Shown here piece by piece: positions 1-64,000 of a stretch of 64,000 nucleotides of DNA. The DNA is from Rhizophagus irregularis (lineage: Eukaryota > Glomeromycota > Glomeromycetes > Glomerales > Glomeraceae). Under the pieces are notes generated by a model. That model saw only the letters and a list, made by a program, of their open reading frames with translations. It made no database searches and was not told the DNA's origin. Both the position numbers and the translations under genes were made by a program. Location of the stretch: NCBI RefSeq assembly GCF_026210795.1, contig NC_089457.1, forward strand, positions 806,001-870,000. Direction: 5' to 3'. Every line of letters starts with the position of its first letter. The stretch's first letter is position 1.

Positions 1-920
1 ATATACATTTGTATTTATCTTTAAATTTTTTTTATCTGCATCATTATATTTTATTTACCTTTGAATTTTTATAATTTTTGTAATAATAAAACTTTGATGA
101 ATTAATTTCTTAATTTTGTTGATGTAATTTCTATAAATTAAACATTATAAAGTTATATTATTATTTACAGTAAGTTTTAATAAATAAATAAAATAAATAT
201 TAAATCAAAAGATTTTATATTTATATTATTATATTTATATTTATTTATATTTATCTTTAATAATTAAAAATTATATAAATTTCATTAAAGTAATTTCTTT
301 TATTCATAATAATTAAAATTTTATAAATCTGATTTTTTAATATTGTTTATTGATCTAACTTCTATAATAACTAGAATATGCAATTTTCTGGGAGACTTTG
401 TCCCCCAAATATAACATCTATAATTGAAAAAAATCTTTAATATAAATAAATTGAATTGTGTAAAATATTATTGAATAATAAAATTTCATTATAAAAAATC
501 ATGCTTTAATAAGGTTTTATATAATTTTTTCTTAAAAATAATATATCTAAACTATATATAGGGATACAGGAAAATGCAATTCCATATCACAAAAATGCAT
601 TGTTTGTGATTTGACCACAATTTTTACTGAATTTATATTGATTTGATCACAGAATTACATAATTTGAATATGGAATTTATATGATTTGATCAATGAATTT
701 ACTATTTAAATTACGATTATTAGCAATTTATATGAATTTGATTTAAATAATAATATTTCATTAAATTATTAAATTAAATATAAAAATATAACAAATCTTT
801 AGTATCATGTAATTATAATTAGCCAATAATAATATAAAATAATTTTTATCATTTAAAATAATAATATAAGTTGTAATAAGTGTTCTAAGGTTAATACAGC
901 TACGAAAAATGAAATCTTAT
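1..920. other. AT-rich non-coding stretch
   Basis: No reading frame or RNA gene can be supported. Positions 550-760 hold loosely repeated TTTGATC/TGATTTG words around a GAATT-rich core, possibly a decayed element. Otherwise nothing is seen. Confidence 0.6.
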
Positions 921-1710
921 GAAAATTAATATTCAAGTGGTTTCAACCTGCCTGAACAACTTTCAATTAATAAATGAAGTTGATTTCATTTGTCCAAAGT
1001 GGAGATATTACGCTCTAAATTAAAAAAAAAAGAAAAGAGAGTTAATATCATCAAGAAAAATGCAAATTTCTTTAAACACTACACTTACATTCATGAAAAT
1101 TAATATTCAAGTGATTTCAACCTGCCTGAAAAACTTTCAATTAATAAATGAAGTTGATTTCATTTGTCTAAAGTGGAGATATTACGCTCTAAATTAAAAA
1201 AAAGAGAAAAGAGAGTTAATATCATCAAGAAAAATGCAATTTTCTCTAAACACTATACCTACATTCATGAAAATTAATATTCAGGTGATTTCAACCTGCC
1301 TGAACAACTTTCAATTAATAAATGAAGTTGATTTCATTTGTCCAAAATGGAGATATTACGCTTTAAATTAAAAAAAACAGAAAAGAGAGTTAATATTATC
1401 AAGAAAAATGCAATTTTTTTTTAAGCACTACACTTACACTCATGAAAATTAATATTCAAGTGATTTCAACCTGCCTGAACAACTTTCAATTAATAAATAA
1501 AGTTGATTTCATTTGTCCAAAGTGGAGATATTACACTCTAAATTAAAAAAAAAGAAAAAAGAGTTAATATCGTCAAGAAAAATGCAATTTTCTTTAAGCA
1601 CTATACCTATATTTATGAAAATTAATATTCAGTGATTTCAACATGCCTAAACAACTTTCAATTAATAAATGAAGTTGATTTTATTTGGCCAAAGTGGAGA
1701 TTATAGTATA
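921..1710. repeat. 174-bp tandem repeat, about 4.5 copies
   Basis: The phrase GAAAATTAATATTCA recurs at 921, 1095, 1269, 1444 and 1617, giving periods of 173-175 bp. Each unit continues with TTTCAACCTGCCTGAACAA, AATGAAGTTGATTTCATTTG and an A-rich tail. Copies differ by scattered substitutions and small A-run indels. The fifth copy breaks off near 1710. There is no coding potential. The unit length is close to a nucleosome repeat, but no function is shown. Confidence 0.9.
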
Positions 1711-3046
1711 TTTGAAAAAAAGAAGTTTAATTTAAAAAAATTTATATAAAAAATAAATGTAATATAAAAATTAATAACTGAGATGACAAAAATATGAAAA
1801 TAACCTGACATGAATTTTAAATTAATTCTTACATTAATTTATCCCTTAAAGTGTTTTGCAGCTAAATTTAGCTGCGATTTACCACTACTCATGTATTGAT
1901 CTAAACTGTAATACAATGAAATTCCATAAAATCCTCTGTGAAAATCCTGAAAATTCTGCGAAATTTAGAACAATAGCAATCATTTAAGGGATAACAAAAT
2001 CAAATATGAATATAAAACTTATTGTTTAATACCGCAAGTTAATATGTAGTGAAAGTGGCACAAAAATGAATATTTTGTAATTTTATTCTAATGATATTAA
2101 AGAAACAATATTGCAATATTGCAATAATAACGTCCATAGCTATAGCAATAGCAATAGCAATTGCAATTGCAATTTATATAGCATAGCTATAAACTTCAAC
2201 TACGAAGTTCACATGGTGCATTCCCAAAAAGATGAAAATCTGCATGAAGATCAGAGGATCACTTACTAATTAAGCGAAAAAGTGAATAAATAAGGAAGGT
2301 TATGTAGGATCATCATTCAAATGAAATATCTTAGCGAATTATATGTTGTAATATATATTACTTGTATTCTGTAAATCTTATAAATAATGATAATCTAATC
2401 TTATATTTGAAAATCATATGATTAGACTATCAATTTGTTTTTCAATTTTAAAAGAAAAATTTAAGCTAAAATTAAAAGAAACTTTTTAATTAAACTATAA
2501 TTTTTACTATAATTTATAACTTATCTATAAATTTTTTACTTATAATTAATATTATTTGTTAAAGTAACTTATTATATGTTTTTAAAAATTATAAATATTT
2601 ATGATTTTTTAATATTATTTATTAATTAAGTAATATTATTGAATTAAATTTTTTAATTTAGATTAACTCAATTCGATTTGAGTTAAAATTTAGATTAATT
2701 TGACTCAATTCAAGTTAAAAGTTTTATTAAATTTAACTTAACTCAATTTGACTCAACTCTATTAAAAATTAACTCAACTCAATTCGACTCAACTTATTTA
2801 TAGGATAATTCAACTCAACTCGATTCATTAGGAGTTCTACTTTTAATAATATAATAATTGTCTGATTTTTGTATTTTTTATCTTTATAATATAATTTCTT
2901 TTAATATAATACCTGATTTAGTTTTATTTCTTTTTTCTAATATTTTATCTCTCATTTTTGATTATTTTCTTTGTAAAATTTTTAGGTGTTATTAATTAAA
3001 ATAAAATCAAAAAAATTGGCCAATCAAAAAATTTCTAAAATCATAT
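1711..3046. other. AT-rich non-coding stretch with short simple repeats
   Basis: No gene is seen. Around 2110-2190 there is a run of (T)AGCAAT/GCAATT words. Around 2650-2835 a degenerate AACTCAATTCGACTC-like word repeats about ten times. The rest is AT-rich filler up to the target duplication of the next transposon. Confidence 0.6.
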
Positions 3047-3464
3047 GATTGCATTAGCATAGCGGACATCCCTATTTTATCACAATTTTGCCGATCATTT
3101 GCCGATCATTTGTTGATCACTATTTTATCATATCACATTTAATATTAGATTTTTTTTAAAGTTAATCTCAGTTATCTCAGCATCCAGTGATCAGAATTTT
3201 ATGATTTTTAGCTTGTTAGAAAGCTTAGGACTTGATGAATCCGATCATCTTTATTTTACAAAATTTGGAGTTATATATCTTGAGATATTTGCATTCAGAA
3301 TCTTCTAATTATTTTATTATATAATTTATCTTATTAGTTGGAGTAATTATACAATTATAATTCATTAATTTTCATTAATCAAAATAAAATATTAATTTTT
3401 ATTATTAAAAAATTTCAATAAAGTGACTTTTGCAATTTAATAAAAATTATTATATTAATACTAA

Positions 3465-6400
3465 TTATATATCATTATAATTTAACCATTGTTGATACAT
3501 TATATCATATTGATTTTCTACATCACATTCTGTTCTTTCTAATATGTTTTCAATATTCTCTTCTTCATCATTTTCATCATCATTATTATTTTCCTTTTCA
3601 AATAAAGGGATTTCATTTTCTTTTAATGATGTCGACAATCTTTGATCCAAACTCTTAATATTTTTCTCAATTCCAGATGATAAATAATCAAAACAAAAAT
3701 TACATTTATCATCATATAAAGTACTTAAACATTCTTTATGAAAACTGTGTCCACAAAGTAAAACAATTCCATTAGATAAATTTATACTATTTGATAATAA
3801 ACAATTATTTGCATCACAAAATTTATCATCTGGCTGGTATTTTTTGTGTATTCCAGCCTAAAGGAAGTACCTTTACATCCACTTCAATATCAAAACTTGG
3901 AAGATAAAATTTTGGATATCTATCATTATTAATTTGTTTTGTATTTCCTATATTCTGATGAATCTTATCAAATATTGAGAATAAAAATAATGAAACCTTT
4001 TTTTCTAAAGATTTTAATTCTTTAATTTGAGGACTTAGCTGGATTTCTCAAATTAACAAAAGAATTTTTAAAAGGATTATTATTTCTTTCAGCATCAATA
4101 ATTTTTGCTTTTTGTATAATTTGTAACTCTGAATTTGATTCTGCTGTTTGATGCCTTAAAGAGCTATGAAAATTTTCAACAAAATAATCATTAAAAATTG
4201 GTAAATTATTTTTTAAAATATTAATTATTGGATGATTTTTTGAAGTCCAATAAAATACATTACTTAAAAACATAAGTGGTGCTTTATTATAATTATGTCT
4301 TCTCAATCTTTGAAATAATATCCAAATTTTTACAGTACTTTCTAAATATCCTTCAAAAAATCCACTTCTAAAAAGTATTGCATATATATCCAAAGTAAGT
4401 GGAATAGAATTATCTAATAAATCTATCATCATTTGATATTCTGCATGTTTTAAATTTCCAAATCTTTTTGTAACAATATCACGAATATTTTTCCATCCAT
4501 GATAAGTTAAATGTAAAATAAGATTGATTACTGTTTGTTTTGGTTTTTGAGATAATATTTTTTTATCTCCAAATAAGTTATGATATAGCATCTCAAAAAA
4601 GAAATGATATGTTTGAAATAGTATTTCTCTGCTGTTTAAAGAGACATGAAGTGGACCTATCATAGGAATTAAATTTAACACTTGCTCTGGAACTCCAGAA
4701 TTAATGCCTTTCTTAATTCTAAGTGTTATAGCTCTTCTTATATTTACTTGTTCTGGCCAATCAGCAATTACAGGAATGATAAAATTATTTAAATAATTTT
4801 CTTCAATATTTTCTAATCTTTCAAATGCTTTAAATACATAATCTAAACATTCAATATAATCCTTAGTACTATGTAAAGGATGCAAAATAAAGTCTACTAA
4901 TTTGCTATTAGACATTGATCTTAATTCATGGTAATTTTGAATTCTACCATCATAATTATGAATATTAAGTAGTTCAACTCTATTTTCATAAGAATCTTCA
5001 ATTAAAAAATTTTTCCATAATTCTTTTTGCATATAATAACTTTTACCTAATTGATTCATAAAATTATTTTTAATGTTATTAATAATTAATTCAGAATCAA
5101 TTCCTTTAGGATTATGTATTGAAAAATTATTTAATGAATAAAATGGTATTTTTGGAATTTTAGTATTTGTATTCAATAATATTGTTACAAAATGATAAAT
5201 ATTGTGAGTTTGTAACATTGAATGTTGGTTGATTACGCCTATGAATATTATGGTAATCATCTATATTAAGAATAAACATATTTTCTATATTTTGTAAACA
5301 ATAATTATCTACAGTTTGTTGGTGTTCATTTGAAATAAAATTTTTTTTACGATTTACTGTTTTTCTTGTTACTGAAACTCCTATATTTGCCAATGTATCA
5401 ATAGAAGAAGAAGAAGCTCCAGAAGTTTCCAAGTATGATCCAATATCAACTTTAATTCCATTAATATATTTATTATTAATGCTAGCTAAAAAATAACATA
5501 AAGAAACTAATTTTTTTTTGTTGTTATTATTTGTTGTTTCAGATTTAGTATTAGGATTAGTTCCAGCATATAATTCATCAAAACATCCAATTAAATCTTT
5601 ATCAGCTGTTTCTAACATAGTTTTAAAAGCTATTGGATCATAAATAGGTTTAAGATTTAATCTATGTTGATTATTATAAAGAATATTAGACATTTTTATT
5701 ATTTTACTACTTAATTTAATTTCACTTGAAATTTTTAATTGTGTCATAATTTCTTGATAATCTGATTCAAATTGTTGTAATTCTTCTCCAGTATATAAGA
5801 TATCTTTTCTAAATAAATAAGTATGATTTCCTATTTTTGATATATTGTCATTATTATTTTTTCTAGAAATTGGTGCTTTATATTCTTCAGTTTGTAAATA
5901 TTGAGAATCTTTATCAGTTTTTTTTTTACACATACTGCAAATCATTGCAAGTTCATCTAATTCTAATACTTTAATTAATCTTGTTGGAACTTTTTGAAGA
6001 CTAAATTGTTTGCTTGTATTTTTTGATTGATTTAAGTATTCATCATGTTTTGGATGTTGACAAGTTTTTATTTGTTTAGTTTCTATTGATTCATTTTGTA
6101 TAACTTCTATTGATTCATTTTGTATAACTTCTATTGATTCATCTTGTATAGCCTCTATTAGTTCATCTTGTATAGTTTCTATTGATTCATCTTGTAAATT
6201 ATCATTATCATTTAAATTGTTTTTTTTAATTGGAATAGGTGCTTTGTATTTTTCATTTTGTAAATATTCAGAATCTTTATCAGTTTTATTTCTACACATA
6301 CTACAAATTTCTGAAGATTCATTTAATTCTAAAATCAATTAATCTTTTTGGAACCTTTTTAAGATTAAGTTTGCTTGATTTTTTTTTGTATTTTTTGATT

Positions 6401-6632
6401 GATTTTTATATTCATCATGTTTTGGATGCTCACAACTCTTATTATAATTAATATTTCTAGTTTCATTTAAAATAAATTGATTGTAATGTATTTGGCATAA
6501 ATACATTCCAACTGAAATAATTAATTCAGTAGATTTTGGTATTTTAGTGTTATAAGTGATTGGCTTTATTCTTCCATTACATTCAATGGAATCAAAATTG
6601 CAAATATTTGAAAAAGTAGAAGTGTTATCCAT
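3465..6632 (-). pseudogene. Frameshifted transposase-like gene with C-terminal RING-like finger
   Basis: This reads as one gene in several frames on the minus strand, starting MDNTSTF at 6632. In order there is a CxHPKHDEY...CSMC zinc-binding module, present twice and separated by a 9-residue QDESIE(V/T)I repeat. Next comes a block with NIDDYHNIH (near 5250), then IADWPEQ (near 4760), then DYFVENFHSSLR (near 4160). These could be the acidic residues of a DDE-type catalytic triad (inference). The C-terminus has a RING-like finger, CGHSFHKECL...CNFC (about 3680-3790), and an acidic tail ending at 3465. Frame breaks are near 6350, 5165, 4032 and 3855. I recall this architecture as a highly repeated Rhizophagus family. 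It lies entirely inside the 3056-7611 transposon, so it is the probable transposase, now inactive in this copy. Confidence 0.75.
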
Positions 6633-6872
6633 TTTTTATAATTAAAAATTATGAAAGTATTTAAAAAAATATTGTTTTTTTATTTTAAATTGGATTGGAT
6701 TTTCTAATTTTGCTAAAGCAATTTTTTTGTCTATTTATAAAAAAACTGATTAAATATAACACATAGAAAACTTTTAAAATAATTAATTTTATCTTATATT
6801 TTTAAAATAGTAAACAAAAATAAATTTTAGAAAATATATAAAGTTTTAAAATCAAATAATCATATATTACTT

Positions 6873-7218
6873 AAAATTGACTAAATATAACATATAAGTA
6901 AGTTTTGGTTTCAAGCGAATTAGGATGCCATTTTTTTACCATATATTTCTAAATGGTTAACAAATATATAATGAAAATTTCAAAGTTGGCTTAAAAGTCT
7001 GTGGCTTTGTACAAAACTTTGAAGTCTAAAAATTGCAAATTTATTAAAATTGACTAAATATAGTATATAGGTAACTTTTGGTTTCAAGCGAATTAGGATG
7101 CCATTTTTTCACCATATATTTCTAAATGGTTAACAAATATATGATGAAAATTTCAGAGTTGGCTTAAAAGTCTGTGGCTTTGTACAAAGTTTTAAAGTCT
7201 AAAAATAGTAAATTTCCT
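6873..7218. repeat. 173-bp direct duplication inside the transposon
   Basis: The segment beginning AAAATTGACTAAATATA at 6873 is repeated from 7046 with a 173-bp offset. Both copies contain GGTTTCAAGCGAATTAGGAT and CTGTGGCTTTGTACAAA. The two copies are nearly identical, so the duplication is recent. It lies upstream of the transposase-like gene, between it and the right end. Confidence 0.85.
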
Positions 7219-7779
7219 AATTAAATACTAAAAATTTATATATAAAATTAATAAATATCAATTTTAGTAATGAAAAAGGTTTATTATTTTATTTTATATC
7301 GTTAAAAAACTTAAATTTATCAATTTTTATAGCCCGGCCGAATGTATATCGGTGTAGCCAAGCCAGATCGGCCAATTTTATATAATGTGATAATTCATAA
7401 TAGAAATACAAAATCGTGAATATCTTGGCATCTAGTAATCCAAAATTAATGAAAATACCACCATTTGACTCGTCTCGATGAGGCGAATCCAATGAGCACA
7501 ACTTTATCAAAATTGGATGACTGAATTTCAAGATATTGTTTATTGAAGTTTGAAAAATATATATGATCAGCAAAATGATCGGCATGGTGATATAAGCATG
7601 TCCGCTATGCTGATTGCATTGCAGTCTATATGGAAAGTTAAGGGTAAATTATTCTAATATATAATTTATATTTTAAAAAAGTAATATTGGTAATAAAAGA
7701 AATTAATAATATTATATATATCATATATATAATAAATATTTATTTTTGAAAAAAAATTTTATTTTTATTTTTTAAATTA

Positions 7780-7990
7780 AATTTTACTTTTTTTTTTATC
7801 TTCCTTTTATACTTCCATTAATTTTATTGTTTCATTTTTTTATTCCTTTTATTTTTTTTTTTATTTCCTCTTTTTGTTTCTTTTTTATTTGTTTTTTTCT
7901 TTCATTTTTCTTTCTTTACTGATTTTTTCGTTTTCTTTATTCTTTTTATTTATTTTTTTCATTTTTCATTTTTTTGTTACTTTTATCTTA
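7780..7990. repeat. Polypyrimidine (T-rich) tract
   Basis: About 200 bases of almost pure T with scattered C (TTTTTTCATTTTTC-like). It is a low-complexity tract just before the 8000-8176 element. No gene. Confidence 0.7.
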
Positions 7991-7999
7991 GCTTTCAAC

Positions 8000-8176
8000 T
8001 ATACATGCCACCCAAATTATTTTGGGCTGCCGTAATTATAAGTAAAATCCTAAATTCAATTATGACATCCCAAATTATTTTGGTACTTTACATAGTAAAT
8101 TATATATAAACTGAATGAATTATGACATCCCAAATTATAATTATGACATCTCAAAATAATTTGGGCAGCATGTATA
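8000..8176 (+). mobile_element. Short TIR element (family A, copy 1), 8-bp TSD
   Basis: A 177-bp element runs from TATACATGCCACCCAAATTA to its near-perfect inverted copy ending GGGCAGCATGTATA. CTTTCAAC flanks it on both sides (7992-7999 and 8177-8184), an exact 8-bp duplication. Internal motifs (CATCCCAAATTATTTTGG) recur several times. An 8-bp duplication and short non-coding length suggest a hAT-derived MITE. A second copy in the opposite orientation is at 12963-13147. Confidence 0.88.
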
Positions 8177-8576
8177 CTTTCAACTGCATTTTTTTGTTTT
8201 TTACTTTTCTTTTTATTGCTATTTCTGATTTTTATTAATATATCTCTATTCAATGAATAATAAAATTTTTGTTAAAAATTACTACTGCAATTTTAAATAG
8301 ATCAAATTAGAATCAGAAATTTTATTAAATTATATAATAGGAGTCACTATAGCGATGGATTACCAATTAGTAACAGCCTTATATTAATATATAATTTTTT
8401 TGCTAAAAACTTAGTTTATATTTATAATTTTATAAATTTAAAAATTGATTATAGAATAGTAATTATAATTATTAGAATTAAATCTTTATCAGTTTTAAAA
8501 ATCAGAATTCTGAAATAGTTTTATTGGCCAAAATTTGAAATTCCAGTTGATTTAATTTTGGCCAGAATTATGTACT

Positions 8577-8592
8577 AATTCTGGCCAGAATT
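8577..8592. repeat. Dispersed palindrome AATTCTGGCCAGAATT
   Basis: This is a perfect 16-bp palindrome. Related GGCCAGAATT/GGCCAAAATT forms occur nearby (8525, 8560, 8683) and again near 14110, 14150, 34365, 40510, 40540 and 41228. It may be part of decayed element ends. Confidence 0.6.
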
Positions 8593-8705
8593 ATACAATT
8601 CCTAAAAAGAAAAGTAGTATTACATAAGATTCCAAATGTGTACTTGAATTTTCATTCAAAAAGGAAATGATTAACATATAATTTGGCCGGAATTATAAAT
8701 TGTAA

Positions 8706-9240
8706 ACTTGTTTGCACTTTAACATTAAATGCTTTACCTGTTAGTAAACTGTTTGCACTTTAACATTAAATGCTTTGCCTGTTAGTAAACTATTTGCGCT
8801 TTAACATTAAATGCTTTACCTGTTAGTAAACTGTTTGCACTTTAACATTAAATGCTTTGCCTGTTAGTAAACTATTTGCACTTTAACATTAAATGCTTTA
8901 CCTGTTAGTAAACTGTTTGCACTTTAACATTAAATGCTTTTGCCTGTAAGTAAATGGTTTGCGCTTTAACATTAAATGCTTTGCCTGCTAGTAAACTGTT
9001 TGCACTTTAACATTAAATGCTTGGCCTGTTAGTAAATGGCTTGCATTTTAACATTAAATGCTTTGCCTGTTAGTAAATGGTTTGCACTTTAACATTAAAT
9101 GCTTTACCTGTTGGTAAACAGTTTGCATTTTAGTATTAATGCTTTGCCTGTTAGCAAACTGTTTGCACTTTAATATTAAATGCTTTGCCTAACTTAATAA
9201 ACTGTTTGCTCTTTATCATTAAATGCTTTACCTATTAACA
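8706..9240. repeat. 41-bp minisatellite, about 13 copies
   Basis: The unit contains GTAAACTGTTTGCACTTT and AACATTAAATGCTTTRCCTG with a period of 41 bp. Copies alternate between TTTACC and TTTGCC variants in the first half, suggesting pairwise amplification. Later copies are more divergent. Confidence 0.92.
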
Positions 9241-9390
9241 AACTTTGTGTAACATAACTGGAAAGTCAAACAATTTGATGATATTGGCAAAGGATATGAC
9301 TCTAAAGTCAAATGGTTTGACGGTAATGGCAAATCATTTTGACTTTACATTTAACCTTAAACGTTAAACAATATGATGTAGTTCACCTTT

Positions 9391-9440
9391 AAACTTCTGT
9401 CCAGCCTGGCATTCCATAGGACTGGACAGATGTTTAAACG
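9391..9440. repeat. Imperfect hairpin
   Basis: TTTAAACTTCTGTCCAG pairs with CTGGACAGATGTTTAAA across a short loop. Part of the same sequence recurs at about 9990-10015 (AACATCTGTCCAGCCTGG). Confidence 0.7.
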
Positions 9441-9502
9441 TAAAAGCTAAATCATTTGACGTTTAAGGTTAACTGCGAAATTCAAATGATTTGCTGTACT
9501 GA

Positions 9503-9658
9503 CTATACTTCTCCGCTAATTAATTACGTCGTATTTCGGCGAACGGACCAATTCACTATTTATTATAAAATTACTATGAATTAATTACGTCTGTCAAAAT
9601 ACATTATGTCTGTCAAAATAAATTTAATTATTATTTTGTCATTTTGACGAAAAGTATA
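9503..9658 (+). mobile_element. 156-bp TIR element (family B, copy 1), 7-bp TSD
   Basis: The ends read CTATACTTCTCCG and CGAAAAGTATA in inverted orientation. GTACTGA flanks it on both sides (9496-9502, 9659-9665). The body contains two direct copies of ATTATGTCTGTCAAAATA-like sequence. It has no coding capacity. Its reverse-oriented, equal-length sister is at 10116-10271. Confidence 0.85.
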
Positions 9659-9837
9659 GTACTGACAAACTGTTTGACTTTATAGTTAAATTCTTTGCCA
9701 ATACTGTCAAACAGTTTGGCGATATGAAAATAATTTTCCATATTTGGTTAAAATTCAAATGGTGCAATTTAAGTAATAATTTTCTTTTTAAAAGTCTCGT
9801 GAAATCCTATTTTCTTTATAGGAAATTTGTTTATAGA

Positions 9838-9965
9838 TTTGCAAATACTTTGGAATTAATGGCAAATGCTTTGGGAATTAATGACAAATGCTTTGAAATT
9901 AATGACAAATGGTTTATATTTAACACCAAATGCTTTGTACTTCAAAGTCAAATGATATGGTGTTA
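9838..9965. repeat. About 22-bp tandem repeat
   Basis: GGCAAATGCTTTGGAATTAAT-like units repeat about six times with decay toward the right (GACAAATGCTTTG, GACAAATGGTTT, ACCAAATGCTTTG, GTCAAATGATATGG). An open frame across this (9724-9966) is fortuitous. Confidence 0.7.
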
Positions 9966-10115
9966 ACGTCAAATGATTTAGCTTTTACGTTAAACATCTG
10001 TCCAGCCTGGCGTATCATAGGGTTGATGCTTGAGTATCATGTTGAATGATGTACAAACATTATTCTACATATATTTGACATGATACTCTAGACATTATCC
10101 AACATGATGTCTGGA

Positions 10116-10271
10116 TTATACTTTTCGTTAAAATGATAAAATACTAATTAAATTTATTTTGACAGACATAATGTATTTTGACAGACGTAATTAATTCATA
10201 GTAATTTTATAATAAATAGTAAATTGGTCCATTTGCCAAAATATGACGTAATTAATTAGTGAAGAAGTATA
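10116..10271 (-). mobile_element. 156-bp TIR element (family B, copy 2), 7-bp TSD
   Basis: This is the reverse complement of 9503-9658 with scattered substitutions and identical length. The flanking duplication is GTCTGGA (10109-10115, 10272-10278). The different target from copy 1 shows two independent insertions rather than a segmental duplication. Confidence 0.85.
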
Positions 10272-10845
10272 GTCTGGATATCAACCTTTTGTCAAGGACG
10301 GCTTTCCATAAAAAAACTGTACATCATCAGTATTTTTTTATCTAGTAAAAAAAAAAATCAGTCATGAATTATTTACTTTTATTTAGTTTTTATACATATT
10401 TAAATATAAAATTTTATTATTGCCATTACTCCAATGTTTTTTTTATGTAATTTAGTGTTCCTGTTAACACCTTAATTTATTTGTTTAGGCAAAATGTTCG
10501 TTCTAAAATACGGTTCTTTTTATTTGACGTGTCTCAACTTATTTTTATTATTTTATATTAGAATTTTAATTGTTTATTGAATGTCAGAAAATTGTTAATT
10601 TAATAAAGTATATGTACAATTAGTCTTAATAAAGACTTAAGTCATTTATTTTAGTAATGCAACGCAACAAAAAAAATATTGTAATAAACGTTATCTCAAA
10701 AATTCCAGATACTTTCTCTATTTAAATTCTCTTGATTTTCCTTCTTTTCCAACTTTTTATCAATCCAGTTGTTAATTGCCGTTATTGTTCTATCACATTT
10801 AAGAATATCAATACTATATTACCATTGTACAAATATTAGAAAGAA

Positions 10846-10984
10846 GACATTTATTACATAATATTTTAGGGGTGGGAGGGTATTTAAAGGTCATATAACA
10901 TATAAGTGTAATGTAAGATTTTTCATATTACATGATTTTTGCAGTATGGCCTTTATAACAAATAGATATTACGTAATAAATGTC
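10846..10984. mobile_element. Small inverted-repeat element
   Basis: GACATTTATTACATAATAT (10846) is inverted at the right end (ATATTACGTAATAAATGTC, ending 10984). The AAAGGTCATA/TATGGCCTTT arms further inside also pair. No clear target duplication was identified. It is a short decayed MITE or foldback sequence. Confidence 0.6.
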
Positions 10985-11205
10985 ACTGCCCTAAGATACC
11001 ATAAACTGATTAATTGTGTTGAACTTATATTTCACGAGCTATTCTGTATTGACTTGAAGAATCAGTATTTTTTCTATGATCCATAACTATTTTAAAATTT
11101 TTTATTATTTTTGATTCTTCATTTGTAAAAATTCGTTTCTTTTTGAATTGCCATTGCTCGTTCAATTCATTTTAATCTTGGAATTTGTTGGCCAAAACTA
11201 GATTA

Positions 11206-11400
11206 CAGTCAAAGCTCGTTATAGTGAATCTCACTATAGTGAACATTAAGTAAATCTTGTTATAGTGACCTATTGATTTTTTTCCTTATAATTAATTTCT
11301 CTCGATATAGTGAATTTTCTTAATAAATCTCGCTATAGTGAAAAAAAAGGGAAAAAATTACATAGTGGAACAGAAAGTTCACTATAACGAGCTTTGACTG
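11206..11400. mobile_element. Tc1/mariner-type MITE, TA target duplication
   Basis: The left end is CAGTCAAAGCTCGTTATAGT. The right end is its exact inverse ending at 11400. TA flanks both sides (11204-11205, 11401-11402). The 195-bp body repeats TATAGTGAA several times. CAGT termini with a TA duplication are the classic signature of Tc1/mariner/pogo elements. Confidence 0.9.
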
Positions 11401-11402
11401 TA

Positions 11403-12054
11403 TATAATCATTTGGTATCAAAATAATTATTTTATTATCATTATTATTAAATAAAATGCAGAACTATTACCTTCTACACATTAACCTCTCAGCGATTAAG
11501 TTTGTATTAATTTTAAAGTTTGAATACAAACATAAATATATTCATCAATTGGAAGATTTTTTTTTACCAATATCAAAATTTTTGACTATATTATTTTTTA
11601 TTTCAACAGTTACTGGTTCTGTTTTTTATTGCTGGAATTACAAAATAATTGTTTTACACCAAAATCTTTCTAGATAATTCTTTAAATTAATACTATAGAA
11701 AGGATTTATAATTAATTGTATTATTATATCTAGTTGTACATTAATATTTATATCCAGTTGTAATATCAATAGTTCGTAACTATTATGGTTTTTAATAAAG
11801 AATTGCTTATAATAATATATGTCCAAGTATTATTTTATCAGAATTTAGTGGTAAAAATTGTGAATATACTACTAAATCTAAATCTTCAAGATTCTGATTT
11901 GATTCAAAATCTATACTTGGCAAATCATGTTAACTTATTTTACCAAAATTATCACGAAATAAATCTATTTTTTTTTATTAATGACACTCTTTTATTAACT
12001 AATTCTAAATTTTTTTGTATCATCAACTATTTCCATCTATTTATTTAATTTTCT
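11403..12054. other. Non-coding stretch
   Basis: AT-rich. The short open frames here (11456-11677, 11785-12048) show no protein-like composition and are not called. Confidence 0.5.
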
Positions 12055-12962
12055 ATTTCATCAATATTTTCTTTTATTCTTACTGAATTCCATACTCGCA
12101 TAGCAAATTTTGCTAAAATTTCTCTACTATCATCTTCTTCAATTGTAAATTTCTTTGATCTAATGTGATGGCACACTGCCCTTATAGCATGATCATAACA
12201 CCATCCAACCAATACTTTTAAACTATCAAATTCTTTATTTGTTATAATAGTATTAATAATTTTATTAAAATATTGTTCTGGAGTTTCATTATTATATTTT
12301 TTTTAATATTACAACCAGTAAATTATATGCACAATCAGTATTTATTAAGTAAGGAACTGAATTAGAATTAAATAATTGTAATTCTTTTGTCGGTAAATGT
12401 GTAAATAATGCTGAAAATTATTAGAAGATAGATCATTAGTTACAAGTTCGAATACATCTACTGGAAACGCATCTGATTTTTTACCTAGTAAAAAATGCAT
12501 TCAAGATTCTCTTATAATTTTCTGTAGTATTATTTATATTTGTGAAAGACAATATGGAATTGACTTTACTAATTGTCCTATATAATTTAGAAAAATTCCT
12601 GGATTTTCATGCATGATAATGATAGTAAATGATCACAACTTCATTAAATATTGGTAATGATAATGGTTGAGTTTGAATAAATTCTTGAATAAAGTCTCGT
12701 ATCTGGTATTTAACTGCAGATTTTGAACCATTTATTTAAGAAATTAGTCTTTTTTCTTTTTGTTAATATCTAAAATTGCTGCATAAAAGTTATTCACATA
12801 AATTATAACCTAGCTATTTATTAGTTGAATTAATCATTATTGCAGAATTGGCTGATATCAATTACCAGTATATCTATCTAATTTCGGTTGATAAGGTGAT
12901 TTATAATCAAATTCCATTAATTTTTGTCTAGATAATCCATGCAAATGTTTTTTCTTCTAAGT

Positions 12963-13147
12963 TATATATGCTGCCCAAATTATTTTGGAATGCTATAAGC
13001 CTATAATTATAATTTGGAATGTCGTAATTTATTCAGTTTATATATAATTTACTATGTAAAGTGCCAAAATAATTTGGGATGTCATAATTGAATTTGGGAT
13101 TTTACTTATAATTATGACAGTCCAAAATAATTTGGATGGCATGTATA
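12963..13147 (-). mobile_element. Short TIR element (family A, copy 2), 8-bp TSD
   Basis: This 185-bp element is the reverse-oriented relative of 8000-8176, sharing TIRs (TATATATGCTGCCCAAATTA; CATGTATA end) and most internal sequence. TTCTAAGT flanks both sides exactly (12955-12962, 13148-13155). It is inserted in or beside the decayed OTU/vertnin-like gene. Confidence 0.88.
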
Positions 13148-13888
13148 TTCTAAGTGCTTACAGTCAGACTCGTCGCATCGATACGATAATTCGCTCGTAC
13201 CGATAAATTTTCTATATCCTATTATACAATTAATGAAAAAACCTTGTTATACTGATATTATATATAGTTTCATGATGTAACATGTACTGATACTTTTCTT
13301 TACCTCTTTATAATTAATACATAGTAAGATGTACTGATACTTTAGGTTATACTGGTATTAATTCGGGTTAACACTATAAATTTGGCCAGAGTTAACATAA
13401 AGGTTCCATCCAAATCACATGACATTTTAATATATTAGCTATCCAAAGTTTGCATAATGCTGGCAAGAATTGGATTTTGGCTTGCATTATGATTCACTGA
13501 TGGCGGTTATGTAATAATAATTTGATATACCGATATATTTTTTCTAAAAGCAACAGGTGTTGGTACATGAAGGTCGCTAGTACGTTATTTTTTATTAAGT
13601 GAAAAGATTACATAAATATTGACAAAATTTCCAGAAATTTTATTAATTGCTATTTTAAATGTAACTTTTTTATTTATATTACATCCATCACAATAATAAT
13701 ACTTTGTTAGAATTTTGTTTGATTTATATGTTTTTTAACAATTATGGATATTTGTGATGGGAATTCTGACTGTTTTCTGAGTAATTCAACCAAATAATAG
13801 TTGCTAACTTGCCACAACCTCCAATAATAATTGGATTTTTGATCATCAATAACACATAAAATTAATTTATCTCTTTTTGAGTAATTGT

Positions 13889-14521
13889 ATGGTGCACATA
13901 GTCTAAAGCCACCACTTTTTATTATGTGATTTCAAATGAATAGAAAAAAAAATTTAATCAATATTTTTTAAAAAAACTTTCTGTAATATTGTAGTTTAAA
14001 CAGTATACTTTTATGTAACAGAGAGTTTTTTCAAATTGAATTACTGTAGCATAAGATATATAAGTTTTAATTTTGGTTATTTTACTATGTTTTGAATAAA
14101 TTTGGAGGAATTTGGCCAGTTTAATACTAATATAATGCAGGCCAAAATTTATAAACTGGCCTAAATTAAGAATTAATATAAAAATATTTTTGTTTAAAAT
14201 AACTGAATGAGAATTATTTATCTATAAACTTTATTTTTTTTTTGAAACAAATTAAATATATATTTATTATTCTTAATGAATATAGAAAAAATTTAATGGG
14301 TATCACAATTTTATATATAATAAAATTTCTAATAATATGAATTTATAAATCATTTTAGCTAGAATTAATATTAATTCTGGCTAAACAATTGGTATTCTAT
14401 TCTACAAACCCACCTATATATATATGATAAGTAAATATTGACCAATGAAATTTGCTCACGTGATTTTATAAAAATTTGGCCAAAAAATAAAAAAGTGGTG
14501 GCTTTAGACTGTGCGCACCAT
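13889..14521. mobile_element. TIR element inserted in the decayed gene
   Basis: ATGGTGCACATAGTCTAAAG (13889) is inverted at the right end (CTTTAGACTGTGCGCACCAT, ending 14521), and the arms extend through CCACCACTTTTT. The coding remnants on either side join sensibly when the element is removed (KKLKIFN on one side, YSKRDKLILCV on the other). The flanks share only AATTG, so the target duplication has decayed. Confidence 0.7.
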
Positions 14522-15380
14522 AAATTGAAAATCTTTAGCTTCTTGATAAATAAAATAACATTAATATTTGCAACATTAGGTATAAATGAATTATCATATC
14601 AATACTCATAAATAATTCTCCTAAGTTTTGATTTTGTTTTATCATTTTCAATAACGGGTTGCAATTAATGATCGTTCTTGATAGAAGATTGATAATTATC
14701 ATCATCATTATACACTGATTGGAAATCATAATTATAATCTTCAATAAGTCATTTGAAATTGTTTTGCAGAACAGGAATTCCACATAATAATACATTTAGG
14801 TAAATCTTTCGTATTTTGTCTTGGTAAAATTATGCGGTTATAAATCTGATTCATAAATTTATTATTCATATTTTGGAAAAAGAGATTCAATTGGTCTATG
14901 TAATACTGATGCTAGTCCAAAAAATGCTATCATAGAATTCCAGAAATTTGATTTATACATCAATTTTAATTCTGAAATATATTTGCTCTCTTTCTTAAAA
15001 TTATAATTATTATTTATAATTCTAATATTTCCATTATTCAATGCTTCTTCCCGATAAATAATATCCTGTTCAAAAATTTTTTGTTGCAAATAAAATTGGG
15101 AATGTATCATTAATTTAACCATTACAGCTAATCGCAACTAAATATTAAAATTTTCATTTCCAAATACAATTAAAAAAGCACTATTAAAAAAATAGTTTCC
15201 ATTGGGAGTTGATCTTATATTTTTCTGGAAGCAATTTCATTGCTTCGTAATCTTGCTTATCATCATCCCACTCTTCATTAATATCAAAACTATTGAGTAA
15301 TATATCAGCTCTATCAAATTGAATGCCATAATTAATAACCTCGCTAAGTGTAATATCATTTCTATTAGAAATTTATCATA

Positions 15381-17454
15381 TTTATAGTATAGTGCTGTAA
15401 ACTTTAAAAGCAGGTTTTATTTAGGTACAAAAATAAATCTTTAGATTTGTTATTTTAATATATTACGAACTATTAAAAAAATTGACATTTTTTTTTATTA
15501 CATTAGCATACTTACAAAGTATTAATTTCATAGTATTACCTCCTTTTCCTTAATTATCATAAAATCTACTTTCTTTGTGGTCTGTGTGATCTGTCACGTA
15601 CGTGAAACTTGACCCACCTGCATACACGTTATCGATCCTATTCATGGTGTATTGTAAAATATATGTGATCAACAATGTGCATGCAGACAGCGTCTGTGTA
15701 CTATATGTACTATATATGATAGATATTTGATAAACATAAACATACAAGCCATAAAAATACACGATTATCTTTTTGTGTTATTAATGTTCCTTTACTTTTT
15801 TTATGACAGCCTTTTTAAATATAATTTTCTTTCTTAATGTTGAATGAATGAACTTTTATGATTTTTGAAATCATAAGTAGAAATCCTATTTTCGCTTATT
15901 TTAATTAGAAATACTACTAATTTTATCTATTGTAGACTTTAAAATATAAAGTAGATAAAACAATTAATATAACGCGTACTCGATACTGGTAGTAATAGAA
16001 AATAACATATAACAAATTAGATGTATTAAATTATATCAATTAAAATAAATAAAATATATGTTTTTAATTCTTAAATAAAACACATTAATATTAATACATA
16101 TGGATCGAAAATGTATAATAAGGCTATCAAGTATGTTCTACAATTTCAACTGTATAAAAATGGTATATTTTCAATACATTATAAAAAACTGTACACTTGT
16201 TCTTATATAGACATGTACAAAAATTGTACAAAACTTGAATAATTTTTTTTTCATAGGGATATATAAAAAAAGAAAGAACATCCTCAGATTCTTATTGCAA
16301 AAGCATAAATAAAAACCATTTTATTTTCTACTTTCTAAAAAAAAGTAAAAAAATTCTCAATCCTTAATCCATCAGACTTTTCGTCCTAATTTTTTAAGAT
16401 CCAAAGCATCCAAGTAAATACCCATAACTAAAAATAAAAGAAGCATTAGTAAAGACTTTACCAATGTTCCCTACCCCAATTTTTAAATCAAGTCAAGGAC
16501 CAAATCCTACATCAAGACACCCAGAAAGATACCAATAAGGAAAAAAAATTAGAAACACTAACATTAGTTAAAGTTTTTTGCTAATGTTCTCTAAAATCTC
16601 AACTTCCTATTTCAAAGTTTCAAAACACGCACCTTTTTCCAAATGACCAAATCCAATAGCTGAAATCTGAGTTCTAGGCGTTCAGAAAGATATAACAAGA
16701 AATTAAAAAAAAAAACGGAAAGAAATGTTAGTTAAAAATTAATATACTATTCTCTTGATATTTTCTCTCTAATTTTAATCTCATACCTCATGGTTTATTC
16801 TGAAGTCCAAGTTCGAAATTGCATCTATAAGCAATAAAGTATAATTTTTTGGACAAAAAAGATTTTGGTTTGATTTTTTATAAAAAAAAAAATACAAAAA
16901 TTCATTTTAATTTTTTACATTTTTTATTTCTAAACAATTAAATTGAGAAATATTTGTCTTTTTAATAATAAATAAAAAAGTTCGGTTGGTTTTATTTTAT
17001 AAAAACAATAAAGCAAATGAATTAAAAAAAACTGCCACGTAATGATTTTATAGTTAAACAAATAATGAATTACGGTTAATCCATTATGAATCCGGATTAT
17101 ATGATAACCGTTAACCTAACCCTATAAAAAATTTTTATCCGAATATTTCCATTATTTCTCCGTGTCTTCCGTAAAAATTCCGTGAAAATGATACATTCCC
17201 GGATATCCGTGTTAGCGAGATGAAAATTTCCATGATTTAAGGCTATAAATTCCATGAAAATGATACATTCACGGAAAAAACATGGAAAGATAAAACACGG
17301 ATCAGATTTTTTACAGGGTAAATGTCAAACCGAATACCCAATAATAACAGATATCCGTTTATATCCAATATTAATGGTTTACGGGTCTGAATACTAAAAT
17401 TATTTTACCTTCCATTTTTTTTTTCTTTATAAATACAACATGAATAGTCATATT
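15381..17454. other. Non-coding stretch
   Basis: AT-rich with no supportable gene. Around 16400-16750 degenerate words (ACATTAGTTAAAG, TTGCTAATGTTC) repeat. Around 17080-17310 CCGTGAAAATGATACATTC and related GGATATCCG words repeat, probably an old element. The 15550-15762 frame has no protein-like features. Confidence 0.5.
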
Positions 17455-17900
17455 TTTTTTCGTATCCAATAGTTTTTGTAATTTTGCATATCATGTAATC
17501 GTGCTCCTGTACCTACAGCTTTTTCTAATTTGAACGTAATTATATAACCATGTAATCTGAATGAATAATTTCTTTAGTCTTACAGTATAAAATATTAGCA
17601 AGAATATCATCTAAAGATGATACTTCTATTTCAACCCATTTAAAATGGTAATGCTGGACCTGTAGCAGGCTTTATCACCAAAATATAATTTGTTCTTTAT
17701 TATTTGTTTCATCAAATACATCAACATCACAATCATTTTCACTTGAATCTATTACTAAAGTTTTTTCTGAAGATAAATTTGAAATATTAGTTGATTTTGA
17801 GTTAGTTCTTATCCTTTGAAAGGTACAAGTGGAACATAAAGAGAAGTTAAAAGTTGCTTTAAGATCTAAGGAATAACCAAATTTGGTAACGTTTTCTCAA
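17455..17900 (-). pseudogene. Remnant of a repeated fungal protein gene
   Basis: Minus-strand translation gives RIRTNSKSTNISNL, then LVIDSSENDCDVDVFDETN, then VSSLDDILANILYCKTKEII, then (after a frame break) TFKLEKAVGTGARLHDMQNY. The last two blocks resemble the N-terminal domain (…FKxExAxGxGTxLxDxxDF) of a large Rhizophagus family, recalled from memory. No intact reading frame is present. Function is unknown. Confidence 0.45.
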
Positions 17901-18441
17901 ATAAATTTGAGTGGCCCAGATTGTAAGTCAGGTGACGAAACTCAAGAAAAATGCGTCATTTCAAATTTTTTTTTTGTTTGGCTTGATATTTTTGTCGCAA
18001 GAGCATTCTTTTTTTTCCCATACTAAGTTCAATTCCACAGTAAAGGCACTTTTTACAACCAAAACAAGTGCCAATGAGGTATTGAGCTTTATTGTTAGAT
18101 GGGTTTATTAACGTACAGTAAATAAGTGGAACGCGTCTTTTTCTTTGTTAATATACCACTAATATACCGTTAAAACATTTGGTAATTTATTGAGAGTAGT
18201 AGAGTACATATTTGTGATTGATACATCAATCATCTTTCTGGTAATCATAACGGGTAATCAAAATTTCATACATGATAATATTTAATTATTTAAATGATGA
18301 TTTTTTAATTACAAACTTATGTAAAGAAAAAAATTTTTACATATACTCTACAATTAGTATTGAGCTTAAAAAACTAATGATAAAAGCTAAAATATAAAAG
18401 TAACAGATAAAAATAAATGAAATATAATAATTTCCCTTCAA

Positions 18442-21400
18442 TTAGAATGTTATTACGACGTCACCATCACCTTCGTGTATATGATCTTCGGATTTGTGTA
18501 TATAAGATCTAATTTCACCAATCAAATATTTAACATCATCATTACTTAATGCAAATATAGCAGCGGCGTACTTAGATTTAATCCCCTCAATCATATCTAA
18601 TGGATTTTTATTGTAGACATTGTTGTTGACATTGTTGTTGACATTGGATATTAACAGCATTTTATTATATAGATCATAAATATTTTCCGCTTTTCGATGT
18701 TGAAGATCAGTAACTTTTTCCGGAGCATTTTCTCCATTATTATCGCTAAATAGCAATTCCCCGAGACGGTAATAACAACGAATAAGTTTCTTATTAGCTA
18801 CTTTGTATGGCCAGCGTTTTTTTCCATCAGGAATGAAATGATGAAACAAGTAAGTTCCATAATGTTTTCCAAAATCAATATAAGAACTTATAGGTTTAAG
18901 TTTTGTATGACGTTCGACTTCTTCGATTGAATCAAGGATTTCATAATATAAATGTTTAAAAAAATATTTATCATCAGCCAGATGAGCAGAATAATTTTTT
19001 TTAATGGATTTAAATGTTTTCTTGTTGATTTCTTTAAACAACTTATGTAAATCTTTGAATTTTGAGGCATAATCTAATTTAATCAACCCTTTATGCAATT
19101 TTGTATAATTTTTATTTTCTTCTTTTCTTAATTTTAAGAGTTCTTTCAATATTAATTTTATCGATATTTGATGTAATTCATTTGATAATCTTTCTAAAAA
19201 TTTTAATAATTTTTTTGATTCTTTTGATTCTTTTGATCCTTTTGATCCTTTTGATTCTTTTGATTCTTTTGATTCTTTTGATTCTTTTGATTCTTTTGAT
19301 TCTTTTGATTCTTTTGATTCTTTTGATTCTTTTGATTCTTTTGATTCTTTTGATTCTTTTGATTTTTTTAATTTTTCACTTGCTTCCTTTTTAAGCTTAT
19401 CAATTATCTCATATAATGTTTCTATCTTACCGGAATTTTTCGTGAGTTCAATATTAAATTTTCCCGAAAAATTCTCAATAAGTTTTTTCTCAATAAGTTC
19501 TTTCGAAAGTTCCTCAATAAATTTTTTCGAAACTTTCTCAATAAGTTTATTCGAAAATTCCTTAATAAAATCTTTCGAAAATTTCTCAATAGATTTAAAT
19601 TTTTTCGAAAATTCCTCATTAAATTCTTTCGAAAATTCCTCAATAGATTTTTTCGAAAGTTTCTCAATAAATTCTTTCGAAAATTCCTCAATAGAATTAA
19701 ATTTTTTCGAAAATTCCTCAATAAATTCTTCCGAAAATTCCTTAGTAGTTTTAAATTCCTCAGTAGATTTAAATTTCTCAATAAATATAAATTCCTTAAT
19801 AAGTTTTTCCGAAATTTTCTCAATAGATTTAAATTCCTCAATAAATTTTTTCGAAAATTCCTCAATAGATTTTTTCGAAAATTTCTCAATAGATTTAATT
19901 TCCTCAATAAATTTTTTCAAAAATTTCTCAATAAATTTTTTCGAAAATTCCTCAATAAATTTTTTCGAAAATTCCTCAATAGATTTTTTCGAAATATCAA
20001 TAGATTTAAATTCCTCAATAGATTTAAATTCCCCAATAAATTTTTTCGAAAAATCCTCGATAGAATTTTTCGAAATATCAATAGATTTAAATTTCTCAAT
20101 AGATTTAAATTCCTTAATAGATTTAAATTCCTCAATAAATTTAAATTCCTCAATAAATTTTTTTGAAAATTCCTTAATAGATTTAAATTCAATAGATTTT
20201 TTCGAAAATTCCTCAGATTTTTTAACAATAAATTTTTCCGAAAATTCCTTAATAAATTTAAATTCCTCAATAGATTTAAATTCCTCAATAGAAATAGATT
20301 TAAATTTCTCAATATTAAAATCCAAATTCTTAATAGAAGTAAATTTCGAAAATTCCTTGATAGTCTCATTAGGTTTTTTATCGATGATAAATTTAAATTC
20401 CTCATATTCCTCATTAGGTTTTCTAGATTTTTTCAATTTAAAATCCTCAATAAATTTTTTCGAAAATTTCTCGATAGTCTCAATAGATTTAAATTCCTCA
20501 ATAGATTTTTTAAATTCCTCAATAGATTTAAATTCCTCAATAGATTTTTTAAATTCCTCAATAGATTTAAATTCCTCAATAGATTTTTTAAATTCCTCAA
20601 TAGATTTAAATTCCTCAATAGATTTAAATTCCTCAATAGATTTTTTAAATTCCTCAATAGATTTAAATTCCTCAATAGATTTTTTAAATTCCTCAATAGA
20701 TTTAAATTCTGAAAGTTTTGCTGAAAGTTCAAATTTTTCTGAAAATTTCTTAATATATTCATATTCCACAATAGATTTTAATTTCTTAATAAAATTTATT
20801 GAAAATTTCTCAATAAAATTTTCTGAAAATTCCTCAATAAGATTTTCTGAAAATTCCTCAATAAAATTTTCTGACATTTTCTCAATAAAATTTTTTGAAA
20901 TTTTCTCAATAAAAGTTTTTGAAAATTTTTCCGCCGAAGATTCCTCATTAGATTTTTGCGAAAATTTCTCAATAAATTTAGATAATTTTTTTTCTACCTT
21001 ATCAATCTTCCCGCCATCCATATCCATATCATCATCATCATTATTCATCAAATCTTGTCTTATATTGTCATACATCTCAAATAATTTTTTTTCTATTTCA
21101 CCAAGTTTATCATCAGAATGACCATGAACTATTTTTGCATACCCCATATCCAAGATGGGAGTTTCTATCTTTTGATCAATCTCTTTTAATATTTTAGGTG
21201 TCCTGGATAATTCTTTTTTTATCTTATAAAGTCTCAACGGCAGATTTGTAATCTTTTCCAGATGGTTTGTATTCTTTTGCTTCGACATCTGTATTTCATT
21301 CCATTTCTTATAATATTCATGTTTTTCCAAATCCTTAATTTTTAATATTTTAGGTATCTCTTTGCGTAATTCATCAACATCAGCACTTGCTGGATCCGTG

Positions 21401-22935
21401 AGATTATTTAAGTATTCTGCCCGCCGGTTAATATATTTCAATTTGACTTTTATTACACCAAGTTCCTCAAATAATTTACCATTAAAATGAGTAATTTCAG
21501 TAAATTCTTTAAGCAATGTCTTTGTCTTACTTTTCTCTATTATTTGGTTAATTACTTCCAACTTCTTAGATATCTTAGAAAATTCTTCTTCTATTTCTTC
21601 TTCTATTTCACCACTTTCTTTTTTTTCCTCGTTTTCATTTTTTATTATATTTAGCAATCCCTTTGATGCCCCATAAAGTTCCCTAAGTATATGGTAATCA
21701 ACAGACAACTTAGTTGATTCTGATTTACAAGGATATTCTTGATCTACCAAAATAATTTCGACAAGCTCTTTCAATGACAATGTCTTCCTAAGTTTTTTCA
21801 TATTCAATTCTGATTGTGAGTTAGTATCTTTTTGTAATATAAAATCAAGTCCTTCCATCGCACTAAATAATTTCCATATCCACGAAGCAATATCTTTCCC
21901 AGAGACAGGCTTTGGAACCTCGTTCCCTGCGTCTTTCAAACCAGTTAGACGCCCAGCAGTTAGACGCTCAGTCAAATCAGTCGAATGCTCTGATGAGTCT
22001 GATCTAAATTTTAATATTTCCGACAATTCACGAATAAATTTTATTTTCAACAATATTTTCGGCAATCTAAGAATACATTTTATCAATTTATTCGGCGATA
22101 TTTTCAACGATCTAATAAATTTCCATATTCCCGACAATTTAAGAAGAAATTTTATCAAATCATTCGACGGAAATTTATTCGACAATATTTCTAATTCAGA
22201 TTTATAAACAGCTTTTATGTAGTGATCTTTTAGTTTTTCCAAATCACGGGCGGTATTTCTTTTAATGTGAATTTTAATACCACTTAAAAGTCGTTCTACA
22301 TCCTTTCCCCCTTCACTTGTAAGAGTGAAAATCTTTAGCGAATAATGAATTAAACAAGTGAAAATAAAAGAGACCACTCCAAAAATAATAATCGCCATGT
22401 TTATTGGAACCGCATTTTTTTCTTGTAGTGAAGTCAAGTCAAGTATAATAAAAACAATGAATAGTAATGAGCTAAAAATAGTAAACCCAGTATAAAATGA
22501 CTTCATCGCTAGTAACCAAAAATTCCAAGTTTCAATTGTATTTTCAGTATTTCGAATGTCATCCTCATCAATAATTTTCAAAGAAAGTTCCACACTTTCA
22601 TCGCACACTTCTGAAAATTTAATGTCAATACTATTATCATCCGTCGATGGAGTCATAAAAGATCGTAAATTCGAAAATAAAGACATCAAAGAAGCTACTC
22701 CGACTACAGCGTTTTCTACAATTTTTGTGATGCTAGTTCCAACCAAGAAAATAAAAATAGACCCAAATAAAATGCTAACAATAGAGAAAATAATAGCTTG
22801 TAACGTATTTTTTTTCGCAATCTTATGAAGAGCCTTATTCTTATCTGCAATTTTCTTCAAATTTTTCAGACGGAAATTTCTTGCCACTTTACGTCTCCTA
22901 TCCTTAAGTTCCTTCAAACTTTTTTCTTCATCCAT
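18442..22935 (-). CDS. Large membrane-anchored repeat/coiled-coil protein, 1,497 aa
   Basis: A single uninterrupted frame. I start it at the ATG at 22935 (MDEEKSLKELKDRRRK); the frame opens 33 bases earlier but only with a TTG. Residues 1-45 are very basic. Hydrophobic segments lie at about 46-68, 150-167 and 179-200 and look like membrane spans. A charged helical region follows to about 660. Residues about 668-1165 are imperfect repeats of (K)SIEEF(K/S)(K)FIEEF type. Residues about 1193-1242 are roughly 16 copies of Lys-Glu-Ser. The last 250 residues form a non-repetitive helical domain (…WPYKVANKKLIRCYYRLGEL…) ending GDGDVVITF. I do not recognise the family. Keeping 1,497 codons open in such decayed surroundings argues that it is a real, possibly expressed gene. 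The cellular membrane is unknown. Confidence 0.8.
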   Translation of the reverse strand: MDEEKSLKELKDRRRKVARNFRLKNLKKIADKNKALHKIAKKNTLQAIIFSIVSILFGSIFIFLVGTSITKIVENAVVGVASLMSLFSNLRSFMTPSTDDNSIDIKFSEVCDESVELSLKIIDEDDIRNTENTIETWNFWLLAMKSFYTGFTIFSSLLFIVFIILDLTSLQEKNAVPINMAIIIFGVVSFIFTCLIHYSLKIFTLTSEGGKDVERLLSGIKIHIKRNTARDLEKLKDHYIKAVYKSELEILSNKFPSNDLIKFLLKLSGIWKFIRSLKISPNKLIKCILRLPKILLKIKFIRELSEILKFRSDSSEHSTDLTERLTAGRLTGLKDAGNEVPKPVSGKDIASWIWKLFSAMEGLDFILQKDTNSQSELNMKKLRKTLSLKELVEIILVDQEYPCKSESTKLSVDYHILRELYGASKGLLNIIKNENEEKKESGEIEEEIEEEFSKISKKLEVINQIIEKSKTKTLLKEFTEITHFNGKLFEELGVIKVKLKYINRRAEYLNNLTDPASADVDELRKEIPKILKIKDLEKHEYYKKWNEIQMSKQKNTNHLEKITNLPLRLYKIKKELSRTPKILKEIDQKIETPILDMGYAKIVHGHSDDKLGEIEKKLFEMYDNIRQDLMNNDDDDMDMDGGKIDKVEKKLSKFIEKFSQKSNEESSAEKFSKTFIEKISKNFIEKMSENFIEEFSENLIEEFSENFIEKFSINFIKKLKSIVEYEYIKKFSEKFELSAKLSEFKSIEEFKKSIEEFKSIEEFKKSIEEFKSIEEFKSIEEFKKSIEEFKSIEEFKKSIEEFKSIEEFKKSIEEFKSIETIEKFSKKFIEDFKLKKSRKPNEEYEEFKFIIDKKPNETIKEFSKFTSIKNLDFNIEKFKSISIEEFKSIEEFKFIKEFSEKFIVKKSEEFSKKSIEFKSIKEFSKKFIEEFKFIEEFKSIKEFKSIEKFKSIDISKNSIEDFSKKFIGEFKSIEEFKSIDISKKSIEEFSKKFIEEFSKKFIEKFLKKFIEEIKSIEKFSKKSIEEFSKKFIEEFKSIEKISEKLIKEFIFIEKFKSTEEFKTTKEFSEEFIEEFSKKFNSIEEFSKEFIEKLSKKSIEEFSKEFNEEFSKKFKSIEKFSKDFIKEFSNKLIEKVSKKFIEELSKELIEKKLIENFSGKFNIELTKNSGKIETLYEIIDKLKKEASEKLKKSKESKESKESKESKESKESKESKESKESKESKESKESKGSKGSKESKESKKLLKFLERLSNELHQISIKLILKELLKLRKEENKNYTKLHKGLIKLDYASKFKDLHKLFKEINKKTFKSIKKNYSAHLADDKYFFKHLYYEILDSIEEVERHTKLKPISSYIDFGKHYGTYLFHHFIPDGKKRWPYKVANKKLIRCYYRLGELLFSDNNGENAPEKVTDLQHRKAENIYDLYNKMLLISNVNNNVNNNVYNKNPLDMIEGIKSKYAAAIFALSNDDVKYLIGEIRSYIHKSEDHIHEGDGDVVITF
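19210..19362 (-). repeat. 9-bp coding microsatellite (Lys-Glu-Ser)n
   Basis: GATTCTTTT on the + strand repeats about 16 times, with two GATCCTTTT variants giving Lys-Gly-Ser. It lies in frame inside the large membrane protein gene, so copy-number changes would keep the frame. Confidence 0.92.
19420..20935 (-). repeat. Degenerate coding repeats, Ser-Ile-Glu-Glu-Phe type
   Basis: AATTCCTCAATAGATTT and AATTCCTCAATAAATTTTTT units of 18-36 bp tile this interval. They encode EFKSIEEF and EFSKKFIEEF repeats. All are multiples of three, so other frames stay open too and produce spurious long frames on both strands. Confidence 0.88.
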
Positions 22936-23142
22936 CTTTATCTCGTAACGTAGTTTAACAAAGCTCAAAATATAACGTAAAATCTAACGAATAAAGGAAC
23001 TTTCTAGTGAATTAAATTAAAAAGTCTGTGAATGTGACCGATTTTTTGATCTTTTCGAAATCTTCATTAAATAAGAAAATAACCTTATTATATATGATAA
23101 AAAAAGAAAAAAACTTGATAAGAATGTAATGTCAAACAATAA

Positions 23143-25320
23143 GAGTTTCCATGATGATAAATCACAATAAAAAAAAAACAATTTTACCAATTTTGTAATT
23201 CATAATAACGAAAATTTAATTCTTTTGTTCCATTTGTTTGTAAACCTGACCAAATCTCCAAATTGAGAGTGGATAATAATTGATAGGCTTGTATGTGTCG
23301 TGCTACATACGCAAAAATATGCAAAACGGGTGTATAAGATGTATTCGCGTCTACCTAAATAAAATAAAGAAAAAAATTCTTTTGGCCAATATTATACTAT
23401 CAAAACGTTAATAAAATGCTTTAATAAAATCCAAAGAACTTAAATTTCAAGGAAATACAGGTATTTTTTGTCTTTAATTTTTTAGCACTTTTACACATAA
23501 TTTTTAACTTTATTTTATAATATACAAAGTATAGAACTGTTATTGCTATTTTTAATGTAAGTCAAAAATAAGAGTTTCCATGATGATAAACCACAATAAA
23601 AAACAATTTTACCAATTTTGTAATTCATAATAACGAAGATTTCTACAAATGAACGTGTCAAATGGTAAAAGTCTTGGCAGTACGTAGGTTTAGGAGCTTG
23701 GCAAATTTTCTATATCAAGAAATTCTTCCAAAAAAAGAGATTAATTCTTTGTTCCACTTGTTTGTAAACCTGACCAAATCTCCAAATTGAGAGTGGATAA
23801 TAATTGATAAGCTTGTATGTGTCGTGCTACATACGCAAAAATATGCAAAAACGGGTGTATAAGATGTATTCGCGTCTATCTAAATAAAATAAAGAAAAAA
23901 AATTTTTTTGGCCAATCAAAACGTTAATAAAATGCTTTAATAAAATCCAAAGAACTTAAATTTCAAGGAAATACAGGTATTTTTTGTCTTTAATTTTTTA
24001 GCACTTTTACACGTAATTTTTAACTTTATTTTATAATATACAAAGTATAGAACTGTTATTGCTATTTTTAATGTAACGTAGAGTTTCCATTATGATAACC
24101 TACAATAAAAAACAATTTTACCAATTTTGTAATTCATAATAACGAAGATTTCTACAAATGAACAAATGAACGTGTCAAATGGTAAAAGTCTTAGCAGTAT
24201 GTTTGTACTCGTAAGTTTAGGAGCTTGGCAAATTTTCTATATCAAGAAATTCTTCCAAAAAAAGAGATTAATTCTTTGTTCCACGATTTGTTTGTAAACC
24301 TGATCAAATCTCCAAATTGAGAGTGGATAATAATTGATAAGCTTGTATGTGTCGTGCTACATACGCAAAAATATGCAAAAACGGGTGTATAATATGTATT
24401 CGCGTCTATCTAAATAAAATAAGGAAAAAAATTTTTTTGGCTAATATTACACTATCAAAACGTTAATAAAATGCTTTAATAAAATCCAAAGAACTTTAAA
24501 TTTCAAGGAAATACAGGTATTTTTTGTCTTTAATTTTTTAGCACTTTTACACATAATTTTTAACTTTATTTTATAATATACAAAGTATAGAACTGTTATT
24601 GCTATTTTTAATGTAAGTCAAAAATAAGAGTTTCCATGATGATAAACCACAATAAAAAACAATTTTACCAATTTTGTAATTCATAATAACGAAGATTTCT
24701 ACAAATGAACGTGTCAAATGGTAAAAGTCTTGGCAGTATGTCTGTACTCGTAGGTTTAGGAGCTTGGCAAATTTTCTATATCAAGAAATTCTTCCAAAAA
24801 AAGAGATTAATTCTTTGTTCCATTTGTTTGTAAACCTGATCAAATCTCCAAATTGAGAGTGGATAATAATTGATAAACTTGTATGTGTCGTGTCGTGCTA
24901 CATACGCAATAATATGCATTTGCGGGTCTATCTAAATAAAATAAAGAAAAATTTTTTTTTGGCCAATATTATACTATCAAAACGTTAATAAAATGCTTTA
25001 ATAAAATCTAAAGAAACTTAAATTTCAAGGAAATACAAGTATTTTTTGTCTTTTAATACAATTTTTTAGCACTTTTACATATAATTTTTAACTTTATTTT
25101 ATAATAAACAAAGTATAGAACTGTTATTGCTATTTTTAATGTAACGTAGAGTTTCCATGATGATAAACTACAATAAAAAACGATTTTACCAATTTTGTAG
25201 TTCATAATAACGAAGATTTAACCATTTGTTTGTAAACCTGATCAAAGTGAAAATAATCTCCAAATTGAGAGTGGATAATAATTAATAAGGTTGTATGTCG
25301 TGCTTTGTCATACACTAGGA
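23143..25320. repeat. Five tandem copies of a 430-550-bp repeat
   Basis: GAGTTTCCATGATGATAA marks unit starts at 23143, 23572, 24081, 24628 and 25149. Each unit contains AATCTCCAAATTGAGAGTGG, CGTGCTACATACGCAAAAAT, GGTGTATAAGATGTATTCGC and TTCAAGGAAATACAGGTATT. Later units add TCTACAAATGAACGTGTCAA. Units differ by indels. The array starts about 200 bp upstream of the large membrane protein gene. There is no coding potential. Confidence 0.9.
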
Positions 25321-25951
25321 AAACGCCGAAATTCCGATTAGAACACCTGATTTGTGACTGTTCCTATATCTTCCTAGTAACACCATCAAAAAAAGCTAGT
25401 ATACCAGTATACTTTGATAACAAACCACAAGGATAACGTAAGTCCCGACTGAATTGCAATTTTTTTTAATAATCAAGTTACCGTATAATAAAATCTATAA
25501 TGTATTTGCAAGTTAAAGGAAGTAATAGTTTTTTTTTCTTCAATATAATAAAAACAATAAACCATTTTTATATATATTGTTATTACGTACTGTATTTGCG
25601 TGAATTAAAATTTTTATATTGATCACATATACTGTATTTATTTAAAGATTTAAAGATAACATGATATGTTCATAGCAATGACAATATTAAAATTAATTAT
25701 TCAGCAAAAAATTTCAATATAATTATAATTATTTGGGACACTAATTGAATAATAAAGTCTCTTCATTCATTTTTTTTGAATAAATTAAAAAATTATCTTT
25801 AGATTTATACAATGTGGCTACAATTCATATGTCTACAATTTATATACAGTATACAATATTTTGTATTATAATAAAATAATTCGTATTGTCTCTTAATATA
25901 CAATACATAAATACCTATAAATTTATGTAATTATTATATCTGTCACTTAAA
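25321..25951. other. Non-coding stretch upstream of a small ORF
   Basis: AT-rich. AAAGCTAGTATACCAGTATAC at about 25396 contains a short palindrome. Nothing else is supported. Confidence 0.45.
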
Positions 25952-26293
25952 ATGAATTTTATAGCAGTCAATGGATTTGAACTACCGGTAAATGATAATA
26001 AAATTGGTTATATTACAAGAGACTCAGATATTTGTGTAAAATTTATAGATAATTATAATCTATACTCAGATATGATTCCAAATAATTATATCAAACAATT
26101 GGGAAGAGAATTGATTACAATTACGAATATTTTACATTTCATAGAGGATAAGAGAAAAAAAATGTTAAAAATGAATAATGACGATTATATTAATGATTAT
26201 TCTATTTATTTTAATACGCCAAAAATGTGCCTTATTCGTTTAGAACAACTGTTTATTCTAAACGATTTAATAAGAAAAATAACAACGCGTTAA
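25952..26293 (+). CDS. Small hypothetical protein, 113 aa
   Basis: An ATG-started, uninterrupted frame (MNFIAVNGFELPVND…RKITTR). The composition is balanced, with charged and hydrophobic residues alternating (about 70-105, …YFNTPKMCLIRLEQLFILND…), unlike the fortuitous frames around it. No signal peptide, membrane span or known motif is seen. It is followed at once by a 50-bp repeat. It could be a lineage-specific gene or the preserved 5' end of a decayed one. Confidence 0.45.
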   Translation: MNFIAVNGFELPVNDNKIGYITRDSDICVKFIDNYNLYSDMIPNNYIKQLGRELITITNILHFIEDKRKKMLKMNNDDYINDYSIYFNTPKMCLIRLEQLFILNDLIRKITTR

Positions 26294-26303
26294 TGTCTTT
26301 GCA

Positions 26304-26415
26304 GGTCAAGAAAAGAACATTTTCGTCACACATGATCATGCATATTTTGATCGGGTCAAGAAAAGAACATTTTCGTCATACATAATCATGCATATTTTGA
26401 TCGGGTCAAGAAAGT
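26304..26415. repeat. 50-bp tandem repeat, about 2.2 copies
   Basis: GGTCAAGAAAAGAACATTTT begins at 26304, 26354 and (truncated) 26404. Two copies of the unit, including CATGCATATTTTGATCG, are nearly identical. Confidence 0.88.
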
Positions 26416-28599
26416 AATACGAGGAGGGTCAATAAAAATAATTTTGGAAAGTATATTTTGATTGGATAAAAACGATAACTAAATTTAATATAAACAAAAA
26501 CAAACCACTTTTAAAAGCCCTACAGCTAGCAAAAATAACGCACCACTGATATGAATTGATATCAAATTAAAGCCAATCAAAATAACAATAAATTAATTAA
26601 TTTATTTATTTAATAATTATAATTAAAAATTACTATAAAACAAATAGATTTTACAATTTTCAGCACACAATTAATTTTAAATAAATAATTTTAAATCTAG
26701 ATTTTTATAATAAAACAATGTCAAATTCTCCTAATTAATGGAATGTGTGAAAAAAATATGCTTTTGCAACGGGCCTTTAATTAGGGAGAAATTAAATAAA
26801 TCAGATATGAAATTCAAAATTTATTGCATTCCCTTTAATAGCAACAAAAAAAAAATGATTACTCATGTCTATTAAGTATTTTTGAATACCTAACAACACC
26901 AGAAATAATATCAAGACTTATCACTATGGCCACGATTCTGATCTTTTAAATAACTTCGAGTAATGCATGTCATATTGGCGTTTACAGTTAATTTATTCTT
27001 GGAAAACCATAACAATTGTAAATTACGAATAGACAGATTATCCGCTTAAGAAATTGGAATTGTCTGTTGATTCATTACTAATTTGTATGCCTTTAAATGA
27101 TGTAGTATTAACGGACGATGAAACAATTTAAGGCACTTCTAGCAGTAGATAAAAATAGTCAAAAAATTATTATTTAAAAGACGTTGATGGCAGTAAGTAT
27201 AAGTAAAATTTTTTACAAGATGATGTATGAGCCCAGAAATAAACTTATAAATCGATGTATGGAGATTACCGGATAAAAAAGAATGGTAACAAAGATTTAG
27301 ATACACATGAAACATTAGGAAAAATGCATTGCGCAAAAATGAATGACCCTGCTTTACATTCTAATCCGAAGAATTAAATACACTAATAATTTTTAATAAA
27401 ATTGTTTAAACTGTCCATGGAGAATTTATTTTTTTTTAATTACGAGTAATTTAATAATTACGTCTTTTGAAGAGTGTTATTAGTTTAAACTATTAAATAT
27501 TAATAATTATGCTTGATAAATTAATAACGGTTAGAGAATATTGACGTCAAAACAATTTGATAAAGAATTAATTCCAAATTAATGGCTAATTAAATTGGCA
27601 CGTAGTGCATGATATCACTTAACAAATTTATGAAAATAAAAATGTTTGTACTAATCCTGCTTATTCTGAATAATAGTGAATCGTCTATCTTTTAGGTTTG
27701 ATGGCGGGAAACAACAAAGCTTGAATTTTGATTTAGCATTAACGATGAGGAATAAACATGCCAATATTGTACTAATTTTATCCTGGAAGTCAGGATTGTA
27801 AGATCGAGAATATTTAACCATATCATTAATTATACAAAATGAAAGTTAGCATCAAAAAATATATTGAATTTAAATCAATTTTTAATGACCAAAATTAAAT
27901 CAAAACTTACATCAATCTTCATTTGATGATTTTGTCAACCTTACAATGAAATAAACCCATAATTACTATTTTATTATATCGTTACTTTGAAAAACATTAT
28001 TTATCCAGATTTTACATTATAAAATTGAAACATCGGCCAAATTTACCTGCAAATTATCTATACTGTAATAGATTCTTTATCAACGCAAATATTAAAAGAT
28101 TATTTATTGCTGTTTAAATGTTAATGGATTCTATCATAACAATTCTTTATTATTTTTTTTTTCGAATTTTCAAATTTACGGTCTAATGTTTTAAAAATTT
28201 CTATTTAAAAAACCACATATGTCTAAAATTTTGTATAAATTCTATATTTTTATTGTTTAACGAAATATTAAAACAATGTTCGAAAAATCATTCTTAACGT
28301 TTCCTCTGTTTATTACTTGCAGTATCAGTATCATCTGGTCCCGGTTTAATCGCAGAAAATTCCCTGGAATTCTACGACGATTTACGCCTGAGCTGGGTCC
28401 GGATCACGTTGCGGCTAATTATTATTTTTCGGCTAACTACACCATTATGTAGGAATGTCACTTTCTGATATGTTGAATTTTGGAATAAAGGAATATGTTC
28501 TTTACATAGCCTTCAGTGCAATTTTCTATTCACAATGATTTCAGTACATAAAAAAACCTAGAGTCAAGAATAATAATCTTTAGGAACTAGGAATGGTCA
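26416..28599. other. Non-coding stretch
   Basis: No gene can be supported. About 28330-28430 is less AT-rich (GAGCTGGGTCCGGATCACG) and may be an exon remnant, but no frame is convincing. Confidence 0.45.
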
Positions 28600-29165
28600 T
28601 TCATTATATTGGATTTTTCCGATTTTTCCGCCCGTATTCTTTTACATGACAGAGGGTTTCAACAAGAAGAAAATAGCTTCGGTAAGTTATGCTAGTTATT
28701 GCTGGCTTAACGATTGTATTAGGGATGATATTTCAACTAATTGAGCCAATTTTCAATATAAAAAAATGCCTGATCCTCGTGAAAAATTTACAGAGATCTA
28801 TTTCATAATCTTAATGGTCTTTGCATTCATAATGATTAGTTTTGCATCTGTATATCTTACGCAGCAGAAGAATTAAGCACGACAACAATAGTCATTAGTA
28901 TTGGTTGTGTAATATTTGCGATAATTATACTATTAATAATAATAAGACAGCCAGATGTCGAGACAATTTATGCAATGGGATCATCATTTATATAATTATC
29001 TATATATACTGTATCAGTAGTGCTATTTTTAATGTTTTCGATCTATGGTCTGATTATTTATTTGATAGTAATACTGATTTTGATGCTAAATTTCATGTTC
29101 CAGTTTTAATTAATAATTTGGTAGTATCTTGTTGCGAAGGTTATAAAATATTATGGATGAAATAG
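28600..29165 (+). pseudogene. Remnant of a membrane-protein gene
   Basis: Protein-like pieces appear in shifting frames: LHDRGFQQEENSFG; YFIILMVFAFIMISFASVYL; TTIVISIGCVIFAIIILLII followed by RQPDVETIYAMGSSF; and WSDYLFDSNTDFDAKF ending EGYKILWMK at 29165. A plausible splice donor (TTCGGTAAGTTATG) lies near 28680. Two hydrophobic stretches suggest a multi-span membrane protein. The family is not recognised, and frameshifts make it non-functional as read. Confidence 0.4.
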
Positions 29166-29698
29166 ATTACTATATAATCTATTAAAAGTAATCAATCCAG
29201 TTTCACTTTACTTATTCTGAATAGTTTTATGCTTTGAGGCTGTGTTGTACATTTTTGATGTCCGCAGCTTTTTTTGGTTGTCCCAGACATGTCCGCGCTC
29301 TGTCCGTACTCCTCTGTAACTTAAAAAACCCTACAAAAATTATATATATTTATGCATAATTGGATGCTAAACATTTTTGCTTAGTATCGAACAAGGTTAT
29401 CATAGAAAAATTTCGAGGGCTTATCATTTCTTTTTTGTGTAACATGTCCCGGACATTGTCCCGTGACAACACTGCTTTGAGGTATCAGAATTTAAATTAC
29501 ATTTGCTGTTTTAATGCTAAACTTTTATTTTAAAAATTGTCCGATAATTTCCGATTTAACAAATGCTGCGTATTTAATGATCCGCAGAAGATTACATACA
29601 AATGATTGACGATTGTAAGTTGTAACACAGCTTTGATATAAATTCAGATTAAAAAATTTTAGAAAACAAATTTTGGCTTATTTGGCGTACCTATACAT

Positions 29699-30880
29699 AT
29701 GGAAAAATCAAGAATAAACCTCGAGTTAAAGAAAATGCACAACCAGCGAGTAGCAGGTTTGGCTTAATTTGCTTCACAGTTCACATACTTTTAGATCGAA
29801 TTCTTTATTAAATGTTATTTTTTTATTGCCTCCTTTTTATATAGTCGAGCTGCAGAAATTATTGCAACTAGTGGTCAAGCACCAATTCAAAATTTAGGAG
29901 GTTTTGCACAGTTCTTAGGTGGGACAGCATTTTCGAGCACATCAACTTTAGCAACAAGCGATATAGATAGTGCTGTTAGTAATGCAACTCAGTTGGCCCT
30001 TGTACTTAAAAGGCTATCTAAACGTGATCCTATTACTAAACTAAAGGCATTAGAGGAATTTGAATCATATTTAAAGAGTAAAGAAAGAAATGAGAATGAA
30101 TTAACTGGAATTCTTAATTTATGGGTAAATATATGTAAGGATTCTTATTAATTGATTTTGATTCTACAAAAAAAAACAAGAGCATTTACTTAGATATTAA
30201 TTAATATACAGACGAAATTGTTTGTTAAGTTGGGAATTGATGTAGATCGTAGAATTAGATATGCTACATATTCTTGTCATCTTACTATTGTGAAAATAAT
30301 AAAAAAACGGATAGCACTTTTCTTAAAGAAATTCTTCCTGTTTGGATAATTTCTTTGTTTGATCAAAACAAAGATGTTGCTAGGGTGGCCAATGAATCAT
30401 TTCAGGTTGGTCCTTAGTTGAAGTAATTTTGTTAGTATGAAGTTAAGAAGGTTAATTTAAATTTGGATGTTTTAGGCAACTTTTCCACCTGAAAAACGAG
30501 TCGACGTTCTGGTTTTTGGACGGGAAAAAATATTATCTTATATTACAGATATAATTTTGTATAAAACTTCGGAAACGCTAAGTAGGTTCCTCTTCATCTT
30601 ATTGTTATTATTGAAAAAAGAATTTAGATTGAAAGTCATTATAAAGAATTAGAAGTCAAGTTTATAATAAATATGTCCTGTATTAACATTAGGTGATCCC
30701 AGATTTACATCAAAAGAAGACATGGTCTCTAAATATCTTAAAGTTGTTGCAAGTTTATATTATTCTCTTGCTCATATTATAAGTCAATTAAAAGAAGACG
30801 AATCGCATAACAATATGATAATTTGTTTGATCATAGTAAATTTTGGGCGAATTTGCCTAATGCTAAGATATTTAAAAATA
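29699..30880 (+). pseudogene. LTN1: Truncated, frameshifted 5' fragment of listerin (LTN1), five exons
   Basis: Five exons with GT-AG introns: 29699-29756, 29845-30124, 30212-30405, 30476-30581 and 30693-about 30880. They encode PRVKENAQPASS, AAEIIATSGQAP, LKRLSKRDPITKLKALEEF, LGIDVDRRIRYATYSCHL, DQNKDVARVANESFQATFPP, TSETLSDPRFTSKEDMVSKY, YYSLAHIISQLKEDES and FDHSKFWANL. This matches the N-terminal HEAT-like region of listerin, the ribosome-quality-control E3 ubiquitin ligase. The frame is lost at the start codon, inside exon 3 (194 nt, one base short of a phase-0 length) and near 30815. Full listerin is about 1,600-1,800 residues; only the first ~300 are here, with no RING end. It is probably a partial gene duplicate. 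Confidence 0.8.
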
Positions 30881-33055
30881 ATATTTGATATGACTTATGT
30901 TATTAAGTGAAAGACCCATTTTATTTCTTAAAATAAAAAAGTTAGATATACAGTATACTATGCATAATGCAATTAATACTTTGTTAAATTACTCACCTTT
31001 TGATTAATTGCCGTTTTCTTTCTTCAAAAATCATAACCATAAATAATTGATTTTTGATCTGAAATTTTATTAATGACCAGAATTTTTATATGGTGTTCAA
31101 ATTTTAATGTTGATTATTTATCTCCCCATTGATAGCTTTTATATAAATCAAGAACATCAAGATGGTGAGAATTCTGATAATAACTTTATTTGAAGATGAT
31201 GATTTCAAAAATAATGATGATAACAATAATCTTGAAAATAACTTCAAAGATGACAATTATTCTGAAAATAATGATGATGATGATAATTTTGAAAACAAAA
31301 ATGATGATTATGATTTTAAAAGTAATAACAATGATAATGACTTTGAAGATGAAAATGTTTCAAGTATTCCCTTGCAAAGTGAAACATAAAATTCAAAACA
31401 ATATGATTGCAATAATAAAAAATTCAATTTTTCAGGCAAAACAAGGTCATATTTTTCAAATTATACCTATTTTTTGTTATTCATATGGGTTACCTATACA
31501 AATAGGTAAACATTAATTATTAATGAATCAAATATTTCTAATCTAATGATCTAATTAAATATATTAGATTATTGTAAAGCCTTTTGAACTTTCCAACATT
31601 GTTATTTATTTATTAAGATAAATTTATATTTTCCATCTATCACCCAATTACTTAATTTTCACATTATCTATTTATCTGTCACTTTGATATGCATATTCAG
31701 AATTTTGCAATACTTGTAAATACTGCAGTATCTATTAAAGAGATAATTCATTATCTTTTCAAAGCTGTAATTCTGCATTCAAACAAAAAAATATTGAATT
31801 AAACTTTATACAATATTACAATATATTGCAAACATTTTAATATTTATTAAATGATAGTACTGATTTTAGATATAATAATGTGATGCAGTTTAACTTAAGA
31901 ATTATCAAAAAATCAATATATACAATCCTCGCTAGTCTCTTGATATATTTCACCATTACAATCAGAATATTCTAAATATATAGATGATAATGGTATTTAA
32001 TTATTTACTTAATACTAGTTGTCTAATCTGAATGTTTATTTAATATATTTATTATTATTTAATACAGATTTGCTGTTATTCTATATAGTTGATAATATAT
32101 GTGTCAGATTACAATTCAAAAGATATGAATTGGATTTATATTAATTTTAAATGATGATTTATTTGCAAAATTATATCAAATTTATAAAGAAGAATTAAAT
32201 AAATGTATCAGAATATTTAACATTACATAAAGGCAAATATTATAAGAGTACATCTTATATAATTATGGATAATAATGATAATAATCAAATTGATATAAAC
32301 TGAAATTGAAGGTTGGTGATATTATAGATATTATTTTGAAAAATTTATTAATTAATGATACTTTTCAAGAAACAACTACTAGAATATCTTATATATAAAT
32401 TAGAGCAATATTTTTATATACTAAAGGAAATTATTAAATACTATTTTTTTTTTAGATTAGTTTACTTATTGTTCAAAATACTATTGTCTATTGATTAAAA
32501 ATTAAAGTATTTCAAATTATATATGAAAGAATATTTATGCAATAAAATAGCTTGATCATCAACCAAATATTTTGTATATTAGTATAAATCAAGTTGTATA
32601 AATGGAAAACATTCTTATGAAAAGATATATTATATTTATAATAAAGTTGCCTGCCTAAATCTCTCCAAAATTCTACGATTAGTTTCTCTAAAATTTTACT
32701 ATAGTTTTATTATAGTTTTGGTAAAGTTTTGGCAGTTTTGGCATTTATAATAGGTATCGTCAGGTTTCGCTTTTCTTCAGAGTTTCGCCAACTTTTTAAT
32801 AAGACTTTCATATAGTTTCAGCAAAATTTTACCATTTCACCATTTCACCAATTTGCCAAAACCCCCTAGTTTCTCTAGTAACCTTAATTTATAATTAGCA
32901 ATAACTCAATCAATATTGATGCTAAAAATGCAATTTTACTATCATTAGATTTGTCTTATTTAACTAAATTCATTAAAATATAATCACCAGATTACTTAAA
33001 AATAAAAGTATATACAATAATAAAATTTGAAAATACTCCTGAAATTAGTATTGCT
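30881..33055. other. Non-coding stretch with one acidic low-complexity frame
   Basis: 31162-31389 (+) is open and encodes an Asp/Asn/Glu-rich run (…NNDDNNNLENNFKDDN…) from GAT/AAT/GAA repeats. It could be an exon of a decayed gene but has no supporting features. 32640-32880 is slightly GC-richer with repeated AAAATTTTACCATTTCACC words. No gene is supported. Confidence 0.4.
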
Positions 33056-33063
33056 GTTAAAAC

Positions 33064-34135
33064 AGGATCCCACTTACTTCTAATAAAGTTCTCCTCACAA
33101 AATTTCAGATTTACTAGTAATTTTACCAACCCTTTCTATTTCATAATTTTACCTTATATATAGTATGACCTTTTAAAATTATATTGAATTTTACCTTAAA
33201 TTTTTAGAGACTTAAATTTTCTTTAAAAGCATTTAATTATTAAATAAAGTATTTTACAATAGTTTAAAATTTTTTTAAACATTTATTAATTAATACAAAA
33301 TTTTATTATTTTTATTACTATAAATAAATTTTAATATAAAAAAATACAAAATAATAAATTTGCAATTATTAAAAATCTAGTGATCCGATTTTAATAAATT
33401 TCATACCATTAGAATCATCTCATTAAGACAATTCTAATGGTAGTAAAATCATCTTTCTAGGTTTAATATTGACTGAAATAAGGGTTAATAAATTTTATTA
33501 ATTAATTAAAAAATTATTAAAAAATTTTCTATGCTAAAATGAAGTAAAATTAGTTATTTAATATAAAAATAATACTGAGAAATTACAAAATTTTTAAAAA
33601 AATTTATGGACAATTTTCTCCTCTCTTACCCTACCATCACCCTTTTATTCTAAAGTTCTTTATATAAATTTTTGTCATTACGCTATCACGTCTAAAATAA
33701 TTTCTATTTCATCTAAATTTGTTTATATTTTAATATTTAAATTTGTTACACTGTCACGTCTAAATCTTATTGTAATTTCATTACACTGTCACATCTAATT
33801 CTTATTGTAATTTCGTTAATTTCATTACACCATCACGTCTTTTTTTATTACGTGTTATTTATTACAATTAAGAGGTAAATTTTCGTGTTGTATTTATTTA
33901 TAAAATTAAAGGTCTAATTTATAATATAAAATTTACCTTATTATATACTGAAATCTATACAAATTATTAATTCATTTTACCTTATAAAACAAGAGACTTC
34001 CTTTAATTTTACCTTATAAAACTAGTGACCTTTTTTTATTATATATATAATTTTACCCTTGATAATTAAGATTAATTTTACTATAAATTTTACCACAGAT
34101 TTTTGGACACCTATATTAGAAGTAAGCAGGATCCT
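33064..34135. mobile_element. 1.07-kb TIR element, hAT-like 8-bp TSD
   Basis: The left end AGGATCCCACTTACTTCTAA is inverted at the right end (TTAGAAGTAAGCAGGATCCT, ending 34135). The flanks are GTTAAAAC (33056-33063) and GCTAAAAC (34136-34143), 7 of 8 matching. The interior is non-coding. It contains one copy of a dispersed hairpin module (33405-33440) and about three ~44-bp repeats of ACACTGTCACGTCTAA (33740-33840). It is non-autonomous. Confidence 0.8.
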
Positions 34136-34143
34136 GCTAAAAC

Positions 34144-35305
34144 TCATTTAATAATAAAATTCAAAAACAAAAATCTAAAACTTAAAAACTTTATTTTTAA
34201 TGAAAAAATTAATAAATTTGAAACTTTCCTAAATTATAATTAATTTTGAAAAAGCATAGAAATAGTTTAGATAATTAATTTTATTATAAAAATAGTTTTA
34301 GATTGAATTTTGACTAAACTAAAATTTTGAAAAAATAGTTTTGACAAGTATTTGAAATATGCAATTCTGGCCAAAATTAATATATAAGCTCTCTAATATA
34401 AGATGTTCAGGGTTTTTTCAAGGTATATATTTGAAGTGTATATCTAAAGTAACAAAAAAATATCTTGCTAAAATTCTATTCCAGTCCTTTTATTATTACA
34501 TGACTAAGAAACGAATTTTAATTTTAAAGAAAAAATTTTTAAGGTAAAACAATTATATCAAAAATGGCTTTTTTTTATACTGTAAAATTATAAGAAATAT
34601 GAAAGGCATCACTAGTTGTATTATTAGTTGGCTAAAACTAGTAATAGATTTTAAAACTTATGTGCAGTAAAAAAAATTTTATAGTACAAAACTATGCAAA
34701 AATATATATAATTAAAATTTTCTATACAAAACTCATGCAAAGCTTATGTGCAGTTATAATTTTCCATACAAAGCCTATATATAGTTAAAATTTTCCATAT
34801 AAAGTTCATGCAAAGTTTGTATACAATTAAAAATTTCTATATATAGTTTATATAAAGTTTACATGATGCAAAAATTTCAGATTTTCATACTGTCATATGT
34901 TTTAGTAATCTATATGAATATGCAGAACTATGAGATCTTTCTATAAATCAAAATTTGAATCTTAATAACTATAGCTCTAATTCATTAATTGTTAGGTTAA
35001 GAATAACTGATTCTATCATTTTAAAACCTTTTTTTACTAAAAATTTTACTTTTGTTATTATTTTGTATTATATAAATTATGTATTTACAATTTATTAAAT
35101 ATTTATAAATAAAGTTAAAAATATATTTTATCATAAATGATGCATAATTTTAAGAGTAAAATTGCAATAGATTTATTAAATATTCAAATGGGCAAAATAA
35201 AACTTATAAGCACGTTAAATGTAAAACTTATATCTAATCAATTATTATTTAATTAAACGTTTTAATTAACCAGTTTTTAACTAGTTAAAATTTTTTTAAA
35301 CAATC
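34144..35305. other. Non-coding stretch
   Basis: AT-rich. 34730-34870 repeats TTCATGCAAAGTTTGTATACA-like words. No gene supported. Confidence 0.45.
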
Positions 35306-35794
35306 CCTATAAAAAGTATTATACTTAAAATATATTTAAAATATATTTAAAATATACTTAATTTAAAATTGCAAAATACTTAAAATATATCTAAAATATA
35401 CTTAAAATTATCTTAAAACATATGTCTAATATATTTAATTTTTTATATACTTAAAATATATTTAAATTATATTTAAATTAAAATTTAAGTATATTATAAG
35501 ACTATTATAAGTATATTTTTTATGTATTTAAAATATACTTAAAATATATTATAAAATATATTATAAGTATATTTTAAGTATGTAAAAAATATATCTATAA
35601 TATACTTAAATTTTGATTTAAGTATAATTTAAGTATATTTTAAGTATTTTGGCAAAAATTAAATATATTAGAAATATATTTTAAGATGATTTTAAATACA
35701 TTTTAAGTATATTATAAGTATTTCGCAATTTTTTAAATTAAATATATTTTAAAAAGTTTTTAATTATATTTTAAATATAAATACTTTTTATAGG
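35306..35794. mobile_element. AT-rich foldback element
   Basis: CCTATAAAAAGTATTATA at 35306 is inverted at the right end (ATACTTTTTATAGG, ending 35794). The interior consists of TTAAAATATA and TATATTTTAAG words arranged as a long imperfect palindrome. It has no coding capacity. Confidence 0.65.
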
Positions 35795-35880
35795 AAATTT
35801 TAATCTCTAGTGTAAGCAAATATAAAGTAATTTTAAAGAAACTTCAAACTATGCAGTTATTTTAATTTTATGCTATTTAT

Positions 35881-36361
35881 CATAGGTCGAAAAGTGAAAA
35901 ATCAGGCATCAATCAGTTACCAATTGGTTACCAATCAGGTAGCTGATTGGTGACTAATTAGCTGATTGGTGACTGATTGGCATTTTCGCCAAATACGTCG
36001 CCAATCAGGCAGTTTGCTAACTTTCAATCCAATGATCAGAAAAGGATGAAATATAGCTCATTGGAATCATCTCAACAAGATGAATCTAATGGTAGTAAAA
36101 TCGCATTTCTAGAATTAATATTTAATGAGAAATTAAGTAAAATATAAAAATAAAAATAAATCATTTATATTTTATTTAATTTTTTATTAACTATTAATCT
36201 TAAAAATGCGATTTTACTACCATTAGATTCGTCTTGTTAAGATGATTCCAATGAGCTATATTTCATCATTTTCTGATCACTGAATCAAAAGTTAGTAAAC
36301 TGCCTGATTGGTGACCGATTGGTGACCGATTGATGCCTGATTTTTTACTTTTCGACCTATG
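35881..36361. mobile_element. Foldback element with ~200-bp inverted arms
   Basis: CATAGGTCGAAAAGTG at 35881 is inverted at 36346-36361. The arms continue through iterated ACCAATCGGT-type words, then ATCCAATGATCAGAA, then the hairpin module (36058-36092 and, inverted, 36219-36256). TTAT flanks both sides. Its end organisation (CATAG terminus, iterated words, TGATCAGAA) parallels the 3056-7611 transposon, so it is probably a non-autonomous relative. The matching sequence at about 49655-49670 has no insertion. Confidence 0.82.
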
Positions 36362-38245
36362 TTATATTTAATAAAGTAAGATTTGGTTTTATATTTATTT
36401 TCTATACTTTCTTTATTATCATGACTTAATTTGCATAATGAGTATAATGTAACATTAGTAATGCTATAATAATCAAAATTTTTACTACTAAATTCTCTAA
36501 ATAAATTAAGATATTGATTCAAATTTTGCTATGAAAATAGGATCGATTGTAAGTTAACTTAAATTGGACTCATATATTAGTTTGATTGGTTTTTAAAATC
36601 AAAAATATAGATAGAATGTTTATTCTGACATTTGGTGATTTTTTTGATACAGATTTGTTTGATTTAGCTATAGATTATATGTATGTAAACAATTATTTAT
36701 ACTAATCAATTTTTGAAATTTGGTTAGTTTACCAATATAAAAATTTATTATATTCTAGATTTGTACATCAGTTAACTTAAAAATCACATTAATGCTATAT
36801 GTAACTACTCCAATTTTATTTATTCTTATAATCTTATTCTTTTGAAGTTTGAATAATATATAGATATTTTTAGCCTTTTGTGTTATTTTATACAAATACT
36901 TTTTCTTTACTAAAAAAATACAGCTCTATTTCATCATAAATTTGCATTTTTGCCATTTGATCACTAATATTATTTTTGGAACTAAGAGCTACAACTTTTT
37001 TTTTATATTCTTACTATAGTAATACTATTATAATTTTCTTTTTGACTAGTTTTTCAGCCTTATTGAATAAATGAGCTAAATGAAATATAGAATCTAAAAT
37101 TAAATTAGCATTAACTGGAAATTTGAAATATATTTGCTAAATATGGTAAGGATGTGGAATTATAACATCTAATAAATTCAAGTAATTTATATATTAAATC
37201 TTGTTCTACTTTCTATTATAGGGGATTTTTACTCCTTAATTTCTGATAAATTAACCTGTTTTTCTTCTATCTTTTGGGATTTCATAAGAACCAAGAAGGA
37301 TTCTTTTGGAGTCGATTCTTTAACTACTTATTCTGGTAGAGTATGTTTAGCATTAATTATGAAAAGATCTGCTTCACAATGAAATGATTTAAAAGTAGTT
37401 GAGAATGGGTTCTGAGAAAGTACATGTAATTGGCATCTTATTACTAATTTTTTTCTTATGCATTTTATCCAACTAAGAAAATATCCATTTCCTTGTCTTC
37501 TAAAGATGTCTAATAATATTTGTTCATAACAGGTATATTAATAACCACCTCTAGTAACCCCTTTAATATCAGTTTTTTGGTAATGAAATATCCACCGTGG
37601 TTTTATCATTTTGATGCGATCATACGAATATCTGATTTACAACCAAATTGAAGTTCAATGAACTGTTGCTAGAAGAATTATTTCCTTTTGGATCATTTAA
37701 CATCTATCTCTATTCCACTTTTATAATTTTATCTCTAAACTCAACATTTTCAGATTCTAACTTTGGCATTCTTGGCATCACACCTCTTATTTCTTTTACA
37801 TTTTATTTTAGAAGCCCGGTAACCTTGGCCTTGAGTTCAGCTCTCTTAGCCTCAATCTCAGTGAACTTCCTTTTAAAATCAGGTAACTTGACATTCTTGA
37901 AAATAAAATCCAAGAATTTTAAAATCAAGTTAATTTTCTCTCTTTCATTTCATATTAATACTGTTAAGGGAAAATTCAGGTGAATTCTAATTAGCAGAAA
38001 AGTTTTAAATATATATCTTTCAAATAAAAATTATCCAAAAAAAAAATGATCATTTAAATTTATATGGTAACAATTGACTTAATGGAAGATTATAACTTTT
38101 TATAAAATATTACTATTTCATATATCCCTTAATCTGAAAATTTTGTTTTTTAAATTAATTTTTTAGTTTTTAGCTTTTTATCCTTGAGCTCAGCATTCTC
38201 TTTTTTAAGTTTAAAAATCTTAGCATTTTCCTTTCTAAGCTCAAT

Positions 38246-38535
38246 TAGTATTTGGAATCATGTAACAGTTATTTGAATAACTCGAGTATATTCGAGTATT
38301 CGAATAAGCATAGTGGTTATTCAAGTATTCATTTAGCCAGATATAGTATAGTTAAAATTCTAATTGGGCATTAAATCCTTAAATTTAACTGAGTTAAAAT
38401 CATAATTCAGGCTAAAAAATTATGTAAATCATTACTATAAAAGGAAATTTAACTTATTCAAATATTATTCGAATACACTTTATAAATTTAAATGAATACT
38501 CAAGTATATTCGAATATATTCGATTCCAAACACTA
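38246..38535. mobile_element. 290-bp hAT-like MITE in a coiled-coil gene
   Basis: Ends TAGTATTTGGAATC and GATTCCAAACACTA form a 14-bp inverted repeat with one mismatch. Flanks AGCTCAAT (38238-38245) and AACTCAAT (38536-38543) match at 7 of 8. The interior has TCGAATA/TATTCGA words in both orientations. It splits the coiled-coil start of copy A. Confidence 0.85.
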
Positions 38536-38597
38536 AACTCAATAATCTCAGCTAAGAGCTTGGCGTTTAATTCTCTCAATGAATTAATGGATTGCAT

Positions 38598-39184
38598 GTT
38601 CGACAATAATTTTATATAAGATGGAATAATTCATAAGTTTGTTAGCATAGATAAAAAAAACTGTGACAAAATATTACGATCGGAATTACTGATTTATTGA
38701 TATAAAGAATGAATTACAAGATTCGGTAATAAATAAACTTGTTTTACAAAGTGAAATAGAGTTTTTATACTAATGCCTGCTGGTGCTTCATTCATCTAAG
38801 CTATTTATATACTAACACAATATCCCAACATTAACTTTCATTTGTTCAATCATTGATAATCTAAACAGGATAAAATAAAATAGTCATCGTCAGTTATGCA
38901 AAGTATGCAGAGTTAAGAAATAAATTACCTTAGTAAACTCATATTCTCTGCCTAATAAGGTCTTCGAAATTTCTGCAAGTTCTGGGTCGCTTCCTTGCAA
39001 TGCATAGCCATAACCGAAAAATACTTAATTCATACTTTAATTGCGAAATGTCTCGTTTGAACTTCAATAATTTTTTTGTTAACACTTTTTAAACTGCGAT
39101 CAGTTTTTTTTTAATGAGAGAAATAATAAAATGGTCATATATGTGAAATCACGTTACTGTGCTTTATTGATTTAAAAAAAGCCA
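38598..39184. other. Mostly non-coding stretch
   Basis: 38935-39030 on the minus strand reads FGYGYALQGSDPELAEISKT followed by LLGREYEFTK. This looks like an exon remnant of an unrecognised gene. Nothing else is supported. Confidence 0.4.
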
Positions 39185-39534
39185 CCCTGATTAGAAAGTC
39201 GTCTAAAGCGGAGTCAAATCACGTGATTCAATATAATATGAGTGAACTAATTTTTTTATGAATCAAGTTTAACATAAACTTGAAAATCATAAAATAAGTG
39301 TATCTTAGCCTGCTCTACGAGTTTACTTAAGGTTAAAAAGTAGATTTTGAATACTGGTTTTCACTTTATATATTAGCAAAAGCTTTTTTGCTGATCATAT
39401 CCAAAAATGGATAGACAAAAATGAAAAGTCAAATAAACTGAAAATGGCATTCAAAACTCATTTTGTCATTCTAAGTAAACTTGCAGAGCAGGCCAAAATA
39501 TACTTAATATATATATTTAAAGGTCGTATATATA

Positions 39535-40642
39535 CAGTCAACTCCCTCTATAGTCACTCCCGTTATAGTCACATTCTACTATATAGTCACACCAGTTGAA
39601 TGTTCAAAACACTTTATTATTAAAATCTATCCTATATAGTCACAATCTATCTATAGTCACTATCACACCTATCCTCAAAAATCTTATATTAAAAAGAACC
39701 ATTTATAATCACAGTTATATAAAGAATATATTAAATAACTTGGCATCTAATAATCGTACAAAGATGTATCATAGCTTGTTAGAATCGTCTCACTGAGACG
39801 AATCGAATGGTGGTAGTTTTATCCTTTTCCAATCACTGGCTGACGAGTTATTCAACAAAATGTTAAACATCGGCATTATAATATTTTTTGATTTACGTTT
39901 ACTGCGCCATTTAACATTTTGCTAGATTTCTCGGTACCTAGTGATTGCAAAAAGACGATTTATAGCTCGTTAGAATCGCCTCATCGAGACGAATCGAATG
40001 GTGGTAAGCTCATCTCTCTGTGATCAATATTGACGGAGTTATTACTTAAAAACCATTTAATATTTTTTAATTTCGGAAATTGATCTAGTGATTGGATTTC
40101 AATGTATCTTATACCATTAGATTCGTCTCATCAAGACGAATCGAATGGTAGTAAGATCGTCTTTCTAGGATCAATATTGGCAGAGTTATTACACAAAAAC
40201 CATTAATATTTTTTTAATTTCGGAAATTAATCTAGTGATTGGATTTCGACGTATTTTATACCATTAGAACCGTCTCATCAAGACGAATTGAATGGCGGTA
40301 AGATCATCTCTCTACGATTAATATTGGCGAAGTTATTACACAAAAACCATTAATATTTTTTTAATTTCGGAAATTAATCTAGTGATTGGATTTCGACGTA
40401 TTTTATACCATTAGAACCGTTTCATCAAGACGAATCGAATGGCGGTAAGATCATCTCTCTACGATTAATATTGGCGAAGTTACAATACAATGAACTTTTA
40501 AGTATAATTCTGGCTAAAATTATGTTAATTTTTGGCCGGAATTATGATATACAAATATAAGAAATTTTTTATATAGTCACATCTCTTCATAATCACCAAA
40601 TATGGACTGTCCCAAATGTGTGACTATAAAGAGAGTTGACTG
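39535..40642. mobile_element. Inner Tc1/pogo-type element, TA duplication
   Basis: CAGTCAACTCCCTCTATAGT is inverted at the right end (ACTATAAAGAGAGTTGACTG), with TA on both sides. CTATAGTCAC-type words repeat in both subterminal regions. The interior is a tandem array of a 140-bp hairpin-containing repeat, with no transposase. Confidence 0.87.
39740..40480. repeat. Five copies of a ~140-bp repeat with a conserved hairpin
   Basis: The best copies start near 40113, 40257 and 40397 with a 140-bp period. Two diverged ones lie near 39776 and 39964. Each contains a hairpin of the form ACCATTAGATTCGTCT, loop CATCA, then AGACGAATC and AATGGT. After it come AAGATCATCTCTCTA and TCTAGTGATTGGATTTC. Confidence 0.9.
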
Positions 40643-40724
40643 TATTGCGAAAAATTTTATTTAGAAAATAATTTTTTTTTAAAATTACGTGATTTGACTC
40701 CGCTTTAGATGTCCCCCTGATTAG

Positions 40725-40989
40725 TCAAATATGGTCATTCATACTACTGACTACTTGTACAACCTAAAAATTTTTAATTCACCTTTTGTTTAATAAATAT
40801 CTTTTGAAGAATCAAGTAATGATAAAAACTGTATTAGGTAATCATTTTTTTTCATATTACTTTTTTTACTACGCTTATGAAGTATCTATATTATTTGCTG
40901 TTATTACGTTACTACAACCCACCAAAGCTACTTCTCTCAAACTTTCCAAATTTTTCATTGACTTGATTAAACAAAACTTGCATTATCTG
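40725..40989. other. Non-coding stretch
   Basis: AT-rich. The open frame 40786-41019 has no features that support a gene. Confidence 0.4.
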
Positions 40990-41115
40990 TTATGTATTGA
41001 TATAGGACTAGAGCTCTGAATGGGTCAGGTTAGGTCAGGTTAATTGATAAACCTGACCTGAAATTTTTTTTCAGGTCAGGTTATATCAGGTTGTCTGTTT
41101 GACCTGACCTGGCCT
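40990..41115. repeat. AGGTCAGGTT direct and inverted repeats
   Basis: GGTCAGGTTAGGTCAGGTTA is followed by inverted AACCTGACCTGA copies, so the segment can fold back. It is probably the end of a mobile element whose other end was not found. Confidence 0.65.
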
Positions 41116-41193
41116 GAAACCTGAAAAATTTTTATTAAAGTATTGAAAAAAAATGGTATAAAACTTTTTTTTTAATATAATACTAGTGTTCAC

Positions 41194-41212
41194 CCGTTGT
41201 CTACGACAACGG
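41194..41212. repeat. Perfect 8-bp-stem hairpin
   Basis: CCGTTGTC, loop TAC, GACAACGG. It is isolated and of unknown role. Confidence 0.75.
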
Positions 41213-41264
41213 TTAATATGTATTAAAATGGCATAATTCCGGCCAGAATTAAAAGATCTGCAAA

Positions 41265-41440
41265 GAATTTCCTTTTTTGGAAATTCGAGCAACACAATTT
41301 TTTTAATTTCTCTGAAAAGTAACAAAATTTCCTTTTTTGGAAATTCGCGTAACTGGTAATTTCCTTTTATGGAATTCTGTGTAACCCAAAATTTCAGTTT
41401 TTCGCCAGAAATAAAATTTCCTTTTTTGGTCTTGTGTAAC
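41265..41440. repeat. AATTTCCTTTTTTGG repeats
   Basis: AATTTCCTTTTTTGGAAATTC (a palindromic core) recurs about four times with ~60-bp spacing, decaying to the right. Non-coding. Confidence 0.65.
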
Positions 41441-41559
41441 ATTAGCGACGAATAGGAGTAGGGTTACACAATTCAAATGACTTATTTATATGGTTAATCT
41501 AAACATAACGCCCACGTGATTGCAGTGTTTTTAAATATATAGATTATGAAAAAAAACAT

Positions 41560-42002
41560 TTTTGCAACGTTTTTTATTAAAATATTGAAAAAAATATTGC
41601 AAAACGTTTTTTTTAATATAATATTATGAAAAAAATATTTTCGCAATGTTATTATTGAAATATCAAAAAAAAATGTTACGAAACATTTTTTTAATATAAT
41701 ATTATGAAAAAACGTTTTCACAACGTTTTTTCTCAAAATATTGCGATTCAACATTTTTATATTAAAATCATATAAAAAAGTGAATCCCAATACTGCAATT
41801 CACTTTTTTATATTGATTTTGTATAAAAAAAAGTGAGTTGCAGTATTGCGATTCACTTTTTTATATAGATTCTATATAAAAAAAGTGAGTTGCGGTATTG
41901 CGATTCATTTTTTTATATTGATTTTGTATAAAAAAAGTGAGTTGCGGTATTGCGATTCACTTTTCTATATAGATTCTATATGAAAAAAGTGAGTTGCGGT
42001 AT
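41560..42002. repeat. Tandem repeats of about 54-60 bp
   Basis: 41560-41760 has ~58-bp units around AACGTTTTTT and AATATAATATTATGAAAAA. 41770-42002 has about four 54-bp units of AAAAAGTGAGTTGCGGTATT and GCGATTCACTTTTTTATAT. The unit ends alternate ATTGATTTTGTAT and ATAGATTCTATAT, a two-step higher-order pattern. It abuts the 3' end of the split RING gene. Confidence 0.85.
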
Positions 42003-42565
42003 AGAGGACTTTTTGGCAGTAGATTTCCAAATACATTTTTTCTGCGCGGTACTTGAAGTCAGTTCTACTGGAAACAATTCCAAATCTTCAACTGGGCAGG
42101 TAGGACACTTTTTGTGAGGATCATCAATACAGTCATAATGCATGGCATACTTACATGACAAAAAAACAGTATTTTTCGTAAATTCTATAGAAATCTCTTC
42201 AGAGCATTTCTTATATAGAGGACGTTGGATTTGTCTGCTAGAAAGTTCTGAGTCATCTATATTTTCAGAATTGTCAGGTAAAGCTTTTCTCGAACGGATA
42301 AAATCCTAGGATTTATCCAGATTATCCTATTATCCAAATTTGTATCCGGTTAATTTTAACCGGATATCCGGATTTAAGAATTTACAAATGAATAAAATTT
42401 TAGATTATCCAGATTATCCAGATTATCCTATAATGATTAACATTTATGTCGCACATATAACTATTTAGTATTAGTGTACTACTTTAAAAAACGTATTTTT
42501 ATTTTAAGACAAAGAAAAAAAAAATTAACAAAGAAACACTTCGAAGTTTAGCATTATTTCTAAAT

Positions 42566-44758
42566 ATGTCAACTGAAAGAACTATAGAAATATGTTTACA
42601 ATCTGAAGATAACTATATTGATATAATTGATATAGAAAATCTTACACTACCAGAAAATCTTTTACCACCTTTAGAAGATACTAATAGTATAGAAGAGTAT
42701 ACAAAAAATGCGTTTGATAAACTTCTTGATAAAGAAGAACATAATTTAAATTTTCAAATTAAAAGTAAAGGAGGATCAAAACTTTGAAGTTGGATATATA
42801 ATTGGGGAGAACGAAAAAATCATCCAACCAATTCAAATAAGTATATTTTTGAGTGTAATCAAAAATTAGATAATGGCGAAAATTGTGCTGCACAGATCGA
42901 AACTTCAGGTCCAACTGGTAATATTATTAGTCATCTATCTTAATCGAAAACACAAAATATATGAACATTCTAAACCTTTATCAACTATTACGCCATCCTT
43001 AAAACAGGTAAAAATTGATCGTTATGCTATTTCGTCAGATTCACATTCACAAATGACAGAAGATTAACAAAAATATTTGAAAACTCTTCTTTTTGAATGG
43101 CTTATTCTAGATTTTCAACCTCTTCATCTTTTAAAATCTCCTTCTTTTCGTTGATTTATTAATGCATTAAATGAAAATTTTGAACTTCCAACTGATAGAG
43201 AATTTTGAAAAAGAATATTTGAAGCATATGGATTTTCAAAAAATAAACTTAAGCAGTATATTCATAAAAATGCAGTTTCAGTTTTACTTACTTGTGATCT
43301 CTGGACTTCTCGTAGTAAGCAAGGTTTTCTTGGTGTTACCTGTCATTTTATTACACCTGATTTTGAAATAAGAGAAACCACTTTAGCTATTCAATATTTG
43401 GAATATCCACATACTGGAGATGCTATTCAACAAGCGTTGGAAAAAATAATTACTCAGTGGGAATTGCAACATAAAGTTTTTTTCTGTACTACCGATAATG
43501 CATCTAACATGAAAAAATGTCTTACCCAAATTGTTTGGTTGCATAGATTATCATGTACGGCACATACAATCCAATTAGTAGTTGGAAAAGGGTTGCTTAC
43601 TGCCGAAATTCTAATTGCACGTGCAAAAAGACTAATTAATTTTTTTACTTCACCAAAGCAAAATGAGTGTCTTTTAAATGCACAAAAAAAAAAAATTCAG
43701 AAAAACCAGAAGAGGAAAGTGACTTGCATAGAATTTTTTATAGAGCAATTACTGATGTTGAAACGCGGTGGTCAAGTACATATATAGCATGGGAAAGGTT
43801 AATAGCTTTAAAACCTTATATTGATATTGTAATTTCATTCTTAAATATAAGTAAGGATAATAATGCTAAAGAGGATGCAAAAAGGTTAAACAAAATTAAC
43901 CTTACTAATAATGAATGGGATATTATAAGGGATTTACTTGAAATTTTGGGTCCCTTTGCTGAATTAACAGAAATATTAGAAGGTACGAAATATGCAACCA
44001 TGAGTTACATATATCCAGGTATCATTAAACTCAAAAGTATGTTTAGTCCAACAATAAACTCTAACTTAGATTTGGAGACAAATGATGATGCATTTGAAAA
44101 TCATCAATTTGAAGAAGTTGATGAAAATGATGAACCTGATGCCAGGCGAAAAATCAAAATAAATACTCTTATTAATACTTTCAGACTTTTGGATAATATT
44201 AAATCAAATCTTCATAAAGCACTTGAAAATTATTTTGAGGTAATTGAAAAATAGGCACTTATTGCCGCACTTTTGGATTTACGTAAGAAAAAAACAATGT
44301 TTGCAAACAATGATCAAAAGGAATTAGCAAAAGCTAATCTTCGTGAAGTTTATGAATTAGCAAAAAATAACACTAACATTCACTTAGAGAAATGTGAGCC
44401 AAAACTGAAAAAAAGAAAAACTTCAATACGAGTTTATAAAAGAAGCTTGTTCTCAGATGATGAATCTCATGATCTTCAGACTGAAGATAATGAAGTTGAA
44501 CGATATTTAGTAATGGCGCAAATCAAAAATGATCAAGACCCTTTAAAATGGTGAAACGTAAATAATCCGATCTTAGCCCAATTAGCACGAAAGTATCTAT
44601 GTATTCAAGCAACGTCGGGGGCAAGTGAAAGGGTCTTTAGCGATGCTGGGTTGATAATGTCCTCAAAAAGGACAAGTATGAAGGAGGATTTATTTGAAGC
44701 TTTAATTTTTTTGAAAAGGAATGGCAATTTAGTTGGAGTGGGCAAAATGTTTAGTCAA
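42566..44758 (+). pseudogene. hAT transposase, decayed
   Basis: It begins MSTERTIEICLQSEDNYIDI. Residues about 75-130 are a BED-type zinc finger (WIYNWGERKNHP, C…C, then HLSNRKH). The RNase-H-fold core follows: SVLLTCDLWTSRSKQGFLGV, FFCTTDNASNMKKCL, LSCTAHTIQLVVGKGL, TDVETRWSSTYIAWERL. The C-terminal dimerisation region is typical of hAT: PLKW-stop-NVNNP, KYLCIQATSGASERVFSDAG, RTSMKEDLFEALIFLKRN. Breaks include stops after 42784, near 43064, 43155, 43206 and 44252 (TAG), TGA at 44552-44554, and a frameshift near 43690. It is inactive as read. Confidence 0.9.
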
Positions 44759-44994
44759 TAATTATATTTATTCATATATGTATTAGAATTGAGATTTGTT
44801 CTTGAACGTGATATATCATTTTACATATTCGAATTATTTTACTAAATAAAATTCTCTTTTATAAATGAAGAATAAATTTATTACAATTATTATTATCTAT
44901 TGTTACAATGATTAAAGCAACTCAAAAATAAATTACAAGTTTCAGATGCAGCCCGTATACATGACATTTCTATATTAATTTATTTACATGATTA

Positions 44995-46090
44995 TTTTTT
45001 CTCAAAATACTCTTGAACCCGTTGCTTCTTCATCGCTGGTTCCTTATCTACATCTACCCAATCCTTCAATAAACCAACAACAACTTCTATCACTCGCTTC
45101 ACATTTCTAAACAACTCCTTTTCTTCTTCTGAACCCTCTTTCAAAGCAGACTTGGTAAATCGGATACTAAGATATTCCGTCTGAAGCATATAAGATGAAA
45201 TACCAATCCGTAACTGTTGTAATGATTCCATAAATATAGTCAAAATCCTTTCCGAAAGCAGTATCTGCCTTACGTTTCTTATTAACCTGTAACGCACTTT
45301 CGCATTGGACCAGATTCTGAGCAAAGCCCATGACCACTTGATATAATCTCCCTTCCGTAATGCAAATAAGTTCCTCAAGGGCCTTGACCGCATAATCGAC
45401 GTGACCAGTATTTTCCTCACCGACAACTTCTAACTGGGGAGTCAAAGTGATCTCCTTTTCTGTTATTCTCTTGACAATATATAGCGAAGCGTGAAGGATG
45501 GCTGAAATATATTCACACTACATAGCTTTGTTGCTATCAGCAAGCAATGTCCCCATATTTTCCAATCTACGTTTTATTTCCTTTACACATTATATCAATT
45601 CCTCATCATTGTCTTCGAGTGTATATATTTCTAGAAAGAAGAACGATAAAATTAGCCCGCTCACTAGCATAATAATTCATGAAATAATAATTAATAAGCT
45701 GGGAAGACTCACTTGGTGGAAATTGACGGATTGCACCTATCCCATTACCATCAATTCCATATTTTGCTAATACCTCTTTTAAGTCTTTCAGAGTCTTATA
45801 TGAGGAAAACGAGCGCTTCTTCCTCTCCTTACACTCTTTGGCAAAGTCCGCAAGCCTCGATGCAGGTCCCATTTTCATTTCATGTCGTTAAAGCTTTTCT
45901 TCAGTTAACTTGAGAAAGTCATGGCCATTAACTTTTTCTTTGCGAATAATTTCCAAGTCATCATCGTCAAGCTCCAAGTCCTCTTCTTTCTGTAAAAATT
46001 CAATAAGAACATGTGTCTTATATTTTTTAATTTTATCCGCTAACGTGAATGACTCGTTTCCAGTTGCGGTGGCACTTGAATGGATGTACT
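44995..46090 (-). pseudogene. SAM domain plus PD-(D/E)XK (Crinkler-type) nuclease-like gene
   Basis: On the minus strand, from about 46090, a SAM-like helical domain contains HVLIEFLQKEEDLELDDDDL, GHDFLKLTEEKL and KMGPASRLADFAKECKERKK. A linker has LKEVLAKYGIDGNGIGAIRQ. Then comes EYISAILHASLYIVKRI, then GHVDYAVKALEELICITEGR and GFAQNLVQCES. This is the Asp…Glu-x-Gly-Arg…Gln layout of a restriction-nuclease-like fold. DFDYIYGIITTVTDWYFILY and RVIEVVVGLLKDWV follow, and it ends EYFEKK at 44995. Stops after TEEKL, EELI and NKAM, plus frameshifts near 45620 and 45170, break it. This architecture is a large Rhizophagus family related to CRN effector/transposon nucleases. It lies wholly inside the hAT. 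Confidence 0.72.
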
Positions 46091-46993
46091 AGCTTCAGAT
46101 ATAACGAACTTTTGATCGGTTTAGTCAGATGAGCATACTGTATTATTAATGTACCATCGTCTATCGGGTCACGGGTCACTAATCACTATTTGCGTATATA
46201 TTATCCTGGGATAATTCGGATTAGTCTAGGTTGATTATTTGGATTACCTGTTATCCTATTTAATAGGATATCCGGATCTTAAAATTTCCTAGTGGGTTAT
46301 CCTAAATTATTCATAGGATAATCCAGTGAAAAGCTCTATTGTCAGGGTTAGTTGCTTGGTTAGAAGTTTTTTTAGCGATCCCAGTAGTCTTGAACGATCT
46401 TTGCTCCCTATCTGATAATAGTACATTTATTAGTGCTACATTGCCATTAGGATCCACGTTCATTGGGTCAGATGGACTTCCTTCTTCTGGTATAACTGGC
46501 GAATTCAGGACAACTTTTTTACCTATCAATTAGTTAAAGCTGAAGTTCCGCTAGATTGTGATGATTGCGAATCTCTTCTAATAGAATTGGGATCCACAAT
46601 AATATTGACATTCTTTCCACAATCAGGAAATGGTCATGTGCTGGGTTTGGTATGTAGAAGTTGCTTCTCGATACATGGTCTGTGAAAAATATGCCCGCAG
46701 GTGAGGATGGTGAGTACTTTGATTGGTGATGACAAAATATTATTCGTACACTCAGTGCATTGCCCAAGCTTCTGGATTTCTTTATTCTTAACCATATCAT
46801 TTTTAAGATACTTCAGGATATTATAAGCTATGTTCCTATAATTAATAAGAGACGGTTTGCAAGGTTTCGTAATCTTATTTTTTTCTCTATCACCACCACT
46901 ACCACCATCATCATCATCATCATAATAAATTAGGTTGCCCAGATCGTCATAATCATTAATAGTACTCAGGTTTCCGCTCTCTTGATTTTCCAT

Positions 46994-47645
46994 GGTAAAG
47001 TTTTCTGAAAAAAAATAACATTCTTTTGGCTTAACGCTCTCGCTAGTTTTATAGCATCGCAGGAGTAAGAGATTGTCAGATTTTTACCAGCAATTATACA
47101 CTACATTTCGTCATTACGTTATCTCCCTGCAAATTTATAAAAATGACTTCATGATAAGCATAGATATCTCCAATCCCATATGTGAAATAATGATTGTTTG
47201 AAGAAATGTCTATATCTGAATATTGTTTTATTGATATGATAATAGCATGGCTGGAGACATGACATGCAAAAATAAATGCAAATCAGGTCTTAGAAAAAAA
47301 AATATAAAATGGAAATATGGCGAATATATATACCAATCTTACATTGTACTGCCTATTCATCGGCAATAATTTTACCGATATCGTGATTTTGTATATTATG
47401 TAACATGAAATAAAATATGAGTGAAACGTTATTATTATTTTATGAATTATTATTTATTTATCTGCATATGAAGTACCTAAAGCAGAAAACTTTAAATCAA
47501 GATAATTATGCAAAGTAGTGCAGTACATAATTATATTAATATTTCTTTGAACTCTTTTTTTCTTTACTCCTTTGTATCAGTATATATATCTAGAAAAAAT
47601 AGTACAAAAGCTAAGTAAAAGAAGTACCAACAATTAAATATACAT
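46994..47645. other. Non-coding stretch
   Basis: AT-rich intergenic sequence between the RING gene start and the next minus-strand gene. A promoter for the RING gene would lie here, but no element is recognised. Confidence 0.45.
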
Positions 47646-47648
47646 GTG

Positions 47649-48575
47649 TTATGCATTTTTTGCATACATACGTTGAGGTTCTTTAATATATTCATATACA
47701 ATTCCGTTTTCCACAAACCATGCTATACCTTCAATTGAGTTATTTTGCGCTTCTTTAAGAGAATCTCCAAGCGGATATGCCATTTGAAACGTGTCTTCCC
47801 AGATAAAAACACGACCAAAACAGTCTAAAAATATCATTCCATAATAGGTCTCTCCGAAGATGATTATGTGATTAAAGCCAAAATCTGCAACATTTGCTAT
47901 ATAGTAAACTAATTCTTTAGGATCACTATTGGTATTAACCTTGCAACTGATAAAGGTTGCAATTTGAGATCTACCAGATTTTTCAAATGTATCAACTAAT
48001 ATAAGTGAATTGGGTGAATTGTTGCTACCTGATGAGAAGCAATTTGTTCTATCACATACTCGCAAATGTCGTACAGTTCCTTGACACTCAATTGCGCTTG
48101 TGGATTCTTGGGTAGTTCTAGAGTGAGCGTGTACAAGTCGACAGGGTTGTGATAGGATTTCGCCTGTCCAATCATAGCCACAAAGGGAACCGACTCGGAA
48201 CAGTTTCCCAAATTGTGCTTCAAGGCTTTCAATTTCTCTGCAGTTAGAACAGTTCGATAATTTGATGTCCATTGTAACGTCTTCCTTAGATTTGATGGAT
48301 GTAAGTCCTTCAGTACCGGTAATTGACAACGAACTGACACACCCATCATGAATTTTATCACCATTTCTTTTCGCTTTGAAATCTCTCTTGAGTACGTTAC
48401 ATTCACAGTTGCTGGTCGTAATTTCTGATACGGTTGAATTATTATCAAACTTTCCGCTAACAGTTTTAAACTCATTATCACAAAGTTTATTTGCATCTCT
48501 AGCGTAATCTTTTTTGAAGGACGGAAGGCATAAGTCCAAAGTAGAGCCTAGGTATCGTATATGGTGATAAGCCAT
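47649..48575 (-). CDS. Hypothetical protein, 308 aa; two frames look coding
   Basis: An ATG-started uninterrupted frame (MAYHHIRYLGSTLDLCLPSF…). The C-terminal third is convincingly protein-like: KELVYYIANVADFGFNHIII, YYGMIFLDCFGRVFIWEDTF, AYPLGDSLKEAQ. I recall this block in Rhizophagus proteins; it loosely resembles SUKH-type immunity proteins. In the middle, the overlapping frame 47996-48496 looks better: TAEKLKALKHNLGNCSESVP, YHNPVDLYTLTLELPKNPQA, KELYDICEYVIEQIASHQ. The gene may therefore contain two compensating frameshifts or introns, and the middle of the 308-aa frame may not be what is or was translated. Function is unknown. Confidence 0.5.
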   Translation of the reverse strand: MAYHHIRYLGSTLDLCLPSFKKDYARDANKLCDNEFKTVSGKFDNNSTVSEITTSNCECNVLKRDFKAKRNGDKIHDGCVSSLSITGTEGLTSIKSKEDVTMDIKLSNCSNCREIESLEAQFGKLFRVGSLCGYDWTGEILSQPCRLVHAHSRTTQESTSAIECQGTVRHLRVCDRTNCFSSGSNNSPNSLILVDTFEKSGRSQIATFISCKVNTNSDPKELVYYIANVADFGFNHIIIFGETYYGMIFLDCFGRVFIWEDTFQMAYPLGDSLKEAQNNSIEGIAWFVENGIVYEYIKEPQRMYAKNA

Positions 48576-49079
48576 ATCAGACGAAATTTGTGTAAAATTA
48601 CTTTTTTTTACTTTTCGTTCTTCTTTTCGAAGGGGGTGATTATTTGTTTCGTTCTACATAAAATTATATAAAATATATTTTTTGAACTTGTTCAAGCATC
48701 TTTTTGTACTCCTCCCTATTCTTACCTGAACGGTTCTACAAATTCTAAGATCAACTCTTTCTACCATGGCTCTTTCAGATTTTCTAGCCAACTGTATGGA
48801 CTCAAGAGAGAACTGTATATAAGTATAGGCAAGTTAAATTAGTGAAACAAACTAGATGTATTTTTCTCTGCTTCAAGTCACCATATATATAAATCATGTT
48901 ATAAAATAACGGGATTAGCATGTTGATAGACTATCTTTTTGGTCAAGGATTTACAAATGTGTGAGTCATAATTAATAATCAATATTTCTACTATAGGGTG
49001 GCATTACTGGTAGTGAAATTTTTATGTAATACATTATTAGCAACCTGCCTATGCTACTGCGCTAGGTGATAGTCTCTCA
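48576..49079. other. Mostly non-coding; possible upstream exon remnant
   Basis: About 48690-48810 on the minus strand reads ARKSERAMVERVDLRICRTV, which looks like an exon remnant upstream of the 48575 gene. The remainder is AT-rich without features. Confidence 0.35.
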
Positions 49080-50874
49080 CATGCCCTAACTATGCTACGA
49101 TTGCAAATTTGAATTTATTGCTTGAAGTGAAGCAAGTAAGTTTTTCATTGCAAATAGGGTATGGCGAGTTCCACAGCTGAGGTAATGCAAAATTATAATT
49201 ATCAATTCCTCTAAAATTATTTCAGAATTTTAAGTATGTGAAATGCTTTAAGACAGATTTGATAATTAATTCTGGATCAGGTTTGGCTTTGAAGGTGATA
49301 ATAGGCTTAAAATCAGAGGCTTGAGGTTCTGCTGACATATTTATCACAGCTTTTGGTAATTGCCATGGCTCATTTCCAGTTTCTTTCTTATGTGTTTTAT
49401 ATAATTTGGAGTGAATTTTATCTGTCAAAATGCTTGGTAACCCACTTAATCTGACATGTCAATCTAAGTATTTGGGGGTTAATACTTTATCGGATTTAGT
49501 CATATTGTCTTTTTATATGATTGCAAATCAATTTAAATTATAGTAAGTATAGTCGATGTAAATTAGCCCTGTAAAAAAAAATATCACAATGAAGTGTGAG
49601 CAAATATATAGTATTGTAAAATAATGAGACTATGCAGTCATCTCAATTTCATACTATTTACACTTAATAAAATAAGATCCGGTTTTATATCTACCTTCTA
49701 TGCTTTCCTCATCATCATGACCTAACTTGCATAATGGGCATAATGTCTTATCAGTAATGCCATAATAATCGAAGTTTTTACTACTATATTCTTTATATAA
49801 GTTAGGATATTGATCCAATGTCTTATTACAAAAATTAGTGCAGTCATAAATTAGACTATTGGGTTGAGAAATAGGTAGGTGGTATTACCTCTACTTTGGT
49901 ATCAAATTTTTTTGGGGCAGATTCATTGGAAACCTGAGATTCAGTAGGCGTATCTGAACTGGTGATATGTAATAAGTCGGAATTTTTCTTATTACTTTGT
50001 GAACTCAGTTTACAAAGTTGTAACTCCATATGAATGCTATAATCAAAGGGTATATTGTCTATAATATACCGAATGTCTTCATATATCATTTTTGAGATAG
50101 AATCAGCGGAGAAGAAATGAATTCGATTTATTTTATTCATACCTATTGCATTAAAAAGTGTATAAAGCTTCTTGGTCTGCTCGATTCTTTTCCATAAAAG
50201 TGCATCAGAAGTACCTGCAAGAAGCTGAGCTTTAACTTCTATATTTAGAAATTAGAATTCTACTGACTGTATTAGACTCTGGATCAACTTGTTTTTCAGA
50301 TGCGATCTCACCTCACCTATGGATAAGAGCTTTCCCAAATTGACAGTAACAAAAGATAGCTTTTTCACACGATCAGCAAGGATTACAGCATTACAAAGTT
50401 TTTCATATAAAAGAGAAAAGGTTGGCGTTCCCATTTCTACTGCTAAAGATTCACAGCTTCGTATTGTTTTCTCTAGGCAAACATCCAAAGAATTCGAGCC
50501 TGGCTCATCTATAATATTGGAACAATTGGTGCTTGTATCTGATTCTCTTTGGGAAGATACTGAAGATATTGAATCATCCACGATCACTTTAGTAACTGCC
50601 CTCTGACCCTCTCAGATATTTCCTGAATGAATTTTTCCTTTGTTTTATCTGATTTTCCTTACGAAGCACCCTTTTGTTAACCGATACCTGCTTATCTTTT
50701 TCAGGAAAAATAAATTCTACTTTTGCAAGCTTCTCCTCCCGCTTTTTCTGCCTAATTTCATCACTAACTCTTTTTTTATTCACCTCATCCAGGAAAGGGT
50801 CCATTGTCTTGTCCTCTGATGACTTTGAATTGGCAGGTATTGTTTCATTTGCGCTTATGAGTTCCTGTACGTCC
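49080..50874 (-). pseudogene. Coiled-coil/CPLC-finger gene (copy B), better preserved
   Basis: On the minus strand, from the MITE boundary at 50874: MDVQELISANETIPANSKSS, then KTMDPFLDEVNKKRVSDEIR; then DSISSVSSQRESDTSTNCSN to LLYEKLCNAVILADRVKKLS; then DALLWKRIEQTKKLYTLFNA and FSADSISKMIYEDIRYIIDN (about 50190-50060). Next is a zinc-finger-like block at 49840-49660 with DQYPNLYKEYSSKNFDYYGI, TLCPLCKLGHDDEESIEGRY and GSYFIKCK. Last is TDKIHSKLYKTHKKETGNEP (49428) and, after a stop, NNFRGIDNYNFALPQL. Frame changes near 50588, 50250 and 49870 break it, and a MITE (50875-51272) truncates its 5' end. Copy A is at 35795-38597. Function is unknown. Confidence 0.65.
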
Positions 50875-51272
50875 ATAGGGATTGGAACCAAGTTAATGTT
50901 AACCGGTTAATTAACCGGTTAAGACGGTTAACCGGTTAAAGGATTTTGAAAATCGGTTAACCGGTTAAAACTATATTTATCATAATCCTAGTCAGATTTA
51001 TATAATGCGGCCCAGAGATATGTAAATTGCGGCCACGTGTTCCTAAACTTGAAGTTTTAATGCCGAATTTTTTTCTATTTATTTATAATAATTTTAGTGA
51101 TATATAGTCGTCCTATAACTAAAATATGCAAGTAAAATCAAAAATTGGTACAATTTGCAGTAAAAAAAAGTTTTTAAAATATTTTTAATATTAACCGGTT
51201 ATTAACCGGTTAAGACCCTTGGTTAACCGGTTTTTAACCGGTTAAGGTTTTTTTGGACGGTTCCAATCCCTA
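50875..51272. mobile_element. hAT-like MITE with TTAACCGGTTAA arrays
   Basis: Ends ATAGGGATTGGAACC and GGTTCCAATCCCTA are inverted. Flanks GTACGTCC (50867-50874) and GTATGTCA (51273-51280) match at 6 of 8. Each side contains several palindromic TTAACCGGTTAA units; the centre is AT-rich. No coding capacity. It removes the 5' end of copy B. Confidence 0.78.
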
Positions 51273-51862
51273 GTATGTCAGCAGATTTTTTGGAAGAGAA
51301 ATCCTTTCGTGGATGCCTAGAATTTTCTCTCTTTTACCGCCTACTGCGAATTTGAAAAACGATATCATCTCTCCCCTTGTTTATGATTATCCGTCATGTG
51401 ATGATCCTGTAAATGACGATCCATCTCCTCTTCCATTGACTATTTAGGCCTTTAACCATGAGGCTGATCCTAGTAGTAATGATATCCTAGATTTATGTAC
51501 CCCTTCTTTACAACGCATCAATCATTCACGTCGTATCTGGCGTACTCCTAGATTTCTTTGTAAACGCGTCTCATCCATTATTTCCCCTGCATCCTTTATA
51601 CGCACACAAAAATCTAAAAAAATTTCTTTTACGCGTTTGGTTTTGTTCTTTTCTACAATACGTACATTAGTTTCACCCTTATCACGTCCTTTCTGTTCTA
51701 AAGATCTTTTCAAAAAATTTTCTCTAGACTCTTCTATAATTATTCCTCAGTCCTCATATTTCAGCTACATTTGACACTGCTGATAATGATATTAGCGCTC
51801 CTTCTCTGATCTTTTCCTTAAATATTAGACCTGTGGATTTCTTACCTGCAGCTTCTGCTTCG

Positions 51863-53102
51863 AAGACCCCGAATAATACTGATATAACTCACAAACGGGT
51901 TTGCGTAGAGTTTATATGAAATTACTTTTTAAACCCATAAATTGAGTTTGTGTAGATCGGTCAATTTTGGGATAACTCACATATCACGTTTGCGTAGAGT
52001 TTATAAATATATTGCATTATATATTGATCAATTGTATAATATTGATAAAAATTAAGTTGCGCAAAACCATTAAGGATGGGTCCATAATATATTTATGAAA
52101 TTTGCAATATTACAGATTTTGGTAATTAATTGTATATAGTAACAAAAAGTAATGCATTTTGCATTATTTTAATATTTTTTAATAAAAAAAAAAGTGCGAA
52201 ATGCACTACTTTAACAAAAAATGGTGAATTTCGCACCATTTTATTAACATTTTAATAGAAAAAAGTGCGAAACGCACAATTTTAATAAATAATTGGTGAG
52301 TTTCGCACCATTTAATTAATATTTTAATATAAAAAGTGCGAAACGTACCATTTTATTAATATTTTAATAGAAAAAGTGCGAAACGCACCATTTTATTAAT
52401 AATTTAATAGAAAAGTGCGAAACACACCATTTTAACAAAAAAATCGGGAGTTTCGCACATTTTATTAATATTTTAATATAAAAAAGTGCGAAACACACCA
52501 TTTTAACAAAAAAATGGAGAGTTTCGCACCATTTTATTAATATTTTAATATAAAAAAGTGCGAAACGCACCATTTTGACAAATAAATGGAGAGTTTCGCA
52601 CTTTTTTATTAATATTTTATTATAAAAAAGTGCGAAACGCACCATTTTGACAAATAAATGGAGAGTTTCGCACTTTTTTATTAATATTTTATTATAAAAA
52701 AGTGCGAAACGCACCATTTTGACAAATAAATGGAGAGTTTCGCACTATTTTATTAATATTTTATTATAAAAAAGTGCGAAATGCACTATTTTAACAAATA
52801 AATGGTGAGTTTCGCATGATATTATTAATATTTTAATAGAAAAAGTGCGAAACGCACCATTTTAACAAATAAATGGTAATTTTCGCACCATTTTATTAAT
52901 ATTTTAATATAAAATGGTGAGGTTTGCATGATTTTATTAATATTTTAATAGAAAAAATGTGAAATGAATTATATTAGTAACAAAAATTTTTTTGAACTAA
53001 GATTTGGATTTGCGTAGCGTTACTATGAAAAAAAAGTTGCGTAGAGTTAATAGTAAATGCATGCCGATCATTTGTGAGTTATATTAGTATTATTCGGGGT
53101 CC
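51863..53102. mobile_element. 1.24-kb TIR element, 9-bp TSD, satellite interior
   Basis: GACCCCGAATAATACT near the left end is inverted near the right end (AGTATTATTCGGGGTC). TCTGCTTCG flanks both sides exactly (51854-51862, 53103-53111). Removing the element restores one reading frame of the host sequence. A 9-bp duplication suggests a MULE-like element. The interior is mostly a palindromic satellite (52190-52980) with no transposase. Confidence 0.87.
52190..52980. repeat. About 75-bp palindromic satellite
   Basis: AAAGTGCGAAACGCACCATT alternates with ATGGAGAGTTTCGCACCATT and TTATTAATATTTTAATA spacers. GTGCGAAAC and GTTTCGCAC arms make every unit a potential hairpin. There are roughly ten units, some shortened to about 41 bp. 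The frame 52364-52717 is a by-product of the repeats. Confidence 0.9.
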
Positions 53103-53390
53103 TCTGCTTCGGCCTTCCTTTATGATGATACACATTGCACAGAGATCATCTTACACTTTCACATTGCGTACTGTTTTGGATGGATGGATATGACCTGCTC
53201 GAAATGTTAGATCTAATCGTTTATATTCTATTTGACGAGGCAGTTGTTACTTCCTTTTAGACCCTACTCCTGATTCGCATAATTGTTATACGATTCATAC
53301 CAATTCTTCTCTTTTTTTAACTGTTGATCTGTTTCAGTTTATATCAGACCGCCCTTCCCCTAATTTCATATGTGCCGATTTTTGGAATTA

Positions 53391-54018
53391 GTCTAAATTA
53401 AGATTTTTATAAAAATTTAATATTTTAGTAAGATTAACATTACACAAATCTAAATTAAATATGTGTTACATATTTACGTAACTCAGATTTAATAAAAAAT
53501 AAAAAAATTTTTTTAATCAATATTCAAAAATAACGGTAATAACCACTTCTTTTTCCCCATCACTCCCATCACTTTTCCATCATTTTTCTATTCACTTTTA
53601 TTAAATATGACAAAAAAGTTTATAAGCAAATATAGCAGTTATTTTTAAGTGGTAAGTAAAAGAAAAAACTTAATATTTTATATACATAGATAAGACATAT
53701 TTTTTCATAATTTTTAGCTTTAATTTATTGTTTTTTCTTTGTAAAAAATACATGCAAATAAAAAATAATTATGATGTAAAATAGTTGTAAAATGAATAAT
53801 AAGATATTCTTTTTTTTTAAAAATAACTAATTATATATTTGTTTTTTATCTTTTAAAATTATTTCATTAGATTCATTCTACTAAAATCCTTAAATGGCAA
53901 ATAAAATCTTTTAAATAAAGTAAAAGAATTTGGGATTCTCTTATGAAAGCATTTTTTGGTAAGAAATAAAATTTTCAGATCGGACTTTATGCAGGTGACA
54001 AAATCGTGCATTATTATT
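53391..54018. other. Non-coding stretch
   Basis: AT-rich; no supportable feature. Confidence 0.45.
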
Positions 54019-54290
54019 CCTGGAGATATGCTAACGTCATCATTTTACATTCATTTGAAAGCTGAGAATTTGCTCTATCGTAAGAATCAAAGATCAGGAA
54101 AATTGGATCACTGGATGAGGCGTAATTAACGATCAAAGTCAAATCAAATTTAAAAATTAAAAATAAATATATTAGACGTAATTATTCACAATCCAGTGAT
54201 TCAATTCATTCGATTTTAGGCTTATTAGATAGACCTCAATTTTCTCTTTCAAATGAATATAATTTCATTCGTGTAGCTTGCATCTACAGG
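54019..54290. mobile_element. Foldback/MITE-like element
   Basis: CCTGGAGAT at 54019 is inverted as ATCTACAGG ending 54290. The arms pair through ATTCATTTGAAAG / CTTTCAAATGAAT and GGATCACTGGAT / ATCCAGTGATTC. TATT flanks both sides. Confidence 0.6.
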
Positions 54291-54419
54291 TATTTAATAA
54301 ATTTTTTTATATCAGATTTTATCAAACTTACAAAATTTTATATTAATAATATAATTGATGATTACTAAACATCTACATATATTAAACGAATTATTTTAAA
54401 TTTATTTTAAAGATAAAAG

Positions 54420-54640
54420 TTGGCATCACCTTAGGGAGCAAAGATCATTCAAATTGAATCACTATATGTGAAGTAATTAATGATCAAATTTAGATAAAAT
54501 TCAATAATATACTGAACGTGATTACTGAACAACTAGTGATTCAATTCACTTGATTTTAGATTCATTAGATAGATCTCGATTTTCTCTTTCAAATGAATGT
54601 AAATTTATTTGTATAGCTTATTTCTACGAAGAATTATCAA
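54420..54640. mobile_element. Partial second copy of the preceding element
   Basis: It shares TAGTGATTCAATTCA, GATTTTAG and TTTTCTCTTTCAAATGAAT with 54200-54260 in the same orientation, and has a weak inverted left arm (TTGAATCACTA). It has decayed. Confidence 0.55.
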
Positions 54641-55079
54641 TGATTTTGTCATGAGAGTTATATTTGATTTTTTAAATTTTAATGATATCTTATATTAAAA
54701 AAAAATTAAAAATTATATAATTAATTAGTTTTTTTTGCATTATCTGGTATAAATTTATTATTCTTATATAAATGATAATTTATATTTGCTTTAATAAAAT
54801 TATTTTTGCGTAAAAAAATTAGATTCTAAGGATCGGCCCATATGCTTAATCAAATCACTTTTAAATAATTATAATAAATAATAAATTATATATAAAAAAT
54901 TATGTATAATTCTAATTAACATTAAGTATTGCATTAGCTAATCAAATTTATTTTAAGTCATGTGATTTTGTATTATGTCAGCAAAAAAAATTGAGAAAAA
55001 TTTTTTTATTTGCTTAATGTATTTATCTTTTTAAAGGCTATCTAATTTTAAAATTTTATAAAATTCTGACCATTAGATT
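54641..55079. other. Non-coding stretch
   Basis: AT-rich; no feature recognised before the retrotransposon region. Confidence 0.4.
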
Positions 55080-57800
55080 ATAAGATATAAGGGGTACCTA
55101 TTATAGAGGTACCACACTGTAGACGTTGTAAACGGCCGAATATCAAGCATGAGAAGATGATAAAACACCACCGCCAAATGTAATTATCAAGTATTAAGAA
55201 CGAACAAATTAATCGTGGATTGGTGTGGATGGATAAATAATTAGCCGAAAAGGATAAACATTTAAGAAGAGTAATGATCTGCATGATGTAATATTTATTG
55301 AATGATTGACAAAGAACCAATAGGATAAATAGAGTCGATCATTTGCGGCTTAGCGATCTTTAACAATGAGAACGATAAGAAAGAATAATTATAAGCCACA
55401 AAAGATAGATTATAAGCAAAACACATAAAGTGGATTAAAAGAATATATAAAATAATGTCGGAAAGATTGGAGAACACAAAATAATATAAAGGATAATATG
55501 AAAAGATGGCATAAAGATGGAATATAAAAGATAACATATTAAAAAGAATATATATAAAAGATAACACAGCCACAAAAGATGAATTATATCTTTACGACAT
55601 AATATTTGAAAGATTATTTAAAGAAAAGGTAGCACAGCCATAAAAGATGGGTTATAAATTATTTCTTTGCGATGTAATATTTGAATAATAGAAAAGATAA
55701 CATATAAAATAATATAAAAGATAGCATATTAAAAGATAGCGTATTTAAAATATAGATAGTATATTAGAAAGATAGTTCAAAGATAATATGTAAAGAACAT
55801 AAAAGATAGTATATAGATAGAATAGAAAATAGCATAAGAATTGTATATATAGAGAACGGAATTCAAAGTAATTCCATAGTTCTCATCCACAGAACTCAAT
55901 AAAAATATAAGTTTCATTTAATTATTTGTTAATGAAGTTTAATGTTAATTAAAGGTAATAGGTTCGCCCTAAACTTTAATTAATGTTCGCTTAATTAATT
56001 TTAATTAAACAAATGAAAATGTTAAGATGAATTAAATATATGTTTTTGAAAAGTAATAATTCGTAGCGAGAGCTATCGAAGTTTGAAATTAAAGGTAAAA
56101 GTGGATATAATTTGGGGAAAATTTAGAGAAGTTAATTTTATTTTATATCATTTGATGTTTTATATTACAACGCTATTTATGTTGTGAACCAAGAATGTTG
56201 TTGTATATTGACGTGTATTGTTCGGTGATTGTGTCGCTTGTTAATTATGTTGTTGATTAATCGCTTGTTCGTTTAATTGTTCGTTCGTTCGTTTGTTTGT
56301 TCTCATTCGTTCGTTCGACCATGAGAATGCCCGTTCGATGTGGCAACCTTGTAAATTGATGACAGGGGGAATCGGGGGATCTCATATGGTGCATGCTCCG
56401 AGAAAGGAAATGATCATCATCACATGATTATTATTATAATGAATATGAAAATTTAATTTCGTTAGTAAGTCACTGATAGGTATTATTAATCAATATTTTA
56501 TTTTAGAATTTATTTTTAGATTTCAGGTTTTGACGAGTTCAAAAGGAACCAATAAATCAATGAGGATTTAACGAGTTAAAAACTTGAAAAGGCGAAAGAT
56601 TGGAGTTTGGAGTTGTGCAAGTAATCACTTAATCGATAGAAAGCACAAGAATGTTTCTTTCGGGAATAAAGTACCTGAGAAATTTCATAAGGAGATGTGG
56701 AAGCGAAAGATAAATTTTGGAATAAAGATTAATAATGGGAGAACACCAATGTATTATCCGGGGTTCATCTGTGTGGTATGGGTTACCTCTGAGTTTGGAT
56801 TTTAGATAAATGCTCAAGATTGGAAAATTTTTATTCTTCGACATTAAAGATTATAACGTATGGGTTACGTCAAATCTGGATACCCAGCTCAATAACGCGC
56901 GAATTGCTTTGGGGACGGGGAATGAAAATTGTAAAGACACCTACTATCAAGAAACATTGAATGGATAAAATGGGACAAACCTGTAAACTATCATGCTTTT
57001 ACCCAATGGGAAAAAGATAGAGATAAGCCCAGTATAGGTCCACCAATTTAAGAAAGTTGGTTAGATGAGTTTTGAGGATAGCAGATGACTTTCAAAACTG
57101 GATTTTGGAAGGTTAGATTCACCCGTTGAGAAACAAGTCGGCCAACGAAGAAGGAAAAGACGGATACGTTGTATTGTTACAGGTCCTAGGCTACATTTCA
57201 GATGAGGGTTCCTGGTGTAGTGTCCTAGTTCACGCTTTCATTACAATGTTCCGTTAAAAGAAGAAAAAATAGAAGGATATTTACACATTAACGAGCCGTA
57301 TAATGAACATTACGTGCAGTATTTAATAATAGAGTAAAATCCGAAAAGAAGGACATTTATTTAAAAGAAGAACATTTATTTGAAAAAGAACATTTATTTG
57401 AAAAGAAAGACATTTATCTGAAAAGAACGACATTTTGTGTGTTATAGATTAATTTATATAATATAGAATATATAGTAAGAAGGATTTATGTGGACGATAA
57501 GAAAGATTGGAAATTCGCAAACCTTAAAACTCCAAAATTTTCGTAAAGTTTGTGATATGTGAAATTATGGATCTTGGTGACAAAAAGATGTGACAAAAAG
57601 ATGTGACAAAAAGAGGTGATAAGTGAAACTATGAATCACGGTGACGAAAAGATGTGACATGTGAAATTAGGGAAATCGGTGATAAAAGATAAATTTTATG
57701 GCGCAGTAAAAAACCTCCGCAGCCTGAGGAGATCGTGGACTTAGAAAAATTTTTGAAATTTCGAGGCGCGGCAAAAAATTAATAGTAAAATATGACGTAG
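55080..57800 (+). promoter_or_regulatory. 5' LTR/leader candidate
   Basis: There is no intact gene. 55370-55830 is a degenerate array of AAAAGATA/AGATAACA and GCCACAAAAGATGAATTAT words. TATATATAGAGAACGG at about 55845 looks like a TATA box. AATAAAAATA about 50 bp downstream could be a polyadenylation signal, which together would suit a U3-R arrangement. 57570-57680 repeats GGTGACAAAAAGATGTGAC. Scattered protein-like pieces (56584-56805; about 56990 YHAFTQWEKDRDKPSIGPP) suggest a decayed extra reading frame. No primer-binding site was identified with confidence. Confidence 0.35.
56262..56325. repeat. GTTC/GTTT simple repeat
   Basis: TTGTTCGTTCGTTCGTTTGT and a second CATTCGTTCGTTCG run. A tetranucleotide microsatellite in the retrotransposon leader. 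Confidence 0.85.
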
Positions 57801-57977
57801 TAAATATATAGAACCGAAAGATGGAATCTAAGATTGAAAGAAGTAATCTATTTAAAGATGAAAGAATGTTTAGAAGATCAAAAATAGAAATGATAAGAGT
57901 GAAATATATATATATAGAGAGAGGAATCCGATTGAGATTCTGGATGGATATTCATAGTAATTTAACTAAAGCATATA

Positions 57978-58259
57978 ATGGAATGGTACCATCAATGGGA
58001 AAGCGAATATAGAACACATAAAGAGGAACACGAATTGGGAACGGAAGAATTGGATGAATGTTTAAATTGTGAATTATGTTATCCAATAGTAAATGAACCA
58101 ATAGTATTCAAGAAATTTTGGGACGCGTTATTTAAATTTGAAGATGCAATAATAATATACAATGACGTAACGATTAAGGGAGTATTAGATTTATTAAGTA
58201 TGAATAATTCAGAAAGGGAAGATACAATACGCAAAGGGAAATGTAGAGCTAATGGATAG
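57978..58259 (+). other. Short leader ORF, possible displaced start of gag
   Basis: ATGGAATGGTACCATCAATG opens a 93-codon frame containing LDECLNCELCYPIV, a Cx2CxxC motif like the CxxC modules inside gag, and KFWDALFKFEDAIIIYND. It ends in the first copy of an ~90-bp duplication just before gag. It may be an upstream exon, or the original gag N-terminus cut off by that duplication. Not certain to be translated. Confidence 0.4.
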
Positions 58260-58376
58260 AATAACGGAATGATAAGATATAGATTTGATAAGCATTTAAA
58301 TAATTCAGAGTAAGATAATACATAAAGGGAAATGTAGAGACATAATGGATAGAATAACGGAATCAATAAGATATAG
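58225..58376. repeat. About 90-bp imperfect direct duplication before gag
   Basis: AAAGGGAAATGTAGAG, AATGGATAGAATAACGGAAT and AAGATATAGA occur at about 58232-58282 and again at about 58322-58376. The second copy contains the gag start codon (58345). Confidence 0.8.
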
Positions 58377-61300
58377 AATACAACCAAAAATGAAAGAAAG
58401 GGGATTACGAACAATTATATTAGTAATTGTAAGAGACTGTATTGAAAGAAATCTGGGGAATGAAGTATTTGATAGATTAATTGGAAATCCTGAATTAATA
58501 GAACACAAATATATTTTGGAAGATTGGGATGTTGAAAGAAGGTTTGAGAAATTTTGGCAATGGTATAGAATCACATCAAAAGAAATTGGACCATTACGAG
58601 TAAAGACAGGAGCAATAGAGACGTTTAGGGAGTTACTATATGAAGAAGAAGGAATAGCTATGAATGAGGAGAAAGTAAAGGAACTAATGTCCAAAATAGA
58701 ATATGAGAACATACATATAGAAAATGTTCACGAATATCACAAGAATATGATGCAAAAGATAATAAGAATATTTATAGATACTAGGGGATTTACAAAAGAG
58801 CCAGAAGATTCAGAAAGTGAAGATAGTCCAGCAAGTTACGAATTGGAAAATGATTCCGAGGAAGAATTAGAGATAATAATAGGAGATAAATCATGGAAAT
58901 TTAGTGAATTAAGAAGAAGGTCAAATGTTATGGATGAAGATCAACTGAGGTACATTTGGAAAATAGGAATAAAGTTGATGATAGAAATGGATATATTGGT
59001 AACGAGAATATTTATGGATAAAATTCAAGAGATAGAGGAATTGGATGAAAGGGAAAAAGAATTGAGGATAAAAGAATGGTTAGAAAAAGAAACAATAAGA
59101 TGTGAAAAATGTGGTAATAGAAGGTTCGAAATGGACGAAGCGGATAGCGAATGCGGGGAATGTGTTAAAGAAGCGCAGAAGAATGAACAAGATGAGCTAA
59201 TAGAATTAAGAAACAACTTAGAAAAATTGGGATATGAAATAGATGTGTCAGAAATTCAAAGAATGAAGAGTTTTGGGGTAAATAATCGAATAATAGTAAC
59301 TAAAGAATTTGTGGAAGAATATATGGAAATGATAGATTTGGAAGATAAAGAATTAAGAAAAGAAATTCATAAGTGGTTAAACAAGAATACAACTTGGTGT
59401 GAAAGATGTGAAATAAGATGGATGAATGATATGTTTAGATTGGGATGGATGGATGATATGTCTAGAGTAAGAGGAATGGTATGCAAAGATTGTGAAGAAG
59501 AAAATATCGATGAAATTGATGATCGGGTAAAAAGATTACAGAAGATTTTTGAAGATATTGGAACAATAATAACTGAAGAAGAATTGTTGAGATTAACTAG
59601 TATGGGATATACAGATGGAGAAATTTTAGATAAAGAATTCATTGAAATCTTTCAAGAAAATAAAGATGAGTCGGAAAAAGAATTGAAGAAAAAATTAGAT
59701 AAGTTGTTGAAAGAACAAGCGGGAATAATAGATAGTGAAGAAAGTGGCGAAAGAAGCGATAATGAAGAATCAGAAGAAGATAATACAGATGATTCAGAAA
59801 AGATTGGAGAAATACTAAGTCCGGATGAAAGATGGGATGAAGATATTGAAAATTTTAACGAAGAAGAGTTTGAAGATGAAGTTGAAAATGGTATAAATAG
59901 AGGGGATAGCGATTTAAGTCAAAATTCAGATACGAATAGTTCATTAAATATTAAAAATTCTGACAACGAAAGTGAATTATCTGATTATAATTTACAAGAT
60001 TTATTTCAAGAGAATATATTGAATATGGCAACCGAGGATCAAGTAAAGAGATTGATAGAGAACGCTTTAGGCTATCCGGCTAATACTTTGAACGCAGCAG
60101 TAGGAGCAGGAGGAAGTTTGATAGATAGGATCGAAAATGCAGGAAATGAAGCAGGAGGAACAATTAGTATACCACTCTTTTATGGAAGAGAAGATGAAGA
60201 TGTTACTGATTGGGTTAGACAATTCGAGGTAGCATTTGCAGCAGTCGGAAAAGCAGCGGGAGCTAATGGCGTAAGACAAGCGGTATACGCAGCAGCACAT
60301 TTAAGAGGAGCAGCAGCACAATGGTATAATGAAATGAAAGAAGTAAATGCAGGTCACTTAGTGAATTGGGCAGATGCAGATAATGATAATGATTTAAAGC
60401 ATAGAATAAAAAGAAGATTTACCAGAGAGGATGTTAGAAGAAAGAAAATGCTAGAATTAAGAAAAACTCGACAAGAAACAAATGAAAGTGTTGAAGAATA
60501 TACAAGAAGATTTAGACAAATATTAAGAATAGCAACTAGAGGACATGCATTAGCAGATGAATATCAAGTAGATTTTTACATCGAAGGATTAGAACCAACA
60601 ATAGGATATCAAGTTAGAAGACAGAATCCAGCGAACTTAAATGGGGCGATAGAAATAGCAGTAAGAGAAGAAGGTGCAAAAGACGAATTTTTAAGAAAAG
60701 CAATAGGAATACCAATTAGTACGAAGATAGATATCGGAAAAGATGACAATAGACAAAATATGTTCGCAAAACCATTGAACGAAAATTATGAGGACGAATT
60801 AGCTGAAATGTTTAAAGAGAAGGCGAAAATTGGTAAATTAGAAAGAATGGTAGCAAATATGGAGAGAAGATTAAATGACGATAATAGGAATAGGTATCGA
60901 CCAAATATGGGAAGGAGATTAAATAATGGTAATAGGAATAGTTATCAACCAAATCAGAATAGGGTACCAACGTGTTTCGGATGTAATAGAGTGGGGCATT
61001 ACAAGAATAATTGTCCCGAAGGAAGGAATGCAAGAGTAAATATGATAGACGAATATGATGATCAAGAAGAATATTATTATGATGAATATGGATACGAGGA
61101 ACCACAATATAACGGAATATATTACACACAAGGCTATTACGATGATTATGAAGATGGAGAATTAAATTATCATAATGAATTATACGCAAAAGATGACGCA
61201 GTAAAAGGAAGAAGACAATCAAGAAGAACGAGTCCAATAGTGGGATATAAAAATAATAATGAAGAGGGAAATTTACAAGAAGAATTAAGGGAAGCAGGAA

Positions 61301-61662
61301 ATAGAATGGATGATAGAGAAATGCCAAGTGGTACAACGGCACCAAATTATATACCTGAACGCACAGAACAAAATGGGGGTAGACCAATAGGACCAAAAGG
61401 AATGAGATGGAGTAATAAAAGACAAGCTTATTACGACCCAACAGAAGGACTAAAAAAATGGAGAGAAGCAGGAGGACCAACAAAACCCAGAGAGTATGGA
61501 CCAAGATTAACTGACGGAATACCACCTTATGATATTGTGGAAGACGTGAAAAATTGTAGAGCGAATATAACATATGGACAATTAATAAACGGGAATGTTA
61601 AGTATCATAAACAATTGAGAGAAGGAACATATAGACCAAGAAGTATAAACGAAAAAAATTGA
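58345..61662 (+). CDS. gag: Gag polyprotein with zinc-ribbon-like N-terminal extension, 1,105 aa
   Basis: ATG start (MDRITESIRYRI); uninterrupted to TGA at 61660. Residues 1-560 are an acidic, helical extension holding two similar modules with Cys pairs at 253/256 with 270/273 (CEKC…CGEC) and 352/355 with about 380/383 (CERC…CKDC). Each follows a KEWLEKETIR/HKWLNKNTTW segment. Residues about 561-780 are the gag/capsid-like region: MATEDQVKRLIENALGYPAN, ADNDNDLKHRIKRRFTRED and ESVEEYTRRFRQIL. A CCHC zinc knuckle, CFGCNRVGHYKNNC, is at about 877-890, followed by an acidic Tyr-rich tail and SNKRQAYYDPTEGLKKW. Typical Ty3 Gag is 300-500 residues, so this is unusually long. It would bind and package the element RNA. 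Confidence 0.88.
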   Translation: MDRITESIRYRIQPKMKERGLRTIILVIVRDCIERNLGNEVFDRLIGNPELIEHKYILEDWDVERRFEKFWQWYRITSKEIGPLRVKTGAIETFRELLYEEEGIAMNEEKVKELMSKIEYENIHIENVHEYHKNMMQKIIRIFIDTRGFTKEPEDSESEDSPASYELENDSEEELEIIIGDKSWKFSELRRRSNVMDEDQLRYIWKIGIKLMIEMDILVTRIFMDKIQEIEELDEREKELRIKEWLEKETIRCEKCGNRRFEMDEADSECGECVKEAQKNEQDELIELRNNLEKLGYEIDVSEIQRMKSFGVNNRIIVTKEFVEEYMEMIDLEDKELRKEIHKWLNKNTTWCERCEIRWMNDMFRLGWMDDMSRVRGMVCKDCEEENIDEIDDRVKRLQKIFEDIGTIITEEELLRLTSMGYTDGEILDKEFIEIFQENKDESEKELKKKLDKLLKEQAGIIDSEESGERSDNEESEEDNTDDSEKIGEILSPDERWDEDIENFNEEEFEDEVENGINRGDSDLSQNSDTNSSLNIKNSDNESELSDYNLQDLFQENILNMATEDQVKRLIENALGYPANTLNAAVGAGGSLIDRIENAGNEAGGTISIPLFYGREDEDVTDWVRQFEVAFAAVGKAAGANGVRQAVYAAAHLRGAAAQWYNEMKEVNAGHLVNWADADNDNDLKHRIKRRFTREDVRRKKMLELRKTRQETNESVEEYTRRFRQILRIATRGHALADEYQVDFYIEGLEPTIGYQVRRQNPANLNGAIEIAVREEGAKDEFLRKAIGIPISTKIDIGKDDNRQNMFAKPLNENYEDELAEMFKEKAKIGKLERMVANMERRLNDDNRNRYRPNMGRRLNNGNRNSYQPNQNRVPTCFGCNRVGHYKNNCPEGRNARVNMIDEYDDQEEYYYDEYGYEEPQYNGIYYTQGYYDDYEDGELNYHNELYAKDDAVKGRRQSRRTSPIVGYKNNNEEGNLQEELREAGNRMDDREMPSGTTAPNYIPERTEQNGGRPIGPKGMRWSNKRQAYYDPTEGLKKWREAGGPTKPREYGPRLTDGIPPYDIVEDVKNCRANITYGQLINGNVKYHKQLREGTYRPRSINEKN

Positions 61663-61708
61663 CTACACTCAGTGGAACTATGAAAAATGATAGAAGAAAA
61701 CTACAGCA

Positions 61709-62170
61709 ATGAGAACAGAATTAGAAGTTGAAGATCAATTAGTGAGCGTAATAATAGATACCGGAGCAGCAGTAAGCGTGATAACAGATAAATTAAGAAG
61801 AAGATTGAATATACCTATATTTGGAAAAAGTAAATTTAGATGTACAATAGCAAATGGGCAAAAGATAGCAGCGTTAGGAAAGGCAAATATAACTTTGAGA
61901 TACAAAGATGAATTGGAAATACTAAGAGAAGTTGAAGTAATCGATTCAGAAGAAGAGGATCTAATTTTGGGAAATGATATATGGAAGTTATATAATGCAA
62001 AAATAAATTTTGAAGATCATACCTTAAGAATGGAAGAACAGGGAGAAATAATAACAATTCCAGTAGGATACGAAAGGGAGGTATATGAAAGTGAGGAGAG
62101 CGAAGACGATGAAGAATATGAAAGCAACGATGAAGGAGAGGTATTCAAAATGCACCAGAATTTTAAATAG
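61709..62170 (+). CDS. Retropepsin-like aspartic protease (pol, first part)
   Basis: The frame opens at 61694 after stops that separate it from gag; the first ATG is at 61709. VIIDTGAAVSVITDKL (about residues 14-29) carries the catalytic DTGA. LILGNDIWKLYNAKINF is the second conserved strand/flap-side motif. It would cleave Gag and Pol. The frame ends at TAG (62168-62170), and the same frame reopens at once with RT, so protease and RT were one polyprotein or are joined by stop-codon readthrough. Gag to pol is not a simple overlap: 31 bases and several stops lie between. Confidence 0.9.
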   Translation: MRTELEVEDQLVSVIIDTGAAVSVITDKLRRRLNIPIFGKSKFRCTIANGQKIAALGKANITLRYKDELEILREVEVIDSEEEDLILGNDIWKLYNAKINFEDHTLRMEEQGEIITIPVGYEREVYESEESEDDEEYESNDEGEVFKMHQNFK

Positions 62171-63302
62171 AGAGTCTTGGCTCTGAAGAGAGAGACGGAA
62201 AAGATGCTCGAACCAAGTGAAAAATTTATGCAAAAACTAAGTATAGGGAAAGTAGAAGAACCAATTTGGGAAAATATGGTAAAATTACTATTAGAATACC
62301 AAGATATTTTGGAATATGACGGGGAAATAGAAGGAAGAACAAAAGCAGCACAACATGAAATAAAGATAAAAGAGGGGGTAGAACCAATAAAGCAAAGAAG
62401 ATACAAAGAAACAGATGAAAAGGCAAAATTTATAAGCGAAGAAGTGGATAAATTGTTAAAACAAGGAAGGATAAGGAAATCAAAAAGTCCATGGAGTTCA
62501 CCGGTTACGTTAGCAGGAAAGAAAACGGGCAAATATAGATTCTGTATTGATTATAGAAAGTTAAACAAGATAACTATAATGGATAGTTTTCCTTTACCAA
62601 GAATGGATGAATTATTAGACAAATATAGAAAAGCAAAATGGTTTTCAAGTATAGATTTAGCAGCAGGATTTAATCAAGTAGAGATGAAAGAAGAAGACAA
62701 AGAAAAAACAGCATTTGTATGTTCGAAAGGATTGTTTGAATATAATGTAATGCCGTTCGGTTTAACGAATGCACCAGCAACATTTCAAAGATTAATGGAT
62801 GAAATATTAGAAGAATACATAAACGATTTTGTGGTAGTATATATTGACGATATTATGATATATTCAGGAAATTTGAAAGACCATATGGAACATGTGGAAA
62901 AAGTATTAAAGAAGTTACAGGAGAATAATTTGATAATAAAATTAAAGAAATGTAGATTTTTGGAAAGAAATATAGAATTTTTAGGACATATAGTAGGAAA
63001 TGATGGATTGAGGCCGGACGATAAAAAGATAGAAAAGATAAAAGAAATGAAGGCACCAACAACGGTGAAAGAAGTAAGATCATTTTTAGGACTTTGTTCA
63101 TATTACAGAAAATTTGTGAAGAATTTTTCAAAGATAGCAAGACCAATAAGCGACTTGAGAAAGAAAGGAGTACCTTTCATTTGGGGAAAAGAACAACAAG
63201 AAGCGTTTGAAAAATTAAAAGAAAAGTTAATACAATATCCAATATTGCGACATCCAGATTGGAAGAAAGAATTTCTATTAATAACAGATGCATCAGGGAA
63301 AA
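62171..63302 (+). CDS. Ty3/gypsy reverse transcriptase (pol, second part)
   Basis: Same frame as the protease, directly after its TAG. The frame shows no ATG at its start (first codons AGA GTC TTG), which fits readthrough rather than separate initiation; the first ATG is in KMLEPSEKF. RT motifs in order: VTLAGKKTGKYRFCIDYRKL, WFSSIDLAAGFNQV, AFVCSKGLFEYNVMPFGLTN, VVVYIDDIMIYSG (YxDD), FLGHIVGNDGL, RSFLGLCSYYRKFV. The start of RNase H, LITDASG, follows. The frame is lost at 63299-63302, where AAAA stands for an expected AAA; uncorrected it ends at 63334. All catalytic Asp residues are present. Confidence 0.92.
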
Positions 63303-64000
63303 GGATTAGGTGCAGTATTAAGTCAAAAAGATGAAAAAGGAAAAGAAGTAGTAATAGCATATGCAAGTAGAAGTTTATTACCAGCAGAAGAAAATTACCC
63401 GATAACAGAATTGGAATGTTTAGGAATAGTTTGGGGAATTCAACATTTTCATAAGTATTTAATCGATAGAAAATTTAAAGTAATAACAGATCACAGTGCA
63501 TTAAAAGGATTAATGAACGCAAAAATACCGAAAGGAAGAAGAGCAAGATGGGTAATGGAATTACAGCAATATAATTTTGAAGTAGTACATAGGTCGGGAA
63601 AAGAAAATACGAACGCCGACGCACTAAGTAGATTATTGAAGATAGTGGAGGAACAACCAGAAATAGTAATAATCGATGGAGTAGACGGATTGGGAAAAAC
63701 AAGTATAGTACAAAATTTAATTAAAGAATGGGAAGAACAAGGATTAAAAGTAAGATTCAATACTTATAAAAGAAGAAGAAAAGATAAAGATGAATTTCAC
63801 GAATCGAAGATGGATACAGAATGGAAATTCAGAAAAGAAGTAGTGGAACAAATAAATAGAAGAATGGTAGAATACGATGAAGATACAGATATAATAATTT
63901 TGGACAAATCACCATATTGTGAATATTATTACCAAAAGACGAAAAGTTTTGACAGAGGATTAATTACTCCACATGGAAATCATGAGATGGAAAAAGAAAT
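63303..64000 (+). CDS. RNase H fused to a thymidylate/nucleoside-kinase-like domain (pol, partial)
   Basis: After the one-base shift the frame continues GLGAVLSQKDEKGKEVVIAY, ASRSLLPAEENYPITELEC, VITDHSALKGLM and HRSGKENTNADALSRLL, the complete Ty3 RNase H with its end motif. Only about 10 residues later comes EIVIIDGVDGLGKTSIVQNL. This is a Walker A of the DGxDGxGKT form used by thymidylate and deoxynucleoside kinases. LKVRFNTYKRRR and DIIILDKSPYCEYYYQKT follow, like the TMP-kinase DRS/DRY…YQ segment. It then leaves the window. It would phosphorylate a (deoxy)nucleotide, perhaps raising dTTP for reverse transcription (inference). Integrase is expected further on. Confidence 0.8.

Follow-up and report, generated by a model that had tools for sequence, protein, structure and literature searches.

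Fungal Ty3/gypsy retrotransposons with an added enzyme of nucleotide metabolism have been described before: PosPlaTy3, Tmt1 and other elements contain a dUTPase domain (PMC2864245), and viral dUTPase is assumed to aid replication in non-dividing cells (PMC2864245). They resemble the element reported here in having a Pol with an extra thymidine-nucleotide enzyme that is variable in its place, but their dUTPase is reported at the ends of Pol or between PR and RT, whereas here the extra domain is a kinase, placed after RNase H and before integrase. LTR retrotransposons of bdelloids provide a second parallel: they have a dUTPase and have captured, as modules, enzymes that different retroelement types have in common; there, however, the captured ORF3 encodes a GDSL esterase or a DEDDy exonuclease (PMC5408684). 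Outside retroelements, the potential mobile units of phytoplasmas amplify thymidylate kinase genes (20 copies of tmk-a in one genome), but these units are bacterial, bounded by the tra5 transposase, carry the kinase as a free-standing gene and involve no reverse transcription (PMC3750655).

As for a retroelement-borne thymidylate kinase (TMPK), no description was found in the PMC open-access papers searched. The word 'thymidylate' is absent from the main text of two papers on R. irregularis transposons (PMC8647823, PMC11075540), and 'kinase' from three papers on extra domains of retroelements (PMC6431247, PMC5408684 in its main text, and PMC2864245). Ty3/gypsy elements with an added nucleotide-metabolism enzyme are known, and in the variant described here that enzyme is a TMPK-like kinase.

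Here, we analyzed a stretch of 64,000 nucleotides of Rhizophagus irregularis DNA (C29:806001-870000; hereafter the window) together with the genome it comes from (146.7 Mb in 32 contigs). We think it rather likely that a Ty3/gypsy lineage of arbuscular mycorrhizal fungi acquired, where RNase H meets integrase, a nucleoside-monophosphate kinase of the TMPK superfamily, and that this kinase is of the dTMP type and feeds reverse transcription.

Structure and age of the element

The last 8.9 kb of the window hold most of the element, and the features located in the window are all on the + strand. Self-comparison delimited a 5' LTR of 1258 bp (55127..56384, TGTA...CTCA) and its 3' counterpart, which lies beyond the window at C29:871650-872907; the two are 99.92% identical, with 1 mismatch in 1258 positions, and the flanks of the element have the target-site duplication ACGT in common. 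The element is thus 11,781 bp long and young. A putative primer-binding site of the TGG type, TGGTGCATGCTCCGAG, is located just inside the 5' LTR (56387..56402), and the polypurine tract GAAGAGGGGGA precedes the 3' LTR. The sequence TGGTGCATGCTC, directly after the 5' LTR, is also present in the six other elements that we read with their flanks, and all seven share a putative primer-binding site beginning with it. TG...CA LTRs, target-site duplication, primer-binding site and polypurine tract, all features of Ty3/gypsy LTR elements, are thus present together.

The internal region begins with a Gag ORF of 1105 residues (58345..61662; Retrotrans_gag 9.5e-13, Ty3_capsid 9.8e-10), in which the capsid match covers about 60265-60669. 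It is followed by an aspartic protease ORF of 153 residues (61709..62170; gag-asp_proteas 5.6e-9), by a reverse transcriptase (RT) ORF (62177..63334; RVT_1 9.6e-45 at 62519-62995) and by an RNase H-kinase ORF (63288..64000; RT_RNaseH 1.4e-32), which closes past the window at the equivalent of 64286. Gag and the Pol order protease-RT-RNase H-integrase match the layout of Ty3/gypsy elements (Metaviridae). Within the Gag ORF, ~640 residues precede the capsid match (58345-60264), none of them matching Pfam above cut-off.

The first-pass annotation, made from the window alone, had asked whether an integrase follows in frame past 64000. An integrase is encoded downstream, and in the reading frame of the kinase, but it forms an ORF of its own behind in-frame stop codons and is not part of the same ORF. 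Beyond position 64000 the element itself continues, through integrase to the 3' LTR, and the sequence there is not a captured fragment of a host gene. Gag, protease, RT and integrase are likewise separate ORFs split by stops (window 61662-62216; L005:2140-2199). In the window copy, the RT ORF and the RNase H-kinase ORF (from 63288 on) are out of register, which counts against the reading proposed here, while other copies have a single, unbroken RT-RNase H-kinase frame of 706 residues.

Motifs and family of the kinase domain

The kinase begins with EIVIIDGVDGLGKTS directly after NADALSRLL, the end motif of RNase H, and in the same frame, so that the proposal of a P-loop domain running on from RNase H is borne out by the ORF at 63288..64000. 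The window holds its first 117 residues (63648..64000; phrog_761 5.9e-11, and a profile-profile match with TMPKs); reading the frame past 64000 in the same contig gives a complete domain of ~210 residues. Its conservation was followed over 48 distinct places in the genome, aligned by tblastn and picked without use of any motif; they comprise the 8 best and 40 chosen of 150 kinase matches, mostly full-length and stop-free, and under-represent decayed copies. Three motifs stand out. In the P-loop GVDGLGKTS (63678..63704), G16, D18, G21 and K22 are identical in 48/48 places. The FRKEVVEQINRR motif (63828..63863) has F66, R67 and N75 identical in all 48, and its last residue, R77, in 47. Finally, DKSPYCEYYYQ (63903..63935) keeps D91, K92, S93, P94, E97, Y100 and Q101 in every place; at position 96, 41 places have C and 7 have S.

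TMPKs have two characteristic motifs, the P-loop GxDxxGK[ST] and DRxxxSxxAYQ, a form also visible in our alignment of 13 phage, plasmid and E. coli TMPKs (A3). The P-loop of the element kinase fits the first of these. When a profile made from 18 kinases of the elements and their relatives (A2) was compared with A3 by hhalign, the two aligned over 172 columns, residues 10-213, with a probability of 97.2% and an E-value of 3.3e-11, and DKSPYCEYYYQ was placed onto DRxxxSxxAYQ. The control comparison with 8 adenylate kinases was confined to the P-loop (22 columns, 40.7%), though on a shallower alignment (Neff 2.9 versus 4.5). PHROG phrog_761, 'thymidylate kinase', matched the full domain at 8.5e-14 over residues 10-212 of 217, and TIGR00041 matched 16 of 18 members. 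Among Pfam families, Thymidylate_kin (PF02223) was the commonest match, found in 28 of the 33 members of a further alignment (A1; best 7.4e-8). Its scores on single sequences lie around the gathering cut-off of 27 bits: 24.2 bits (3.1e-5) on the window ORF and 21 bits on the full domain, both below it, and 27.7 bits on a decayed kinase of the element type at C6:4454486.

Several observations count against the TMPK reading. The Arg of the TMPK motif DR is Lys in 48/48 places; of the motif as a whole, which here reads DKSPY[CS]EYxYQ, the D, Y and Q are kept, and a Ser stands at the S position in 7 of the 48. The window copy scores below the Pfam cut-off, as given above. In PDB sequence searches the matches fell mostly on the P-loop and FtsY ranked above TMPK; with a single sequence as query they returned repeat proteins first and no single significant stretch. 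Lone E. coli TMK, aligned with A2, matched over the P-loop only. Compared with phage and bacterial dTMP kinases (phrog_761; A3), the element kinase shares a near-whole-domain match, a P-loop devoid of Arg and the DxxxxSxxxYQ spacing, but those enzymes are free-standing, have DR rather than DK and are low in sequence identity to it. Further along the domain there is a basic R-E-x-x-K segment, with R152 and K156 present in 48/48, and the combination of an Arg-less P-loop with a basic later segment is presumably the bacterial (type II) layout and not that of the yeast and human TMPKs.

A chance P-loop was ruled out by the whole-domain alignment and by conservation in many copies, and we regard it as highly likely that the kinase belongs to the TMPK superfamily and is maintained by selection as part of the element. 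The first-pass annotation proposed that a TMPK-like domain follows RNase H within a Ty3/gypsy Pol, and the sequence shows just that. Nothing that this annotation named as a refutation was seen: more copies carry the fusion, profile methods assign the whole length of the domain to TMPKs, and the element runs on beyond 64000.

The choice of dTMP over another nucleotide as substrate is something we infer from these likenesses. The domain might instead be a genuine nucleoside monophosphate or deoxynucleoside kinase that acts on another substrate (a deoxynucleoside, dCMP or dUMP, or the 5' end of a nucleic acid) in salvage or end processing. Specificity is unreadable from sequence, the DR motif is DK, the dNK family (PF01712) matches 4 of the 33 A1 members (best 1.2e-4), and a polynucleotide-kinase PHROG weakly matches the related protein P0132 (2.6e-4). 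The TMPK profiles nevertheless match more members than dNK does and match them better, and the DxxxxSxxxYQ spacing is that of TMPKs; we consider another substrate unlikely, while giving it more weight than any of the alternatives discussed below.

Copies, kinase-free relatives and selection

The fusion is not peculiar to the window. At least 150 of 162 candidate matches to the 117-residue query are kinase matches, a figure that counts matches and not elements, a few of the 150 being pieces of one decayed locus. By hand count, 140 of the 150 listed have no internal stop; among those listed, the frame is exactly 706 residues long in 29 cases, 779 in 17, 777 in 4 and 600 in 20. The LTRs are paired in all seven elements read with their flanks (the window element and those on C3, C7, C4, C11, C12 and C8), at identities of 98.3-100%.

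The kinase occurs in four or more element families. In family A, RT, RNase H and kinase form the 706-residue frame and integrase is separate; families B (779 residues) and C (777 residues) have the same arrangement plus 72-75 residues ahead of the kinase, a spacer that in family C has no Pfam match. In family D (C8, L015:4908-8433), a 493-residue RT-RNase H ORF is followed by a 600-residue kinase-integrase ORF. RNase H precedes the kinase in 7/7 elements read and an integrase ORF comes after it in 6/7, the exception being the C4 copy, which has no integrase ORF of at least 150 residues. With the kinase fused to RNase H in families A, B and C and to integrase in family D, its position is constant and it is the ORF boundary that shifts from one side to the other.

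We examined the best 150 of 282 candidate matches to the family A RT. Among these, RTs at least 69% identical had a kinase match within 3 kb in 118 of 122 cases and within 6 kb in 121, as opposed to none of the 28 RTs at most 62% identical, even within 20 kb. A very diverged kinase would escape such a count, and the sequence downstream of two of the 28 was therefore read: NADAMSRLI ends RNase H, integrase follows ~200 bases on, and no kinase lies between them. Given this absence from the less similar Ty3 elements checked, the kinase was probably gained at the RNase H/integrase junction. Conversely, 28 of the 150 listed kinase matches have no RT within 3.5 kb among the best 150 of 282 RTs, which broken copies and the extent of that RT list can explain. 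The two kinase-free relatives read also have an ORF break between RNase H and integrase. Two more distant Ty3 RTs (57-58% identical), at C3:4001299 and C17:2595573, reside in open frames of 1453 and 1381 residues and not in split ORFs.

The kinase is under purifying selection, like integrase. Its mean pairwise dN/dS was 0.081 over 25 family-A places and 0.092 over 23 copies, values computed from pairs that are not independent and which, among retrotransposon copies, report on selection acting on those from which other copies descend. In the 12 copies with long RT-RNase H and integrase frames, dN/dS was 0.090 for the kinase, 0.040 for RT-RNase H and 0.097 for integrase, and a codon bootstrap over 23 family-A copies gave a kinase pN/pS of 0.104 (0.065-0.155). 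The kinase of family C (5 copies) had a dN/dS of 0.082 and that of a C-like group (3 copies) 0.132; the higher values in families B (0.26, 6 copies) and D (0.21, 4 copies), which come from few differences, count against the reading proposed here.

Conservation also bears on the idea of a P-loop module without catalytic activity that is retained for a structural role such as assembly of the RT particle or tethering of integrase. Its location at a domain junction would suit such a role, as would the changes seen at some positions: D107 is N in 8 of the 48 places, and one place has an altered P-loop residue (G19 to R, L058). A stop falls inside the domain in two places (L059, L060). 17 of the 28 tabulated positions are nonetheless invariant over the 48 places, the changes at the others being mostly conservative, and E63, R108 and E153 are unvarying in addition to the residues named above. 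There is no variation in these places in the lysine of Walker A or in the residues FR, DKSP, E, Y and Q, and the same residues are also kept in fusion proteins only 33-46% identical (see below), as catalysis would predict. We therefore consider an inert module improbable.

Exchange between families, relatives and possible function

Family B (L013, C11:3552001-3562000) is a patchwork. Its RT palm is 90-92% identical to that of family C in four 40-residue blocks, against 42-78% in the remaining pre-kinase blocks, and its integrase is 82% identical to C versus 60% to A. From the P-loop on, by contrast, it is 67-95% identical per block to A and 48-77% to C (L013 versus L011 and L017). Synonymous divergence (dS) between A and B is 0.72 in the kinase, compared to 1.3 in RT-RNase H and 2.5 in integrase, the larger values being near saturation. 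The simplest reading of a kinase of the A type combined with RT and integrase of the C type would be recombination near the P-loop. Kinases are, as judged from these comparisons, exchanged between element families, which would make the domain an enzyme cassette swapped between retrotransposon families.

Where database relatives have a species name, the nearest belong to R. irregularis and the others to R. clarus or Glomus cerebriforme; most of the remainder are metagenomic. In R. clarus, two proteins have a kinase followed by integrase (P0012, P0044) and one has RNase H, kinase and integrase (P0077); the G. cerebriforme protein P0110 consists of RNase H and kinase. Among the most diverged relatives are four metagenomic proteins (P0115, P0130, P0132, P0139) in which a kinase 33-46% identical to ours is fused to a NUDIX domain nearest to MutT/NUDT15; P0140 and P0143 are fragments of the same type. 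These fusions keep G16, D18, G21, K22, F66, R67, N75, D91-Y95, E97, Y100 and Q101. They are like the element kinases in kinase type and in the stretch before the kinase, which matches the spacer of families B and C, but differ in carrying the NUDIX domain. When the 45 residues ahead of the kinase were compared between 23 NUDIX-less proteins (2 represent families B and C; the others are database proteins, for the most part not shown to be Ty3) and 5 NUDIX-type proteins, both sets being cut to end at the same Pro, hhalign aligned 44 columns with a score of 29.7; 40 column-shuffled controls had a mean of 8.3 and a maximum of 16.5. The spacer of families B and C and the pre-kinase stretch of the NUDIX fusions thus probably share ancestry. 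In the R. irregularis genome, searches for NUDIX with P0130 and P0132 aligned only through their kinase parts and the short preceding stretch.

An origin in phages or bacteria was considered and set aside, as phage records and viral contigs yielded no convincing relatives. P0115 had no tblastn match in 50,697 phage records; in the same records, the family-D kinase had 7 weak matches (E 0.1-0.9), 4 of them to Enterococcus phages, covering half of the query with 27-28% identity, and 3 over the P-loop region. On viral contigs, none of 90 stretches found with A1 was confirmed, P0132 gave none, and 2 of 53 stretches found with A5 matched, over the P-loop only. Among the matches listed on genome contigs, one was bacterial (29% over 85 residues) and was judged from its ORF to be a different P-loop kinase.

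As to function, the odds are about even, or slightly better, that the kinase feeds dTTP to reverse transcription. According to this model, the protein would fold, bind ATP and convert dTMP, or else another dNMP like it, into the diphosphate by phosphorylation. It would be made in cis, as the tail of RT-RNase H in families A, B and C or the head of integrase in family D, and packaged along with the polymerase, the protease either cutting it free or leaving it attached. A cellular NDP kinase would then complete the step from dTDP to dTTP, and the outcome would be a larger dTTP pool for AT-rich cDNA where the host TMPK is limiting. Such a role in dTTP supply fits what is seen in the element. The kinase would then act further along the pathway of dUTPase, which leads from dUTP to dUMP, dTMP and dTDP, and the supply of thymidine nucleotides would limit reverse transcription enough for selection to act at a second point. 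A benefit in 'non-dividing spores', raised by the first-pass annotation, is speculation. More tentatively still, and with the chances somewhat against it, the element may own a private, Pol-packaged dTMP kinase whose ancestor was a module coupling a MutT-like NUDIX pool cleaner with a dTMP kinase; the NUDIX half would have been dropped when the module entered Ty3, and the kinase would now be a cassette shuffled between families. These ideas bear on DNA-precursor supply in AT-rich, repeat-laden fungal genomes. With so many conserved kinase domains, and with relatives that naturally lack one, the question of enzyme activity lends itself to direct test.

The host owns TMPK genes, which counts against the reading proposed here. 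One, on C13, has the motifs DRYAYSG and DKAGKST and is apparently split by introns, and a passenger captured from it, merely hitch-hiking, would be in keeping with the fact that retroelements do capture host genes. We rejected such a capture as very improbable, since family A has a dN/dS of about 0.08-0.09, the kinase occurs in four families and three named species, the C13 gene differs in the features just given (on which the comparison was made), and no gene of its type is among the 120 relatives listed. A second host TMPK-like match lies on C24.
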